The notes under the pieces: generated by a model | The model's input: the letters and a program-made list of their open reading frames with translations, nothing else | Database searches by the model: none | What the model was told of the DNA's origin: nothing | Made by a program: the position numbers and the translations under genes | Part shown: positions 1 through 64,000 of the stretch, in pieces | How the letters are laid out: every line of letters begins with the position of its first letter | How positions within the stretch are numbered: position 1 is the stretch's first letter | Assembly (NCBI GenBank): GCA_023150095.1 | Contig: JAKLLO010000004.1 | Span: 18,907-82,906, forward strand | Source: Zoogloea sp. | Lineage (GTDB): Bacteria > Pseudomonadota > Gammaproteobacteria > Burkholderiales > Rhodocyclaceae | Length of the DNA: 64,000 nucleotides | Reading direction: 5' to 3'

Positions 1-561
1 GAATTTGTCGCCCAGGGGCACCACGGCGGCGGCCTGCAGCGCGAACTTCCAGCGGTTCTCGCCGAAGGGGTTGAGGGCCCGCTGCGGGTCGTACTTGCCG
101 GTGGGCAGCCACAGCCACGGGGTGATGCCGAAGGAGCGCCGGGCGGGGTCGTCCTTGAGCAGGAAAATGGTGGAGGCGAGGATCAGGTCGCCCACGCCAT
201 TGGCCACGTCCAGCCCGCCCAGGTCGCCGCCGGTGCGCACCTGGCCGAAGGGCAGCAGGAACTGCGGGGCGACGGTGACGCCGCCCACATCCACGTATTT
301 CACGCCCCGCGCGATGCCCACGTCCACGTCGAGATCGGCATTGCCGGACACCTTGTGCCCGCCGGAATACAGGGATTTGCCCGACGCGTGCTGGTAGTAG
401 AGCAGCGCGAGTCCGGTGCCGGGCGGCAGGTAGGTGTAGTCGCCGGGGTCGACGGCGACCGCGTGGGAAACGCGGGGCAGCGTGGCGGCGATCAGGCTGG
501 CGGCGAGTAGCGCGCCGATGGGCCGCCGCCGGGCGGGGGCGTGGCAGAGGGATGCGTTCAT
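1..561 (-). CDS. Phenol_MetA-type (SphA/meta-pathway) outer membrane protein, 3' part outside window
   Basis: Reverse-strand ORF open to the window edge: MNASLCHAPARRRPIGALLAASLIAATLPRVSHAVAVDPGDYTYLPPGTGLALLYYQHASG...; signal peptide and GDYTYLPPGT motif typical of the family. Confidence 0.7.
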   Translation of the reverse strand, partial: MNASLCHAPARRRPIGALLAASLIAATLPRVSHAVAVDPGDYTYLPPGTGLALLYYQHASGKSLYSGGHKVSGNADLDVDVGIARGVKYVDVGGVTVAPQFLLPFGQVRTGGDLGGLDVANGVGDLILASTIFLLKDDPARRSFGITPWLWLPTGKYDPQRALNPFGENRWKFALQAAAVVPLGDKF

Positions 562-923
562 GGGGATCTCCTTTGATGTGGGGTTGGGCGGCCGGATGTG
601 CCCGGCCGTTTCTTCTTGATCGCACGAGACCCGGGCGCCTTCCGCCAGCCCTTTCCGCAACCTCGCCGGCATGCCATCGATCTTGTGCCGGGCCGATTCT
701 AATCACGCAAAAACAGGGGTTTGCGCCGCGCGGGCGGCTAAATCGGGCGATTTCCCGTTTCGTTCAAAAGATCGCCAAGGATCGACAAGATCACCAGCCG
801 GCCCAGCCCCTAGATTGTCTCCACGGCAGCGGCAGTCGCGGCTTTGCCCCCGACACCGCACCGCTTCCAGCGGCTTTCCCCCTCCCGGGGCCGGCCACAC
901 CACAAGAAAGTGAAGGAGACAAG

Positions 924-2576
924 ATGAGCACGAATAGCCCCCAGCCGACCCGCACCCCCGCCGCCACCGACGAGGTGACGCACCTGGACGCCCTCATCAT
1001 TGGCGCCGGCGTTGCCGGGCTGTATCAGCTGCACCGCCTGCGGGAGATGGGCATGAAGGTGCGCGCCTATGAAACCGGCACCGGCGTTGGCGGCACCTGG
1101 TACTGGAACCGCTACCCCGGCGCGCGCTTCGATTCCCAGGCCGAGATCTACCAGTACTGGTTCTCGGAGGAGCTGTACAAATCCTGGCAGCCCTCCGAGC
1201 GCTTTCCGGCCCAGCCCGAGACCGAGCGCTGGCTCAACTACGTGGCCGACACCCTCGACCTGAAGAAGGACATCCAGTTCAGCACCCGGATCGCCTCGGC
1301 CCATTTCGACGAGGCCAACGACCTGTGGCGGATCGAGACCGCCGCCGGCGAGAAGATCACCGCCCAGTTCCTGATCGCCTGCTGCGGCATGCTGTCGGCG
1401 CCGCTGTCCGACCGCTTCCCGGGCCAGGCCAGCTTCAAGGGCCAGATCTTCCACACCGGCCTGTGGCCGAAGGAGCCGGTGGACCTGAAGGGCAAGCGCG
1501 TGGCGGTGGTGGGCACCGGCGCGACGGGCATCCAGGTGATCCAGACCATCGCGCCGGAGGTGGGCTCGATGAAGGTCTTCGTGCGCACGCCCCAGTACGT
1601 GATCCCCATGCGCAACCCCAAGTATTCCGGGGCGGACTGGGAGAAGTGGGGCTCGCGCTTCCATGAACTCAAGGCCCGCGTGCGCAGCACCTTCGCCGGC
1701 TTCGACTACGACTTCGACGCCGGCCCGTGGGCCGAGAAGACGCCGGAAGAGCGCACCGCGGTGCTGGAGAAGCTGTGGGAGGACGGCTCCCTCGCCCTGT
1801 GGCTGGCGTCCTTCCCCGAGATGTTCTTCGACGAGGAAGTGAGCGAGGAGGTGTCGGTGTTCGTCCGCGCCAAGATGCGCGAGCGCCTCCAGCACAACCC
1901 CGAACTGTGCGACCTGCTGATCCCCACCGAATACGGCTTTGGCACCCACCGCGTGCCGCTGGAGAACAAGTATCTGGAGGTGTACCTGCAGCCCAACGTG
2001 ACCGCCGTGGACTGCCGCACGGTGCCCATCGAGCGCGTGGTGCCCGAGGGCATCCAGACCGCCGACGGGGTGATCCATGAAGCGGACGTGATCATCCTCG
2101 CGGTGGGCTTCGACGCAGGCTCCGGCGCCCTCACCCGGATCGACATCCGCGGCCGCGACGGGCGCTCCCTGAAGGCCGAATGGGGCCAGGAGATCCGCAC
2201 CGCGATGGGCCTGCAGGTGCACGGCTACCCCAACCTGTTCACCACCGGCGCACCGCTCGCCCCGTCCGCCGCCCTGTGCAACATGACCACCTGCCTGCAA
2301 CAACAGGTGGACTGGATCACCGACTGCATCGACTACGCCCGCCGCAACGGCAAGAAGGTGGTCGAGGCCACCGAATCGCTGCAGGACGAATGGGTCCAGC
2401 ACCACGACGAGACCGCCGCCAAGACCCTGGTGGTCAAGACCGACTCCTGGTACATGGGCTCCAATGTGGAAGGCAAGCCCCGGCGGCTGATCTCGTACAT
2501 CGGCGGGGTGGGTACCTACAATCAGAAGTGCGACCAGCTGGCGAGCCAGGGCTACCCCGGCTTCGAGATGCGCTGA
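924..2576 (+). CDS. Flavin-containing Baeyer-Villiger monooxygenase
   Basis: ATG at 924 after GAAGGAGA; GAGVAGLY FAD motif, GTWYWNRYPGARFDSQAEIYQYWFSEEL, second Rossmann GTGATGIQVIQ. Confidence 0.9.
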   Translation: MSTNSPQPTRTPAATDEVTHLDALIIGAGVAGLYQLHRLREMGMKVRAYETGTGVGGTWYWNRYPGARFDSQAEIYQYWFSEELYKSWQPSERFPAQPETERWLNYVADTLDLKKDIQFSTRIASAHFDEANDLWRIETAAGEKITAQFLIACCGMLSAPLSDRFPGQASFKGQIFHTGLWPKEPVDLKGKRVAVVGTGATGIQVIQTIAPEVGSMKVFVRTPQYVIPMRNPKYSGADWEKWGSRFHELKARVRSTFAGFDYDFDAGPWAEKTPEERTAVLEKLWEDGSLALWLASFPEMFFDEEVSEEVSVFVRAKMRERLQHNPELCDLLIPTEYGFGTHRVPLENKYLEVYLQPNVTAVDCRTVPIERVVPEGIQTADGVIHEADVIILAVGFDAGSGALTRIDIRGRDGRSLKAEWGQEIRTAMGLQVHGYPNLFTTGAPLAPSAALCNMTTCLQQQVDWITDCIDYARRNGKKVVEATESLQDEWVQHHDETAAKTLVVKTDSWYMGSNVEGKPRRLISYIGGVGTYNQKCDQLASQGYPGFEMR

Positions 2577-2599
2577 GCCAACCGGAAAGGACATCCACC

Positions 2600-3367
2600 A
2601 TGAACCGACTTTCCGGCAAGGCCGCCGTCATCACCGGCGGCGGCAACGGCCTGGGCGCAGCGATCGCCCAGCGCATGGCTGACGAGGGCGCCGCCATTGC
2701 GGTGCTCGACCGCGACCCGAACGGCCGCGCGGTGGCCGAACGCATCGCCGCGGGCGGCGGGCGGGCGCTCTTCGTGCAGACCGACGTCACCGACGAAGCC
2801 CAGGTCAGCGCCGCCATGCGCGCCACCTTCGAAGCCTTCGGGCGCCTCGACGTGCTGGTGAACAACGCCGGCATCGAAGGCGAGAACGTGCCCACCGACC
2901 GCCTCTCCCTGGCCGAGTGGAACCGCGTGATGGCCGTCGATGCGACCGCCGTCTTCCTCTGCACCAAGCACGTCATCCCCTACCTGCGCCAGGCGGGCGG
3001 CGGCTCGGTGATCAACATCTCGTCGATCTACGGCATCGTCGGGGGCGGCGACATCCCGCCCTACCACGCGGCCAAGGGCGCCGTACGCTGCATGAGCAAG
3101 AACGACGCGCTCACCTACGCCAGCGAGCGCATCCGGGTGAACTCGATCCATCCGGGCTTCATCTTCACGGCGCTGGTGGACCGCTACGTGCACGACGCCG
3201 GCCTGGAGCGCAGCGCCGCCAAGGCCAGCCTCGACGCCCTGCATCCGCTGGGCGGCACCGGCACCCCGGACGACATCGCCTGGGGCGCGGTCTACCTGGC
3301 GTCGGACGAGTCGCGCTGGGTGACCGGCGCCGAGCTGGTCATCGACGGCGGCTACACCGCGCGCTGA
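2600..3367 (+). CDS. SDR family oxidoreductase
   Basis: GGGNGLGAAIA cofactor motif, NNAG, YHAAK catalytic motif. Confidence 0.9.
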   Translation: MNRLSGKAAVITGGGNGLGAAIAQRMADEGAAIAVLDRDPNGRAVAERIAAGGGRALFVQTDVTDEAQVSAAMRATFEAFGRLDVLVNNAGIEGENVPTDRLSLAEWNRVMAVDATAVFLCTKHVIPYLRQAGGGSVINISSIYGIVGGGDIPPYHAAKGAVRCMSKNDALTYASERIRVNSIHPGFIFTALVDRYVHDAGLERSAAKASLDALHPLGGTGTPDDIAWGAVYLASDESRWVTGAELVIDGGYTAR

Positions 3368-3426
3368 GCCCCCACCCCGCACCACCGGCCGCCCCGCGCG
3401 GCCGGCACCCACCGGAGGAAATCGAC

Positions 3427-4467
3427 ATGAACAACTATTACAGCCAGGACAACCACGGTCCGTTCAAGACCATCAACATCGGCACGCTGGAGCTGGAGGA
3501 AGGCGGCGTGCTGCCCGACTGCACCCTCGCCGTGGCCACCCACGGCACCCTCAACGCCGCCCGGGACAACGCGATCCTGGTGCCCACCTGGTATTCCGGC
3601 ACCAGCAAGATCATGGAGCAGGTGTACATCGGCCCGGGCCACGCCCTCGACCCGACGCGCTACTTCATCATCGTGGTGAACCAGATCGGCAGCGGCCTGT
3701 CCCTGTCGCCGAGCAACGCGCCCGCGGCGATTGCCGGGCCGAACTTTCCGAAGGTGCGCATCGGCGACGACGTGCGCGCCCAGCACCGGCTGCTCACCGA
3801 ACACTTCGGCATCCAGCGCCTGGCGCTGGTGGTGGGCGGCTCGATGGGCGCCCAGCAGACCTACGAATGGGCGGTGCGCTACCCGGACATGGTCGAGCGC
3901 GCCGCGCCCATCGCCGGCACCGCCTGCAACACCGAGCACGACTTCGTGTTCGCCGAAACCCTGATCGAGGCGATCACCTCCGACCCGGGTTTCCGCAACG
4001 GCGACTATTCATCGGCGGCCGAGGTGGCGGCGGGCCTCAAACGCCACGCCAAGCTGTGGACGGTGATGGGCTGGAGCACGGAGTTCTTCCGCTGCGGGCG
4101 CCACCGGGTGCTCGGCTTCGAGTCGATGCAGGCCTTCGTGGATCAGTTCATGACCGGCTACTTCGGGCCGATGGACCCGAACAACCTGCTCGCCATGGCC
4201 TGGAAGTGGCAGCGCGGCGACGTGAGCCGCCACACCGGCGGCAACCTGGCCGAAGCCCTGGGCCGCATCAAGGCTAAAACCTATGTGATGCCGATCAGCC
4301 ACGACATGTTCTTTCCGCCCAGCGACTGCGTGGCCGAACAGCAGCTGATCCCGAACAGCGAGTTCCGTCCCGTGAGCAGCATTGACGGCCACCTCGCCCT
4401 GTTCGGCACCGACGCCCACGCCATCGCCGAAATGGACAGCCATCTGCGGGAACTCCTCGCCAGCTAG
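3427..4467 (+). CDS. Alpha/beta fold hydrolase, homoserine O-acetyltransferase (MetX)-like family
   Basis: MNNYYSQDNHGPFKTINIGTLELEEGG...; nucleophile elbow GGSMGAQQTYEW; C-terminal DGHLALFG. Confidence 0.8.
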   Translation: MNNYYSQDNHGPFKTINIGTLELEEGGVLPDCTLAVATHGTLNAARDNAILVPTWYSGTSKIMEQVYIGPGHALDPTRYFIIVVNQIGSGLSLSPSNAPAAIAGPNFPKVRIGDDVRAQHRLLTEHFGIQRLALVVGGSMGAQQTYEWAVRYPDMVERAAPIAGTACNTEHDFVFAETLIEAITSDPGFRNGDYSSAAEVAAGLKRHAKLWTVMGWSTEFFRCGRHRVLGFESMQAFVDQFMTGYFGPMDPNNLLAMAWKWQRGDVSRHTGGNLAEALGRIKAKTYVMPISHDMFFPPSDCVAEQQLIPNSEFRPVSSIDGHLALFGTDAHAIAEMDSHLRELLAS

Positions 4468-4542
4468 AACCGCCTCCGAAAGGTGTCGTCGTCCTTCAGC
4501 AGGGACGATGACGACACCGGCGCTCCCCGCGGGTGCCTTTGC

Positions 4543-4575
4543 GGCGCATCAGGGCAACCTGATGCGCCATTTTTT
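4543..4575 (+). terminator. Rho-independent terminator
   Basis: GGCGCATCAGG-GCAA-CCTGATGCGCC followed by ATTTTTT; perfect 11-bp stem with GNRA-type loop. Confidence 0.85.
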
Positions 4576-4628
4576 GCGTGGAGCTGCGTGGGTTAGGGTT
4601 TGGGTGAACGCGGGGCCCGGACGTTGCG

Positions 4629-5516
4629 TCAGGCGCCGCCGTCCTTCTTCAGCCGGGCCGGCGTGGTGCCCAGCCGCGCCCGCATCACGCGGGTCATGTG
4701 GGCCTGGTCGGCAAAGCCGCACATGGCTGCCACCTCCTTGATGGCCAGCCCGCGGGTGGCGAGCAGGCGCGCGGCCCGCTCGACCCGCCGCATCATCACG
4801 AACTCGTAGGGCGAACAGCCCATCGAGGCGCGGAAGTGCTTGGTGAAGGTCCAGATCCCGAGCCCGAGGGTCTCGGCCATCTGCTCGATGGTGATGCCTT
4901 CGTGCAGATGGGATTCGACGAACTCCTCGAGCCGCCGCACCCGGCTGGGCGACAGCGGGCCGGCGGGCATCTCGTCGCGGAAGGTGAAGCGCGCGTACTT
5001 GCGGAACAGATGCACCGCCAGCTGGATCGACAGCGCCTCCACGTAGAGGCTGCCGCCCAGCCCGCGCTGGCGCGCCTCGAGGGTGATTGAATCGACGATC
5101 TGCGTGACCACCGGGTCCTGCCCCTGCAGCACGTCGTGCAGCCGCACCTCGGCCACGCTGCGCTCGGTGACGTCGGAGGCCACCCGGGCCATCAGGGCTT
5201 CGGAGAGATAGGTGTGGGAGACCTCGATACACTGGGTCCAGTGCCAATGGGACGACTCGGAGCGGGTGAGCAGCGAGAAATCGCCGGGCGTGCAGCGCTT
5301 GCGGCTCCAGCGCCCCTCGACGCAGCGGTCCATCGGCGTGACGCCCGCGTGGTAGCGCACCACCATGAAGTGATCCATCGGCGGGATCGGCACGTCGAGC
5401 CCGGTGTAGCGGTAGGCCCGGTGCCCGACGTTCTTCCAGCCCAGACCGTCGCTCGACGAGGTGATCCGGCCTGGCACCCAGGTGGGCAAGTCCCGCGGAG
5501 AAATCAGGTTAGCCAT
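4629..5516 (-). CDS. AraC family transcriptional regulator
   Basis: C-terminal double HTH: GITIEQMAETLGLGIWTFTKHFRASMGCSPYEFVMMRRVERAARLLATRGLAIKEVAAMCGFADQAHMTRVMRARLGTTPARL. Confidence 0.9.
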   Translation of the reverse strand: MANLISPRDLPTWVPGRITSSSDGLGWKNVGHRAYRYTGLDVPIPPMDHFMVVRYHAGVTPMDRCVEGRWSRKRCTPGDFSLLTRSESSHWHWTQCIEVSHTYLSEALMARVASDVTERSVAEVRLHDVLQGQDPVVTQIVDSITLEARQRGLGGSLYVEALSIQLAVHLFRKYARFTFRDEMPAGPLSPSRVRRLEEFVESHLHEGITIEQMAETLGLGIWTFTKHFRASMGCSPYEFVMMRRVERAARLLATRGLAIKEVAAMCGFADQAHMTRVMRARLGTTPARLKKDGGA

Positions 5517-5790
5517 CGCGCGATTGCTTCAATAACGAAACCGGAGAGCCAGGGGAATGGGTTCAGGGGCTGCGCCCTGGAGTTGCAATCATACAAATAT
5601 TATTTAAATGACTGAATAAAATTAAGTGATTGCGACGCACGCGGGGCGACAGGCCGCGGGGCGCAGCCGCAGGGCCTTGGCAGGCTGGCAGATGAAGCGG
5701 GGTCGAAGGGGAGCGGGCCGCCGGAGGGCACCGGCGGGGGGGGTGGACTGAGGGGGGGGTGGGCGACTGAAGTCGCCCCTACGGTCGCCC

Positions 5791-6516
5791 CTACAGAAGG
5801 CCGACCTTGACCATCTTGCGGCGCAGGAAGGCGATCTGGGTTTGCAGCGACAGGCCTTTCGGGCACACGTCGTGGCAGCCAAGGAGGCTCATGCAGCCGA
5901 ACACCCCGGTGTCGTCGCCGATGAGTTCATAGAAGTCGTCGTCGCTGCGGGTGTCCCGCGGGTCGAGGCGGAAGCGGGCGATCTTGTTGAGGCCGACGGC
6001 GCCCACGAAGTCGGGGCGCATCTGCGCCGTGCCGCAGCCGGCGATGCAGCAGCCGCATTCGATGCAGCGGTCGAGCTCGTAGATGGCTTCGGCGAGGGCC
6101 GGGTCCATCCGGGCCTCTACCGCCGTGAGGGCGGTTTCTTCCTGGCTGTGGATCCAGGTTTCGAGGCGTTCGGCGGTGCCGCGCATCCACTTGCCGGTGT
6201 TCACCGACAGATCGCCGATCAGCTCGAACACCGGCAGCGGGGCCAGGGTGATGAGGGGGTCGAGATCGCGGGTGAGGCAGCGGCACGCCAGGGTGGGCTT
6301 GCCGTTGACGAGCATGGCGCAGCTGCCGCAGATGCCGGCGCGGCACACGAAGTCGAACTGCAGCGAGGGGTCGAGGCGCTCGCGGACTTCGCCCAGGGCG
6401 AGGAAGAGGGTCATGCCCTCGGCCTCTTCGACGAGGAAATCCTGCCAGTGGGGGGCGATGCCCTCGCCCGGGCTGCTGCGCAGGATGCGCAGGGTGAGGC
6501 TGCGGGGGGCGGTCAT
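5791..6516 (-). CDS. frdB: Succinate dehydrogenase/fumarate reductase iron-sulfur subunit
   Basis: 2Fe-2S motif CRAGICGSCAM...C plus CIECGCCIAGC and CHDVCPKG clusters. Confidence 0.88.
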   Translation of the reverse strand: MTAPRSLTLRILRSSPGEGIAPHWQDFLVEEAEGMTLFLALGEVRERLDPSLQFDFVCRAGICGSCAMLVNGKPTLACRCLTRDLDPLITLAPLPVFELIGDLSVNTGKWMRGTAERLETWIHSQEETALTAVEARMDPALAEAIYELDRCIECGCCIAGCGTAQMRPDFVGAVGLNKIARFRLDPRDTRSDDDFYELIGDDTGVFGCMSLLGCHDVCPKGLSLQTQIAFLRRKMVKVGLL

Positions 6517-6541
6517 GGCGGGGCCTTTCGCGGGGGCGGGC

Positions 6542-6871
6542 TCAGTGGCCGCCGCGCACGGGGATGCGCATGCCGTCCCAGCCTTCGGCGTGGATGCCGG
6601 GGGCCACGGCAATGTCGCGGCCCAGATCACGGACGAAGGCGGTGCACGGCACGCCGGGCACGCCGTTGATGGTGACGCTGCAGGTGTTGCAGGCGCCGGA
6701 GTGGCACATGAAGCCGTCGGCCCAGGTGGGCGGCAGCGCGCCCTTGGCCTGCTTGATGGCGCCCAGCAGGGTCATGTCGGGGGTTTCGACGATCTCGACC
6801 GGGGTGGAGCCGCCGGTGAGGGTGCGCAGATGGAGGGTGACAGTGCGGACGTGGGACATGGGAGCGTTCAT
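6542..6871 (-). CDS. 2Fe-2S ferredoxin-like protein inserted between frdA and frdB
   Basis: [21 protein letters not shown]...[26 protein letters not shown]; plant-type 2Fe-2S ligand spacing, no C-terminal 4Fe-4S/3Fe-4S domain. Confidence 0.8.
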
Positions 6872-8847
6872 GGTGTGGCGTCTCCGGGCCTTTCGTTGCG
6901 GCCCCGGTAGCGTTCCGGGAGCAGGTGGTCGAAGGGCATCAGGGCGTGTTGCAGGGTGTATCGGTCGGCGTGGCCGAAGGCTTTGCGAATGGCGTTGATC
7001 TCGTCCGCGCGGACGGCCGTGGCCGGGTGTTCGATGGCGTTGCGGGCGCCGTAGCCGCGCCAGCCGGGGGGCAGTTCCATGGCGGCCACGTCCAGGACTT
7101 CCCAGGCGAGGGTCGGCAGGGTGTCGTCGCCGTGCCAGGTGGCGAGGGTGCGCTTGAGCCAGTGGGCGTCGTCGCGGGCGGGGTAGTCCTCGCGGAAGTG
7201 GGCGCCGCGGCTTTCGGTGCGGGTGAGCGCGCCGTGGGCGACGCACAGGGCGAGCTTGAGCATCTTCTGCACCCGGTAGGCGGCCACCAGTTCGGGGTTG
7301 CTGCCGGGGCGGCGGGTGGCGATGCCGATGTAGCGGCTCTTCTCCAGCAGTTGCTGGAGTTCGCTCACCGCGGATTCGAGCAGATCGCCGCGGCGGAAGA
7401 TGCCCACCTTCTCGGTCATGATGTCCTGCATCCGTCGTGTGATGTCGGCGGCGCTTTCGCTTCCGTTGCCATGCAGCAAAGTGTCGAGCTTTGCCTGCTC
7501 CCGTTCGAGGAACTCCCGCACGAGGGCGGTGGAGACATGCAGATCGCCTGCGTCGGATTCCACGAAGTCGGCCATCTTCTCGCCGACGATCATGCCGGCG
7601 ACCACCGTCTCGGCCACCGAGTTGCCGCCCAGCCGGTTGAAGCCATGGAGATCCCAGCAGGCGGCCTCGCCGCAGGCAAACAGGCCGGTGAGGCCGCGGG
7701 CGTGGCCGGCGGCGTCGGTGCGGATGCCGCCCATCGAGTAATGCTGGGCCGGCCGCACCGGGATCAGGTCGCGGGCCGGGTCGATGCCCAGGAAGTGCTG
7801 GCAAATCTCCTTCACCTCGCGCAGGCGCCCGTCGATGTGGGCCTTGCCGAGCAGGGTGATGTCCAGCCACAGGTGCTCGCCAAAGCGGGTCTTCACCCCG
7901 TGGCCGGCGCGGATGTGTTCTTCCATGCGCCGCGACACCACATCGCGAGAGGCCAGCTCGCGCTTTTCGGGCTCGTAGTCGGGCATGAAGCGGTGGCCGT
8001 TGGCGTCCCGCAGCAGCCCGCCGTCGCCCCGGCAGCCTTCGGTGACGAGGATGCCGGCGGGGAAGATGGTGGTGGGGTGAAACTGCACCGCCTCCATGTT
8101 GCCCAGCGGCACCACGCCGGTTTCCAGCGCGATGGCGGCACCGATGCCTTCGTTGATGACGGCGTTGGAGCTCACCCGGTAGATCCGCCCGAAGCCGCCG
8201 GTGGCGATGCAGGTGGCCTTGGCCACATAGGCCGAGAGCTCGCCAGTGACGAGATCGCGCACGATGGCGCCGTGGCAGCGGCTGCCGTCGTGGATCAGCG
8301 CGATGGCCTCGGTGCGCTCATGCACCGGGATGCTCTCTGCCACGGCCTGGTCGGAGACCGCGTAAAGCATGGCGTGGCCCGTGCCATCCGAGACGAAGCA
8401 GGTGCGCCACTTTTTGGTGCCGCCAAAATCCCGGGCGGCGATGAGGCCGTGCATCGCGGCGGGCTCGGTGAGCGTTACCCGCTGGCCGTCCATCACCACC
8501 TCGCGGGGGCCGGCCTGGATGCGGTTCCACGGAACGCCCCAGGCGGCGAGCTCGCGCACAGCCTGGGGGGCGGTGTGCACGAAGAGGCGCGCCACCTCCT
8601 GGTCGCAGCCCCAGTCGGAGCCGCGGACGGTGTCTTCAAAGTGCACGTCCTCGTTATCGCCGGCGCCCATCGCGGTGTTGCCGAGGCTGGCCTGCATGCC
8701 GCCCTGGGCCGCGGCGGAGTGCGAGCGCTTGGGCGGCACGAGGCTCAGGATGATCACGTCGTGGCCGCGGCGTCGGGCGCCCACGGCGGCGCGCAGGCCC
8801 GCGAGGCCGCCGCCGATCACCAGCACGTCGGTGTAGTGGATGCGCAT
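6868..8847 (-). CDS. frdA: Succinate dehydrogenase/fumarate reductase flavoprotein subunit
   Basis: [35 protein letters not shown]...[14 protein letters not shown]...[21 protein letters not shown]. Confidence 0.92.
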
Positions 8848-8849
8848 GG

Positions 8850-9680
8850 TCAGCCCCGGGCGGCCTTGGCCGCGGTGGGCACGTAGGGTTCGCCGGCCCG
8901 GTCGGCGTGGGCGATCCCCAGCTGCACGTAGGCCAGCAGGGTGACGAGGCCGAGGCCCACGAAGAACACGCTGAATGCCGTCTTCACCGCCCGCAGGCGG
9001 CGCCGGCTGGCGGCCGGGTCGCGCCCTTCGAGCCAGCCCCACTTGAGGGCCAGCCGGTACAGGCCGACGCTGCCGTGGAGCTCGACCGCGAACAGCAGCA
9101 GCAGGTAGAGCGGCCACATGGTGCCCGTCCAGATGCGGTCGGCGGATTCGTACGGGCCGATCAGCTCGGGATGCACCAGCATGCCGTAGAGGTGCACGGT
9201 GCCCAGGAAGAACAGCGCAAAGCCGGTCCACAGTTGCAGCCACCACAAGCCGGTATCGCTGTGGCGCAGCTGCCGGCGATGGGCGGCGAAGGCCTGATAT
9301 TGGCGCCAGTTGGCGGGAAACTTGCGCAGCGCCAGCCACGCGTGGCCAACGAAGACCGCCAGCACGACGCCCACCACGCACGACACGACCCACGGCTGGG
9401 GCGTGCCGAACAGCCAGCCGGCCTCGAAAAATCGTGCGACGGTGTAGAAGGCATCGTGGCTGATGAGGATGGACGACACGAAGAACATGTGGGCCACCAG
9501 AAAGACCGCCAGAAACAGCCCGGAGGCGCTCTGGAGCAGGTCGAGCCGGGCCGGCCAGCGGCTCTTCTTCAGGCGGCGGGCGGCGTGGGCGGGATGGGAA
9601 ACCGCAGCCGGAATGCCCGGAAGAGCCGGGGCGGCGGCGTCGGGCTGGAAGAGCCCGGTCTGTTCGATGGAACGCGTCAT
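8850..9680 (-). CDS. frdC: Fumarate reductase cytochrome b subunit (Wolinella FrdC-like, single diheme anchor)
   Basis: Multi-TM ORF with [26 protein letters not shown] and [13 protein letters not shown]; immediately upstream of frdA. Confidence 0.82.
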
Positions 9681-10025
9681 GATGAGGAGACCGCGGTGAA
9701 TCAACCACCAGCCGGCTGGTCATGGGGCACCTGCGCGGGGGACGCATCCCTCGCCCGGTGCGACACAACCCGAACCTGGGGTTCGAGCCGGCGCCTTGTC
9801 TCCTCTTTTTTTCTCTCTTGGGCTACAGCACTGATCGACGGCGTGAGTTCAAGCTAGTCCGTCTTTGGATATATTGCTGTGCACAATGCCGCGATTAACG
9901 GTCGGACACCGGCCGAATTGAGGGTTTTACGCTGGGGGCCACCGGAATCCGTTGTTTTTCGGCAACAGGAACGCCGGCGTGCCCGGGGTTACACTGGCGC
10001 CCTTCCCTTTCACACCCCACGCACC

Positions 10026-10475
10026 ATGCAAATCTGGATCGACGCCGACGCCTGCCCGGCCGTGGTCAAGGACATCATCTTCCGTGCCGCCGAGCGCCTG
10101 CAGATCCAGACCTTCGTGGTGGCCAACCGGCTGCTGCGCACGCCGCCGTCGCGCTTCATCCGGGCGATCCAGGTGCCTTCGGGCTTCGACGTGGCCGACG
10201 CCCACATCGTCGATACGCTGGCGGCGGGCGATCTGGTCATCACCGCCGACATTCCGCTGGCCGCCGCGGTGCTGGAACGCCAGGCCCACGCCCTCAACCC
10301 GCGGGGCGAGATGTACACCGCGGCCAACATCGCCGAGCGGCTGTCGATGCGGAATTTTCTGGAAGAGCTGCGCAGCAGCGGGGTGCAGACCGGCGGCCCG
10401 GCGGCCTTCAGCCAGGCCGACCGGCAGGCCTTCGGGGCTGCGCTGGACCGCTTTCTGGCCAGGGCGACGCGCTGA
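10026..10475 (+). CDS. YaiI/YqxD family protein (DUF188)
   Basis: [37 protein letters not shown]...[12 protein letters not shown]. Confidence 0.92.
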
Positions 10476-10478
10476 ACC

Positions 10479-11894
10479 TCAGCCGTCCAGATCGGCCGCC
10501 AGCTGGCGTGCGATGGCCGCCAGGGCGCGGACCAGATCGGGCGCCGACAGCGCATCGAGGGGCGTGGCCATGTCGTGCATGGCCTGGATGTGCCCCACCG
10601 GATTCGGCGCATCGCCGATCGCGCTGAGCAGCACCCAGCGCACCTTGACCGCGTAGCGGGCCGTGGCCTCGAGAAAGAAGCCCAGCTCCTCGCTGCGGAT
10701 GAAGGGCGAGGCCAGAAAGCCCGGTGACACCAGCAGCAGGGCGACGCGGGTGGAGGCCAGCGCCCGGTCGATGGCGTCGCGCCACAGCTCGCCGGCCTCG
10801 ATCCGGGAGTCGTCCCACACCTGCAGGCCGCGCAGTTCGACGTAGGGTTCCAGCGGCGCCTTGACCACGTCCAGCCATGCCTTGTCCCGGTGGCTGTAGC
10901 TGATGAAGAGCTGGCTGCGGGAGATGCGTGACAGGCGGTTGGCGAAGCCGCGCATCATCGCCGAGGCGGTCATCACGGCCCGCTCGTCGTGGACGCGGTC
11001 GGCGGGCCGGCTGCCCGGCTGGGCCCGCCGGCGCTCGCCGGAGAGATCGTTTCCCCAGTCGCGCAGGCATGCCGTGGCGGCGCGGCGCCCGGCTTCAAAG
11101 AGGTAGGGCTTGCGCGTCTGGGCGGCGTCGAACTGCTCCATCTCCAGGTCGAAAACCGGCACCTCGATGAGCCGCGCCCGGGGGATTTCGTCGATGAGGT
11201 AGTGGTCACGGCTGGCCACGCCGGCACCGACGATGGTCTTGATGAAGCGGCCGATGCCCTCAGGCGGCGTGGTGACCGGCGCGTCCGCCGGCTGGAGGGC
11301 CACGATGGGGTATTCGTCATCGAAACGCCCGACCATCCAGATCGGGCAGTGGGTGGCGATGGCCGCATCCACCACCACCCGCCCGCCGGCTTCGTGGGGC
11401 GGGAAGAACAGCGGGATGCCCACCGCGATGCGCACCGCCTCGGTCACCTTCATGTCGGCGTGGGTTTCGCTGGCATACACGAGGAGCTGCTTCGAGAGCA
11501 GGTCGATGCCCGCCGTGGCAAAGGGGATCGCCATCTCGCCGAAGGTTTTGCCGGGGCCGATCAGCTCTTCCATCATCTGCACCACCGCGTCGCTGTCGTA
11601 GGGCGCGAAGGGCCAGCGCAGCCAGGACACGTAGCGCAGCGGCCCGGGCAGGCTGGGCTTGCCCAGCAGGCGGCGCAGATCGACGGCCTCGACCCGCGCC
11701 TGCACTTCGCGCATGGGCAGGCCGGTGGCGACGAGGGCGCCGATCAGGCTACCCGCCGAGCAGGCCGAGATGCTGGCGAACTCGATGCCGGCCTCTTCGA
11801 GCACTGCCAGCGCCCCCACGTAGGCCAGGGTCTTGACGCCGCCCGACCCGAGCACGAGATGAACCCGGGTGCGCGGTGTCGGAAGGGCGGCCAC
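10479..11894 (-). CDS. Patatin-like phospholipase / TIR domain fusion protein
   Basis: N-terminal patatin fold motifs VLGSGGVKTLAYVGAL, SACSAGSLIGAL, VVVDAAIATHCPI; C-terminal TIR: LFISYSHRDKAWLDVVK...GLQVWDDSRIEAGELWRDAIDRALASTRVALLLVSPGFLASPFIRSEEL. Confidence 0.85.
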   Translation of the reverse strand: MAALPTPRTRVHLVLGSGGVKTLAYVGALAVLEEAGIEFASISACSAGSLIGALVATGLPMREVQARVEAVDLRRLLGKPSLPGPLRYVSWLRWPFAPYDSDAVVQMMEELIGPGKTFGEMAIPFATAGIDLLSKQLLVYASETHADMKVTEAVRIAVGIPLFFPPHEAGGRVVVDAAIATHCPIWMVGRFDDEYPIVALQPADAPVTTPPEGIGRFIKTIVGAGVASRDHYLIDEIPRARLIEVPVFDLEMEQFDAAQTRKPYLFEAGRRAATACLRDWGNDLSGERRRAQPGSRPADRVHDERAVMTASAMMRGFANRLSRISRSQLFISYSHRDKAWLDVVKAPLEPYVELRGLQVWDDSRIEAGELWRDAIDRALASTRVALLLVSPGFLASPFIRSEELGFFLEATARYAVKVRWVLLSAIGDAPNPVGHIQAMHDMATPLDALSAPDLVRALAAIARQLAADLDG

Positions 11895-11903
11895 GGTTTC
11901 GCC

Positions 11904-12875
11904 TCAACCCAGCGCGGCGGGCTTCGTGCAGCCGTCGTCCATGCCGTCCAGTTCGATCTGGATCGTGGGGTGATGGATGCGGAAGCGGTGTTCCAGCCCT
12001 TTGGCCACGTCGACCAGAAAGGCATCACCCGGATGGCCGCCGGGCATCACCAGATGCGCCGAAAGCGCGGTGTCGGACGTGCCCAGCGCCCAGATGTGCA
12101 GGTCGTGCACGTCCGTCACGCCGGGCAGGCCGGCGAGCCAGGTGTGCACATCCACGAGGTCGATGCCTTCCGGCACGCCATCGAAGGCCAGGTGCAGCGA
12201 CTGGCGGAACAGGCCCCACGAGCCGATCACGATCACCGCGGCGATCGCCAGGCTGACCACCGGGTCGAGCCACGCCCAGCCGAAGTTCAGGTACAGCGCA
12301 CCTGCCGCCACCACGCCCAGCGACACCAGCGCGTCGGCCGCCATGTGCAGGAAGGCGCCGCGGATGTTGAGGTCGTCCTTGCTGCCGGACATGAACAGCA
12401 CCGCGGTGATGCCGTTGATCACCACCCCGATCGCCGCGACGACGATCACCGTCCAGCCGGCCACCGGCTCGGGCGCCTGCAGGCGCTGGAACGCCTCCAG
12501 CGCCAGCGCCCCCATCGCCACCAGCAACAGCACACCGTTGGCCAGCGCGGCGAGGATCGAGGCCCGCGCCCAGCCGTAGGTGAGCTTGTGGGTCGGGCGC
12601 AGGCGGGCCGCGGCGCTGGCGCCCCAGGCGAGGATCAGCCCGGCGACATCCGACAGGTTGTGGCCGGCATCGGCCAGCAGCGCGAGGGAGCCGGACATCC
12701 AGCCATAGAAGGCCTCGACCAGCACGAAGCCGATGTTGAGGGCGATACCGATGGCGAAGGCCCGGTCGTAGGACGCCGGCCCGTGGTGATGGCCGTGGCC
12801 ACCGTGACTGTGGTCGTGCCCATGCCCGTGAGCGTGGCTGCAGGCGTGGCCGTGATGGGCGTGGTCGTGACTCAT
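11904..12875 (-). CDS. CDF family cation (Zn/Co/Cd) efflux transporter
   Basis: His-rich N-terminus MSHDHAHHGHACSHAHGHGHDHSHGGHGHHHG; HNLSDVAGL and HMAADALVSLGVVAAG metal-site motifs. Confidence 0.93.
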   Translation of the reverse strand: MSHDHAHHGHACSHAHGHGHDHSHGGHGHHHGPASYDRAFAIGIALNIGFVLVEAFYGWMSGSLALLADAGHNLSDVAGLILAWGASAAARLRPTHKLTYGWARASILAALANGVLLLVAMGALALEAFQRLQAPEPVAGWTVIVVAAIGVVINGITAVLFMSGSKDDLNIRGAFLHMAADALVSLGVVAAGALYLNFGWAWLDPVVSLAIAAVIVIGSWGLFRQSLHLAFDGVPEGIDLVDVHTWLAGLPGVTDVHDLHIWALGTSDTALSAHLVMPGGHPGDAFLVDVAKGLEHRFRIHHPTIQIELDGMDDGCTKPAALG

Positions 12876-13951
12876 CGGCCGGGCAGCATCAACTCCTCGA
12901 CGCTCTTGCGCAGGGAGCGGGACTTGGGCGGATCGCTCACCCCGACGCGGCAGAAGAAGGTCAGGCCCTGGTCGTGGCCAAAGCCGCCGATGCGCTCGAA
13001 CTCGTCGGCCAGCGCCGCCGCGCCCTGCTGGATCTCGGGCACGGCCGAGAAGCTCTGCCCGGCGCGGGCGTACCAGCGGAAGATCAGCGGCGTCATCTCG
13101 GGCTGCAGGTGCAGGCCCACCGCCGCGGCGGTCAGCCACACCCGCTGCAGGGCGATGCCGCCGCGCACGTGGGCCTCGACGCCCTGGGCGGGCACGTCGG
13201 CCTTCACCAGCACGTGGGCGGCGCAGGCGATGGCCGGGATGTAATCAAGCTGCACCCGCGGCGCGATGGTGCCGCCGAGGTATTTGTTGAAGAACTGGAC
13301 GCGGCCCCAGCTGGCCATCACCCACTCCATCAGCCGGGCGGTGGCGCTGTCGACGCCCACCGCCTGCTCGGGGATGCGGTCCTTGCTGAAGCGGGTGCGC
13401 CATTCGATGATTTCCTTGTGCACCGGGTAAGCCTCGGGGCAGGTGAGGCGCAGGTAGGCGTTGCGCCACAAGAGGCCCGCCACCTGGCGGCGCTCGGCGC
13501 CGGATTCGAAGAATTGCACGCTGTAGCCCGCGCCCGGGGCCGCCGCGAGGGCGCTGCGCTGGGCTGCGGTGAGCGGCGTGGTGCGCATCGGCCGGCGCTG
13601 CACGGTGCGGCTCTCGACGAAGGGCAGGAGCGGATCGGGGGCGATGCCCGGCGCGGGGGCGAGCTTCACGTCGAACACCGGCGCCTTGTCGGGGCTGCCC
13701 GGGCGTAGCTGCCAGCGGGTGGCCAGGCCTTCGCCGGAGGCGGCGATGCGCAGGGTCTCGAGCAGCGCGCCGTGGGCCATGTGGCTGGCGTGGCCGTTGA
13801 AATCGTAGAGGCACCACTCACGGGTGTCGTTGCCGTGGATGGCGATGTGGTCGTCGGCGACGATCTCGAAACGCCAGGGCTGGGTGTTGTCGCCACTGGG
13901 GGCCCAGCGGGCCAGGTCGAGGATTTTCAGCAGGGTTTCACGGCTGGCCAT
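12872..13951 (-). CDS. Nitroreductase family protein
   Basis: MASRETLLKILDLARWAPSGDNTQPWRFEI; stop overlaps CDF start by 4 nt. Confidence 0.8.
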   Translation of the reverse strand: MASRETLLKILDLARWAPSGDNTQPWRFEIVADDHIAIHGNDTREWCLYDFNGHASHMAHGALLETLRIAASGEGLATRWQLRPGSPDKAPVFDVKLAPAPGIAPDPLLPFVESRTVQRRPMRTTPLTAAQRSALAAAPGAGYSVQFFESGAERRQVAGLLWRNAYLRLTCPEAYPVHKEIIEWRTRFSKDRIPEQAVGVDSATARLMEWVMASWGRVQFFNKYLGGTIAPRVQLDYIPAIACAAHVLVKADVPAQGVEAHVRGGIALQRVWLTAAAVGLHLQPEMTPLIFRWYARAGQSFSAVPEIQQGAAALADEFERIGGFGHDQGLTFFCRVGVSDPPKSRSLRKSVEELMLPGR

Positions 13952-13997
13952 CGAGGGCTCTCCTGGATCGGAAACGCGGGGCGGGTCGGTGGTCGGG

Positions 13998-14897
13998 TCA
14001 GGCGGTGCGGGCAAACTTGCCCTGGCGCATCGCCTTCAGCTGGCGACGGGCAATGAACAGGCCGATCTGCTGGATCGGGTTGCGGTTGCCGCCCGGTCGC
14101 CAAGTCTTGATGTAGCGGTTGCGGTAGGCGTCGAAGTGAAAACCCCAGGGGGCGCACAGCACCTTGCCGCGGCCGAGGAGGATCTTGAGGGCTTCGGTGG
14201 CCGTCACGCCGGCACACAGCTGGCAGGCGGCGATGGTGCTGGGGCCACGCCGGGCGTTGAAATCTACCCGGGTCGGATCGGCCAGATAGCCGCGCTGGAG
14301 CATCGCCGGCGACAGGCCGAGGAGAAAGCGCACCGCCATCTCGTCCTCGTCGCAGCCGTCGAGGCGGAAGTACTCTTCGAAGGACATCTGCCCCGGCAGG
14401 AAGGACAGCACCGCCGTGCCCATGCCCAGCGGCGCCGCGGTGACCGCCGGCACACCCAGCCGGTGGCAGGCATAGAAGGTGTCGCGGCGGGCCTTGAACG
14501 CAAAGAAATCCAGGCCGTCTACATAAAGGTCGACGCCGGAAAGGAAATCGTCCAGATTGGAAGCGTCAACGCCTTTGTCGAAGATCCGGATGTCGAGCTC
14601 GGGGTTGATGTCCTTCGCCATCCGGGCCATGACCTCGGCCTTGGGCTGGCCGACCGTCGACATGGACGCACCCGCCTGGCGGTTGAAGTTCACCACGTCG
14701 AAGGTGTCCATGTCGGCGATGTTGAAGGCGCCGACGCCGAGCCGGGTGAGGGTGAGCAGATGCACGCCGCCCACGCCGCCCATGCCGGCGATGGCAATGC
14801 GCTTGCCGCGCAGCGCGGCCTGCTCGGCCTCGGTGACCCAGCCGATGTTGCGGGCAAAGGCCTCGTGGTAATCAAAGTTTGCGTTGGCGTCGGGCAT
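13998..14897 (-). CDS. ThiF/HesA/MoeB (E1-like) family adenylyltransferase
   Basis: GKRIAIAGMGGVGGVHLLTLTRLGVGAFNIADMDTFDVVNFNRQAGA; CQLCAGVTATEALKILLG. Confidence 0.87.
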   Translation of the reverse strand: MPDANANFDYHEAFARNIGWVTEAEQAALRGKRIAIAGMGGVGGVHLLTLTRLGVGAFNIADMDTFDVVNFNRQAGASMSTVGQPKAEVMARMAKDINPELDIRIFDKGVDASNLDDFLSGVDLYVDGLDFFAFKARRDTFYACHRLGVPAVTAAPLGMGTAVLSFLPGQMSFEEYFRLDGCDEDEMAVRFLLGLSPAMLQRGYLADPTRVDFNARRGPSTIAACQLCAGVTATEALKILLGRGKVLCAPWGFHFDAYRNRYIKTWRPGGNRNPIQQIGLFIARRQLKAMRQGKFARTA

Positions 14898-15091
14898 GCG
14901 TATCGAATCCGTCAGACCAGGAAACATTATGATACGACAGTTCGCGTCCACATCCGGCCCGGTTGCCCATCCCGGCCGCCGTCCGTCGGACGGATCGGAC
15001 CGGCCATACCGATCGGCCCTTCAGGACTTTGAGCCGGGGTCGTTGATGTTCGATACATCCATTCCGTATAACCAGAAGAGGCCCATCAGCC

Positions 15092-15862
15092 ATGTCGCTA
15101 CTTGACCGTTTCAGTCTGGGGGAAGGCTTCAAGAAATACTTCGAAGTCGCCGCCGCCTTCAGCGACGACCTGCGCAACGACGTTTATGGCATCCGCCATG
15201 AAGTCTATTGCGAGGAGCTGGGCTTCGAGCCGGTCCGGCCCGACCGCCGCGAGATCGACGACAACGACCGCCACAGCCTGCACTGCCTGCTGCGCACCTC
15301 GACCGAGCCGCGGGTGCTGGTCGGCTGCAACCGCCTGGTGATGGCCCGACCGGAAGACCCGGCCCACCCCCTGCCCTTCGAGCACGCCTGCCGCGCCACC
15401 CTGGATCGCTCGATCATCGATCCGGCCAGGGAGCCCCGCGGCGCCATCGCCGAGGTCTCGCGCCTTGCCGTGCGCGCCCACTACCGCCGCCGGAAGGGCG
15501 AAACCAAAACCGCCCTGGCGCTCTCCGAAGACGACTTCGGCACCAAGGAGCAGCCCCGTTTTCCGTACATCCCGATCGGCCTGTATCTGGCGGTGGTTGC
15601 GCTGGCCAAGCACGAGGGCATCGAAACCCTGTTCATGCTCACCGAACCGCGCCTCGCCGACCACTTCTCGAAGCTCGGCGTGAAGATCACCCAGATCGGC
15701 GGCCCGGTGGAGCACCGGGGCACCCGGGTGCCGTCGATGATGAACGTGGATCACGTCATCAAGAACCTGCGTTTCTTCATCAAGCCGATCTGGCGGGTGG
15801 TGGTCGAGGAGATCGAGGCCGGCTACGCCAACGGCCGCCCGGCCTTCCAGAAACCTGCCTGA
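15092..15862 (+). CDS. PEP-CTERM/exosortase system-associated acyltransferase (N-acyl amino acid synthase FeeM-like GNAT)
   Basis: MSLLDRFSLGEGFKKYFEVAAAFSDDLRNDVYGIRHEVYCEELGFEP...AEVSRLAVRAHYRRR. Confidence 0.82.
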   Translation: MSLLDRFSLGEGFKKYFEVAAAFSDDLRNDVYGIRHEVYCEELGFEPVRPDRREIDDNDRHSLHCLLRTSTEPRVLVGCNRLVMARPEDPAHPLPFEHACRATLDRSIIDPAREPRGAIAEVSRLAVRAHYRRRKGETKTALALSEDDFGTKEQPRFPYIPIGLYLAVVALAKHEGIETLFMLTEPRLADHFSKLGVKITQIGGPVEHRGTRVPSMMNVDHVIKNLRFFIKPIWRVVVEEIEAGYANGRPAFQKPA

Positions 15863-15872
15863 AGCCGCCGGC

Positions 15873-16151
15873 TCAGTCGTGCCCGCGGTCGCGCTCGCGC
15901 AGCGCCGCCCGGGCCAGCAGGTGCGAGGCCGCCGGCAGCGTGACCAGCAGGGCCACGAAGATCCCCAGCGCCCGGAGCACCCAGGCCAGCCCGCCGCCCT
16001 TGATCGCCACACCGATCAGCAGCACGCCCAGCGCCAGCGTGGCCGCCTTGGTGGCCGCGTGCTGGCGCGAGAGGGCATCCGGCAGGCGCAGCAGCCCCAC
16101 CGCGGCAATCACCAGCAGCACCAGCCCCAGCAGCATCAGGCCCTCAGCCAC
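15873..16151 (-). CDS. mrpG: Na+/H+ antiporter subunit G (start approximate, possibly GTG)
   Basis: MLLGLVLLVIAAVGLLRLPDALSRQHAATKAATLALGVLLIGVA; last gene of Mrp operon. Confidence 0.85.
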   Translation of the reverse strand: MAEGLMLLGLVLLVIAAVGLLRLPDALSRQHAATKAATLALGVLLIGVAIKGGGLAWVLRALGIFVALLVTLPAASHLLARAALRERDRGHD

Positions 16152-16404
16152 GCCGGCCTCCCCGCTTCTCCACCGCCCGCGCCCAGGCCAGCGTGCCCAC
16201 AAAGGCCACCACCGCCACGCCCAGCGCCACGTCGAGATACAGCACCCGCCCGGTGATCGCCGCCGCCAGGGCGCAGGCCGCAATGCCGCAGGCCGACAGC
16301 AGATCGAAGGCCACCACCCGGTCGGCGTCGGTCGGGCCGCGCAGGAGGCGGATCACCGCCAGCACCACCGCCAGGGCCAGCAGGCCGATCAGCAGCGCGT
16401 TCAT
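16144..16404 (-). CDS. mrpF: Na+/H+ antiporter subunit F
   Basis: MNALLIGLLALAVVLAVIRLLRGPTDADRVVAFDLL. Confidence 0.88.
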   Translation of the reverse strand: MNALLIGLLALAVVLAVIRLLRGPTDADRVVAFDLLSACGIAACALAAAITGRVLYLDVALGVAVVAFVGTLAWARAVEKRGGRRG

Positions 16405-16736
16405 GATTGCACCCCGCACAGCACCCGCACGTGGCGCTCGAAGTGGCGGCGGATGCCGTCGGCCGCGCCGGCCTGGTTGCGCCCGTCGAGCAGATGCACC
16501 AGCAGGCTGCGCGAGGTCATGTCGATATCCACCACCGTCGAGCCCGGCGTGAGGGTGACGAGGCTCGCCAGCAGCGCGGCGCCGGCCTCGGTCATCGGCG
16601 CGAACTCGTAGCGCATCAGCACCGGCTGCGCCGCCGCGCGCGGGGCGAGGATGATCCGCAGGGTCGCCAGCCCGGACAGCACCAGCTGCCAGACGAACGA
16701 CACCGCCAGCACCACTGCCGCCACAGCGCGCTTCAT
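16401..16736 (-). CDS. mrpE: Na+/H+ antiporter subunit E
   Basis: SLVTLTPGSTVVDIDMTSRSLLVHLLD. Confidence 0.88.
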   Translation of the reverse strand: MKRAVAAVVLAVSFVWQLVLSGLATLRIILAPRAAAQPVLMRYEFAPMTEAGAALLASLVTLTPGSTVVDIDMTSRSLLVHLLDGRNQAGAADGIRRHFERHVRVLCGVQS

Positions 16737-18187
16737 CGCGCCGCCTCCACGAGCCCGGCCGCCGCCTGCCCGGCAAAGCCCAGCAGCGGCTGCGGGAACA
16801 ACCCGATGCCGGCGGTGATCGCCGCCAGCAGCGCCACCGAGGCCAGCGCCGCAAGCGGCAGCCGGCCCACCGCGGCAGGCGCGGGGTGCGGCTTCCAGAA
16901 AGCCTCGATCCAGATCTTGCTCATCGAATAGAGCGTCAGCACGCCGGTGGCCAGCGCCGCGCCGCCCCACACCCAGTGGCCACCGGCGAAGCTCTCGCGC
17001 AACACCAGGAACTTGGCCCAGAAGCCCGACAGCGGCGGAATGCCCACCAGCGACAAAGCCGGCACCGCAAAGATGATCGCCAGCAGCGGCCGCGCTGCCG
17101 CCACGCCGCCGATGCGCCGCAGGTCGTAGCTGCCGGCCACTCGGCACACCAGCGCGGCGATCAGGAACAGGTTGGCCTTCACGATGATGTGGTGGATCGT
17201 GTAGAAGATCGCCGCCGCGTAGCCGGCCGGGGTCGCCAGCGCCACCGCGAGGATCAGGTAGCCGATCTGGCTGACGATGTGAAAGGCCAGGATGCGCCGC
17301 AGATCCCAGTGCCAGGCCGCGCCCAGCGCGCCGGCCAGCATGGTCGCCACCGCTACGGCGCCCAGCACCGCCTGCCAGTCGGCCATCGCCGCCGGAAAGA
17401 CCTGCCCAAAGAGCCGCAACAGCGCATACACGCCGACCTTGCTGAGCAGCCCGGCAAACAACGCCAGCACCGGCGCCGGCAGCACGTGGTAGGCCGCGGG
17501 CATCCACGAGAACACCGGAAACGCCGCCGCCTTAGCGAGGAAGGCCACCACCAGCAGCGCCACACCCGCCGCCAGCAGCGGGCTCGCGGGCGCCTGGGCC
17601 AGCGCCGCAAAGTTGAGCTGGCCGGTGGCGCCATACACCACCGCGATGCCCGTGAGCAGCACCAGCGTGCCCACCATGTTGAGCACCAGATAGCGCAGCG
17701 TGCCGTCCAGCCCGGCGACGCGCCCGCGGTGCACCAGCAGGCCCAGCGCGGCGATCAGCATCACCTCGAACCACACGTACAGGTTGAACAGGTCGCCGGT
17801 CGCAAACGCCCCGCCAACCCCGGCCATCAGCCCATGCACCAGCGGCAGCGCCGCCGAGCGCCGGTCCGCCGGATCGACCCGCGCCGCCTGGAAGACGAGG
17901 CACACCAGCGCGATCAGTGCCGAGACGGCGATCATCCCCGCCGACAGGCAATCGACCACGAACTCGATCCCAAAGGGCCACGCCCAGTTGCCGAGGATCA
18001 GCGCCAGCCGGCCGTGCTCGCCCACCGCCTGCAGCACGAGCAGCGCCACCAGCAGGTTGGCCAGCCCGGCGAGCAGGCTGAAACCCTCCGCCAGCCGCGA
18101 GCGGCCAGCCAGCAGCACGCAGCCGACGGCGCCCGTCAGCGGCACCAGCACCGGCGCGAGGGCGAGGTTGGCCATCCCGGCGCTCAT
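16733..18187 (-). CDS. mrpD: Na+/H+ antiporter subunit D
   Basis: NuoN/MrpD-like TM protein; VVAFLAKAAAFPVFSWMPAAYHVLPAPVLALFAGLLSKVGVYALLR. Confidence 0.92.
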   Translation of the reverse strand: MSAGMANLALAPVLVPLTGAVGCVLLAGRSRLAEGFSLLAGLANLLVALLVLQAVGEHGRLALILGNWAWPFGIEFVVDCLSAGMIAVSALIALVCLVFQAARVDPADRRSAALPLVHGLMAGVGGAFATGDLFNLYVWFEVMLIAALGLLVHRGRVAGLDGTLRYLVLNMVGTLVLLTGIAVVYGATGQLNFAALAQAPASPLLAAGVALLVVAFLAKAAAFPVFSWMPAAYHVLPAPVLALFAGLLSKVGVYALLRLFGQVFPAAMADWQAVLGAVAVATMLAGALGAAWHWDLRRILAFHIVSQIGYLILAVALATPAGYAAAIFYTIHHIIVKANLFLIAALVCRVAGSYDLRRIGGVAAARPLLAIIFAVPALSLVGIPPLSGFWAKFLVLRESFAGGHWVWGGAALATGVLTLYSMSKIWIEAFWKPHPAPAAVGRLPLAALASVALLAAITAGIGLFPQPLLGFAGQAAAGLVEAAR

Positions 18188-18585
18188 GCCCGGCGCTCCG
18201 CGTCGAAGGGCAGCGGCTTGCCGTCCGGGCCGGCGCCGGGTTCGGCATCGGCGAGGCGATCCACGTCGCCCTCGGGCCGCCGAGCCAGCAGGGCCATCAA
18301 CAGCACCAGCGCGAAGCACACGAAGGCGAAGCCGATCACAATGGCGGTGAGCACCAGCGCCTGGGGCAGCGGGTTAGCCGCGGTGGCGGCGAGCACCGTC
18401 TCGGCGTCGGCCATGATCGCCGGCACGCCCGAGCCCACGCGCCCGGCCATCAGCACGAAGAGATTGACCGCGGTGCCGGCCAGCGCGAGGCCGACGACCA
18501 CCCGCAGCAGGTCGCGGGCGAGGATCAGCCACACAGCAGCGCCGCCGCACAGGCCGATGGCGAGGGCCAGCAGCCAGGCGTTCAT
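18184..18585 (-). CDS. mrpC: Na+/H+ antiporter subunit C
   Basis: NuoK-like; VVGLALAGTAVNLFVLMAG...LPQALVLTAIVIGFAFVCFALVLL. Confidence 0.92.
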   Translation of the reverse strand: MNAWLLALAIGLCGGAAVWLILARDLLRVVVGLALAGTAVNLFVLMAGRVGSGVPAIMADAETVLAATAANPLPQALVLTAIVIGFAFVCFALVLLMALLARRPEGDVDRLADAEPGAGPDGKPLPFDAERRA

Positions 18586-19016
18586 GTCTTCCTCCAGAGC
18601 GCCAGCACCAGCGCCGCGAGGCTGCCCCACACGCAGAGCATCACGCCCAGGTCGAAGAGCATCACCGTGGACCACGGCAGCGCAAGGCCAGCCAGATGCA
18701 GCTCGCCGCTCACATGGGTGAGGAAGGGCTGCCCGGCGACAAGCGCCGGCACACCGGCCAGCGCGCCCATCGCCACACCCAGCGCAGCGAGGGCCTCCGG
18801 CGCCAGCGGCAGGCGTGCCCGGGCGGCTCGCCCGCCAAAGGCGAGGGCGTAGCTAGCCGTAGCCGCCACCGCCAGCAGGCCGGCGATGAAGCCGCCGCCC
18901 GGCGCGTTGTGGCCGCGGAACCACACCACCAGCGCCGCCAGCAGCAGCGGCCGGTAGGCCAGGCGCACCAGTTGTTCGACAAGAATCTCGCGGGAGCGGA
19001 GGCGGACGTCGTTCAT
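18582..19016 (-). CDS. mrpB: Na+/H+ antiporter subunit B
   Basis: FRGHNAPGGGFIAGLLAVAATASYALAFGG...STVMLFDLGVMLCVWGS. Confidence 0.92.
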   Translation of the reverse strand: MNDVRLRSREILVEQLVRLAYRPLLLAALVVWFRGHNAPGGGFIAGLLAVAATASYALAFGGRAARARLPLAPEALAALGVAMGALAGVPALVAGQPFLTHVSGELHLAGLALPWSTVMLFDLGVMLCVWGSLAALVLALWRKT

Positions 19017-21331
19017 CGCCCGGCCCTCCCCATCCGCCGCAGAATGCCGCCCGCGGCCAGCGCCGCCAGCAGCACCACGGCGATCTCGCCGAGGGTATCC
19101 AGCCCGCGGAAATCCACGATGATCACATTCACCACGTTGCGCCCGTGGGCCGCGGCGAGGGATTGCGCGCCGAAGTAATCCGACAGCGCGCCATCGAAGG
19201 GCGCGGCGGTCATCCCGAGCGCCAGCAGCGCCAGCCCCAGCCCGGCCAGCACCGCAGCCACCAACGCCAGCCCCGGCCGGCCGTGGGGCAGCACGTTTCG
19301 CCCGGGGCGCAGCAGGCGGCCCAGCGCCAACGCCACCACCACAGCAAAGACCCCATCCACCGCCAACTGGGTGAAGGCCAGATCCGGCGCCCCGCGCGAG
19401 AGGAAAACCAGCACCGAACCCAGCCCGGCGATACCGCAGGCAAGGAGCAGCGCCATCCGCCGCCGCGCGAAGACACAAGCGAGCCCGGCCCCGGCCACCA
19501 GCAGCGCGCCGGCGGCGAGGCCGGCATCCACCTCGACCGACGCGGCCGGCAGATCAAGCCGCAGCACCCACGGCAGCAGCGCCAGCCCGGCGGCGGCGAG
19601 CAGCGTGGCGGTGTAGATCGGCAGGCGGCCGTGCTGGAGCTCCTTGGTCACCATACCGGCGAGCTTGCCCAGCCCGGCCATCGCCCGCTCGAAGCCGCGC
19701 TGGCCGCTGGGCCCGCGGGACGGGTCGCGCCCGTGCAGCCCGCGCTCACGCTGCAGGCGGAAATACAGCCAGATGCCGCCCACGAAGGCCACCGCGCTCA
19801 TGGCCAGGGGCAGGTTGAAGCCGTGCCACAGGGCGATGCTCACGTCGGGCATCGGCGCGCCGCTCACCGCCGGCACCGCCACCGTCAGCAGCGGGCCGAA
19901 GGTCTGCATGGGCATCAGGCCGACCGCCACGCACACCAGCACCAGCAGATCCACCGGCACCCGCATCCACAGGGGCGGTTCGTGGGGATGGCGGTCGAGG
20001 CCCACCGGCGCGCCGTGGAAGAAGGTGTCGTGGATGAAGCGGGTCGAATAGGCCACGCCCAGCAGGCCGGCCAGCACCGCGCCGGTGGGCACCAGCCAGG
20101 CCAGCAGCGGATGGCCCACCTCCAGCGCCTCGGCGAAGAACATCTCCTTCGACAGGAAGCCGTTGAGGAGCGGCACGCCGGCCATCGCGGCAGCGGCGGT
20201 GATCGCCAGCACCGACGTCCACGGCATGTAGCGGATCAGCCCGTTGATGCGGCGCAGGTCGCGGGTGCCGCATTCGTGGTCGATGATGCCGGCGGCCATG
20301 AACAGGCTGGCCTTGAAGGTGGCGTGGTTGAGGATGTGGAACACCGCCGCCACCACCGCCAGCTCGGAGCCCATCCCCAGCAGCAGGGTGATGAGCCCCA
20401 GGTGCGACAAGGTCGAGTAGGCCAGCAGGCCCTTCAGATCGTGCTGGAACACCGCGTACCACGCGCCCACCAGCAGCGTCGCCAGCCCGGCGAGGCTCAC
20501 CGCGTAGAGCCACATCTCGCTGCCGGCCAGCACCGGGTAGAGCCGCGCCAGCAGGAAGACGCCGGCCTTCACCATCGTCGCCGAGTGCAGGAAGGCCGAC
20601 ACCGGCGTGGGCGCGGCCATCGCGTGGGGCAGCCAGAAGTGGAAGGGAAACTGGGCGCTCTTGGTGAAGGCGCCCAGCAGGATCAGCGCCAGGATCGCCG
20701 GATACAGCGGATCGGCGCGCACCGCCGGGCCGGCGGCGAGCACCGCGTCGAGATCGAAACTGCCGGCCACCTGGCCCAGCAGGATCAGCCCGGCCAGCAG
20801 GCACAGGCCGCCGCCAGCGGTGATCGTCAGAGCCATCCGCGCGCCCTGGCGGGCGTCGTCCCGGTGCGTCCAGAACCCGATCAGCAGGAAGGACGCGACG
20901 CTGGTCAGTTCCCAGAACACCAGCAGCACGATCAGGTTGCCGGCCGTCACCACGCCCAGCATCGCCCCGGCAAAGGCCAACAGGTAGGCCAGGAAGCGCG
21001 GCTCCGAATCCTCGGCCGACAGGTAGTAGTGGGCGTACAGCACCACCAGCGCCCCGATGCCCGAGATCAGCAGACAGAAGATCCACGCGAGGCCATCGAC
21101 CCGCACGGTGTAGTCGATGCCGGCGAGCCACGGCGTGCTCACGCGGAGCAACTCACCCGCAAACATCGCCGGGCCCATCGCCACCGTGAAGGCGCCGGAA
21201 GCCAGCATCACCGCCGCCGTGACGAGCGCCGACAGGCCGCGCCGGCTTGCGGGCAGCGCGCCCACGGCAAAGGCCGCCGCAAAAGGCAGCAGGGGCAGGA
21301 AGGGGAGGAAGTTCAGAACGCCGGGATGCAC
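19013..21331 (-). CDS. mrpA: Na+/H+ antiporter subunit A (start approximate)
   Basis: NuoL-like: FWELTSVASFLLIGFWTHRDDARQGARMALTITAGGGL; C-terminal AVDGVFAVVVALALG and FRGLDTLGEIAVV typical of MrpA. Confidence 0.9.
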   Translation of the reverse strand: MHPGVLNFLPFLPLLPFAAAFAVGALPASRRGLSALVTAAVMLASGAFTVAMGPAMFAGELLRVSTPWLAGIDYTVRVDGLAWIFCLLISGIGALVVLYAHYYLSAEDSEPRFLAYLLAFAGAMLGVVTAGNLIVLLVFWELTSVASFLLIGFWTHRDDARQGARMALTITAGGGLCLLAGLILLGQVAGSFDLDAVLAAGPAVRADPLYPAILALILLGAFTKSAQFPFHFWLPHAMAAPTPVSAFLHSATMVKAGVFLLARLYPVLAGSEMWLYAVSLAGLATLLVGAWYAVFQHDLKGLLAYSTLSHLGLITLLLGMGSELAVVAAVFHILNHATFKASLFMAAGIIDHECGTRDLRRINGLIRYMPWTSVLAITAAAAMAGVPLLNGFLSKEMFFAEALEVGHPLLAWLVPTGAVLAGLLGVAYSTRFIHDTFFHGAPVGLDRHPHEPPLWMRVPVDLLVLVCVAVGLMPMQTFGPLLTVAVPAVSGAPMPDVSIALWHGFNLPLAMSAVAFVGGIWLYFRLQRERGLHGRDPSRGPSGQRGFERAMAGLGKLAGMVTKELQHGRLPIYTATLLAAAGLALLPWVLRLDLPAASVEVDAGLAAGALLVAGAGLACVFARRRMALLLACGIAGLGSVLVFLSRGAPDLAFTQLAVDGVFAVVVALALGRLLRPGRNVLPHGRPGLALVAAVLAGLGLALLALGMTAAPFDGALSDYFGAQSLAAAHGRNVVNVIIVDFRGLDTLGEIAVVLLAALAAGGILRRMGRAGR

Positions 21332-21462
21332 CGGCGGATGGTAGCAGCGTCGACGGAAACGGATAAGTCGGAAAAACCGGTTTGAGCCTGCGAAATTACC
21401 TGCATCGACCCCGCCACAACCGCGCCCGCCCGGCCATGACCGATGGGTTTGGTGCACGGCAC

Positions 21463-21478
21463 CTAAACCATCGTCTAA
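21463..21478. promoter_or_regulatory. Candidate TodT/TmoT/StyR-type operator upstream of tmoA
   Basis: CTAAACCATCGTCTAA; 12/16 identity by eye to the recalled StyR box ATAAACCATGGTTTAT, about 150 bp upstream of the hydroxylase operon. Confidence 0.5.
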
Positions 21479-21624
21479 TTTTTGGACAGCCAAAATCTCG
21501 ATAAATTGGCTCCCGAGTGGTTGAACGGCCCCCTGCCGCCGACCGGTCGATTCGGGCGAGCCCTTTTCGCCCATACAAAAAAGGTGCCGCGCCGCACCTG
21601 CATTCCGATAAGGAGGAGACACCC

Positions 21625-23130
21625 ATGGCCGTACTCAACCGGATGGACTGGTATGACCTCGCCAGAACCACCAACTGGACCCCCACCTACGTCAGCGAGG
21701 ACGAGCTGTTCCCGCCCATGCTGTCGGGCGAATTCGGGCTGCCGCTCTCGGCCTGGGAGAAATACGACGAGCCCTACAAGCAGACCTACCCCGAATACGT
21801 GAAAGTGCAGCGCGAGAAGGACGCCGGCGCCTACTCGGTGAAGGCCGCGCTGGAGCGCAGCCGCATCTTCGAGAACGCCGACCCGGGCTGGAAATCCGTG
21901 ATGAAGGCCCACTACGGCGCCATCGCCCGCGGCGAATACGCCGCCGCCAGCGCCGAGGCGCGGATGATGCGTTTCTCCAAGGCGCCGGGCATGCGCAACA
22001 TGGCCACCCTGGGCTGCATGGACGAGATCCGCCACGGCCAGATGCAGCTCTACTTCCCCCATGAGCACGTCTCGAAGGACCGCCAGATGGACTGGGCCTT
22101 CAAGGCCTACGACACCAACGAGTGGGCGATGATCGCCGCGCGGCACTTCTTCGACGACATCATGATGACCCGCGACGCCATCAGCGTGTCGATCATGCTC
22201 ACCTTCAGCTTCGAGACCGGCTTCACCAACATGCAGTTCCTCGGCCTCGCCGCCGACGCTGCCGAAGCCGGCGACCACACCTTCGCCAACCTCATCTCCA
22301 GCATCCAGACCGACGAATCCCGCCACGCCCAGATCGGCGGCCCGGCGCTCAAGGTGCTGATCGAGAACGGCCACAAGGCCGAAGCCCAGAAGCGCGTGGA
22401 CATCGCCGTGTGGGGCGCCTGGAAGCTGTTCTCGGTGCTCACCGGCCCGATCATGGATTACTACACGCCGCTCGAGCACCGCAAGCAGTCGTTCAAGGAG
22501 TTCATGGAAGAGTGGATCGTCGCCCAGTTCGAGCGCGCCCTCACCGACATGGGCCTCGACCTGCCCTGGTACTGGGACATCTTCCTGAAGGACATCAGCC
22601 AGACCCACCACGGCATGCACCTGGGCTCCTACTTCTGGCGCCCGACCCTGTGGTGGAACCCGGCCGCCGGCGTCACCCCCGACGAGCGCACCTGGCTGGA
22701 AGAAAAGTACCCCGGCTGGAACGACACCTGGGGCCAGTGCTGGGACGTGTTCATCGACAACGTGGTGGACGGCAACATGGCGATGACCTACCCCGAGACC
22801 CTGCCCTACGTCTGCAACATGTGCCAGCTGCCCATCCTCGGCACGCCGGGCAAGGGCTGGAACGTCAAGGACTACCCGCTCGAATACAACGGCCGCCTGT
22901 ACCACTTCGGCTCCGAGGTGGATCGCTGGGTCTTCGAGCAGGAGCCCGAGCGCTACGCCGGCCACCTGTCGATCGTCGACCGCTTCCTGGCCGGGATGAT
23001 CCAGCCCATGAACCTCGAAGGCGCGCTGGCCTACATGAACCTGGCCCCCGGCGAGATGGGCGACGACGCCCACAACTACGCCTGGGCCGAGGTCTACCGC
23101 GCCCTGCGCGCCGCCCGCAAGGCCGGCTGA
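21625..23130 (+). CDS. tmoA: Toluene/phenol/alkene monooxygenase hydroxylase alpha subunit
   Basis: ARTTNWTPTYVSEDELFP; diiron motifs DEIRHGQMQ and DESRHAQIGGPAL. Confidence 0.92.
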   Translation: MAVLNRMDWYDLARTTNWTPTYVSEDELFPPMLSGEFGLPLSAWEKYDEPYKQTYPEYVKVQREKDAGAYSVKAALERSRIFENADPGWKSVMKAHYGAIARGEYAAASAEARMMRFSKAPGMRNMATLGCMDEIRHGQMQLYFPHEHVSKDRQMDWAFKAYDTNEWAMIAARHFFDDIMMTRDAISVSIMLTFSFETGFTNMQFLGLAADAAEAGDHTFANLISSIQTDESRHAQIGGPALKVLIENGHKAEAQKRVDIAVWGAWKLFSVLTGPIMDYYTPLEHRKQSFKEFMEEWIVAQFERALTDMGLDLPWYWDIFLKDISQTHHGMHLGSYFWRPTLWWNPAAGVTPDERTWLEEKYPGWNDTWGQCWDVFIDNVVDGNMAMTYPETLPYVCNMCQLPILGTPGKGWNVKDYPLEYNGRLYHFGSEVDRWVFEQEPERYAGHLSIVDRFLAGMIQPMNLEGALAYMNLAPGEMGDDAHNYAWAEVYRALRAARKAG

Positions 23131-23193
23131 AGCCAGCGCCCATTCCACCCGGCGCCACCGCGCGCCGGGCAACCCGACACCCGGAGATTCCCC

Positions 23194-23454
23194 ATGGCCC
23201 TGTTCCCCCTCACCTCCAACTTTGAAGGCGACTTCGTGCTGCAGCTGGTCGCCGTCGACACCGACAACACCATGGACGAAGTGGCCGCCGCCGCCGCCGT
23301 CCATTCGGTCGGCCGCCGCGTGCGCGCCCGGCCCGGCCACATCCTGCGCGTCCGTCAGCAGGGCGCAACAGAGTTCCTGCCGCGCGACCTCAAGGTGGCC
23401 GACGCCGGCCTCAAGCCCACCGAGACCATCGAGATCATCTGGCAGGCCGCCTGA
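23194..23454 (+). CDS. tmoB: Toluene-4-monooxygenase system gamma subunit (TmoB-like)
   Basis: MALFPLTSNFEGDFVLQLVAVDTDNTMDEVAAAAAVHSVGRRV. Confidence 0.88.
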   Translation: MALFPLTSNFEGDFVLQLVAVDTDNTMDEVAAAAAVHSVGRRVRARPGHILRVRQQGATEFLPRDLKVADAGLKPTETIEIIWQAA

Positions 23455-23478
23455 GCCCGCCCACACCCGGAGCACGAC

Positions 23479-23814
23479 ATGAGCTTTACCAAGGTATGCA
23501 CCGTCGACGACGTGTGGGAAGGCGAGATGGCCCCCTTCACCGTCAATGACCACGAGATCGTGCTGGTCTGCGCCGAAGGGGGCGAGATCGCGGCCTTCCA
23601 GGGCGTCTGCCCGCACCAGGACATCTCCCTCGCCGAAGGCCAGTTCGACGGCAAGAAGCTGATCTGCCGCGCCCACCTGTGGCAGTTCGACGCCAGCAGC
23701 GGCAAGGGCATCAACCCCGACGACTGCGCGCTCGCCAAGTACCCGGTGCGCATCGACGGCGACGACATCTACGTGAGCACCGAAGGCGTCGAACCGCTCT
23801 TCGCCCACAGCTGA
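23479..23814 (+). CDS. tmoC: Rieske [2Fe-2S] ferredoxin (TmoC-like)
   Basis: CPHQDISLAEG...CRAHLWQFD Rieske ligands. Confidence 0.9.
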   Translation: MSFTKVCTVDDVWEGEMAPFTVNDHEIVLVCAEGGEIAAFQGVCPHQDISLAEGQFDGKKLICRAHLWQFDASSGKGINPDDCALAKYPVRIDGDDIYVSTEGVEPLFAHS

Positions 23815-23829
23815 ACCAAGGAGAACCCC

Positions 23830-24144
23830 ATGAGCACAGCCAGCTCCGCGCAGGCCTATCACAACAACCTGGTCGGCCCGGTGATGCGCGCCGGCGACCT
23901 GGCCCAGGCCGTCATCGAGGCCGCGAAGGTCGACAACCCCGGCAAGGAAGTCTTCGTGGACGACAAGCGGGCCTACATCCGCATCCACACCGAACACGAA
24001 ATGATCCTGCGCCAGGCCACCATCGAAGAAGAACTCGGCCGCCCCTTCCGCATGAACGACCTGGAAGTGGACCTCAGCTCCTTCGCCGGCCAGATCGAGA
24101 GCCGCGACGACTCGGTGCGCTTCTACTTCGCCAAGAAGCTCTGA
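23830..24144 (+). CDS. tmoD: MmoB/DmpM family effector protein (TmoD-like)
   Basis: NNLVGPVMRAGDLAQAVIEAAKVDNPGKEVFVDDKRAYIRIHTEHEMILRQATIEEELGRPF. Confidence 0.9.
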   Translation: MSTASSAQAYHNNLVGPVMRAGDLAQAVIEAAKVDNPGKEVFVDDKRAYIRIHTEHEMILRQATIEEELGRPFRMNDLEVDLSSFAGQIESRDDSVRFYFAKKL

Positions 24145-24197
24145 GCCCGCCCGCAACACCGCACACAAGACAAGACAGAACACCGGAGGAGACAACC

Positions 24198-25184
24198 ATG
24201 ACCGAAGCCCAAGTGCTCAAGCCCCAGAAGACCTGGAGCCACCTCGCCGCCCGCCGCAGGAAGCCCAGCGAATACGAGATCGTCAGCGCCAACCTGCACT
24301 ACAACGACCGCGACCCGAACTCGCCCTACGAGCTCTCGCCGGGCCTGTTCATGAACGAGTGGTACAAGAAGCACACCTTCGGCACCGCCCTCAAGCACGC
24401 CGACTGGAACGCCTTCCGCGATCCCGAGGAGGTCGTCTACCGCACCTACAACCTGATGCAGGACGGCCAGGAGACCTACGTCACCGGCCTGTTCGACCAG
24501 TTCAACCAGCGCGAACACGACAAGGCCCTCGACCCGCGCTGGGCCGGCACCCTGGCCCGGCTGTACACGCCGGCCCGCTACCTCTTCCACACCCTGCAGA
24601 TGGCCTCGGCCTACGTGGGTCAGGTGTCGCCCGCCAGCACCATCACCAACTGCCACTACTTCCAGATGGCCGACAGCCTGCGCTGGCTCAGCCACACCGC
24701 CTACCGCACCCGCGAGCTGTCCAACACCTTCAAGGAAACCGGCTTCGGCCTTGACGAGCGCCGCTACTGGGAAGAAGACGCCGCCTGGCAGGGCTTCCGC
24801 GAGCTGATGGAGCGCGCCCTCACGGTGTGGGACTGGGGCGAGGCCATCGTCGTCCTCAACCTCATCGCCAAGCCGGCCATCGAGGAATCGGTGCTGCGCC
24901 GCCTGGGCGAATCCGCCCGCCACAACGGCGACATGCTGCTGGCGCTCCTCACCGACGCCCAGCTCATCGACTCCGCCCGCCACCGCCGCTGGATCGCCGC
25001 CTTCGTGCGGATGGCCCTCGAAACCCCGGGCAACCTGGAGCTCATCCAGGGTTGGATCGCCAAATGGGAGCCGCTCGCCGACAAGGCCATCGACGCCTAT
25101 TGCGCGGCCCTGCCCGACGTGCCCGAAGCCGCCGCGTCGGCCCGCGCCGCCACCCGCGACTTCCGCCGGTCCCTCGGCCTGTAA
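24198..25184 (+). CDS. tmoE: Toluene/phenol monooxygenase hydroxylase beta subunit (TmoE-like)
   Basis: KTWSHLAARRRKPSEYEIVSANLHYN. Confidence 0.9.
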   Translation: MTEAQVLKPQKTWSHLAARRRKPSEYEIVSANLHYNDRDPNSPYELSPGLFMNEWYKKHTFGTALKHADWNAFRDPEEVVYRTYNLMQDGQETYVTGLFDQFNQREHDKALDPRWAGTLARLYTPARYLFHTLQMASAYVGQVSPASTITNCHYFQMADSLRWLSHTAYRTRELSNTFKETGFGLDERRYWEEDAAWQGFRELMERALTVWDWGEAIVVLNLIAKPAIEESVLRRLGESARHNGDMLLALLTDAQLIDSARHRRWIAAFVRMALETPGNLELIQGWIAKWEPLADKAIDAYCAALPDVPEAAASARAATRDFRRSLGL

Positions 25185-25235
25185 CCCACAGCGCGCGGGC
25201 GCGGCCAGCGCCGCCGCCCGCGCCGGGAGCCCTTC

Positions 25236-26252
25236 ATGCAAGAGATCGTCATCCACAACGAGAAGGACGGCGCCAGCTTTGCCCAGGCAGATGGCGACAC
25301 CGTCCTCCGCGCGGCCCTGCGCGCCGGGGTTGGCCTTGCCCACGAATGCAACTCCGGCGGCTGCGGCGCCTGCAAGTTCGAGCTGGTCGAAGGCGAGCTG
25401 GAAACCCTGTGGCCCGACGCCCCCGGCCTCTCCGAGCGCGACCGCTGCCGCGGCCGTCACCTGGCCTGCCAGTGCCGGGCCCTCGGCCCCGTGCGCATCA
25501 AGGCCCCGGGCGGCGCCGAGTACGTGCCGCGCATCCGCCCGGCCCGCCAGATCGCGCGCCTCGCCGGCATCACCGACCTCACCCACGACATCCGCGAGTT
25601 CCGCTTCGCCACCAACACCCCGGCGAGCTTCCTGCCCGGCCAGTACGCCATGCTCGACCTGCCGGGCGTCGGCACCTCCCGCGCCTACTCGCTCTCCAAC
25701 ACCGCCAACGACGGCGGCGAATGGCACTTCCAGATCCGCCGCGTGCCCCACGGCCAAGGCACCCATGTGCTGTTCGACAAGCTCAAGCCGGGCGACGAGA
25801 TCGGCCTCGACGGCCCCTACGGCGTGGCCTGGCTGCGCACCGACGCGCCCCGCGACATCGTCTGCGTGGCGGGCGGATCGGGCCTCGCGCCGATGATCTC
25901 CATCGCCCGCGGCGCCGCCGAGGCCGGGCTGCTGAAGGATCGCAAGCTGCACTTCTTCTACGGCGCGCGCACCCCGCGGGATGTGTGCGGCGAGGCGCTG
26001 CTGTCCCAGCTTGATGGCTTTGGCGAGCGCATCCGCTACGTGCCGGTGGTGTCGCTGCCCGGCGACGACGGTGCCTGGCAGGGCGAGACGGGCTACGTGC
26101 ATGATGCCGTCGCCCGCCTGCTGCCCGACCTGCTTACCGGCTACGAGTTCTACTTCGCCGGCCCGCCGCCCATGACCCAGGCCCTGCAGGAGATGCTGAT
26201 GGTCGGCCACCGCGTGCCTTTCGGGCAGATCCACTTCGACCGCTTTTTCTGA
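25236..26252 (+). CDS. tmoF: NADH:ferredoxin oxidoreductase component (TmoF-like)
   Basis: N-terminal 2Fe-2S CNSGGCGACKFE...C; FAD/NAD module RAYSLSN, GGSGLAPMISIARG. Confidence 0.9.
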   Translation: MQEIVIHNEKDGASFAQADGDTVLRAALRAGVGLAHECNSGGCGACKFELVEGELETLWPDAPGLSERDRCRGRHLACQCRALGPVRIKAPGGAEYVPRIRPARQIARLAGITDLTHDIREFRFATNTPASFLPGQYAMLDLPGVGTSRAYSLSNTANDGGEWHFQIRRVPHGQGTHVLFDKLKPGDEIGLDGPYGVAWLRTDAPRDIVCVAGGSGLAPMISIARGAAEAGLLKDRKLHFFYGARTPRDVCGEALLSQLDGFGERIRYVPVVSLPGDDGAWQGETGYVHDAVARLLPDLLTGYEFYFAGPPPMTQALQEMLMVGHRVPFGQIHFDRFF

Positions 26253-26357
26253 TCCACCGGTGCAAAGGGCTTCGCATCGCCGCCCCGGGCGACGTATCGT
26301 GATGATGGCGGGACGGCACACGGGCCGGCCCGACATCGACAGGAGGACATCCACAGC

Positions 26358-29240
26358 GTGACCAGACAGACATCGGTGCGCGGCGTCGTGCTGGGCGACG
26401 ACGACACCCATGACGTACGGCGCCAGAAGATGGCCCGCATCATCCTCGATTCCATGTACCAGTTCCTCGGCCTGCTGGACGTGGACGGCACGGTGCTGGA
26501 GATCAACCAGGCCGCGCTCGATGGCGCCGGCCTCAACCTGTCCGACGTGGTCGGCCGGCCCTTCTGGGAGGCCCGCTGGTGGTCGGTGTCGGATGAAGTG
26601 CGCCACCGGGTGCGCGACATGATCGGCGAGGCCCGCGCCGGCCGCTTCGTGCGCTGCGACTTCGAGGTGTATGGCGACCTCCACGGCAGCAAGACCATCG
26701 CCATCGACTTCTCCCTCACCCCCATCCTCGACGACAGCGGCCACGTGGCCTTCCTGCTGCCCGAGGGGCGCAACATCACCGAGAAGATCGCCAACAGCGC
26801 CGAGCTCACCCGCAAGAACGGCGAGCTGCAGGTGGCGCTGGAGAAGCTCAAGGAGATCGACGGCTTCAAGACCAAGTTCTTCGCCAACGTGAGCCACGAG
26901 CTGCGCACCCCGCTCACCCTGATCCTCGGCCCGGTGGACCAGCTCATCCACGAGACCACCGCCCGCACCGAGCGGGAGCGCGCCCGCCTCACCGCCATCA
27001 AGCGCAACGCCCAGTCGCTGCTGCAGCAGGTGAACAACCTGCTCGACCTCGCCCGCATCGACTCCGACCGGATGCCCATGGCCTACGCCCGGGCCAACGT
27101 CACGGCGCTGATCCGCGAGATCGCCGCCGGCTTCGAGGGCGAGGCCGAGGCCCGCGCCATCCGCCTGATGGTGCGCGGCGATGCCGACGCCGAAGGCGAG
27201 CTCTACGCCGACATCGACCGGGCCAAGTTCGTGCGGGTGCTCACCAACCTGCTCTCCAACGCCTTCAAGTTCACCCCGCCCGGCGGGCGCATCGGCTGCA
27301 CCGTGGAGCGCCTCGCCGGCGAGCGCCTGCTCATCAACGTGCAGGACACCGGCCCCGGCGTGCCCGACGCCCTGAAGCAGCACATCTTCGACCGCTTCAC
27401 CCAGGGCGACGAGCAGCTCGGCGCCATCGGCAGCGGGCTGGGGCTCAACATCGTCAAGGAGTTCGTCGAGCTGCACCGGGGCACGGTGGTGGTGCTCGAC
27501 GCCCCCGGCGGCGGCGCGCTGTTCCAGCTCGAGCTGCCCCTGCAGGCCCCGGACGGCGCCTACGTGCGCAGCGGCAGCGCCCCGCCGCCCGCCGCCCTGC
27601 CCGCCGACGCCGCCGCGCCGGCCCTCCACGCGCCCGAGCTCGCCCCGACGCTGGCCTTCCGCCCCGGCCAGCCGCGGGTGCTGGTGGTGGAGGACAACCC
27701 GGACCTGCGCCACTTCCTCCACGACGTGCTGGTGGACGAATACAACGTCACCCTCGAGGAAGACGGCGACGACGGGATCAAAGCCGCCCTCGCCGACCCG
27801 CCGGACCTCATCGTCACCGACCTGATGATGCCCCGCTGCGACGGCGAGACCTTCCTGCGCACCCTGCGCAGCCGGCCGGACTTCCCCAACGTGCCGGCGC
27901 TGGTGCTCTCGGCCCGCGCCGACGACGCGCTGCGCGAACGCCTGCTCGAAGAGCTCGCCCAGGACTACCTCACCAAACCCTTCTCGCCCCAGGAGCTGCG
28001 CGCCCGGGTGCACAACCTCGTCACCGTCAAGCGCACGGTGGACATCCTGCAGAAAGAGCTGCAGACCCAGGCCTCGGACATCTGGGAGCTCACCGCCGGC
28101 CTCGTCGAGAGCCGCAAATCCCTGCAGCGCAGCTTCACCGCCTTGCAGGTGGCCGACCGCCGCTGGCTCGGGCTGTACGAGAACACCGCCGTCGGCATCG
28201 CGCTGGCCGACCGGGACGGCCGCATCCTCTCCGCCAACCCGGCCCTGCAGCACATGCTCGGCTACGGGCCGGACGACATCGCCGGCGTGTCGCTGATCGC
28301 CATCACCGAAGCCTCCGAGCGCGCCACCACCGCGCGCAACGTGCACGGCCTTGTCGATGGCGAGCTGCCGGCCTACCACACGCAAAAGCGCTACGAGCGG
28401 CGCGGCGGCGGCTACCTGTGGGCCAACGTGTCGGCCTCGCGCATCCCGGCGATGGCCGAGGACGGGCCGATGCTGGCGGTGATCGTCGAGGACATCACCT
28501 CGCGGATGGAGGCCGAACGCTCCCTCGCCGCCACGCGGGCCGAGCTCGCGCGGGTGTCGCGCTTCACCGCGATGGGCGAGCTGGTGGCGTCCATCGCCCA
28601 CGAGGTGAATCAACCCCTCGCCGCGGTCATCACCAACAGCCAGGCCGCCCTGCGCTGGCTGTCGCTGGCCACGCCCAACCTCGACGAGGTGGCCGCCGGG
28701 CTGCACCGGGTCAATCGCGACGCCACCCTGGCCGGCGAGGTGATCGCGCGCATCCGCAAGTTCCTGCGGGCCGGCGAGCTCCGCCGCGAGCCTATCGACA
28801 TCGCCCGCCTGCTGGACGAACTGCTGCAGATGCTGCAGGCCATGCTCACCGACAACGGCGTGCAGGTGCGCGTCCACCTGCCCGACCCGCCGCCGGCCTT
28901 CACCGCCGACGCGGTGCAGTTGCAGCAGGTGATCCTCAACCTCATCGTCAATGCGGTGGACGCCCTGCGCGACATGCCCGCCGGCGCCCGCGCGCTGGCG
29001 ATCCTGGTTACCGCCGAACCCACCGGCGGCGTGCGCATCGCGGTGCACGACAGCGGCCCCGGCATCCGCCCCGAGAGCGAGGCGAAGCTCTTCGACGCCT
29101 TCTTCTCCACCAAGCCCGACGGGCTGGGCATGGGCCTCGCCATCAGCCGCTCGATCATCGAGAACCACGGCGGCCGCCTGTGGCTAGACCGCAGCGTGCC
29201 CGGCGGCGCGTGCTTCGTGTTCACGATCCCCGATGCCTGA
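26358..29240 (+). CDS. Hybrid sensor histidine kinase, TodS/TmoS/StyS-like (PAS-HK-REC-PAS-HK), GTG start
   Basis: Two kinase cores (FFANVSHELRTPL and SIAHEVNQPLAAV), central receiver VLVVEDNPDLRHFL...VTDLMMPRCDG. Confidence 0.9.
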   Translation: MTRQTSVRGVVLGDDDTHDVRRQKMARIILDSMYQFLGLLDVDGTVLEINQAALDGAGLNLSDVVGRPFWEARWWSVSDEVRHRVRDMIGEARAGRFVRCDFEVYGDLHGSKTIAIDFSLTPILDDSGHVAFLLPEGRNITEKIANSAELTRKNGELQVALEKLKEIDGFKTKFFANVSHELRTPLTLILGPVDQLIHETTARTERERARLTAIKRNAQSLLQQVNNLLDLARIDSDRMPMAYARANVTALIREIAAGFEGEAEARAIRLMVRGDADAEGELYADIDRAKFVRVLTNLLSNAFKFTPPGGRIGCTVERLAGERLLINVQDTGPGVPDALKQHIFDRFTQGDEQLGAIGSGLGLNIVKEFVELHRGTVVVLDAPGGGALFQLELPLQAPDGAYVRSGSAPPPAALPADAAAPALHAPELAPTLAFRPGQPRVLVVEDNPDLRHFLHDVLVDEYNVTLEEDGDDGIKAALADPPDLIVTDLMMPRCDGETFLRTLRSRPDFPNVPALVLSARADDALRERLLEELAQDYLTKPFSPQELRARVHNLVTVKRTVDILQKELQTQASDIWELTAGLVESRKSLQRSFTALQVADRRWLGLYENTAVGIALADRDGRILSANPALQHMLGYGPDDIAGVSLIAITEASERATTARNVHGLVDGELPAYHTQKRYERRGGGYLWANVSASRIPAMAEDGPMLAVIVEDITSRMEAERSLAATRAELARVSRFTAMGELVASIAHEVNQPLAAVITNSQAALRWLSLATPNLDEVAAGLHRVNRDATLAGEVIARIRKFLRAGELRREPIDIARLLDELLQMLQAMLTDNGVQVRVHLPDPPPAFTADAVQLQQVILNLIVNAVDALRDMPAGARALAILVTAEPTGGVRIAVHDSGPGIRPESEAKLFDAFFSTKPDGLGMGLAISRSIIENHGGRLWLDRSVPGGACFVFTIPDA

Positions 29241-29265
29241 GCCCCCCGCCCGACAGAAAGCCCCC

Positions 29266-29874
29266 ATGGAAACCCCCGACCTCGTCCACGTCGTCGATGA
29301 CGACCTCTCGGTGCGCGAAGCCCTCAGCAGCCTGCTGCGCTCGGTGGGGCTGGCGGTGCGCACCCACGCGTCGGCGGCGGATTTCCTCGCCGCCCCGCGC
29401 GAGCCCGGCGTGGCCTGCCTGGTGCTCGACGTGCGCATGCCCGGCATGACCGGCACCGAGCTGCAGCAGACCCTCGCCCGCGCCGGCGACGACATCCCCA
29501 TCATCTTCATCACCGCCCACGGCGACATCCCCATGGCGGTGCGGGCGATGAAGGAAGGCGCGGCCGAGTTCCTGCCCAAACCCTTCCGCGACGAAGACCT
29601 GCTCGGCGCCATCGACACCGCCCTCACCCGCGCCCGCGCCGCCCGCAAGGAGCACGGCGAGGTGGACGAGATCCGCCGCAAGTACGCCTCCCTCACCGCC
29701 CGCGAGAAGGAGGTGATCGCCTACGTCATCAAGGGCGCCCTCAACAAGCAGGCCGCCGCCGAGCTGGGCGTCACCGAGATGACCGTCAAGGTCCATCGCC
29801 ACAACGTGATGCGCAAGATGGGCGCCGCCTCCATCCCCGACCTGGTGCGCATGATGGAGCGCCTGCAGCCCTGA
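29266..29874 (+). CDS. LuxR/NarL-type response regulator, TodT/StyR-like
   Basis: VHVVDDDLSVREALSSLLRSVG...LVLDVRMPGMTG; HTH LTAREKEVIAYVIKGALNKQAAAELGVTEMTVKVHRHNVMRKM. Confidence 0.9.
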   Translation: METPDLVHVVDDDLSVREALSSLLRSVGLAVRTHASAADFLAAPREPGVACLVLDVRMPGMTGTELQQTLARAGDDIPIIFITAHGDIPMAVRAMKEGAAEFLPKPFRDEDLLGAIDTALTRARAARKEHGEVDEIRRKYASLTAREKEVIAYVIKGALNKQAAAELGVTEMTVKVHRHNVMRKMGAASIPDLVRMMERLQP

Positions 29875-29955
29875 GCGCACCCGCGCGCCGATGTCATCCG
29901 GCTGCAACGGGGGCGGCCTAAGCTGGCCGTCCCTCCCACCCATCCGGAGACAGCC

Positions 29956-30537
29956 ATGTACCTCTCGCCCAGCGACATCCAGCACACCCGCATCCACACC
30001 ATCGACAACCTGCACGCCGCCTCCCGCGCCTGGGTCGAGGCCACCGAGCGGCTGTCCGAGCTCGCCCTGCGCGCCGGCCGTCTGGCCCTGGACGAAGGCC
30101 GCGACCAACTCGAAGAGCTCGCCGAAACCCGCAATTTCAGCTTCGACACCCTGCCCCTCGAACGCTTCGCCGAATGGCGCAGCGAATCCGCCGGGCTGGT
30201 GAGCGAATGCTTCGAGATCATCGGCGACGCCCACCAGGCCATGCTGCAGATGGCCAAGGATCAGGTCGCCGTGTTCGACACCGTGCTGCAACGTCAGATG
30301 GACCGCGCCGCCCTCTCCGCCGACGCCACCGGCGAAGCCCTGATCGACCACGCCCGCGAAGCCCTGCGTCAGGCCGAAACCGGCTTCAACGGCTTTGCCG
30401 ATGCCGCCGCCCAGGGCGCCGATCTGGTCGAGGAGCAGGTGCGTCAGGTGTCCGAAGCCCTCGCCGGCGACGCCGACCCGGCCGAGAAGACCGAGGTGGC
30501 GCCCCCCGCCCGCAGCCGCCGCACCCGCGCGGGCTGA
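29956..30537 (+). CDS. Phasin family protein
   Basis: DNLHAASRAWVEATERLSELALRAGRLALDEGRDQLEEL...; amphipathic helical, DQVAVFDTVLQRQM. Confidence 0.7.
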   Translation: MYLSPSDIQHTRIHTIDNLHAASRAWVEATERLSELALRAGRLALDEGRDQLEELAETRNFSFDTLPLERFAEWRSESAGLVSECFEIIGDAHQAMLQMAKDQVAVFDTVLQRQMDRAALSADATGEALIDHAREALRQAETGFNGFADAAAQGADLVEEQVRQVSEALAGDADPAEKTEVAPPARSRRTRAG

Positions 30538-30619
30538 TCCCCACGGCGTTCCTGGCGCTAAAATCACAGCCTTTGGCAGGCGGCGCCCCGCCCCTGCCGG
30601 GTCACTCGCCAGGAACGCC

Positions 30620-31453
30620 ATGAACGCCCCCACCCCCACCCAACAGGCCCTCTACCAGGCCCGCTACGGCTCGCCCGAAGCGGCAGTGCCCGCCGCCGGC
30701 TCGCCGATCATCGACCACCTGCTGGCCCACCGCTCGGTGCGCGCCTACCTGCCCGATCCGGTCTCGGATGACCAGCTGGCCGCCATCGTGGCCGCCGCGC
30801 AGTCGGCCGCCAGCTCCTCCAACCTGCACGCCTGGAGCGTCGTCGCGGTGCGCGACCCGGAGCGCAAGGCGCGCCTCTCCATCATGGCCGGCGACCAGCC
30901 CCACATCCGCCAGGCCCCGCTGTTCCTCGTCTGGCTGGCCGATCTCGCCCGCCTCGAACAGGTCGCCACCACCGCCGGCGAAGCCCACGCCGCGCTGGAT
31001 TACCTGGAGATGCTGCAAGTGGGCTTCATTGACGCCTCGCTGGCCGCCCAGAACGCCGTGACCGCCGCCGAATCCCTCGGACTTGGCACCGTCTACATCG
31101 GCGGCATCCGCAATCAGCCCGAAAACGTGGCCGCCGAGCTGCAGTTGCCGCCCCGCACCGTGGCGGTGTTCGGTCTGTGCGTCGGCACGCCCGACCCCGC
31201 CCAGCCGGCAGCCGTCAAACCGCGCCCGGCACAGTCCGTCGTGCTGCACCACGAGACCTACTCCCTCCCGGCTCAGGCCAAAGGCCTCGCCGAATACGAC
31301 GGCGCCATGACCGCCTTCTACGCCAGCCAGGGCATGAAGGTCCGCGGCACCTGGTCCAACCACTCCGCCAAGCGCATCCGCGACGCCGCCGCCCTCACCG
31401 GCCGCGACCGCCTCGTCGAAGCCCTCAAGGCCCGGGGCTTCCCGCTCAAGTAA
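30620..31453 (+). CDS. NADPH-dependent oxidoreductase, nitroreductase family (NfsA/Frp-like)
   Basis: HRSVRAYLPDPVSDDQLAAIVAAAQSAASSSNLHAWSVVAV; ESLGLGTVYIGGIRNQPENVAAEL. Confidence 0.85.
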   Translation: MNAPTPTQQALYQARYGSPEAAVPAAGSPIIDHLLAHRSVRAYLPDPVSDDQLAAIVAAAQSAASSSNLHAWSVVAVRDPERKARLSIMAGDQPHIRQAPLFLVWLADLARLEQVATTAGEAHAALDYLEMLQVGFIDASLAAQNAVTAAESLGLGTVYIGGIRNQPENVAAELQLPPRTVAVFGLCVGTPDPAQPAAVKPRPAQSVVLHHETYSLPAQAKGLAEYDGAMTAFYASQGMKVRGTWSNHSAKRIRDAAALTGRDRLVEALKARGFPLK

Positions 31454-31457
31454 GCCG

Positions 31458-31730
31458 GTGAATCCCTCACGCAAGGCTGCGAATGCTTCGCGCAGCCTTG
31501 CGAATCCTTCTCTCAGCCCTGAGATTGCTTTTCTCACCTATGAGATTGCCTCTTTCAGCCCTGAGATTGCTTCTCCCACCCCTGAGATTGCTTCTCTCAC
31601 CCCTGAGCTTGCTTCTCTCACCCCTGAGCTTGCTTCTCTCACCCCTGCGATTGCTTCACGCAGCCGTGCACATGTCTCTCGCAGGCCTGCGAATCGTTCT
31701 CGCAAGCTTGCGAATGCCATTCGCAGCCCA
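31458..31730. repeat. 13-unit, 21-bp tandem array of short palindromes
   Basis: Units start at 31458, 31479, 31500, 31521, 31542, 31563, 31584, 31605, 31626, 31647, 31668, 31689, 31710; core GAGATTGCTTCTCTCACCCCT, flanks GCGAATGCTTCGCGCAGCCTT; CGCA-N4-TGCG or CTCA-N4-TGAG across unit junctions. Confidence 0.93.
31470..31502. terminator. Strong hairpin at 5' edge of repeat array, possible terminator
   Basis: CGCAAGGCTGCG-AATGCTTCG-CGCAGCCTTGCG, perfect 12-bp stem 17 nt after the oxidoreductase stop; no clean T-tract. Confidence 0.45.
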
Positions 31731-31792
31731 CGCAAGGTCGAACCTCGGCGCCCCACGCATCCCCCCCATCCACGCACACCACCCCCACGACC

Positions 31793-32698
31793 ATGATCCA
31801 TCTCATCGCCACCGGCGGCACCATCGCCGGCGAAGCTGATCCGGAATCCGGCGGCGCCCGCTACCGGGCCGGCGTGCGCCCCGTGGGCGCCCTGCTGGCC
31901 GCCGTGCCGGGCCTCGACGCCTTCGACCTCTCCGCCGAGCAGGTGCTCGCCCTCGACAGCAAGGACATGACGCCCGACGGCTGGCTGACGATCCTCGCCG
32001 CGGTGCGCCGGGCGCTGGATGATCCGGCAACGGATGGCATGGTGATCCTCCACGGCACCGATACGCTCGAAGAAACCGCGTATTTCCTGCAGCTCACCGT
32101 GCCCGGCGGCAAGCCGGTGGTGCTCACCGGTGCCATGCGCCCGGCCGACCACCCCCAGGCCGACGGCCCGGCCAACCTGCTCGCCGCGGTGCGTCTTGCT
32201 GCCAGCCCGGAGGCCCACGGCAAGGGCGTGCTGGTGGTGATGAACGCCACCGCCCACGCCGCCCGCCATCTGGTGAAAGCCCGCACCACCGGGCTCGACG
32301 CCTTCGAATCCGCCATCGACTGGACCGATGCCCGGCCCGACGGCCGCTTTGCCGATCTCGCCGCCGATGCCCTCCCGCGGGTGGACATCCTGCCCGGCTA
32401 CGCCGGCGCGCCCGCCGGGCTGATCGACGCCTGCGTGGCCGAGGGCGCAAGGGGACTGGTGCTGGCCCTCACCGGCCACGGCAGCGTGCCGTCGGCGTGG
32501 TTGCCGGCGCTGAGCCGGGCGCGGGAGAAAGGGGTGGTGATCGTCCGGGCCAGCCGCTGCGCCGGGCCGGTGATCCGCAACGCCAACGCCGACGACGACG
32601 TCGAAGGCTGGCTCACCGCCGGCAGCCTGCCGCCACCCAAGGCCCGCATCGCGCTGATGCTGGCCCTGGCCAGCAAACGCCCCCTCGCGGCGGACTGA
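31793..32698 (+). CDS. Asparaginase
   Basis: LIATGGTIAGEA; VILHGTDTLEETAYFL; VVLTGAMRPA. Confidence 0.92.
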   Translation: MIHLIATGGTIAGEADPESGGARYRAGVRPVGALLAAVPGLDAFDLSAEQVLALDSKDMTPDGWLTILAAVRRALDDPATDGMVILHGTDTLEETAYFLQLTVPGGKPVVLTGAMRPADHPQADGPANLLAAVRLAASPEAHGKGVLVVMNATAHAARHLVKARTTGLDAFESAIDWTDARPDGRFADLAADALPRVDILPGYAGAPAGLIDACVAEGARGLVLALTGHGSVPSAWLPALSRAREKGVVIVRASRCAGPVIRNANADDDVEGWLTAGSLPPPKARIALMLALASKRPLAAD

Positions 32699-32703
32699 CG
32701 CCC

Positions 32704-34497
32704 TCAGGCGCCGGCCACCTTGGCCGGACGCGCCTTCTTCGCAAAGGCCTCGCGGGCTTCCTCGAGGATCTGCACGAGCTCGTCGCGGGCTTCCTTGGAC
32801 GACTGGATGAGCTTGCCCTCGTCGTGGTCGATGGCCTGCTGACGGGCCAGCACCTCGGCGTCATGGCGGGCAAAGCGGGTCACCATCTGATCCACCAGCG
32901 CCGGCGGCTCGTGGAGGAGCTCCAGCGTCCACCGGGCCATCTCGAGGCTCGACGGCAGGGCCTCGCGGATCTGCCGCTCGATGCCCATGTCCATCAGCCG
33001 GCTGGCGTGGAAGCGGTTGCGGGCCCGGGCCACGATCTGCACATCGGGAAAATGCTTCTTCACCAGCTCGGCGGTGCGCAGCGACGCCTCCACGTCGTCG
33101 ATGGCCAGCACGAAGACCTTGGCCTCGCCCACCTGGGCAGCGTGGAGCAGATCGAGGTGGGCCGCGTCGCCGTAGAACACCTTGAAGCCGAACTTGCGCA
33201 CGGTTTCCACCTGCCCGGCGTCGGCGTCCAGCGCGGTGAAGCGGATGCCCCGCGCCAGCAGCAGCCGGCCCACCACCTGCCCGACCCGGCCGAAACCGGC
33301 GATCACCACGTCGCTCGCCTCGGAGGGCATCTGGTCGTAAGCCTTGGGCGGCCGCCGGCCCGCCTCGCGCCGGGCCAGCCAGTCACCAAACATCAGCAGG
33401 AGCGGCGACACCGCCATCGACAGGGCCACCACCAGGGTCAGCTTGTCGGCCTGCACCTCGCCCAGCACCTTGAACGACTGAGCCGCGTCGAACAGCACGA
33501 AGGCAAACTCGCCGCCCTGGGCCAGCGCCAGGGCCAGCATCCGCGAACCCAGCTTGGGCCCACCCACCAGCCGGCGCAGGCCGTACAGCACCACGACCTT
33601 GATCATCACCAGCCCGGCGGTGAGGCCGAGGATCTGCCACGGAAATTTAACTAGCAGGGTGAGGTTGGTGGACATCCCCACCGCCATGAAGAACAGCCCC
33701 AGCAGCAAGCCCTGGAAGGGCGCGATGGACGCCTCCAGCTCGTGACGGAACTCCGAATCGGCCAGCAGCACGCCGGCGATGAACGCACCCAGCGACATGG
33801 ACAGCCCGCCCGCCTGCATCAGCAGCGCCAGCCCCAGCACCGTCACCAGCGCCGCGGCGGTGAACATCTCCCGGCTATTGACCCGCGCCACGTGGCGGAA
33901 CAGCAGATCGAGGAGCGGCCGCCCCACCACCACCACCGCCACCAGCAGCCCCAGGCCCACCGCCGGATGGGTGAGCGCGGTGGGCTTGCCGGTGCCGAAG
34001 AGGGGAATCAGCGCCAGCAGCGGAATCACCGACAGATCCTGGAACAGCAGGATCGCGAAGGCCTCGCGCCCGTAACGGGTGGATAGCTCGCGCCGCTCGG
34101 CGAGGGTGGGCAGCACGAAGGCCGTGGACGACAGGGCCAGGATGATCCCCACCAGCGCCGCCGCCGACAGCGACAGGCCCGTGTACAAGCCCGCCGCCGC
34201 CAGCGCCGCCGCCACCCCGAAGAGCTGCATCGCCCCCAGCCCGAACACCGACTTGCGCAGCGCCCACAGGCGCGACGGCTTGAGCTCCAGCCCGATCACG
34301 AAGAGCAGCAGCACCACGCCCAGCTCGGCGGTATGGAGCAGGTTGTCCGGATCGCGCACGAGCTTCACACCGTAGGGGCCGATGAGCATGCCCACCGCCA
34401 GATAGCCGAGCACCGTGCCCAGCCCGGCGCGCTTGAAAAGCGGCACGAAAAGCACGGAAGCCAGCAGCAGGGCGGCGAATGTCGTCAGGGATTGCAT
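32704..34497 (-). CDS. Monovalent cation:proton antiporter-2 (KefB/KefC/YbaL-like) with TrkA-N domain
   Basis: GYLAVGMLIGPYGVKLVRDPDNLLHTAELGVVLLLFVIGLEL; DVVIAGFGRVGQVVGRLL. Confidence 0.92.
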   Translation of the reverse strand: MQSLTTFAALLLASVLFVPLFKRAGLGTVLGYLAVGMLIGPYGVKLVRDPDNLLHTAELGVVLLLFVIGLELKPSRLWALRKSVFGLGAMQLFGVAAALAAAGLYTGLSLSAAALVGIILALSSTAFVLPTLAERRELSTRYGREAFAILLFQDLSVIPLLALIPLFGTGKPTALTHPAVGLGLLVAVVVVGRPLLDLLFRHVARVNSREMFTAAALVTVLGLALLMQAGGLSMSLGAFIAGVLLADSEFRHELEASIAPFQGLLLGLFFMAVGMSTNLTLLVKFPWQILGLTAGLVMIKVVVLYGLRRLVGGPKLGSRMLALALAQGGEFAFVLFDAAQSFKVLGEVQADKLTLVVALSMAVSPLLLMFGDWLARREAGRRPPKAYDQMPSEASDVVIAGFGRVGQVVGRLLLARGIRFTALDADAGQVETVRKFGFKVFYGDAAHLDLLHAAQVGEAKVFVLAIDDVEASLRTAELVKKHFPDVQIVARARNRFHASRLMDMGIERQIREALPSSLEMARWTLELLHEPPALVDQMVTRFARHDAEVLARQQAIDHDEGKLIQSSKEARDELVQILEEAREAFAKKARPAKVAGA

Positions 34498-34659
34498 GAT
34501 GGAAAAACGGAAGGCAGCGTGGAGCGTTCAAGTCTCTCACAAAGCGCCGCGGCAATTCGAAATGGAAGGATCCGGAAACAATCGGGCCGCCAGCTGCCAA
34601 CTCCGTCACGCAAATCCGGGCAGCCCCGTCCGGGGCGGTGTCGCCCGGCTTTACACCGC

Positions 34660-35004
34660 CCGCCAGGCGCCCTGATCGAGACCATCGACAACTCCCAGGG
34701 CACCGAGAATGCCGAGTTCCTGGCCTTCCTGCCCGAGCTCAACGCCGGCCTGGAGAGCTACATCGGCGCTGGTTACGACACCATCTCGGTGCGCCTGCTG
34801 TTCGGCTGCTTCGGCGGCACGACGAACGGCAATGGTGCCGGCTACCTGAGCGGCGGTGGCGAGACCACCAACTGCGACAGCGGCGGCTTTGGCGACGTCT
34901 TCATCCTCGCCGGCGAGGCGATGCGCGAAACACCCGAGCCGTCCGTCCTCACCCTCGCCGCTCTCGGGCTCCTCAGCGCGGCCTGGCTGCGTCGCCGCGA
35001 CTGA
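34660..35004 (+). pseudogene. 5'-truncated PEP-CTERM protein remnant
   Basis: C-terminal ETPEPSVLTLAALGLLSAAWLRRRD (PEP motif + TM + Arg-rich tail) without an in-frame start or signal peptide. Confidence 0.7.
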
Positions 35005-35022
35005 GCTGATCCGCGCCCGGGC

Positions 35023-35964
35023 TCACAGCCCCGGGTCTTCACCGCCCCCCGCCAACGCCGCATCCACCACATGGCGCGACAGGTGGGGGGCAAACAGCTC
35101 GATGAAGGCGTACACATATCCCCGCAGCCACGCGTTGCGCCGCACGCCGATGCGCGTGGTGCTCGACTCGAACAGGTGCGCCGCGTCGAGCATGCCCAGT
35201 TCCTTGTCGGCGGCCGGATCGAACGCCATCTTGGCCAGGATGCCGATTCCCAGGCCCATGCCCACGTAAGTCTTGATGATGTCCGAGTCGATGGCGGTGA
35301 GCACCACGTTGGGCTTCAGCCCGCGGCCCATGAAGGCCTTGTTGATCTGGTTGCGCCCGGTGAAGGCAAAGTCGTAGGTGATGATCGGATGCCGGGCGAT
35401 CGCCTCCAGCGTGAGCGGCTGGGTGCTCAGGATGGGGTGGCGCACCGGCGCGATCACGCAGCGGTTCCACTGATAGCAGGGCAGCATCACCAGCTCGTGC
35501 TCCTCGGCGATGGCCTCGGTGGCGATGGCGATGTCCGCCTCGCCCGACAGCACGTACTCGCACACCTGGCGCGGATTGCCCTGGTGCAGTGACAAGCGCA
35601 CGTTGGGGTAGCGCGTCATGAAGGCCCGGATCACCGACGGCAGGGCGTAGCGGGCCTGAGTGTGGGTGGTGGCGATCGACAGGCTGCCGCTCGCCTCATT
35701 GCTGAACTCGGCGCCCACCTGCCGCAGGTTATCCACGTCCAGCAGCATCCGCTCGGCAATCGCCAGCACCTGCCGCCCCGGCTCGGTGACGGCCACCAGT
35801 CGCTTGCCGTGGCGCACGAAGATCTCGATGCCCAGCTCGTCCTCCAGCTGGCGGATCTGCTTCGAGACGCCTGGCTGAGATGTAAACAAGGCCTCGGCCG
35901 CCTCCGACACGTTGAGCCGATGACGCACCACCTCGAAGACATAACGCAACTGCTGGATGTTCAT
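35023..35964 (-). CDS. cysB: LysR family regulator CysB
   Basis: MNIQQLRYVFEVVRHRLNVSEAAEALFTSQPGVSKQIRQLEDELGIEIFVRHGKR; divergent from sulfate assimilation genes. Confidence 0.9.
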   Translation of the reverse strand: MNIQQLRYVFEVVRHRLNVSEAAEALFTSQPGVSKQIRQLEDELGIEIFVRHGKRLVAVTEPGRQVLAIAERMLLDVDNLRQVGAEFSNEASGSLSIATTHTQARYALPSVIRAFMTRYPNVRLSLHQGNPRQVCEYVLSGEADIAIATEAIAEEHELVMLPCYQWNRCVIAPVRHPILSTQPLTLEAIARHPIITYDFAFTGRNQINKAFMGRGLKPNVVLTAIDSDIIKTYVGMGLGIGILAKMAFDPAADKELGMLDAAHLFESSTTRIGVRRNAWLRGYVYAFIELFAPHLSRHVVDAALAGGGEDPGL

Positions 35965-36087
35965 GCCGATCCTCCGGTCGCCACCACCGACCTATATAAC
36001 TTTTTGTTCTTATAGTTTAACCCAAACCGCCTTCTACCCTCTAACCCCTCGGTTTACGATGCGCCGCACAAGATATTGGGGCTCATC

Positions 36088-36867
36088 ATGGACTTCGCGT
36101 ACACCGTTGCAGGTTTCTCCGTCGGCGCCATCGTCGGCCTGACAGGCGTTGGCGGGGGTTCGCTCATGACGCCTCTGCTGGTGCTGCTGTTCGGCGTTCC
36201 GGCCTCGGTGGCGGTGGGCACCGACCTGCTCTACGCGGCGGTCACCAAGGCCGGCGGCACCCTCGCCCACGGCCTCAAGGGCACCGTCGACTGGACGATC
36301 ACCAAGCGTCTCGCCACCGGCAGCATCCCTGCTTCGGCCCTGACCCTGCTGGCGCTCGGCTACTTCGCCCCCGGCGGCATCGGCGGCGCGGTGAGCCTCA
36401 TCAAGGTGGCGCTGGGCGTGGCCCTGCTGCTCACCGCCGTGGCGATCATCTTCCGCAAGAAGATCCAGGATTTCGCGCTCAAGCACTCCGAAGGCCGCGA
36501 GAACCCGCAGCGCACCGCTGCGCTCACCGTACTCACCGGCGCCGTACTGGGCGTGCTGGTGTCGATCTCGTCGGTGGGCGCCGGCGCCCTTGGGGTCAGC
36601 GCCCTGTTCTTCCTGTATCCTCGCCTCCCCACGCTGCGTATCGTCGGCAGCGACATCGCCCACGCGGTGCCCCTGACCCTCGTCGCCGGCATCGGCCACT
36701 GGTTCCTCGGCAGTGTGGATTGGTCCCTGCTTGGCAGCCTGCTGATCGGCTCTCTGCCCGGCATCTGGCTGGGGAGCCACATTTCCACCCGGGTGCCCGA
36801 CCGGGTGCTGCGTCCGATTCTGGCAACCATGCTGGTCTTGGTGGGCAGCAAGTTGATCGCGGCCTGA
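36088..36867 (+). CDS. TauE/SafE family sulfite exporter-like permease
   Basis: MDFAYTVAGFSVGAIVGLTGVGGGSLMTPLLVLLFGVPASVAVGTDLLYAAVTKAGG. Confidence 0.92.
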   Translation: MDFAYTVAGFSVGAIVGLTGVGGGSLMTPLLVLLFGVPASVAVGTDLLYAAVTKAGGTLAHGLKGTVDWTITKRLATGSIPASALTLLALGYFAPGGIGGAVSLIKVALGVALLLTAVAIIFRKKIQDFALKHSEGRENPQRTAALTVLTGAVLGVLVSISSVGAGALGVSALFFLYPRLPTLRIVGSDIAHAVPLTLVAGIGHWFLGSVDWSLLGSLLIGSLPGIWLGSHISTRVPDRVLRPILATMLVLVGSKLIAA

Positions 36868-36907
36868 CAGCCAGCGCGCCCCTGACAACCAGGACACATT
36901 ACAAATC

Positions 36908-38590
36908 ATGTACCGTTACGACCCCTACGACCAGAAGATCGTCGACGAACGCGTCGCCCAGTTCCGCGACCAGACCCGCCGCTACCTGGCCGGCGAGCTC
37001 ACCGACGACGAGTTCCGCCCCCTGCGCCTGCAGAACGGCCTGTACATCCAGCGCCACGCCCCGATGCTGCGCGTGGCCGTGCCCTACGGCCTGCTGTCCT
37101 CCACCCAGATCCGCAAGCTGGCCCACATCGCGCGCACCCACGACAAGGGCTACAGCCACGTCACCACGCGCCAGAACTTCCAGTTCAACTGGCCCGAGCT
37201 GAAGGTCGTGCCGGAGATCCTGGCCGAGCTCGCCACCGTCGAGATGCACGCCATCCAGACCTCCGGCGCGTGCATCCGCAACATCACCTCCGACCCCTTC
37301 GCGGGCGTCGCCGGCGACGAATACATCGACCCGCGCCCGTGGTGCGAGGTGCTGCGCCAGTGGAGCACCTTCCACCCCGAGTTCGCCTTCCTGCCGCGCA
37401 AGTTCAAGATCGCCGTGAACGGCGCCGGGCAGGACCGCGCGGTCATCCAGTGCCACGACATCGGCCTCGAGCTCAAGCGTGATGCGGCCGGCGAGATCGG
37501 CTTCCGCGTGCTGGTCGGTGGCGGCATGGGCCGCACCCCGATCATCGGTGAAGAGATCACCGATTTCGTGCCGTGGCAGCACATCATCACCTACTGCGAA
37601 GCCATCCTGCGCGTCTATAACCGCTATGGCCGCCGCGACAACCTCTACAAGGCGCGGATCAAGATCCTCGTCAAGGCCCTCGGCATCGCCGAGTTCAAGC
37701 GCCAGGTGGAAGCGGAATGGGAATTCGGCAAGAACGGCCCGAACACCCTCACCGAAGCCGAAGTCGCCCGCGTTGCCGGCCACTTCACCACCCCGGCCTA
37801 CGAAACCCTGCCCGCCGAAGACGCCGGTTACGCCGCCCAGCGCAGCGCCAACCCGGCCTTCGCCGCCTGGGCCCGGCGCAACGTGCTGGCCCACAAGGTG
37901 CCCGGCTACGCCATCGTGGTGCTGTCCCTGAAAGACCCGAAGCGCGCCCCCGGCGACATCACCGCCGAGCAGCTCGACCTCGTGGCCGACTGGGCCGACG
38001 CCTACAGCTTCGGCGAGATCCGCGCCACCCACGAGCAGAACCTCGTGCTGGCCGATGTCAAACAGTCCGACCTCTTCGCCCTCTGGGAGAAGGCCCGCGC
38101 CACCGGCCTCGCGACGCCCACGTTTGGCCTCCTGACCGACATCATCTGCTGCCCCGGCGGCGATTTCTGCGCCCTGGCCAACGCCAAGTCGATCCCCATC
38201 GCCAACGCCATCCAGGCCCGCTTCGATGATCTGGATCACCTCTACGACATCGGCGACATCGAGCTCAACATCTCCGGCTGCATGAACTCCTGCGGCCACC
38301 ACCACGTGGGCCACATCGGCATCCTCGGCGTCGATAAGAACGGCGAGGAGTGGTATCAGGTCAGCCTCGGCGGCAGCCAGGGCAACAACACCAGCATCGG
38401 CAAGGTCATCGGCCGCTCGTTTGCCGCCGCCGAAATGCCCGATGTGATCAGCAAGATCATCGACGTCTACCTGGCCCAGCGCCAGGACGGCGAGCGCTTC
38501 ATCGAAACCGTCCGCCGCACCGGCCTCGACCCGTTCAAGCTCGGCGTGTATGGCGAAGCCGCCGTCAAGGAAAGGAAGCACAATGCCTAA
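36908..38590 (+). CDS. cysI: Nitrite/sulfite reductase (sulfite reductase hemoprotein)
   Basis: THDKGYSHVTTRQNFQFNW; C-terminal CPGGDFC and CMNSCGHH siroheme/4Fe-4S ligands. Confidence 0.92.
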   Translation: MYRYDPYDQKIVDERVAQFRDQTRRYLAGELTDDEFRPLRLQNGLYIQRHAPMLRVAVPYGLLSSTQIRKLAHIARTHDKGYSHVTTRQNFQFNWPELKVVPEILAELATVEMHAIQTSGACIRNITSDPFAGVAGDEYIDPRPWCEVLRQWSTFHPEFAFLPRKFKIAVNGAGQDRAVIQCHDIGLELKRDAAGEIGFRVLVGGGMGRTPIIGEEITDFVPWQHIITYCEAILRVYNRYGRRDNLYKARIKILVKALGIAEFKRQVEAEWEFGKNGPNTLTEAEVARVAGHFTTPAYETLPAEDAGYAAQRSANPAFAAWARRNVLAHKVPGYAIVVLSLKDPKRAPGDITAEQLDLVADWADAYSFGEIRATHEQNLVLADVKQSDLFALWEKARATGLATPTFGLLTDIICCPGGDFCALANAKSIPIANAIQARFDDLDHLYDIGDIELNISGCMNSCGHHHVGHIGILGVDKNGEEWYQVSLGGSQGNNTSIGKVIGRSFAAAEMPDVISKIIDVYLAQRQDGERFIETVRRTGLDPFKLGVYGEAAVKERKHNA

Positions 38591-39107
38591 GCTCATCAAG
38601 AACGGCCAGGTCATCGACGACGCGGCCCAGATCCTCGTCCTGGACGAAACCCAGGCGCCCGAAGCCCTGACCCTGCCCGACGGCCCGCTGTTCGTGCCCC
38701 TGGCCGTGTGGCAGGCCCACAAGGGCCAGATCTCCGGTCGCGCCAGCGTCGGCGTGTGGCTCGACAGCCACGAGAACGTGGACGAGATCGCCGACGACCT
38801 GGAAGGCATCACCGCCATCGCCCTCAACTTCCCCAAGTTCACCGACGGCCGCGCCTACTCCGCCGCCGCGCTGCTGCGCAGCCGCTACGGCTTCAAGGGC
38901 GAGATCCGCGCCATCGGCGACGTGCTGCGCGACCAGTTCTTCTTCATGCAGCGCTGCGGCTTCGATGCCATCCAGCCCAAGGCCGGCAAGTACTCCGACG
39001 CCCAGCTCGAAGAAGCCCTGGCCAGCCTGAAGGATTTCTCGACCCCCTACCAGGCCGCCATCGACCAGCCGGAACCGCTGTTCCGCCGCGCCCAGCGCGC
39101 CGCCTGA
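38583..39107 (+). CDS. DUF934 domain-containing protein
   Basis: VGVWLDSHENVDEIADDLEGITAIALNFPKFTDGRAYSAAALLRSRYGFKGEIRAIGDVLRDQFFFMQRCGFDA. Confidence 0.92.
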   Translation: MPKLIKNGQVIDDAAQILVLDETQAPEALTLPDGPLFVPLAVWQAHKGQISGRASVGVWLDSHENVDEIADDLEGITAIALNFPKFTDGRAYSAAALLRSRYGFKGEIRAIGDVLRDQFFFMQRCGFDAIQPKAGKYSDAQLEEALASLKDFSTPYQAAIDQPEPLFRRAQRAA

Positions 39108-39120
39108 GCCCGGAGACGCC

Positions 39121-39846
39121 ATGCATCCCAATCAGAACCCCAAGCTCGACGATCCCGTGCTGCTGGCCAGCCTCGAAGCCAAGGTCGCCCAGCTCAAGAC
39201 CGACCTGGCCGCCTGGGCAGCCGAGCTGCCCGCCATCACCATGGCCAACAGCCTCGGCGCCGAGGACATGGTGCTCACCGACGTGATCGCCACCAGCAAG
39301 CTGCCCATCGAGATCTTCTCGCTCGATACCGGCCGCCTGCCGCTGGAAACCTACGACCTGATGGCCAAGGTGCAGCAGCACTACGGCCTCAAGCTCAAGT
39401 TCTTCTACCCCAACCACGACGCCATCGAGGCCTACACCCGCGAGCACGGCATCAACGCCTTCTACGACAGCGTCGAGCTGCGCAAGGCCTGCTGCCACGC
39501 CCGCAAGGTCGAGCCCCTCGGCCGCGCCCTGGCCGGCAAGCAGGCGTGGATCACCGGCCTGCGCGCCCAGCAATCCACCACCCGCACCGACCTGCCCAAG
39601 CGCGAGTTCGACGCCGGCAACGGCCTCATCAAGTTCAACCCGCTGTCCGAGTGGACCGAAAAGGAAGTCTGGGCCTACATCCGCCTCAACAAGGTTCCGT
39701 ACAACGCCCTCCACGACAAGTTCTACCCGAGCATCGGCTGTGCGCCGTGCACCCGCCCGGTTTCGATTGGCGAAGACGTGCGCGCCGGCCGCTGGTGGTG
39801 GGAGAATCCGGAAACCAAGGAATGCGGCCTGCACGTCAAGAAGTGA
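39121..39846 (+). CDS. cysH: Phosphoadenylyl-/adenylyl-sulfate reductase
   Basis: SLGAEDMVLTDVI...CCHARKVEPL...CAPCTRP, Cys pairs of the 4Fe-4S APS reductase type. Confidence 0.92.
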   Translation: MHPNQNPKLDDPVLLASLEAKVAQLKTDLAAWAAELPAITMANSLGAEDMVLTDVIATSKLPIEIFSLDTGRLPLETYDLMAKVQQHYGLKLKFFYPNHDAIEAYTREHGINAFYDSVELRKACCHARKVEPLGRALAGKQAWITGLRAQQSTTRTDLPKREFDAGNGLIKFNPLSEWTEKEVWAYIRLNKVPYNALHDKFYPSIGCAPCTRPVSIGEDVRAGRWWWENPETKECGLHVKK

Positions 39847-39879
39847 CGCGCACCGAAGAACCCTCAAACGAGTAAAGCA

Positions 39880-40815
39880 ATGTCGACGCTCACCAAACAA
39901 ACCCTGAGCCACCTGGACTGGCTCGAATCCGAAGCCATCCACATCATGCGCGAGGTGGCCGGCCAGTGCAGCAACCCCGTGCTGCTGTTCTCCGGCGGCA
40001 AGGACTCCATCTGCATGCTGCGGATCGCCGAAAAGGCCTTCCGCCCGGGCAAGTTCCCCTTCCCGCTGATGCACATCGACACCGGCCACAACTACCGCGA
40101 AGTCGTCGAGTTCCGTGACAAGCGCGCCGCCGAGCTCGGCGAGCGCCTGATCGTGCGCTCCGTCGAAGACTCCATGAAGCGCGGCACGGTCGTCCTCAAG
40201 CACGAGAACGAATCCCGCAACAAGCACCAGTCGGTCACTCTGCTCGAGGCCATCGAAGAGTTCGGCTTCGACGCCTGTATCGGCGGCGCCCGCCGCGACG
40301 AAGAGAAGGCCCGCGCCAAGGAGCGGATCATGAGCTTCCGCGACGAGTTCGGCCAATGGGACCCGAAGAACCAGCGCCCGGAGCTGTGGAACCTCTACAA
40401 CGCCCGCAGCCACAAGGGCGAGAACATCCGCGCCTTCCCGATCTCCAACTGGACCGAGATGGACGTCTGGCAGTACATCGAGCGCGAACAGCTCGAGCTG
40501 CCGTCGATCTACTTCGCCCACACCCGCCCGGTGGTGATGCGCCAGGGCTCGATCGTCCCGGTCAATGTGCCGCTGATGACCGGCGAGCTCACCAACCTGC
40601 CGAAGGCCGGCGAAGAAATCATCGACCTGCAGGTGCGCTTCCGCACCGTGGGTGACATCTCCTGTACCGCGCCGGTCGAATCCGACGCCGACACCGTCGA
40701 GAAGATCGTCATCGAAACCGCCACCACCACGATTACCGAGCGCGGCGCCACCCGCCTCGACGACCAGACTTCCGACGCCTCCATGGAGCAGCGCAAGAAG
40801 GAAGGCTACTTCTAA
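39880..40815 (+). CDS. cysD: Sulfate adenylyltransferase subunit 2
   Basis: LDWLESEAIHIMREVAGQCSNPVLLFSGGKDSICMLRIAEKAF. Confidence 0.95.
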   Translation: MSTLTKQTLSHLDWLESEAIHIMREVAGQCSNPVLLFSGGKDSICMLRIAEKAFRPGKFPFPLMHIDTGHNYREVVEFRDKRAAELGERLIVRSVEDSMKRGTVVLKHENESRNKHQSVTLLEAIEEFGFDACIGGARRDEEKARAKERIMSFRDEFGQWDPKNQRPELWNLYNARSHKGENIRAFPISNWTEMDVWQYIEREQLELPSIYFAHTRPVVMRQGSIVPVNVPLMTGELTNLPKAGEEIIDLQVRFRTVGDISCTAPVESDADTVEKIVIETATTTITERGATRLDDQTSDASMEQRKKEGYF

Positions 40816-40847
40816 TCGCCGCCCCGGAATCCAAGGAATACAGAACC

Positions 40848-42131
40848 ATGTCCGCACCCGAAAAACTGCCCGACGTCGACAACGGCCTGCTGCGCTTCCT
40901 CACCTGCGGCTCCGTCGATGACGGCAAGAGCACCCTGATCGGCCGCCTGCTGTTCGACACCAAGGCCATCCTCGCCGACACCCTCACCGCCATCGAGAAG
41001 ACCTCCAACAAACGCGGCCTCACCGCGGTCGATCTGTCGCTGCTCACCGACGGCCTGCAGGCCGAGCGCGAGCAGGGCATCACCATCGACGTCGCCTACC
41101 GCTACTTCTCCACCGGCACCCGCAAGTACATCATCGCCGACGCCCCGGGCCACGAGCAGTACACCCGCAACATGGTGACCGCGGCCTCCACCGCCAACGT
41201 CGCGATCATCCTGATCGACGCACGCAAGGGCGTGCTCACCCAGACCCGCCGCCACAGCTACCTCGCCAAGCTCGTGGGCATTCCCCACGTGGTCGTTGCT
41301 GTGAACAAGATGGACCTGGTGGATTACGACCAGGCCACCTACGACAAGATCGTCGCCGAATACAAAGCCTTCGCCGAACAGATCGGCCTCACCGACGTGC
41401 GCTTCATCCCCCTGTCGGCCCTCGTCGGCGACATGATCGTCGATCGCGGTGACAGCCTGAACTGGTACGACGGCCCCACGCTCATCGAGATCCTCGAAGC
41501 CGCCCCGGCCGCCCACACCGAAAAGGCCGAGAGCTTCCGCTTCCCGGTGCAGTACGTGTGCCGCCCGCAGGCCTCCGACAACCCCGAGCTCCACGACTAC
41601 CGCGGCTTCATGGGCCGCGTCGAATCCGGCGAGATCAAGGTCGGCGACAGCGTCACCGTGCTGCCCAACGGCCTCACCACCAAGGTCAAGGACATCCAGC
41701 TCTACGGCGAATCCCTGCCCAAAGCGATCCACGAGCAATCCGTGACCCTGCTGCTGGAAGACGAGATCGACATCTCCCGTGGCGACATGATCGTCAACAG
41801 CGAAGAACTGCCGGCCCAGACCAAGCAGATCGACGCCGTGGTGTGCTGGCTCTCCGAAACCCCGCTGTCGCCCGCGCGCACCTACTGGCTGCGCCACACG
41901 ACCCGTGAGGTCAAGGCCAAGGTCGCCGGCATCGCTCACCGCGTAGATATCAACACGCTGTCAAAGGATGCGGCAAGCACCCTCGCGATGAACGACATCG
42001 CCCAGCTCAGCCTCAAGCTGGCACAGCCGATCTTCGCTGACAACTACACCGACTCCCGTGCCACCGGTGCTTTCATCCTCATCGATGAATCGACCAACAA
42101 CACCGTCGGCGCCGGGATGATCATCGGCTGA
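40848..42131 (+). CDS. cysN: Sulfate adenylyltransferase subunit 1 (GTPase)
   Basis: LRFLTCGSVDDGKSTLIGRLLFDTKAI; DAPGHEQYTRNMVTAAS; NKMD. Confidence 0.95.
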   Translation: MSAPEKLPDVDNGLLRFLTCGSVDDGKSTLIGRLLFDTKAILADTLTAIEKTSNKRGLTAVDLSLLTDGLQAEREQGITIDVAYRYFSTGTRKYIIADAPGHEQYTRNMVTAASTANVAIILIDARKGVLTQTRRHSYLAKLVGIPHVVVAVNKMDLVDYDQATYDKIVAEYKAFAEQIGLTDVRFIPLSALVGDMIVDRGDSLNWYDGPTLIEILEAAPAAHTEKAESFRFPVQYVCRPQASDNPELHDYRGFMGRVESGEIKVGDSVTVLPNGLTTKVKDIQLYGESLPKAIHEQSVTLLLEDEIDISRGDMIVNSEELPAQTKQIDAVVCWLSETPLSPARTYWLRHTTREVKAKVAGIAHRVDINTLSKDAASTLAMNDIAQLSLKLAQPIFADNYTDSRATGAFILIDESTNNTVGAGMIIG

Positions 42132-42178
42132 TCTGGTAAGCGCTGGGCCGCACTACCGTGCCCCCTTCGCCGAAATAC

Positions 42179-42220
42179 AAATCCCCAGGTAGCGGCAACG
42201 CGCCTGGGGATTTTGTTTTG
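42179..42220 (+). terminator. Rho-independent terminator after cysN
   Basis: AAATCCCCAGG-(13 nt)-CCTGGGGATTT followed by TGTTTT. Confidence 0.85.
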
Positions 42221-42344
42221 GGCCAACACAGATCCGCGGCTGGCCTACGATCCCCACCGGCCCACTCCCACCGCGGAGGGCCCAGATCGGCGTCCCGTTT
42301 GGCCCAATGGCCGACGCCCCGCCCCCATCGACAACCATCTGATC

Positions 42345-42530
42345 GTGAACCCGACCCGACTGATCGCCATCGGAGACAAGAACCAGCGCTCAGCGGGTTT
42401 GCGGCCCGCCCGCAATCAACCCACCGTCATCACGAGGCCCACCAGTGTGCGGCCGATCGTGGATGAGCCCTTCGCGCAACTGAAGAAAGCCCTCACGCGG
42501 CTGCTAGCCCCACGGCAAAGCCGGATCTAG
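42345..42530 (+). pseudogene. Degenerate IS66 TnpC C-terminal fragment (plus strand)
   Basis: RLIAIGDKNQ...LKKALTRLLAPRQSRI aligns by eye with PIAIGRKNW...LKDVLTRLPTQPQSRI in the opposite-strand IS66 fragment nearby. Confidence 0.55.
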
Positions 42531-42654
42531 AAATCCATGCCACATCTCTGGCCGCCGGACTCAATCGGCGCCGGGAGAAGAGACGATTGCCGCCGCCCGC
42601 GAACCTAATTCGTAAGCCCCCGGCAATCCCCTCTTGACCAAGCCTCAGGCTGAA

Positions 42655-42864
42655 TCCGGCCTCCACCGATGGGGCAACAACTCTCCGATCCGACTCTGCG
42701 GCTGAGTCGGCAGGCGGGTGAGGACATCCTTCAGATAGGCGTAGGGCTCATGCCCATTCAGGCGCGCCGACTGGATCAGGCTCATGATCGCCGCCGCCCG
42801 CTTGCCGGCGCGCAGCTAACCGGCAAAGAGCCAGTTCTTGCGGCCAATGGCAATCGGCCGGATC
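42655..42864 (-). pseudogene. IS66 TnpC C-terminal fragment
   Basis: Reverse translation IRPIAIGRKNWLFAG*LRAGKRAAAIMSLIQSARLNGHEPYAYLKDVLTRLPTQPQSRIGELLPHRWRP; in-frame TAG in the AGS/LRAG segment. Confidence 0.85.
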
Positions 42865-42914
42865 TGAACCGCCCCGGATTTGGTGGAGGCCCAATACTCT
42901 GAGAGGATTGAGCC

Positions 42915-43238
42915 ATGACCAAATCGAACAAGTTTTCCCCTGAGGTGCGCGAGCGTGCGGTGCGCATGGTGCAGGAGCACCGGGGCGAGTCCCCCTCACA
43001 GTGGGCGGCCATCGAGTCGATCGCCCCCAAGATCGGCAGCGTGCCGCAGACGCTGCATGAGTGGGTCAAGCGCCACGAGATCGATTCGGGGACACCGGAC
43101 GGCATCACCACGTCCGAGTTGCAGCGCCTGAAGGAGCTCGAACGCGAGAACAAGGAGCTGCGCAAGGCCAACGAGATTCTCAAGCTGGCCAGTGCGTTTT
43201 TCGCCCAGGCGGAGCTCGACCGCCGCTTGAAGTCCTGA
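42915..43238 (+). CDS. IS3 family transposase OrfA
   Basis: [41 protein letters not shown]...[33 protein letters not shown]. Confidence 0.92.
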
Positions 43239-43246
43239 GGGGTTTT

Positions 43247-44143
43247 GTGGACCGGCATCGACAGGCCTACGGGGTCGAGTCGATCTGCAAGGCGTTGCAG
43301 ATTGCTCCGTCGGGCTACTGGCGCCATGCGGCACTCACGCGCGAGCCCCACAGACGCTGCGCCCGCGCCCAGCGCGACGAGGCCCTGATCCCGCACATCC
43401 AGCGGGTGTGGCACGCCAACCTGCAAGTCTATGGCGCGGACAAGGTCTGGAAACAGATGAACCGGGAGGGTTTGCCAGTGGCGCGTTGCACGGTCGAGCG
43501 GCTCATGCGCCGCCTGGGCCTGCGCGGGGTAAGGCGTGGCAAGGTCGTGCGCACGACGGTCGGTGACAGCAAGGCAACCTGCCCGCTCGATCGGGTCAAT
43601 CGGCGGTTCAGTGCCGAGCGCCCGAACCAGCTATGGGTCAGCGATTTCACCTACGTCTCGACCTGGCAGGGCTGGCTGTACGTGGCCTTCGTGATCGACG
43701 TTTTTGCCCGGCGCATCGTGGGCTGGCGGGTCAGCAGCACCATGCGCACAGACTTCGTGCTCGATGCCCTGGAGCAGGCCTTGTACGCCCGGCAGCCCGA
43801 GCGGGACGGCCCCCTCGTCTGCCACTCGGATCGCGGGTCGCAATACGTCAGCATCCGCTACACCGAGCGGCTGGCCGAGGCGGGCATCGAACCCTCGGTC
43901 GGCAGCAAGGGCGACCGCTACGACAATGCACTGGCCGAGACGATCAACGGGCTGTACAAGGCCGAGCTGATCCACCGGCGTGCGCCCTGGAAAACCCGGG
44001 AATCCCTGGAACTGGCAACCCTGGAATGGGTGTTCTGGTTCAACCACCACAGGCTGCTCGCGCCCATTGGGTACATTCCCCCGGCCGAAGCTGAGGCAAA
44101 CTACTACCGGCAACTTGCCAGTCAGGCCGTAACGCCCGCCTGA
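43247..44143 (+). CDS. IS3 family transposase OrfB (DDE integrase core); likely made as OrfAB by -1 frameshift
   Basis: VDRHRQAYGVESICKALQIAPSGYW...NQLWVSDFTYV...CHSDRGSQYVS...NALAETINGLYKAELI (D-D-E); open upstream in -1 frame to 43061. Confidence 0.92.
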   Translation: MDRHRQAYGVESICKALQIAPSGYWRHAALTREPHRRCARAQRDEALIPHIQRVWHANLQVYGADKVWKQMNREGLPVARCTVERLMRRLGLRGVRRGKVVRTTVGDSKATCPLDRVNRRFSAERPNQLWVSDFTYVSTWQGWLYVAFVIDVFARRIVGWRVSSTMRTDFVLDALEQALYARQPERDGPLVCHSDRGSQYVSIRYTERLAEAGIEPSVGSKGDRYDNALAETINGLYKAELIHRRAPWKTRESLELATLEWVFWFNHHRLLAPIGYIPPAEAEANYYRQLASQAVTPA

Positions 44144-44182
44144 CCTAAACCAAATGGCCTCCACGGAAGGCGGGGCGGTTCA

Positions 44183-44850
44183 GGTTGAAGCTGGACGCCC
44201 ATCTGGCCGACCCACTGCGCGAGCGTGGATTGGGGGATCGCGAGCCCCGCCCGGCCGAAGATCCCTTCCTGGCGGTACAGCGGCAGATGATCCTTGTACT
44301 TTGCCACCAGCAGCTGGGCTAGGAGTCCGGTGGTGGGGAGGCCCTTGTCGATCACGTGGGCCGGAACCGGGGCCTGCACCAGCGTTTCGCACAACCCGCA
44401 GACCCACTTGCCGCGAATGTGGCGTTCGGCACTGAAGGTGCCGGGGGTGTAGTCGAGCTTCTCCGCCACGTCCTCCCCGATGCGCTTCATCTGGCAACCG
44501 CAGGCGCAGAGGGTGAAGGCGGGTTCGTGATGGATCTCGGTACGGGGCAGCTCCGGCGGCGGGGGTTTGCGCTTGGCCTGGCCCTTGGCGGATGCGGGTT
44601 TGCCGGAGAGCTGCTCAAGCTCCTCGGTCATCGCAGCGAGGTTCGCCTCGACCGTTTCCTCGAACAGTTGGGCCTGCTCCAGCGGCAAGCGTTCAGTCTT
44701 GACGCCGAAGCGCCAGCGCTTGTGCAGCGAGAGCTCGTGGGTGAGCTGGTCGATCTTGGCCTGGCGCCAGACGAGCTCCCGGTTCTGGGCGATGAGCAGC
44801 TGACGCAGGGCGTCGGCGTCCAGTTCGTGGAGGTTGGCGGGAAGAACCAT
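44183..44850 (-). pseudogene. IS66 TnpC N-terminal fragment
   Basis: MVLPANLHELDADALRQLLIAQNRELVWRQAKIDQLTHELSLHKRWRFGVKTERL...; ends at the IS3 boundary after QWVGQMGVQLQP. Confidence 0.88.
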
Positions 44851-44911
44851 GCCCGGATCATGCCGCGCCACGCTCCGGGTCACCATCGGGGCAACTCCGA
44901 ATGGTGCACCG

Positions 44912-45241
44912 TCAAATCATCCGGATCGCGCCATCGCTCCCCAGGTGCTGCCAGGGCAGGCCGAGCACCAGGGTGTCGAACTGGGCCTGGGTGAGCATGA
45001 GCGAACCGGCCCCTTCCGCCCAACGGAAGCGCCCTTGGTTGAGCCGCCGGCAGGCGAGCCAGATTCCCTGGCCGTCGTGGACCAGCACCTTCAGCCGGGT
45101 GCCGCGCCGGCTGGCGAAGAGATAGGCGTGATGGGGGCGCGCCTCGCCGAAGACCTGCACCACCTGGGCGAGGAGCGTGTCCATGCCGGCCCGCATGTCG
45201 AGCGGCGCCACCGACAGCCACAAGGCCTCGACCCGGATCAC
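44912..45241 (-). CDS. tnpB: IS66 family insertion sequence accessory protein TnpB
   Basis: IRVEALWLSVAPLDMRAGMDTLLAQVVQVFGEARPHHAYLFASRRGTRLKVLVHDGQGIWLACRRLNQGRF. Confidence 0.9.
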   Translation of the reverse strand: MIRVEALWLSVAPLDMRAGMDTLLAQVVQVFGEARPHHAYLFASRRGTRLKVLVHDGQGIWLACRRLNQGRFRWAEGAGSLMLTQAQFDTLVLGLPWQHLGSDGAIRMI

Positions 45242-45737
45242 CCGAGCCACTCGCGCAGCCAGGCACCACAGGCTGCGGCCGAGGACGCGGGCCACTCGAC
45301 CGTGACCACTGCAGCACCTTTGCGCAGTTCCAGCCGGATGGGGGGATCAACGTGGGGGGAAAGCTGCACCGGGACAAAGCCGCCCATCGGCTCGGAGGCC
45401 GCCACACGTAAGGGCAGGCAAGACAACGCCGGCGGCTCGATTTGCGCAGTTCCAGCCGGATGGGGGGATCAACGTGGGGGGAAAGCTGCACCGGGACAAA
45501 GCCGCCCATCGGCTCGGAGGCCGCCACACGTAAGGGCAGGCAAGACAACGCCGGCGGCTCGATGCCCCGTTCGCGCATCCAGCGCCGCAGCTGGTTGGCA
45601 TTGATCCCGTTCACCAGGGCCACCCCGGCGACCGACGCGCCGGGCTCCCCGCAGGCTTCGATCAGGGACTGTTTGAATGCCTCGGAGTGGGTGCGACGGG
45701 TACGGCGGGGCTTCGTGACGTTCATGAAAGTGTCCAC
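45238..45737 (-). pseudogene. IS66 TnpA, frameshifted by 122-bp internal duplication
   Basis: N-terminus RRTRRTHSEAFKQSLIEACGEPGASVAGVALVNGINANQLRRWMRERG; C-terminus found in a different frame after the duplicated segment. Confidence 0.82.
45319..45562. repeat. Perfect 122-bp tandem duplication (45319-45440 and 45441-45562)
   Basis: TTTGCGCAGTTCCAGCCGGATGGGGGGATC...GACAACGCCGGCGGCTCGA occurs twice head-to-tail. Confidence 0.95.
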
Positions 45738-45989
45738 TTCTATGCGTAGTGGACACTATGCTTAGCGAGCTAAGCGGCTGGGGGAAGGTGAGTTTGCCGG
45801 GGGCTTACCCACCTTCGGCGGCTTCAATGAGCACAGAGAGAACCTCGGCGCTGCCGGGGTTTTTACTTTCTTGGGCTTTCGCACTGAACCGCCACGACCC
45901 TAGGGGTTGATATCTGCCAGGGTATGCTTGTGGGGGCCACTTGGGACGAGATTCGGTGAGGCGCTTACATAGGTCGGGTGGGGCGAGTT

Positions 45990-46391
45990 TCAGCTCGAGC
46001 CGCCTTCGGCGTTCACTGCCGCGAAGACCTCACGGGCGGCGTTCAGGCCGTTGAGTGCCGCCGGAAACCCGGCATAGACCGCCATCTGCATGATCACCTC
46101 GACGATCTCTTCCCGCGTGACGCCGACGTTCAGTGCGCCGTGCAGGTGAACCTTGAGTTGCGGCGCGGCGTTACCCATGGCCGTGAGCGCCGCCACCACG
46201 GCGATCTCGCGACTGCGCAGATCGAGCTCGGGGCGGGAGTAGATGTCGCCAAAGGGGAACTCGATGAGATAGCGGGCGAAGTCAGGCGCGATGTCAGCCA
46301 GGCTGGCGATGACGCGCTCACCCGCCTGGCCGTCGATTTCGCGCAGCTTTTCCAGGCCGCGGTGGTAGCGGGGATTGGTGTCGGGGGTCAT
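45990..46391 (-). CDS. Carboxymuconolactone decarboxylase family protein
   Basis: [61 protein letters not shown]. Confidence 0.9.
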
Positions 46392-46794
46392 GAGAATTTT
46401 CCTTCCGTGGTTCAGGCGCGTAGCGAAGGGGTGTCTCCAGATCCCGGTAGTGCTCGATCTTGGCGTGCAGCGCCTGGGCGGCCTGCTGCATGGCGTCGAT
46501 CGAAGCGAGCACCTGCGCGAGGTGCTGTTCCAGCATCTCGCGCCGCGCGGGCGCGGTACCTTCCCCTTCGCTGCGAAGTTGGGCGAAAGCCTGCATCTGC
46601 CCGATGGGCATCCGGGTTTCGCGCAGGCGCAGCAGGAATCCGATCCAGTCCAGGTCCGAGGCCGAGTAGCGGCGCTGGCCGCCGGGCGCGCGGGCGACGG
46701 GCACGATCAGCCCGGCACGCTCGTAGTAGCGCAGGGTGTGTGCCGTCAGGCCGGTGCGTTCGGCAACTTCGGTAATGGTCAGGAGGGATGCCAT
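46318..46794 (-). CDS. MerR family transcriptional regulator
   Basis: [64 protein letters not shown]. Confidence 0.9.
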
Positions 46795-47023
46795 GGGAAG
46801 GATTTTCAAAGTTCGAGTGCGCTCGAAGTCAAGCCCTTCCACTTGGCGATGTCAACCGCTACCCACCGACTTGGGCGCCTGCCCGAAGTGCCGGGAGAAG
46901 GCCGCGCTGAAGCTGGCCGGGTGGCCCTTCTCGTCGTCTGCCGCGCAGGTGGTGGTGGTTGCCGGTTTGGGGGTTGAGCCCTGGGGCGCTGGGCACGACG
47001 CTGGCCGGTCCCCGTCCCCGACG

Positions 47024-49174
47024 CTAGGGCTGCGCGACCCCCAGTTCTTCGATGCTTGCCGGCCCCTGGCGGGGTTCGGCGGAGATGGCCTGGAGAAAGG
47101 CGAACAGGGCTTTTCTTTCGCGGGCGTTGAGGCCGAGGGGGCGGACTTCCGGCGAGGTGACGGGAAGATCGGGCTGGTATTTGGCCGGGCCGGTGGGGCG
47201 GAACTGGACCATTCCCGCGTCGTACATGGCGATGACGCCCTGGTTCTCGGTCAGGGGGAAGCGGCCGTTGTGCATGTAGTTGCCGGTGTGCATGACGTCG
47301 CGCAGGCTGGGGGTGCGGAAGCGGCCCTTGTCTTCGGGCCGGCCGGTGACCTCGAATCGTCCCAGGTCTTCCAGCTCGCGGCCATGGAAATGCAGGCCGT
47401 TGCTGTGGAAGCGGTTGTCGGAGAACAGCGGGGTGTTGTGGCAGTTGATGCAGCGGGCCTTGGTGCGGAACAGGTGGAGGCCCCACAGGGCGTTGTCGGA
47501 GAGGGCCTGGGGCTGGCCCTTGAGGAAGCGGTCGAAATCGCTGTCGCGGCTGATGAGGGTGCGTTCGAAAGTGGCGATGGTCTGGGCGATGCGCTCGATG
47601 CTCACCGCGCGGCTGCCAAAGGCCGCCTCGAACAAGGGGCGGTAGTCGGCCCGGGCGGCAACCCGGGCGACCGCCTCGGCGGGCGTGGAGTGCATCTCAA
47701 GGGGGTTGGCGATGGGGCCGCTGACCTGCTCTTCGAGGCTGGCGGCGCGGCCGTCCCAGAACAGGTCCTCCACGTAGGCCGTGTTGAGGATGCTCATGGA
47801 GTTGCGTGTGCCGAGCTGGCCGATGTGCCCGGGGGATACGCTGCGCCGGTCGGTCCAGCCAGTGGCCGGGTCGTGGCAGTGGCTGCAGGCGATCTGCTGG
47901 TTGCGGGAGAGGATGGGGTCGAAGAACAGGCGCTGGCCGAGGGCCACCTTGGCGGCGGAATAAGGGTTGCCGGCGGGGAAGGGGACAGGCGGTAGCAGGC
48001 CCAGGTCGGCGAAGCCCGCCTTGACGCTGTCGTCCACCGTGGGGGCGGGCCAGTGGGGCTGATGGGCAGCACCGGGGACGTAACGGGCGTAGGCGCTGCG
48101 CAGGCGGGCCAGTTCGGCGGCGGGCAGATCCTGCTCCGGCGCGGGCCGCGGCCGGGCCAGGCTGGGGCGGCTCAGGGAGGCGTGGAGCAGCAGGCCGGGG
48201 GGCTGGCCGGTGTCGGGGCAGTGCTGGAAGCAGTAAGGGGCGAGGCTGCCGTCCGTGTGCCGGGCCCATACCGGGGTGTCCGGGCGCAGGCCGGGAAAGG
48301 CCGCCTGCAGTTCGGTGGTGGAACCCGGCGTGGTGCTGCGGAACAGGGCATGGATTTCGTCAGGGGTGGGCAGGCGCCAGTTGCCGAGGCCACAGGGCGC
48401 GGCCTGGCGGAGGCGGTGCTCGGCCGCGTCGAGCTGGCCCCGGGTGAGCGGGCCGGCCAGGTGCCACAGGCTCTCGACGGTGAGCGGGGTGGGGCCCTGG
48501 GTGTCGTCAACGCAGGCGGCGGCCTCTCCGGGTGCGGCGGCGATGCCTTTGCCGATGAGCGGGACGAAGCGCCGGGCCGGCGGGATGTGGGGCAGGGGCG
48601 GGTCGTCCAGGCGCGGGCCGCGGACCAGACGGAGGTGGGCGTGGTCGCCCCGGGCCAGGCTGATGCCGGGCTGGATGTAGTGCCCTGCATCGAAGGCCAC
48701 CGCGAGGACGCCGTCCACCCGGCGCAGTGTGCGTGTCCAGTAGAAGCCGGCGCGCCGGTCTGGGAAGGCCTTGGCGTCGACGGCCGGATCAGTCGCCGCG
48801 GCAGCCCCGGTGCGCAGGGTTTCCAGCTCCCTGGCGCTGGGCAGTCGCCAGTCGGTGTGGCCGCACAGCGCGCTGCGGTTGACCGCGGCGACGTAGTCGG
48901 TGGCCCGGCAGCTGGCGGTATGGCCGCCACAGTCGGGTGGATGGATCGGTGCCGCGGCGGGCTCGGGCAGGTAGCGGTGGTCGGCGGCCCGCGGGCCAGC
49001 CGGCGTTTTGCGTTCCCAGCTCAGGCCGCTGGCGGTGTCGATGACGCAGGCGGCCGAGGCTGCATCGGCGGGCGCTCCGCCGGCATCCTTGAAGCTGTAG
49101 CGGGAGGGGCCGACCGGCAGGGTGCAGGAGGCGGCCAGGGGCAGGAAGGCGAGGGCGAGAAGGTGCCGGTTCAT
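47024..49174 (-). CDS. DUF1566 (Lcl-like) x2 - diheme cytochrome c peroxidase/MauG fusion lipoprotein
   Basis: Lipobox-like LPLAASC; two WRLP DUF1566 segments (TDWRLPSARELETL, GNWRLPTPDEIHALF); peroxidase part with two CXXCH hemes (CSHCH, CINCH) and GQRLFFDPILS. Confidence 0.87.
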   Translation of the reverse strand: MNRHLLALAFLPLAASCTLPVGPSRYSFKDAGGAPADAASAACVIDTASGLSWERKTPAGPRAADHRYLPEPAAAPIHPPDCGGHTASCRATDYVAAVNRSALCGHTDWRLPSARELETLRTGAAAATDPAVDAKAFPDRRAGFYWTRTLRRVDGVLAVAFDAGHYIQPGISLARGDHAHLRLVRGPRLDDPPLPHIPPARRFVPLIGKGIAAAPGEAAACVDDTQGPTPLTVESLWHLAGPLTRGQLDAAEHRLRQAAPCGLGNWRLPTPDEIHALFRSTTPGSTTELQAAFPGLRPDTPVWARHTDGSLAPYCFQHCPDTGQPPGLLLHASLSRPSLARPRPAPEQDLPAAELARLRSAYARYVPGAAHQPHWPAPTVDDSVKAGFADLGLLPPVPFPAGNPYSAAKVALGQRLFFDPILSRNQQIACSHCHDPATGWTDRRSVSPGHIGQLGTRNSMSILNTAYVEDLFWDGRAASLEEQVSGPIANPLEMHSTPAEAVARVAARADYRPLFEAAFGSRAVSIERIAQTIATFERTLISRDSDFDRFLKGQPQALSDNALWGLHLFRTKARCINCHNTPLFSDNRFHSNGLHFHGRELEDLGRFEVTGRPEDKGRFRTPSLRDVMHTGNYMHNGRFPLTENQGVIAMYDAGMVQFRPTGPAKYQPDLPVTSPEVRPLGLNARERKALFAFLQAISAEPRQGPASIEELGVAQP

Positions 49175-49181
49175 GGGGCGT

Positions 49182-51977
49182 TCAGGGTTGGGCGGGCAGC
49201 ATGGCGGCCCGGTGGATCTTGAGCCGTGGGGCGAGGCTGCGGATGCGCTGGTTGACTGCGGCCGCGTCGAGCTGCGCCAGGGCCGCGGTGGTCCGTTCGG
49301 GGCGGAGCAGGTCGCCGTCCTGGCGGTAGCTGCGCAGCATGGCGGCCATGCGTGATTCGTCGGAGGCCTGCTGCGCGGGTTCGGCGGATTCGCGCTGACG
49401 CCGGAAACGTTCGATGGCGTCTGCATCGAGGCCGTGGGCAAGCAGGTCGTCGAAGGTTTGCAGGGTGTGCCGGACGAGTTCGTCCTCCCGCTCCGGCGAG
49501 CAGGTGAAGCGGATGCTGCCGAGGAAGTGCTTGTCCACGGCATCGATCTGGTTGCTGACGCTCACGCTGTAAGTGCCGCCCAGGTTCTCGCGCAGCTCGG
49601 TGCGCAGCCGGGTGCTCAGTTCGCGCATCAGGGCCTGCAGGGCCAGTTCGTTTTCCGGGGAGGCATCGTCGGCGGGGCCCTGGATCGACAGCAGGACTTC
49701 GGTGCGCTGGGCCGTGCCGCCGTGCAGGCGCAGATCGGCCGGCGGGCTGCGGCGGCGCAGGGGCCGGGCCGCAGGGGCGGCATCCTCGTGCGCCGGGAGG
49801 CTGGCCAGGTAGCGCTCGACGAAGGGGCGCAGGGCCGTCGGCTGGCCGGGCGTGAGGAGGATCACCGTGCTTTCGGCGGGTGGCAGCAGTGCCCGCACGA
49901 TGTCCCGGGCACGGGCGCTGTCGGCCAGCCACAGGATGTTCTCGGAGTCCAGTGGGGTGCTGCGGGGGTCGTCCAGCAGGCTTCGGCGGACGGCTTCCTG
50001 GAGTTGCCAGGAGGGGTTGCCGGCAAGCTCCTTCAGACCCGCCCGGATGCGGGCCATCTGGGCCGGGCTGGCGACGGGGCGGGGCCGGGTGAGCTGCAGG
50101 TGGAGCAGCTGGAAGGCGTCTTCCAGGTGGGTGTCGGGGCTGGTGATGATGATCTGGCTGCCCAGGTCGGCGGCGCTGCTGCGGATGCCGATTCCGCGCT
50201 GGGCCTTCCAGCGGGAGAAGGGTTCGGCATCCATGTTGACGGTGCGCCGGTCGAGCCAGGACAGGGCCTGGCCGGCGAGGGGGTGGTTGCCGTCGGACAG
50301 GTGCAGCAGCCCGCGCGGGCTGTGCAGGCCGATGGTGAGGGTATTGCCCCTGCGGGTGCTGGGCACCACCAGGGCTTTGAGGCCGTTGGAGAGGGTCCAG
50401 GCCTCGCCGCCGGGAATGCCGTCGAGGGGGGCGATGGTGGTGATGCTGCCGGCCTTGGGTGGGTCCGTCAGGCGGACCAGGCGGACGTCCTCCTGCTTGC
50501 GGGCAGGGGCCGCGGCGGCCGGGCGGACGGATTCCTCCAGGCGGGCAAAGTGCGCCGCATCCAGCGGCGGGGTGTCGAAGTCCTTGCCTTCCCAGATCAC
50601 CAGCTGCTCGGCGCTGGCCCGCATGTCCAGCCACGCGGCGTTCAGTTCGCCAGGCTCGAGCATGAGCAGGCGGTCGGCCAGCAGGGCGTGGTGCTGGCGG
50701 GGCGACAGCAGGGGCTCGCCGTTGCTGCGGGCCGCTTCGAGGCGCCCGATGAGGGTGCGGGAGTCCATCAGCGTGGTGCCGCTGGCGAGCTGCTTGAGGC
50801 CGGTGACGAAGAGGTCGCGCTGGGGGCGCAGTTCATCCAGGGAGAAGCCGTTGCGGTCCAGGTCGCCAAGCTCGGCGAGGAGCTGGCGGGCGCCGTCCTC
50901 GGCGCTGTGCCCGGCGGCCAGGGGCAGACGGGCCTGGAGCATGCGGCTGCCGTCGGGCAGGGGGGCGAGCTGCAGGCTCAGGCTGGCCCGGTGGCCTTGC
51001 TGGCGGGTGGCGCTGCGCTGGCTGGCCAGCCGCAGGGCCAGGTTTTCGACGGTATGGGTCCACAGGGCTTCCTGGCTGTTCAGGACCAGCCGGGGCTGGC
51101 GCTGGGCCAGGGAGACCGCCCGGGTGCTGCGCTCCGGGTCGGCCAGGGCGAGGTGGCGGATGCCGTCGGTCACCGGTCGCAGCCGCGGCGGGCGCTCCGG
51201 GAAGGGGCGGGCGGGGAGGCCGCCCAGGGTGCGCTCGATGAGCCCCTGGAGGTGCCGGGGGTCGAAGTCGCCGACAGCGAGAACGTGCATGTTGCCAGGG
51301 GCGTACCAGCGTTCGTAGAAGGCCTTGAGGCGGGGGGCCTCGGCGGCCTGTACCTGTTCCATCACCCCGATCGGGTTGCGCTCGGGGTAGTGGCTGCCGG
51401 GCAGAATGGCACTGATGAGGCGGGGCGACAGGCGCTGGCCGGGGCCCTGGCGGGCCCGCCATTCGGCTTCGATCACGCCCCGCTCGCGGATCACCTCGTC
51501 GGGGCTGAAGCTGGCGTGGGCGGCCCATTCCCGGAAGATCTCCAGGGCTTCGGCGAGCCGCGCCGGCTCGCTGTCGGGCAGGGTCAGCATGTAACGGGTC
51601 TGGTGATGACCGGTGAGGGCATTGGAGTCGCGGCCAAAGCGCAGGCCGAGGGCTTCAAGGCGCGTGACAAGGCTATTGCCGGGGTAGCGCGCGGTGCCGT
51701 TGAAGAGCATGTGCTCGACGAAGTGGGCGTAGCCACGCTCATCGTCGGCTTCATCCATGGCACCCACGTCAACCGTCAGCCACAGGTGGATCTGGCCCTT
51801 GGGGTGGGCGTTGGGCAGCAGGCTCCAGCCCAGGCCGTTGCCAAGCCGCCCACTGCGGAGCTCCGGGTGGGTCGGCAGGGGGGTATCGGCCAGGGCGGGG
51901 AGGGCGGCGGCCAGCAGGCAGCCCAGCAGCAGCGCGAGCGGCCGCCGGGCGGAGGGGCGAAAAGAAAGCAGGGGCAT
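49182..51977 (-). CDS. M16 family zinc metalloprotease (insulinase/PqqL-like)
   Basis: Signal peptide; HXXEH motif YAHFVEHMLFNGTARYPGNSLVTRLEALGLRFGRDSNALT; downstream RERGVIEAEWRAR. Confidence 0.9.
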   Translation of the reverse strand: MPLLSFRPSARRPLALLLGCLLAAALPALADTPLPTHPELRSGRLGNGLGWSLLPNAHPKGQIHLWLTVDVGAMDEADDERGYAHFVEHMLFNGTARYPGNSLVTRLEALGLRFGRDSNALTGHHQTRYMLTLPDSEPARLAEALEIFREWAAHASFSPDEVIRERGVIEAEWRARQGPGQRLSPRLISAILPGSHYPERNPIGVMEQVQAAEAPRLKAFYERWYAPGNMHVLAVGDFDPRHLQGLIERTLGGLPARPFPERPPRLRPVTDGIRHLALADPERSTRAVSLAQRQPRLVLNSQEALWTHTVENLALRLASQRSATRQQGHRASLSLQLAPLPDGSRMLQARLPLAAGHSAEDGARQLLAELGDLDRNGFSLDELRPQRDLFVTGLKQLASGTTLMDSRTLIGRLEAARSNGEPLLSPRQHHALLADRLLMLEPGELNAAWLDMRASAEQLVIWEGKDFDTPPLDAAHFARLEESVRPAAAAPARKQEDVRLVRLTDPPKAGSITTIAPLDGIPGGEAWTLSNGLKALVVPSTRRGNTLTIGLHSPRGLLHLSDGNHPLAGQALSWLDRRTVNMDAEPFSRWKAQRGIGIRSSAADLGSQIIITSPDTHLEDAFQLLHLQLTRPRPVASPAQMARIRAGLKELAGNPSWQLQEAVRRSLLDDPRSTPLDSENILWLADSARARDIVRALLPPAESTVILLTPGQPTALRPFVERYLASLPAHEDAAPAARPLRRRSPPADLRLHGGTAQRTEVLLSIQGPADDASPENELALQALMRELSTRLRTELRENLGGTYSVSVSNQIDAVDKHFLGSIRFTCSPEREDELVRHTLQTFDDLLAHGLDADAIERFRRQRESAEPAQQASDESRMAAMLRSYRQDGDLLRPERTTAALAQLDAAAVNQRIRSLAPRLKIHRAAMLPAQP

Positions 51978-54754
51978 CAGAAGCGGTAGCCGAGTTCCAG
52001 CCAGAACTGCCGGCCGGCCTCGTAGATGGTCGAGGTGGAGGTGGTGTCCAGGGTGTTCGTGCGGTTGAGCAGGTTGTTGATGGTGAAGGTGACGAAGGCT
52101 TCCTGGCCGGCGGTGGTGGGGATGCTCCAGTTGATGCGGGTGTCCCAGGTCAGGGCCGGGCCGAAGCTGACCTGGTCGTAGCTGTTCACCTGGGTGCCCT
52201 GGTAGTCGGCCTTGCCGTTGAGGGCCATCTTCTTGAAGCCGGTGCGATAGCGCAGGAAGTTGCCGATCTGCAGCCGGGCCTGGGGGATGTAGGTGTTGAA
52301 GAGCAGCCGCAGGGTCTGGGGCCGGGCGTAGTTGTCGGCGGGGCGGTCGGCCCAGCGGATGAACTTGCCGTCGTAGCGCACCATGCGCTCCAGGTCGCCG
52401 CTGCCGAGGTCGCTGAGGGTGTCGGCGTAGCTGGCATGGGAGGTCTCGACCCGGGTCCAGTCCAGGGCGCCCATCACCGTGGTGGTGGTGCCGAAGGCCT
52501 GGATGGGCTTGCGGCTCTCGTAGGCCAGGGACCATACGCTGCTGTCGGACTTGCCCACGTTGTCCCACCAGTAGTTGCCGGCCGAGCGCAGGTGGAGGAC
52601 GACTTCATCGCGGCTCTTGCGCCCGACCCGCTTCAGGGTCCATAGGCCATCGGCCCATTTCTGGCGGACGCCCAGTACGGTTTCATCGCTGTAGGGCACG
52701 TCCAGGTCGCCGATGTGGTACATGGCGGCGGTACTGGAGGGGGTGGGGGTGCCCCACATGCCGAGCACGCCGCCCACGAGGTTGCGGTCCTGGGTGGCCA
52801 TCTGCAGGGACAGGCGTTCGCGGAAGGTGTGGAACTGCATGAAGTTACGACCGTAGTAGCGGTTGTAGCCGCCTTCCAGCACGGTCTGGCCGTTGCCCAG
52901 GGCGTCGAGGAAGAGGGCACTGCGCGGCGCCAGGCTGCCCTTGGGCGACAGGTTGCTGTCGTCGTAGCGCAGGCCCAGGCGGGCGGTCAGGCGATCGTAG
53001 CGGATCTCGTCCTGGATGAAGGCGCCCTGGCTGGATTCGTTTACTTCGAACTTGCCCGCCTGGTAGATGATGCGCCGCTTGAGGAACTGGCCCTTGCCGG
53101 TCGAGGTGGGCGCGAGGGAGCAGGTGGCGCTGTCGATGGTGCCGTCGGCCTGCATGCAGGTGGTGGTGGCTGTGGCGACGGTGTATTGCTCGTACTGGGT
53201 GCTGCGCTCGTAAAAGGACTCCTTGCGCTCCAGCTCGATACCGGCCTGCAGGCGGTGCTCCATGCCCAGCAGGGTGAGGGGCTTGAGGTCGGCCCGGCCG
53301 GTGTAGTTGAGGGTGTCCTGCTGCTGGTTGATGTCGCCGTAGCCGCCTTCGCCGCTGCTGCTGCCCGGCACGCCCCAGTTCTTGTCGGCGGCGGAGTAGC
53401 TCCACTGCTTCCAGGTGCTGGCGTCGCCATCCCGGGAGCTCTTCATGCTGCTCCAGGTGAGGCGCTGGGTCAGCTTCACGTCGTCGAAGCGCTTGACCAG
53501 GCCGGCGTTCACGCCGACCCCGCCGGACTCCAGGTGGAAGAAGCTGTTCCGGGCGTTGCTGATGAAGTAGTCGTTGTCGGACGGCGCATAGCTGATCGAG
53601 AGGTCCAGGTCGGTGTCCCGGTCGAGCTTGGCGAAGCCCTTCAGGAAGAGGTTGTCGATCTGGCGGTGCTGGACCTTGCGCGTGCTGTCCCCGGCCATGC
53701 CGGCGTTCCCGGTGTAGCCGGCGAGGGGGATTTCCGCGCTGCGGCGGACGAAGCTGCCGATGAAGCCGAAGCTGTCATTCACCTTGGATTCGATGGCGGC
53801 CCGGTAGGTCATCTTGTCGAAGCGGGGCTGCTCGGTCATATCGGCGGAGCGTTCGTAGTCCTGCCTGTCGGCCGGGGCGACCTTGGCCTGCATCCATTCG
53901 GAACGGGTCATCTCCACCGACACGCGGCCGCCGAGGCTGCGTTTGGGCGCGCAGGTCTCGGCGCTGACCACGCCGCCGCTGAAGCGGCCGTAGGCGGCCG
54001 GCACGTTGGCGTCGCGCACGGTCACGTCGCAGATCAGGCTGGAGTCGATGGCGAAGCCCTGGCTGGCTGAGGGCGGGCTGTTGTTGCTGTTCACGCCGCT
54101 GAGGCTGGCGCTGGTGCTGGCCGGGTTGATGTCGTTGTTGATCGGCATGCCGTCCAGCTGGTAGAGGTTAGCGTAGAACTTGGCGCCGTTGATGCTGATG
54201 TCGGCGGGGGCGATCTCGCCCTGGGAGCCCGAGCGCTGCTGCTGTTCGCTGAACTGCACGCCGGGGTGCAGCTTGAGCAGGCTGGTGATGTCGCCGTTGC
54301 CGGAGGGCATGGCGCGCAGGGTGGCTTCATCCACGCTGAACACGCCGACCGACGGATCCCGCTCCCCCTTTACCCGCACCGGCGCCAGAGTGGCGTCGTC
54401 GCTGGCCGGGGTGCCGGGCGGCGGCAGGGCGGCCGTTTGCGGCACGGCTTCCACCAGCACCGCGTTGCCGCTTACCGGGCGGTGCCGCAGGCCGCTGCCG
54501 GCGAGCAGCTGGTCGAGGGCTTCCAGCGGGGTGAGGCGGCCCTGAACGGCCGGGGCCGTCTTGCCGGCAACCACGCCGGGGGCGTGGGAGATCTGCAGCC
54601 CGGTCTGCTGGCCGAGCACGACCAGGGCCGCACCGAGGGGCTGGGCGGGGATGAGGACGCTGACTTCCTGGGCGTGGGCAGCAGGGCAGGCAAGGCCGAG
54701 CAGCGCCGCGGCGAGCAGGGCGGGAGCGGTGGGGCGAAGTGCGTTGGTTTTCAT
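51977..54754 (-). CDS. TonB-dependent receptor with N-terminal secretin/TonB short (STN) signaling domain
   Basis: Signal peptide, STN domain IPAQPLGAALVVLGQQTGLQISHAPGVVAGKTAPAVQGRLTPLEALDQLLAGSGLRHR; plug ADISINGAKFYANLYQLDGMPI; terminal ELGYRF. Confidence 0.9.
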   Translation of the reverse strand: MKTNALRPTAPALLAAALLGLACPAAHAQEVSVLIPAQPLGAALVVLGQQTGLQISHAPGVVAGKTAPAVQGRLTPLEALDQLLAGSGLRHRPVSGNAVLVEAVPQTAALPPPGTPASDDATLAPVRVKGERDPSVGVFSVDEATLRAMPSGNGDITSLLKLHPGVQFSEQQQRSGSQGEIAPADISINGAKFYANLYQLDGMPINNDINPASTSASLSGVNSNNSPPSASQGFAIDSSLICDVTVRDANVPAAYGRFSGGVVSAETCAPKRSLGGRVSVEMTRSEWMQAKVAPADRQDYERSADMTEQPRFDKMTYRAAIESKVNDSFGFIGSFVRRSAEIPLAGYTGNAGMAGDSTRKVQHRQIDNLFLKGFAKLDRDTDLDLSISYAPSDNDYFISNARNSFFHLESGGVGVNAGLVKRFDDVKLTQRLTWSSMKSSRDGDASTWKQWSYSAADKNWGVPGSSSGEGGYGDINQQQDTLNYTGRADLKPLTLLGMEHRLQAGIELERKESFYERSTQYEQYTVATATTTCMQADGTIDSATCSLAPTSTGKGQFLKRRIIYQAGKFEVNESSQGAFIQDEIRYDRLTARLGLRYDDSNLSPKGSLAPRSALFLDALGNGQTVLEGGYNRYYGRNFMQFHTFRERLSLQMATQDRNLVGGVLGMWGTPTPSSTAAMYHIGDLDVPYSDETVLGVRQKWADGLWTLKRVGRKSRDEVVLHLRSAGNYWWDNVGKSDSSVWSLAYESRKPIQAFGTTTTVMGALDWTRVETSHASYADTLSDLGSGDLERMVRYDGKFIRWADRPADNYARPQTLRLLFNTYIPQARLQIGNFLRYRTGFKKMALNGKADYQGTQVNSYDQVSFGPALTWDTRINWSIPTTAGQEAFVTFTINNLLNRTNTLDTTSTSTIYEAGRQFWLELGYRF

Positions 54755-54836
54755 CGGGGCAGTCGAATGGTTGTTGTTCGATGCCTGTAAGACGCTGCGG
54801 ACAGGGGGCTACCTCACCCCCTTGCGCAAATATTTT

Positions 54837-55778
54837 TCAGCGCACCACCCGAATGCCCGGCAGCCGCATCACGCGGCGCTCGGCGGCGGCGGCGAGCAGG
54901 GCCAGGGCGGTGTCCGGGTCCTTGCTGCTGACGGTGCCGGAAACCCGCTGCCGGCGGGCGTCGGCCGAGGGCACCAGGATGATCAGGTGGGTGTGGCGGC
55001 CGAGTAAGGCGAGGGCATCGGCCAGGGGCGTGTCCTGGAACACCAGGGTGCCATCGGTCCAGCCCTCCTCCTGGGGCAGGGCGCGGGGTTCGACGTGGAT
55101 GCCGGTGACGTCGAGGCGTACCCGCTCGCCGGCTCCCAGCGTGGCCGGGGGGGTATCGGCCGGACACTCGCTGCAGGTGGCCCGCACCCGGCTTTCGAAG
55201 ACGCTCAAGGTGGTGCTGCCGGTTTCCTGGCTGACATCAAAACGTGTGCCCAGGGCTTCTGCATTTCCGTCCTGGGTCTTGACGGTGAAGGGACGAGGCG
55301 GGGTCTGGCGGGCCACCTGGAAGTGGGCCCGCCCGGCCAGTAGTTCGATGTGCCGGCCGGCGGCATCCATGTGCACCCGGATGGCGCTGTCGGCGTCGAG
55401 GGTGGCGATGGAACCATCGGCCAGGGTGATCCGGCGGATTTCGGCCTTGTCGGTGGCGTAGTCGGCCTGGCGTAGGGGGAGGAGGGCCTCCCGGGCGGGG
55501 GGGAACAGCACCACCAGGCCGCTGGCCAGCAGGATCGCCGCCGCCGCTGCCCGCGGCCGGCCGCGGCACAGGCGACGCCTGAGGGTGCCGGAGTCCACGT
55601 GGCCCATCTGGGCCCAGATCCGCTGCAGGCGCTCGAAGGCGCTGCGGTGCCTGGGGTCGGCGGACTGCCAGGCCTGGAAAGCGGCTTCCTCATCGGCGCT
55701 GAGGGGGCCGCGTCCGTGGCGGATGACCCAGCGGCCGGCTTCCTCCAGGAGCGGGTCCGGGTTCGCAGGGCTGGACAT
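54837..55778 (-). CDS. FecR family anti-sigma regulator
   Basis: DPLLEEAGRWVIRHGRGPLSADEEAAFQAWQSADPRHRSAFERLQRIW; FecR core TDKAEIRRITLADGSIATLDADSAIRV. Confidence 0.9.
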   Translation of the reverse strand: MSSPANPDPLLEEAGRWVIRHGRGPLSADEEAAFQAWQSADPRHRSAFERLQRIWAQMGHVDSGTLRRRLCRGRPRAAAAAILLASGLVVLFPPAREALLPLRQADYATDKAEIRRITLADGSIATLDADSAIRVHMDAAGRHIELLAGRAHFQVARQTPPRPFTVKTQDGNAEALGTRFDVSQETGSTTLSVFESRVRATCSECPADTPPATLGAGERVRLDVTGIHVEPRALPQEEGWTDGTLVFQDTPLADALALLGRHTHLIILVPSADARRQRVSGTVSSKDPDTALALLAAAAERRVMRLPGIRVVR

Positions 55779-55826
55779 TCCGCCAGCCAGTACGGTCTGG
55801 CAGGCCAGCAGGACGCGCATCATGTG

Positions 55827-56270
55827 CTATTCCACGGCGCTGACCGAGATCCCCAGCAGGCGGGCGGTTTCGGCATAGCTGAGGCCGTCGAGCTTGTGCG
55901 CTACAAAAACCTCGATGCTGCGGGTGGGTTGAGCAAGGAGGACCTGCTCAAGACGTCGAATGGTATCGGCCGCCGCGACTGTGTCGAAGGTGTCCGGCGC
56001 GGCGGCATCCCCGTGCAGTGCGCCATATTGCTCGAGGGCGGCCTCTTCCCGGCGCCGCTGACGGTGCCAGTCCATGGCGATGTTGGCCGCCACCCTGAAC
56101 ACGTAGGCCTTGAAATTGGCCGGCGGCAGGCTTGGTCGGGCGGTATTCAGACGAAGCCAGGTGTCCTGGGCGCAGTCCCGCGCGGTCTCCCGGGAACCCG
56201 TGCGCAGGGACAGGAAATCCACGATTTCCGAGTAATGCGCGACCAGGGTTTGGGGGAGACAGGCAGGCAT
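55827..56270 (-). CDS. ECF sigma factor (FecI-like)
   Basis: ETARDCAQDTWLRLN...NFKAYVFRVAANIAMDWHRQRRREEA...HKLDGLSYAETARLLGISVSAVE. Confidence 0.87.
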   Translation of the reverse strand: MPACLPQTLVAHYSEIVDFLSLRTGSRETARDCAQDTWLRLNTARPSLPPANFKAYVFRVAANIAMDWHRQRRREEAALEQYGALHGDAAAPDTFDTVAAADTIRRLEQVLLAQPTRSIEVFVAHKLDGLSYAETARLLGISVSAVE

Positions 56271-56295
56271 TGGTTTGGGCTGGAAGGCCTCTATT

Positions 56296-56313
56296 GATAA
56301 TAATTATCATTAT
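56296..56313. promoter_or_regulatory. Candidate Fur box upstream of the ECF sigma operon
   Basis: GATAATAATTATCATTAT, strong match by eye to the Fur consensus GATAATGATAATCATTATC; AT-rich island in high-GC context. Confidence 0.8.
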
Positions 56314-56471
56314 ATTTTTAGGCTCCAGTCTTCGCAAGAGGCAACTACTGGCGTGTGTGTCCGCCATCGTGGCGCCGGGAGGCGATATTGCCCACGGTGA
56401 CCAGATCGTTGCCGTATCCTCGCCGAGCATCGGCGAAGCCATATGGGTGCCGGTCGTTCAAGGGAGCAAGG

Positions 56472-56780
56472 ATGGTGATGCTTAGTGGTGCACTGCTGGT
56501 TGTTCTGCCGACCTGGTGGGCGATGTCGGTCAGGCTCGCGGGCCTGGGGCAGGGGCGTTTGGCCTGTCAGCTCAAGGGGTTGGCCTTTGCACTGTTCCAG
56601 CTGGCGGTGATGGTCGGCCTGATTTACCTGGATGCCTGGTGGGCGGTGCTGATTTACGTGTTTCTGATGCTGGCCACCGGCAACATGGTGCTTGAGGCGG
56701 TGGCGCTGCGCCACCCGGACAGTGCCCTGGGAGCCTGGTGGCTGCGTCAGAAAACGGCGGCGGGACGTCGCGCCGGCTGA
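56472..56780 (+). CDS. Small hypothetical membrane protein
   Basis: MVMLSGALLVVLPTWWAMSVRL...LAFALFQLAVMVGLIYLDAWWAVLIYVFLMLATGNMVLEAV, about 3 hydrophobic helices. Confidence 0.6.
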   Translation: MVMLSGALLVVLPTWWAMSVRLAGLGQGRLACQLKGLAFALFQLAVMVGLIYLDAWWAVLIYVFLMLATGNMVLEAVALRHPDSALGAWWLRQKTAAGRRAG

Positions 56781-56877
56781 ATCTGCCCGTTCTGGGCGCT
56801 GGGCCTGGCTCCAGGTCCTCAAGCTTTGCCGTTTGGGTTCGCTAATCCTGCATGGTGCTCATGAACAGGTAAGCGAG

Positions 56878-57690
56878 ATGGCAAGCGACTCACGTTTTCA
56901 GAATCTGCGGGCTTTGCTGGTGGAGCCTTCCGCCGTGCAGGCCCGGATCATCCGCGCCGAGTGCGACGAGATCGGGCTGCATCAGGTGGAGATTGTCGGC
57001 ACGGTAGCCGATGCCCTTGATGCCATGCTGCGCAGCGCGCCGGATCTGACCTTGTCGGCGCTGTATCTGCCCGACGGCACTGGCACCGAGTTGGTTAAGG
57101 CGATGCGTGCCGAAGGCCGGCTGGCCGAGGTGCCGTTTCTGCTGATTTCCAGTGAAACCCGGCCCCAGGCCCTTGAGCCGGTGCGTCAGTCCGGCGCCTG
57201 CGGCATACTCCCTAAGCCTTTCACTGCCGCCCAGCTATCCCGGGCGATCAGCCGTACCCTGGATTTGCTCGGCACCAGTAGCGCACTGGAGAACGAGTTC
57301 GATCTGGAGTCGATCCGGGTGCTACTGGTGGATGACAGCCCCAATGCCCGGCGCTTCATCCGCCGGGTGCTGGAGAACCTGGGGCTGCGCAACTTCATCG
57401 AGGCCAGCAATGGCCGGGAGGCGGCAACGCTGCTGGCCGACACGATGGTGGATCTGATCGTGACCGACTACAACATGCCGGAGATGGACGGCCGGGAGTT
57501 TGTGGAGTACGTGCGCACCCGCAGCTGGCAGCAGGAGGTGCCCATCCTGATGGTCACCAGCGAATCCAGCGAAAGCCGTCTGGCGGCGGTGCAGGAAGCG
57601 GGCGTGTCGGGCATCTGTGACAAGCCCTTCGAGCCGGCGCTGCTGCAGCAACTGCTGGCCGGCATGCTGGGCCCTACCGACGCTGCGTAA
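56878..57690 (+). CDS. Response regulator with two receiver domains, first degenerate
   Basis: REC2: IRVLLVDDSPNARRFIRRVLENLG...LIVTDYNMPEMDGREF...DKPFEP; REC1: LRALLVEPSAVQARIIRAE...LTLSALYLPDGTG...PKPF. Confidence 0.88.
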   Translation: MASDSRFQNLRALLVEPSAVQARIIRAECDEIGLHQVEIVGTVADALDAMLRSAPDLTLSALYLPDGTGTELVKAMRAEGRLAEVPFLLISSETRPQALEPVRQSGACGILPKPFTAAQLSRAISRTLDLLGTSSALENEFDLESIRVLLVDDSPNARRFIRRVLENLGLRNFIEASNGREAATLLADTMVDLIVTDYNMPEMDGREFVEYVRTRSWQQEVPILMVTSESSESRLAAVQEAGVSGICDKPFEPALLQQLLAGMLGPTDAA

Positions 57691-57705
57691 GCGCCACCGT
57701 GGCCC

Positions 57706-57727
57706 GGCCTGAGCCCGGGCTCAGGCC
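57706..57727. terminator. Perfect 22-bp palindrome between convergent genes, possible bidirectional terminator
   Basis: GGCCTGAGCCCGGGCTCAGGCC overlapping the mfd stop codon. Confidence 0.4.
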
Positions 57728-60700
57728 TTCACCGCCTCCAGCAGCTCCTTCACTGCCGTCACCCGCATCTTCAGATCCGGGGTGGCGAGCTTGCGCACCA
57801 GCTTGTCGGGGCCGGACATCTTCACGCTGCGGTCCTTCTGGATGAGCATGATCACCTTCACCGGGTCGATGGGGGCGTTCTGGCCGAACTGGATGCTGAT
57901 CTGGCTCTCGGACGCGTCCATCTTGGCCACGCCGTAGGGCTTGACCAGCATGCGCAGGCGGTGGGTTTCGAGCAGGGTGCGGGTCTGGGCCGGCATTTCG
58001 CCGAAGCGGTCGATGAGCTCTTCCTGCAGAGCCTGAAGATCGTCCTCGCTCTCGCAGTTGGCCAGGCGTTTGTAGAGGGTCAGGCGCTCCTGCACGTCGC
58101 TGCAGTAGTCGTTGGGGAGCAGGGCGGGAGCGTGGAGGTTGATCTCGGAGACGACCTCCAGGGGCTGGCTGAGGTCGGGCTCCTTGCCTTGCTGCAGGTC
58201 GCGCACGGCGCGCTTGAGCATCTCGGTGTAGAGGCTCACCCCCACCTGCTGGATCTCGCCGGACTGGTTCTCGCCGAGCACCTCGCCGGCGCCGCGGATC
58301 TCCAGATCCTGCATGGCCAGGTAGAAGCCGGAGCCCAGCTCTTCCATCATGGTGATGGCCTCAAGGCGCTTCTGGGCCTGGGCGGTGGGTTTGGCATGGG
58401 CGTCGGTGAGCAGGTAGGCGTAGGCCTGGTGGTGCGACCGGCCGACGCGGCCGCGCAGCTGGTGGAGCTGGGCGAGGCCGAAGCGATCCGCCCGGTTGAT
58501 GATGATGGTGTTGGCCGTGGGGATGTTGATGCCGGTCTCAATGATGGTCGTGCACAGCAGCAGGTTGGCCTTTTGAGTGGTGAAGTCGCGCATCACCCGC
58601 TCCAGTTCCCGCTCGGGCAGCTGGCCGTGGCCGATGACGATGCGTGCTTCGGGCAGCAGCTCCTCCAGGGATTCGCGCACGTTCTCGATGGTCTCGACCT
58701 CGTTGTGCAGGAAGTACACCTGCCCGCCGCGCTTGAACTCGCGGATCACCGCCTCGCGGATGATGCCCTTGCTGTGGCGCTGCACGAAGGTCTTGATGGC
58801 CAGGCGCTTCTGCGGCGCGGTGGCGATCACCGAGAACTCGCGCAGGCCTTCCAGGGCCAGGCCGAGGGTGCGCGGGATGGGGGTGGCGGTGAGGGTGAGG
58901 ATGTCCACCTCGCTGCGCAAGGCTTTAAGGGCTTCCTTCTGGCGCACGCCAAAGCGGTGCTCCTCGTCGATGATGACCAGGCCCAGGCGCTTGAAGGTGA
59001 CGTCCTTCTGCAGCAGCCGGTGGGTGCCGATGAGGATGTCCACCTTGCCCTCGCCGAGCTGCTGGATGGCCTCGGCCTGCTCCTTGGCGCTCTTGAAGCG
59101 GGACAGCTCGGCCACCTTGATGGGCCAGTCGGCAAAGCGGTCGGCGAAGGTTTGATAGTGCTGTTCGGCCAGCAGGGTGGTGGGGCACAGCACCACCACC
59201 TGCTTGCCGTCGGCCACGGCGATGAAGGCGGCGCGCAGGGCTACTTCGGTCTTGCCGAAGCCCACGTCGCCGCACACCAGGCGGTCCATGGGCTTGCCGG
59301 ACTTCATGTCGGCCACCACGGCGTCGATGGCGGCCATCTGGTCGGGGGTTTCCTCAAAGCCAAAGCCGTCGGCGAAGGCTTCCAGGTCGTGCTGCTTGAA
59401 GTCGAACTGGTGGCCCTTGCGGGCGGCGCGCTGGGCATACAGGGCCAGCAGCTCGGCGGCGGTGTCGCGCACCTGCTGGGCGGCCTTCTTCTTGGCCTTC
59501 TCCCACTGGCCGGAGCCCAGGGTGTGCAGATGCACGGCCTCCGGGTCGGCGCCGGCGTAGCGGGTGATGACGTGGAGCTGGGAGACGGGCACGTAGAGCT
59601 TGTCGCCGTTGGCGTACTCCAGGTGCAGGAACTCGGTGTCACCCTCGCCCAGGTCCATGTGCACCAGGCCCATGTAGCGGCCGATGCCGTGGCTGGAGTG
59701 CACCACCGGGTCGCCCGTCTTGAGCTCCGACAGATCGCGCAGCCAGCCTTCCATGGTGGCGGCCTTGCGGCTGTCGCGGCGGGTGCGGGTACGGGCGGTG
59801 GCGGCGTAGAGCTCGGACTCGGTGACCACGGCGAAGCCGGCCTCGGGCAGCACGAAGCCGGCAGCCAGGGGGCCGCTACCCAGGGCCAGGCGCGCATCAC
59901 CGGCCAGGAAGGCGCCGAAATCGGCGTTGGCGGCGGGTTTCAGGGCGTACTCGGCGAAGTATTCGGCGATGGTCTGCTGGCGCCCGGCCGATTCTGCCAG
60001 CACCAGCACCCTGCCGGAAAACCCGCTGCAGAAGGCCTTGAAACGGTGCAGCGGATCGCTGGCCTTGCGTTCGACGGCGATGTCGGGAAGGGGCTCGACC
60101 GGGCCGCCCAGGGGCGAGACGGGCAGGCTCAGGCGGATGCGCTCCTTGAGGGCGACGAAGAAGGCTTCCTCCGAGAGGAAGAGCTGCTCCGGCGGCAGGA
60201 TGGGCCGGGTCTTGTCGCCACCCAGAAGCTGGTGGCGGCTGCGGGCATCCTTCCAGAAGGCTTCGATGGCACCCGGAACGTCGCGGTGCAGCAGGATCGG
60301 GGCGCTGTCGGGGAGGTAGTCGAAGAGGGTGGCCGTCTCGTCGAAGAACAGGGGCAGGTAGTACTCGATGCCCGCCGGGGCGATGCCGTTGGAGACATCC
60401 TTGTACACCATGCAGCGGGAAGGGTCGCCCTCGAAGGTCTCCCGGAAACGGCCGCGGAAGCGGGTGCGCCCGGCTTCGTCCATGGGGAATTCCCGCGCCG
60501 GCAGCAGGCGCACTTCCTTTACCGGAAAGACGGTGCGCTGGGTGTCGGGGTCGAAGGTCTTGATGCTCTCCACTTCTTCGTCGAAGAGGTCGATGCGGTA
60601 GGGCAGGGCGGCGCCCATGGGGTAGAGATCCACCAGCCCGCCACGCACGCTGTATTCGCCCGGCGACATGACCTGGGTGACGTGGGCATAGCCGGCCACG

Positions 60701-61164
60701 GTCATCTGCATGCGCAGGCGGTCCACGTCGAGCTTTTCGCCCTGCTTGAGGAAGAAGGTGTAGGCCGCCAGGAAAGCCGGCGGGGCCAGCCGGTAGAGCG
60801 CCGTGGAGGCGGGCACCAGGGCGATGTCGGCCTCACCACGGCTGATGGCGTAGAGCGATGAAAGCCGCTCGGAGATCAGGTCCTGGTGGGGCGAGAAGCT
60901 GTCGTAGGGCAGAGTCTCCCAGTCAGGCAGCAGGTGGGTGCGCAGGCCGGGGGCCAGCCAGGCGATCTCGTCGGAGAGGCGTTGGGCGTCGATGGGGTTG
61001 GCGGTGACCACCACCAGCATGCGCTTTCCGCCGGCCAGCCGGGCAATCGCCAGGGCGTCGCCTGACCCGGCGACGGGTGGCAGGTCGAGGCGCTGGCCGG
61101 GCTTGGCCTGGGCGAAGGCGTCAAGGGCGGGAAGAAGGGCTTGAAAGGGGCTGGAGGCGGTCAT
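57721..61164 (-). CDS. mfd: Transcription-repair coupling factor
   Basis: UvrB-interaction, RID and helicase motifs: DRLVCGDVGFGKTEVALRAAFIA, DEEHRFGVRQKE, QLHQLRGRVGRSHHQAYAYLL. Confidence 0.97.
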   Translation of the reverse strand: MTASSPFQALLPALDAFAQAKPGQRLDLPPVAGSGDALAIARLAGGKRMLVVVTANPIDAQRLSDEIAWLAPGLRTHLLPDWETLPYDSFSPHQDLISERLSSLYAISRGEADIALVPASTALYRLAPPAFLAAYTFFLKQGEKLDVDRLRMQMTVAGYAHVTQVMSPGEYSVRGGLVDLYPMGAALPYRIDLFDEEVESIKTFDPDTQRTVFPVKEVRLLPAREFPMDEAGRTRFRGRFRETFEGDPSRCMVYKDVSNGIAPAGIEYYLPLFFDETATLFDYLPDSAPILLHRDVPGAIEAFWKDARSRHQLLGGDKTRPILPPEQLFLSEEAFFVALKERIRLSLPVSPLGGPVEPLPDIAVERKASDPLHRFKAFCSGFSGRVLVLAESAGRQQTIAEYFAEYALKPAANADFGAFLAGDARLALGSGPLAAGFVLPEAGFAVVTESELYAATARTRTRRDSRKAATMEGWLRDLSELKTGDPVVHSSHGIGRYMGLVHMDLGEGDTEFLHLEYANGDKLYVPVSQLHVITRYAGADPEAVHLHTLGSGQWEKAKKKAAQQVRDTAAELLALYAQRAARKGHQFDFKQHDLEAFADGFGFEETPDQMAAIDAVVADMKSGKPMDRLVCGDVGFGKTEVALRAAFIAVADGKQVVVLCPTTLLAEQHYQTFADRFADWPIKVAELSRFKSAKEQAEAIQQLGEGKVDILIGTHRLLQKDVTFKRLGLVIIDEEHRFGVRQKEALKALRSEVDILTLTATPIPRTLGLALEGLREFSVIATAPQKRLAIKTFVQRHSKGIIREAVIREFKRGGQVYFLHNEVETIENVRESLEELLPEARIVIGHGQLPERELERVMRDFTTQKANLLLCTTIIETGINIPTANTIIINRADRFGLAQLHQLRGRVGRSHHQAYAYLLTDAHAKPTAQAQKRLEAITMMEELGSGFYLAMQDLEIRGAGEVLGENQSGEIQQVGVSLYTEMLKRAVRDLQQGKEPDLSQPLEVVSEINLHAPALLPNDYCSDVQERLTLYKRLANCESEDDLQALQEELIDRFGEMPAQTRTLLETHRLRMLVKPYGVAKMDASESQISIQFGQNAPIDPVKVIMLIQKDRSVKMSGPDKLVRKLATPDLKMRVTAVKELLEAVKA

Positions 61165-61213
61165 GCGCGGGCGTGCTGCGGGAGAAACAAGGGGCGGATT
61201 ATAGGCGTCCGGC

Positions 61214-61981
61214 TCAGGCCCGGGCGACCTGGAAGGTGTCCACGACGCGGCCACTTTCGACGCCTACCGGGCTCCAGGTGGATTCGACCACGTGGGTCCA
61301 GCCGTAGCGGTCGCGGCGGATCACGGTGGAGCAGCGGGTGCCGTAGCCCGGTGCCCGGATGAAGGCGCTGGAAAGCATCCGCTCCCAGGCCAGGCTCACC
61401 CCGGTGCGGGGCAGTTCGGCATCGGCCGCGGGGCGGTCATCACGCAGGAGTTCGGCCAGGGGGGTGTCGTCGGGCAGGGCACGCAGGGCACGGGCGAGGC
61501 GTGACTTGCCCGCCAGTACCTTCGGCCATGGCGTGTCGAGGAGGTGGTTGGACAGGGCGTATAGGCCGGGCTCGAGATGCCGGGCGCTGCCGGTTTCGCT
61601 TTCGTAGATGCCGAGGCTGTCCCCGTCGCTGAGCAGCAGGTTGAAGCCGTTGTAGCGCGGGCCTTCCGCCGTCAGGCGGGCCAGGGCGGCATCGGTGGAC
61701 TCGGTGCCCGCCAGAAAATCGGCTACCAGGGCGCCCCGCGAGGGGGCATCCGGACGCTGGCGGGCCGGGTCGCGGAAATTGGTGAGGCCGGCAAAGCGGC
61801 CATTGCGGCTCAGGCCGAGCCAGGTGCCGCCCGCCTCCAGATCACGGCCGGCGAAGACGCCCGGCCGATCTGCCCACCAGCCGGCTTCTGCCGTGGCGCG
61901 GGCGAAGAACTCGTCCCGGTTGGCAGCCACGACCAGCGGGTAATCCGGATGGGCGCGCCAAGCGAGCAGGATCAGGCACAT
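61214..61981 (-). CDS. NRDE (TANGO2-like) family protein
   Basis: MCLILLAWRAHPDYPLVVAANRDEFFARATAEAGWW. Confidence 0.93.
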   Translation of the reverse strand: MCLILLAWRAHPDYPLVVAANRDEFFARATAEAGWWADRPGVFAGRDLEAGGTWLGLSRNGRFAGLTNFRDPARQRPDAPSRGALVADFLAGTESTDAALARLTAEGPRYNGFNLLLSDGDSLGIYESETGSARHLEPGLYALSNHLLDTPWPKVLAGKSRLARALRALPDDTPLAELLRDDRPAADAELPRTGVSLAWERMLSSAFIRAPGYGTRCSTVIRRDRYGWTHVVESTWSPVGVESGRVVDTFQVARA

Positions 61982-62262
61982 GCGACGAAGCGTTCGGTGT
62001 GGCGACGTCCACCGTCTTCAAGAAAGCGCATCAGGCCGTGGCGCTCAATGGCCTGCTCCAGTGCGGCGTCGAAGGCGGGGGCATCCAGCACGTTCTCGTA
62101 GATCTCCATCCAGGTCCAGGGGTCGTCGGCCTTGCGCAGGAAGCGTCCTGCGATGCCTGTCGATGCCTGGATTTCGGCCTGGAGGTTATACAAGCCCCGG
62201 GCCAGATCGGCCTCCATGCCGATCCGGACCGGGTAGTAGATGAAGTAGTGGGAGGGGCTCAA
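61972..62262 (-). CDS. DUF4936 family protein
   Basis: MSPSHYFIYYPVRIGMEADLARGLYNLQAEIQASTGIAGRFLRKADDPWTWMEIYENV. Confidence 0.8.
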   Translation of the reverse strand: MSPSHYFIYYPVRIGMEADLARGLYNLQAEIQASTGIAGRFLRKADDPWTWMEIYENVLDAPAFDAALEQAIERHGLMRFLEDGGRRHTERFVACA

Positions 62263-62274
62263 GGTTGGGTGTGC

Positions 62275-63306
62275 TCAGGCGAGGGCGTAGGGCAGGGGGA
62301 GAAAGCTCACCGCAGGGCCGCCGGTGCTGCCGAGATGCACTTCGGTGGATTCGGCGCTGGATGTCTGCAGGACCACGAGAGCATCGAAACCGCCGGCCGG
62401 CGCGGGCGCCGCGATGACCACCTTGCCGGCCGACTGCTCACCGAACTCGGGGGAGAACACGTCGGTGCCGGCAACCGGCAGTTCGGTGGCATCCGTATGC
62501 ACGCGGAACATGCGCTTCTTGAGCTTGCCCAGATAATGGGTGCGGGCCACGATCTCCTGGCCGGGGTAGCAGCCCTTGTTGAAGCTGACACCGCCGATCA
62601 GATCGAAGTTGAGCATCTGGGCGACAAACTCTTCCTGCACCGGCAGGGTGACGGTGGGCAGGCCCTGGCTGATGTCCAGCCAGTGCCAGGCTGCCGTGCC
62701 GGCCGGCGCAGCGCCTGCAGCCACGAACTTGCCCCACAGGGCCACGGCTTCGGAGATCGGTGCCGAGATCAGGAAGCGGGCGCCATCCAGGCGCACCACC
62801 GTTGCCACGCCGGAGGCCGTTGCCCGGGGGGCGCCCGGAATGTGCAGCCCGGCAGCCTCAAGGGCGGCGCCGGCCTGGGGGCCGGCAAGGCCGATCAGGA
62901 CGCTGTCGCCGCTGTCGTCCATCAGGCGGACCTTGGAGCGCAGCACGTACATGGACAGCTTCTTGAGCATGGCCGCGTGGATGTCGGCGGACAGCGTCAG
63001 CAGGTAATCGCCTGCCTCGCGCCACAGCACGATGCTGGCCAGCATGCGCCCCTTGGGGCTGTTGAAGCTGGTCAGCTGGGCCTCGTTGGAGCCGAGCTTC
63101 TTCACGTCGTTGGAGAACAGGTTGTGCAGGAAGACGCTGGCGTCTTCACCGGTGGCGCGGATCGCACCGAGGTGCACGAGAGGAACCAGCACGGTTCCCT
63201 GGGCCGCGAGCGTCACATCCTGCCGCTCGTCGTCATTGAACTTGACGGAGTTGTCCAAAAACTTCGCGCCGTTGGCGCCGAGATGGGATTGCCAAGTTGC
63301 ATTCAT
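62275..63306 (-). CDS. ygfZ: Folate-binding tRNA-modifying protein YgfZ
   Basis: FSNDVKKLGSNEAQLTSFNSPKGRMLAS; signature KGCYPGQEIVARTHYLGKLKKRMF. Confidence 0.93.
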   Translation of the reverse strand: MNATWQSHLGANGAKFLDNSVKFNDDERQDVTLAAQGTVLVPLVHLGAIRATGEDASVFLHNLFSNDVKKLGSNEAQLTSFNSPKGRMLASIVLWREAGDYLLTLSADIHAAMLKKLSMYVLRSKVRLMDDSGDSVLIGLAGPQAGAALEAAGLHIPGAPRATASGVATVVRLDGARFLISAPISEAVALWGKFVAAGAAPAGTAAWHWLDISQGLPTVTLPVQEEFVAQMLNFDLIGGVSFNKGCYPGQEIVARTHYLGKLKKRMFRVHTDATELPVAGTDVFSPEFGEQSAGKVVIAAPAPAGGFDALVVLQTSSAESTEVHLGSTGGPAVSFLPLPYALA

Positions 63307-63476
63307 CAGTCGTGTCCTGTCGCAAAAACGAGTCTTGAAGCGGTTTGCGCTATTATAGGGCGTTGCCGCGCGGGGGCTGGCCAATCAATTGAAGCAAGAA
63401 TCAAGCCCCTGGTTTTTGCCGGATCTTCCTCCTTTCTTCACCTCTTTCGTTCCTCCCGAAAGCGCCAAGTTCCCCG

Positions 63477-64000
63477 ATGAAGCGCCTGTTTTTTCGTGTT
63501 TTTGTTGTTGCGCTGATGGGCGTCCTTGCTGCAGTCGCCGGCCTTGTGTGGTTTGCCCTCAGTCCGGTGGGTTTGCGACAAAGTCCGCTGGATTTCACCA
63601 TCGAGCCTGGCTCCGGCATGCGTCAGGTGGCGCGCCAGCTCACGGAAGCCGGTATCGACACCTGGCCCCCGGCACTGGTGTTCCTCGCAAGGGTGACGCG
63701 CCAGGCCAACGGGATCAAGGCCGGAAGCTATGAGGTCGAGGCCGGGGTCACACCGCTGGCCTTGCTCAACATGCTGACCCGTGGTGATGTCAGTCAGGCC
63801 GAGCTGGCCCTCATCGAGGGCTGGAACTTCCGTCAGTTCCGTGCGGCCCTGGATCGCCACCCGGATCTGCGCCATGACAGCGCAGGCCTGTCCGATGGCG
63901 AGCTGCTGGCGCGCATCGGCGCCGACGCATCCCACCCTGAAGGTCAGTTCTTTCCCGACACCTATCTGTTCTCCCGCCGCAGCAGTGATCTGGAGGTGTT
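63477..64000 (+). CDS. mltG: Endolytic transglycosylase MltG, 3' part outside window
   Basis: MKRLFFRVFVVALMGVLAAVAGLVWFALSPVGL...FTIEPGSGMRQVARQLTEAGI...IKAGSYEVEAGVTPLALLNMLTRGDV...EGQFFPDTYLFSR. Confidence 0.93.
   Translation, partial: MKRLFFRVFVVALMGVLAAVAGLVWFALSPVGLRQSPLDFTIEPGSGMRQVARQLTEAGIDTWPPALVFLARVTRQANGIKAGSYEVEAGVTPLALLNMLTRGDVSQAELALIEGWNFRQFRAALDRHPDLRHDSAGLSDGELLARIGADASHPEGQFFPDTYLFSRRSSDLEV

Follow-up and report, generated by a model that had tools for sequence, protein, structure and literature searches.

A patatin-TIR fusion gene of Zoogloea, kept under purifying selection and possibly encoding a self-contained immune-type protein

Background

Patatins and TIR domains are used separately by bacteria to kill phage-infected cells; normally they are alternative executioners, each with a sensor of its own. 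In the window, as the whole 64,000-nucleotide stretch of DNA from the water bacterium Zoogloea analyzed here is called, a single gene encodes both. The questions raised by this locus are whether such a gene is genuine, how it was gained, and what a protein may do in which two executioners are joined.

Structure of the fused gene

The coding sequence is located at 10479..11894 of the window on the minus strand, from a GTG codon at 11894-11892 to a stop codon at 10481-10479, and encodes 471 amino acids; over the same interval the plus strand contains stop codons. A candidate ribosome-binding site, GAGG, may be read from the sequence at 11902..11905 (minus strand), 7 nt 5' of the GTG, where it overlaps the stop codon of the upstream gene. 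The open reading frame had been described in an earlier note, and is found at exactly these coordinates with the motifs quoted there.

The same note had proposed an N-terminal patatin followed by a C-terminal TIR domain, and both domains exceed the curated Pfam cut-offs: PF01734 (Patatin) is assigned to residues 13-186 with 84.4 bits (cut-off 27.7; E = 1.5e-23), and PF13676 (TIR_2) to residues 330-423 with 43.4 bits (cut-off 28; E = 5.7e-11). No recognisable sensor domain was found in the Pfam scan of the 471 residues. When alignments are considered together with PF01734, the patatin core extends over residues 13-187 (11334..11858, minus strand) and contains Gly18-Gly19, Lys21, the nucleophile position Ser46 within ACSAG, and Asp176 within DAA. 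It is followed by a C-terminal lobe, residues 188-285 (11040..11333, minus strand), defined by alignment and by BLASTP matches of residues 10-280 to L052 and L006; standalone patatins carried by mobile elements have this lobe as well. Residues 286-326 (10917..11039, minus strand), where no Pfam domain is reported, form a linker of about 41 residues leading to the TIR domain, residues 327-471 (10482..10916, minus strand). The latter is identified by PF13676, by the ThsB model of PADLOC and by alignments, and features FISYS at 330-334, VWDD with Asp361, and Glu402/Glu403.

Conservation and selection

At the corresponding site, Zoogloea sp. 1C4 (genome G003, loci L008/L050) carries the same 471-codon frame, there starting with ATG; the two proteins share 97% amino-acid identity, with zero indels. 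The two copies are separated by 44 synonymous and 12 non-synonymous changes, corresponding to a dN/dS of 0.089, which is similar to that of the neighboring genes (CDF 0.083, ThiF 0.069, FrdA 0.08). When the parts are considered separately, the ratio is 0.10 for the patatin and 0.065 for linker plus TIR. None of the 12 amino-acid differences affects a catalytic residue, and one is found in the linker. Since the gene is shared by two genomes with such a ratio, the entire fused protein is under purifying selection.

The very narrow distribution of the fusion, described below, might point to an artefact, two genes having been joined by assembly or frameshift, or to a decaying gene. The uninterrupted frame in two genomes, the lack of indels, the low dN/dS and the single amino-acid change in the linker argue against it: the chance of such an origin is minimal, and the second genome, together with the substitution pattern, excludes it for practical purposes.

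Distribution of the architecture

Whole-protein searches were performed on Pseudomonadota genomes at increasing distance (149 relatives, 369 genomes from the class, 399 from the order and 299 from the phylum, about 1,200 genome searches with some genomes repeated). The full patatin-TIR architecture was found only in the window genome and in 1C4, all other matches being single-domain. A pattern-based scan, run on 84,980 species and reaching close relatives only, returned Zoogloea sp. 1C4 alone. Depth sampling being within the phylum, distant fusions may exist outside Pseudomonadota. Among plasmids 26 records matched, all of them single-domain, and no match to the whole fusion protein was obtained in phages and viral contigs: prophage or plasmid cargo was rejected, as no full-length match is found in phages, plasmids or viral contigs.

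In the literature searched, no paper contained the terms 'patatin-TIR' or 'TIR-patatin', and no title named such a fusion. The families of both halves are known, as is the principle of fused immune effectors; the sensor-less combination of patatin and TIR was not found in the literature searched.

Genomic localization and gain of the gene

The fusion is flanked on the left by a CDF-type cation efflux gene (11904..12875, minus strand) and on the right by a converging YaiI-like, DUF188-type gene (10026..10475, plus strand); both are reported as context only, and their families are assigned by sequence likeness. CDF and the fusion are on one strand, with 9 bp from the CDF stop codon to the start of the fusion; 3 bp separate the stop of the fusion from that of the yaiI-like gene. 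At 14 other Zoogloea loci CDF and yaiI are adjacent, their matched ends lying 17-340 bp apart without an intervening gene; at three further Zoogloea loci other genes, read as arsenic-resistance genes by sequence likeness, are found beside yaiI. The fusion is a single-gene gain between the CDF-type gene and yaiI, at a site which is empty in relatives. Its presence in two genomes, along with the empty sites, fits an accessory gene, and the simplest explanation is that it was acquired once, by a common ancestor of both carriers. The GC3 of the fusion, 0.91, equals that of neighboring genes, so that any foreign source must have had a similar composition, unless the acquisition is not recent.

No transposase or other mobile-element gene and no long flanking repeats are present at the insertion site; insertion by a mobile element was rejected on these grounds. 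Near-identical letters surround the stop codons of the fusion and of the CDF gene, at window positions 10477-10484 and 11902-11909 (GGCTGAGG, and GGTTGAGG at the CDF stop), and in locus L008 of 1C4 the CDF stop reads GGCTGAGG. This match could be a trace of the insertion route, or chance in GC-rich DNA.

In both carrier genomes the neighbors are housekeeping genes, and the region is not a defence island. The ten flanking proteins gave no match to defence models, with the exception of a ThiF/E1-like gene (13998-14951), which matches CBASS E1-E2 models (best 1.4e-14). Being found at the same place in relatives devoid of the fusion, the ThiF-like gene is not linked to it. This gene is standalone, adjoins a nitroreductase-like gene, and is kept beside CDF in many Zoogloea. 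As the earlier note had remarked, a cyclase, NLR or Argonaute partner is absent; this holds for the ten flanking proteins. The search for the same architecture and its neighbors, also suggested there, yielded one orthologue, that of 1C4 at the same site, and no defence gene beside either copy.

The localization of the gene, 9 bp behind CDF, on its strand, and behind the nitroreductase-like and ThiF-like genes, could be expected of a housekeeping lipid or metal-stress enzyme, acting with the upstream CDF efflux gene and probably co-transcribed with it. Yet the 14 relatives, which keep CDF beside yaiI without the fusion, indicate that CDF works alone, and TIR_2 domains are not known to act in metal efflux; a housekeeping role is regarded as highly improbable.

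The patatin half

The likeness to CapV of CBASS is weak: against the NCBIfam model CBASS_lipase (CapV) the patatin half scores 16.2 bits, with a cut-off of 200, and in the tree it is placed away from the CapV proteins of Zoogloea, which form a separate clade. CBASS membership was rejected, based on this score and on the lack of a cyclase among the ten flanking proteins. The fusion patatin is found, on a long branch (2.17), among standalone patatins of viral contigs and of a Peribacillus plasmid, together with a patatin from the related genome G054; support for this placement is moderate (SH-aLRT 86).

The G054 protein, 27% identical to the fusion across residues 14-279, is also the best full-length match within the patatin family. 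It ends in a SMODS-associated NUDIX domain (Sa_NUDIX, 1.1e-59) and is encoded directly behind homologues of MkoB (1.4e-74) and MkoA (2.6e-260), within one apparent operon; it therefore represents a second, independent case in which this patatin branch is fused to an immune domain. The Mokosh-type operon, including the patatin-Sa_NUDIX gene at its end, spans positions 4912-11861 of locus L128.

Active-site residues were counted in an alignment with 43 other patatins. All of these have Ser46, Gly48 and Asp176, and nearly all have Gly18; the fusion keeps all four residues and accordingly retains the Ser46-Asp176 dyad. Other conserved positions are changed: DAA replaces DGG, with Ala at both Gly177 (43/43) and Gly178 (42/43); AxSxG replaces GxSxG, position 44 being Gly in 41/43 and Ala in the fusion; position 22, Gly in 39/43, is Thr; position 17, Gly in 38/43, is Ser (GSGGVKT); position 182, Asn in 28/43, is His. 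All these replacements are present in both orthologues. Ala44 alone is tolerated, as Ala is found at this position in 2/43 relatives. As judged from the alignment, the altered glycines may leave catalysis intact, retuned or lost.

These replacements are the basis of the main rival to the TIR-gated suicide protein proposed below: the TIR would be the sole enzyme, and the patatin a non-catalytic anchor or sensor, binding lipid or nucleotide, for the TIR NADase. Glycines lost in both orthologues (DAA, AxSxG, GSGGVKT), next to a TIR which keeps its Glu and BB-loop Asp, are consistent with it, as are the long branch of the patatin and the fact that no other domain is available as sensor. Ser46, Gly48, Asp176 and Gly18, however, are all in place, the dN/dS of the patatin indicates strong selection, and the first Gly of GxSxG is replaced by Ala in two of the 43 relatives as well. 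On balance, a patatin without catalytic function is held to be somewhat unlikely.

Among solved structures, phmmer matches PlpD, VipD and ExoU, as might be expected of a secreted toxin directed against other cells, similar to ExoU-like or VipD-like patatins. The matches, though, are weak (best 1e-11, PlpD) and limited to the patatin; the first residues, MAALPTPRTRVHLVLG, run directly into the fold, so that a signal peptide would hardly fit, and neither a secretion nor an immunity gene adjoins the fusion. The probability of a secreted toxin is accordingly very small.

The TIR half

The best PADLOC matches of the TIR part are ThsB (3.1e-12) and SAVED-TIR (5.1e-10); Pfam reports TIR_2 only, not ThsB_TIR (PF08937). 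Thoeris membership was rejected, as no match to the ThsA model was found among the neighbors. FISYS, VWDD (with Asp361, in the BB-loop) and Glu403 match the relatives, although Asp is not at the first position in every one of them. The glutamate region, already noticed as retained, is present in the alignments as Glu402/403: Glu403 is invariant among close relatives, while Glu402 is opposite the catalytic column of AbTIR, Glu208, in an ungapped alignment with AbTIR and PdTIR. Either of the two adjacent residues can be the catalytic Glu. The Trp of WxxxE is absent: Phe398/Ile399 are found where AbTIR has Trp204.

In AbTIR, the counterparts of FISYS, of the BB-loop Asp and of the alpha-C Glu matter for NADase activity (PMC11374754). 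The WxxxE Trp of AbTIR is needed both for NADase activity and for 2'cADPR, while the equivalent residue is dispensable for NADase activity in TcpC (PMC11374754). From the AbTIR Trp204 result, the fusion would be predicted to hydrolyse NAD+ rather than to form 2'cADPR. TIR domains, moreover, are also homotypic interaction modules (PMC8204762).

The missing Trp and this second role of TIR domains leave room for the opposite assignment, with the patatin as effector and a non-enzymatic TIR serving self-association or docking to other TIR proteins of the cell. Partners exist, as nine TIR_2 matches over the cut-off, the fusion included, are found in the window genome. On the other hand, the TIR keeps its BB-loop Asp and an acidic residue at the catalytic position, Trp is not required in TcpC, and the active site of the patatin looks more damaged than that of the TIR; a purely structural TIR appears clearly unlikely.

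Other patatin and TIR genes in Zoogloea

Several of the TIR_2 domains of the window genome (loci L082-L090) belong to long multidomain proteins, classified by eye as LRR-TIR, macro-like-TIR and WD40-TIR. At L121, positions 3378-9510 (contig C232, about 37.4-43.5 kb), three consecutive genes encode a 660-aa TPR-S protein, a 381-aa patatin and a 982-aa TIR-WD40 protein, which holds one of the nine TIR_2 matches; 36 bp separate the first two genes, and 20 bp those of patatin and TIR-WD40. The patatin is canonical (GTSTG, DGG). Patatin and TIR are thus found together twice in the window genome, once split and once fused. In G003 (L122) the TPR-S and TIR-WD40 genes are present, with a patatin match between them; in G006 (L123) a TPR-S protein and a patatin are found without TIR-WD40. 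CapV-type patatin genes are located beside cyclase, E1-E2-like or JAB-like genes at L126, L124 and L127 (Zoogloea G003, G004), indicating that CBASS with a patatin effector is present in several genomes of the genus.

Proposed function

The reading tentatively placed first, at a little less than even confidence, is that of a self-contained, immune-type suicide protein, acquired as a single gene, in which the TIR gates the attached patatin. Some trigger in phage infection would cause the TIR domains to stack. Stacking would form the active site, leading to the consumption of NAD+, and would cluster or re-orient the patatins attached by the flexible linker, which might then bind or hydrolyse membrane phospholipid. 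Growth would stop, or the cell would die, ahead of phage release. TIR assembly, NAD+ consumption and lipase activity are proposed here from what is known of the two families.

In favor of this reading are the Pfam scores of both domains, the selection on the whole protein and its accessory-type distribution, the TIR matches to ThsB and SAVED-TIR together with the TIR residues kept, the localization of the best full-length patatin match in a Mokosh-type operon, the members of the patatin branch carried by viral contigs and a plasmid, and the cassette of the window genome in which a patatin gene adjoins a TIR-WD40 gene. Against it are the lack of a defence neighbor and of a recognisable sensor domain, the single orthologue at the same site and the native GC3, as well as DAA, Ala44, Thr22 and His182 in the patatin, and Phe/Ile for Trp204 in the TIR. 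Because no defence neighbor is present and the only orthologue is at the same site, guilt by association rests on the two halves of the fusion. The interpretation advanced in the earlier note is supported for the architecture and for the family-level links to immunity; its dual effector, acting on membrane lipid and NAD+, stays tentative in view of the lost patatin glycines and the missing WxxxE Trp.

A bolder reading, a one-gene immune circuit, is quite improbable: here a nucleotide signal made by the TIR would act in cis on the fused patatin, as in a TIR-gated lipase. If true, the roles of signal maker and receiver-executioner, which Thoeris and CBASS divide between genes, would be united in a single protein, and the altered pocket of the patatin would act as a receptor adapted to the TIR-made signal.

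Comparison with known systems

The fusion shares with CapV of CBASS, where patatin effectors are used to kill infected cells (PMC8204762), a patatin fold with a Ser-Asp dyad; unlike CapV, it has no adjacent cyclase, carries a TIR and features altered active-site glycines. With Thoeris ThsB, AbTIR and PdTIR it has in common a TIR fold, as recognised by sequence, and the conserved Glu and BB-loop Asp, but ThsA is not adjacent, the WxxxE Trp is replaced, and the TIR is placed behind a patatin. The patatin-Sa_NUDIX protein (L128 10353-11861, G054) similarly joins an N-terminal patatin to a C-terminal domain that immune systems are known to use; it differs by the presence of NUDIX in place of TIR, by its Mokosh-type operon, and by canonical GTSAG and DGG motifs. 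In the TPR-S/patatin/TIR-WD40 cassette (L121) patatin and TIR are likewise encoded together, but by separate genes, three in all, and with a patatin of another branch having canonical motifs. In the CBASS effectors SAVED-TIR and TIR-STING, too, a single polypeptide combines a TIR with a second module; there, however, the partner is a sensor, while in the fusion it is a patatin, usually an effector.

With a fusion that is maintained by selection and devoid of a sensor, it can be asked directly whether the assembly or the chemistry of a TIR can switch on a lipase in cis. Conserved patatin glycines are lost beside an intact Ser-Asp dyad, which poses, in one protein, the question of pseudo-enzyme versus retuned enzyme. 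Taken with the patatin-NUDIX protein of the Mokosh-type operon and with the split patatin/TIR-WD40 cassette, the fusion suggests that the patatin fold has been recombined with several immune domains.

Follow-up and report, generated by a model that had tools for sequence, protein, structure and literature searches.

Bacteria of the genus Zoogloea inhabit wastewater flocs. We analyzed a stretch of 64,000 nucleotides (referred to below as the window) from a Zoogloea genome of 5.04 Mb that is 88.8% complete and assembled in 317 contigs. A tandem array of short units lies between a nitroreductase-family gene and an asparaginase gene, and this region contains the following features, given in window coordinates.

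30623..31453, plus strand: nitroreductase-family gene, with its stop codon 4 bases 5' of the array
31458..31730, plus strand: tandem array of 13 units of 21 bp, of the type TGMGAWTSCTTCNCKCA plus 4 variable bases, with TGCG/CGCA at the edges and TGAG/CTCA in the core
31458..31657, plus strand: left 9-10 units, homologous (86% identity by blastn, window positions 30001-33500) to the array behind the orthologous nitroreductase gene of Zoogloea sp. 1C4 (G004:C64)
31658..31730, plus strand: right-hand units, not covered by the best colinear match to G004:C64, with a TGCACATG unit variant that also occurs at G004:C75
31731..31765, no strand assigned: short stretch with GCAAGGTCGAACCTC, which in a by-eye comparison resembles the units of an unrelated GGACCTCAGACCTGCA-type 21-bp array preceding the asparaginase gene of Zoogloea sp. 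1C4
31793..32698, plus strand: asparaginase gene, with its start 62 bases 3' of the array

An earlier reading of the sequence alone (the sequence-only reading) had described thirteen abutting 21-bp units, and this description holds for the 273-bp array: its identity at a lag of 21 is 0.76, whereas 2000 shuffles averaged 0.27 and never exceeded 0.38, and Tandem Repeats Finder reports it at period 21 with a score of 225. In register, the unit consists of TGxG, 9 bases, CxCA, and 4 variable bases, and the units fall into subfamilies with TGCG/CGCA, TGAG-ATTGCTTCT-CTCA, and TGTG/CACA arms. The junction motifs listed in that reading were recovered as CGCA-N4-TGCG at junctions 1, 2, 11, and 12 and CTCA-N4-TGAG at junctions 3, 4, 7, and 8, together with the perfect 12-bp palindrome CGCAAGCTTGCG at junction 12; a second perfect 12-bp palindrome, CGCAGGCCTGCG at junction 11, had been overlooked. 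The additional stem proposed inside the units is present, but it is not independent evidence, because with a tandem period of 21 a dyad axis at position c is always accompanied by one at c+10.5. The stem at the junction, with a loop of 4 bases, and the stem inside the unit, with a loop of 9 bases, share their arms and represent a single symmetry.

The family unit can be written as TGCGAATSCTTCNCGCA plus 4 variable bases, and arrays of it occur at three places in the window's genome, the two further ones being located on contigs C189 and C191. Among 24 genomes of the genus, that of the window included, BLAST and the pattern search each identified 7; G006 was matched only by BLAST and G016 only by the pattern, the two sets being otherwise identical. 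Arrays of the window's unit are thereby present in 6-7 of the 23 other Zoogloea genomes. The named records with matches belong to Zoogloea dura, Zoogloea sp. 1C4, and metagenome-assembled genomes of Zoogloea or Zoogloeaceae. No match was obtained in 241 sampled genomes from other genera of the family, in 397 other sampled genomes of the order, in the plasmid records searched, or with a reversed-pattern control. The lone pattern match outside Zoogloea, in Streptomyces, was a single one and was taken as chance. The window array is genuine and belongs to a repeat family that is specific to Zoogloea and present in only some genomes of the genus. A literature search of open-licence papers returned no description of such arrays.

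The genome-wide search for units and their flanking genes that the sequence-only reading had suggested revealed more arrays, mostly behind stop codons. The nearest gene boundary is a stop codon at 13 of 15 scorable 21-bp loci (P 0.004 versus even chance), as scored by hand with ORF-based gene calls rather than annotation. Most of the loci lie from a few to about 100 bases 3' of the stop codon, and four are in convergent gaps. This does not hold for a locus found upstream of a small gene in G008, G013, and G001, which in G008 and G013 sits in a divergent gap, nor for the gap between gltL and the asparaginase gene, where the arrays are closer to the start than to the stop. The 3'-end bias could instead reflect promoter avoidance. 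We also considered the small gene (MTTGA/MTSTA) found 3' of some arrays as a partner, and rejected it since it has no Pfam family and is not near most arrays.

Comparison with known systems agrees with the earlier statement that this dyad-containing array fits no common REP, CRISPR, or iteron type. Like REP/BIME elements, the arrays are dispersed palindrome-containing repeats, mostly outside genes, often behind stop codons and in mosaic clusters, and their dispersed intergenic copies are biased to gene 3' ends (the above 13 of 15 loci, by ORF-based gene calls). In contrast to these elements, the array has no GTAG on either strand, is built of head-to-tail 21-bp units instead of alternating hairpins, and belongs to a family with few loci per genome. 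Bacterial minisatellites (VNTRs) share with it the head-to-tail units, variable copy number, and unit subfamilies, but dyads in the units and the recurrence of the 21-bp period in unrelated arrays of the genus set it apart. Plasmid iterons are likewise direct repeats of about two helical turns; however, the array is flanked by the nitroreductase and asparaginase genes with no replication gene, occurs at several intergenic chromosomal loci, and has no plasmid match. PARCELs (palindromic amphipathic repeat coding elements) have palindromic tandem units readable as amphipathic repeats, but their units are 75 nt long and coding (PMC2996958), while the array units are 21 bp long and non-coding, with no conserved open frame under purifying selection. 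CRISPR arrays also have partly palindromic repeats in a row, whereas the units here abut without spacers.

Two repeats of other types were also noted. Beside the C191 array, an IS200-like (RAYT-like) transposase gene (L105:1880-2536) lies near a GTAGGTCGGGTTAGCG-type REP repeat (L105, about 235-280) that differs in sequence from the 21-bp units. With regard to mobilisation by a RAYT transposase, a feature of REP/BIME elements, this Y1_Tnp gene is 1.7 kb from the array but would more probably act on the GTAG-bearing repeat next to it. A CRISPR-like repeat, GGGCTCCCCCGCACCCGCGGGGATAGACC, is located near a contig start in the window's genome (L226:104-199, G000:C236).

Unit content and copy number vary in the manner of minisatellites. 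The arrays contain about 4 to 14 units depending on the locus, a two-unit periodicity (period 42) is common among them, and the orthologous arrays of the window's genome and Zoogloea sp. 1C4 differ in unit content. Arrays located at two unrelated loci begin with the same unit, GGTGAATCC, and the window array and G004:C75 likewise have the odd TGCACATG unit in common. Edge units are sometimes inverted (C191, C64), and 20-bp units are present in G009.

The gene order around the window array differs from that in related genomes. In Zoogloea sp. 1C4, the orthologous array behind the same nitroreductase gene leads to a small gene; the window's genome has the counterpart of this small gene on contig C191, which starts inside an array. 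The other Zoogloea genomes examined have no array behind this nitroreductase gene. The asparaginase gene follows gltL (a glutamate-type ABC transporter ATPase), not the nitroreductase gene, in Zoogloea sp. 1C4 and several other Zoogloea checked, and gltL was not found in the 88.8% complete genome of the window. Since only the left units match the Zoogloea sp. 1C4 array, and the window array is followed by a remnant of that genome's asparaginase-side repeat, the window's gene order reflects either array-mediated exchange or an assembly chimera. We consider it about equally likely that two arrays were joined by misassembly and that a real exchange took place. The chimera is favored by the different continuation behind the nitroreductase gene in Zoogloea sp. 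1C4 and the start of contig C191 inside an array, by the position of the asparaginase gene behind gltL in that strain and the failure to find gltL in the window's genome, and by the unmatched right-hand units, whereas the contig is continuous, and the asparaginase-side remnants are what a real exchange would also leave. In either case, the array in the window's genome is a rearrangement or assembly breakpoint, and such arrays mark places where Zoogloea assemblies or chromosomes break and rejoin. This alternative concerns only the gene order in the window and is compatible with the explanation of the array preferred below.

The sequence-only reading had taken the paired arm changes as a sign of selection on hairpins or on a dyad binding site. 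We compared arm complementarity with within-array shuffles for 14 arrays from 7 genomes. The complementarity exceeds that in the shuffles both within the unit (p about 0.001) and across the junction (p about 0.005), and is not above them for more distant arms. However, the third base of the 5' half-site is less strongly associated with its partner (z 4.4 inside the unit and 2.4 across the junction) than with the unpaired positions 6 (z 8.8) and 8 (z 6.8). Among the main arm combinations, 20 changes are two-sided (13 TGAG/CTCA and 7 TGTG/CACA), compared with 25 one-sided changes (8 TGTG/CGCA, 6 TGCG/CTCA, 6 TGCG/CACA, and 5 TGAG/CGCA), so that pairing is broken at least as often as it is kept, which was the outcome named beforehand as speaking against conserved structure. 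Because the variable arm base is tied more to unpaired positions, and one-sided changes outnumber two-sided ones, linked unit subfamilies suffice to explain the covarying stems, and selection on pairing is not needed. Hairpin selection is thus not demonstrated, and a weak effect of pairing is compatible with the data. The consensus dyad symmetry is marginal in a column-shuffle test (p 0.05 for the window array, 0.04-0.3 for most sister arrays). This case shows that tandem-repeat subfamilies can mimic covarying hairpins and that shuffle tests need a control based on unpaired positions.

We somewhat favor the explanation that the array is one copy of a dispersed, REP/BIME-like 3'-end minisatellite of the Zoogloea lineage, with quasi-palindromic 21-bp units, spread by slippage and recombination. 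The arrays would grow and shrink by unit duplication, as suggested indirectly by the copy-number differences and two-unit periodicity, and the shared edge and odd units point to movement of units between loci via recombination or conversion. Where transcribed, the array is predicted to fold into a cluster of small hairpins, in keeping with the folding scores given below; any effect of this cluster on 3'-end termination or RNA stability would probably be mild at most. The matched stem changes would stem from arms that belong to linked unit subfamilies, perhaps aided by hairpin-templated correction. The array is best read as tolerated at gene 3' ends, with hairpin potential.

An alternative that we consider rather unlikely is a selectively maintained functional RNA, whose hairpin cluster would act as a transcription terminator or shield the 3' end of the mRNA of the preceding gene. 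The arrays are located from a few to about 80 bases behind stop codons, including the four loci in convergent gaps, and the RNA fold of the window array is more stable than that of dinucleotide shuffles (z -5.2 for the plus strand and -3.9 for the minus strand). Terminator activity has been reported for clustered hairpins that lie no more than 80 bases from a stop codon (PMC8355165), and by this analogy a 3'-end role of the array is plausible. On the other hand, the same nitroreductase gene lacks an array in other Zoogloea genomes examined, and pairing is conserved no more than subfamily linkage accounts for. Promoter and terminator scans at the array gave nothing, including no terminator-like site, and the Rfam search of the window assigned no family to it.

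The fetched Zoogloea DNA was scanned for tandem periods of 10-60, which revealed more arrays of period 21 or 42 with unrelated units, such as GGACCTCAGACCTGCA (G004:C57), GCTCCCGGTTCGGAGC (G004:C75), GTGTAGATCGAATACAC (G000:C13), and GTGCACGCGTG (G016:C9). The following loci have such arrays with unrelated units, most of them dyad-symmetric.

L163:5608-5857 (G004:C57)
L263:246-486
L216:8157-8384
L118:4478-4741
L239:2933-3104
L243:2731-2919
L233:19148-19472
L235:10520-10769

Another array, with 21-bp dyad units of the form TGGAC...GTCCA, is placed in frame within the linker region of a serine/threonine kinase gene (L180:18303-18613, G001:C12), and an array similar to it lies between genes at L235. 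In 1.97 Mb of Zoogloea stretches that were not picked for known arrays, though some are on array-bearing contigs, 13 arrays lack a clear coding signature, and 7 of these have a period of 21 or 42; the seven include the array in the kinase linker and one or two more that may be coding. Period 21 is the commonest among such arrays in this sample of about 2 Mb, and several arrays in it have dyad symmetry at p 0.02 or better. No 21-bp array was found in 500 kb of Rhizobium and Burkholderia replicons, where about 2-3 are expected at the Zoogloea rate, too little to decide.

This recurrence of the period in the absence of a common sequence is the only finding that we cannot explain well, and it counts against plain slippage, which does not predict a constant 21-bp period in several unrelated repeats. 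Zoogloea might carry an intergenic array class defined by architecture rather than sequence, with 21-bp dyads whose axes are one helical turn apart; a DNA-binding protein phased with the helix, or an enzyme directed by hairpins, could be the shared mechanism that created or maintains the class, although we regard this as distinctly improbable. If the 21-bp period common to unrelated arrays holds up, it would point to an undescribed length-setting mechanism for bacterial minisatellites. We assign a still smaller chance to a protein lattice, in which the dyads (every 21 bp, with axes every 10.5 bp on one helix face) bind a dimeric, perhaps filament-forming protein. The occurrence in Zoogloea of several 21-bp arrays with unrelated units, most of which have significant dyad symmetry, is consistent with it; however, no single sequence-specific protein fits, since unit sequences differ between arrays, and the 20-bp units in G009, the marginal dyad test of the window array, and the failure to find a linked regulator gene also argue against it.

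The least credible alternative, a coding heptad in which minus-strand units read (L-R-E-A/G-F/I-A-G)n in a coiled-coil pattern, accords with 21 bp being seven codons and with comparatively few stops in that frame (11 of 847 codons), but is largely refuted by a synonymous fraction of 0.275, below that of two other frames (0.31 and 0.35), by stops that break several arrays including that of the window, by frame-shifting 20-bp units, and by ORFs that extend into the antisense of real genes. No frame of the arrays has a convincing synonymous excess or codon-level selection, and a Pfam search with two long antisense ORFs found nothing.

Several other repeats and motifs were observed. Repeats of 7/14 bp, of GGGAAAT or GGGAAGT type, occur in non-coding DNA of two Zoogloea genomes (L155:29-84 and L188:10324-10430). 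Within the window, a 122-bp sequence occurs in two identical tandem copies at positions 45319-45563, which may reflect a recent duplication or be an artefact of the assembly. The only Rfam match in the window is an ALIL pseudoknot (RF01497, 106.6 bits), a frameshift signal of insertion sequences, at positions 43193-43309.
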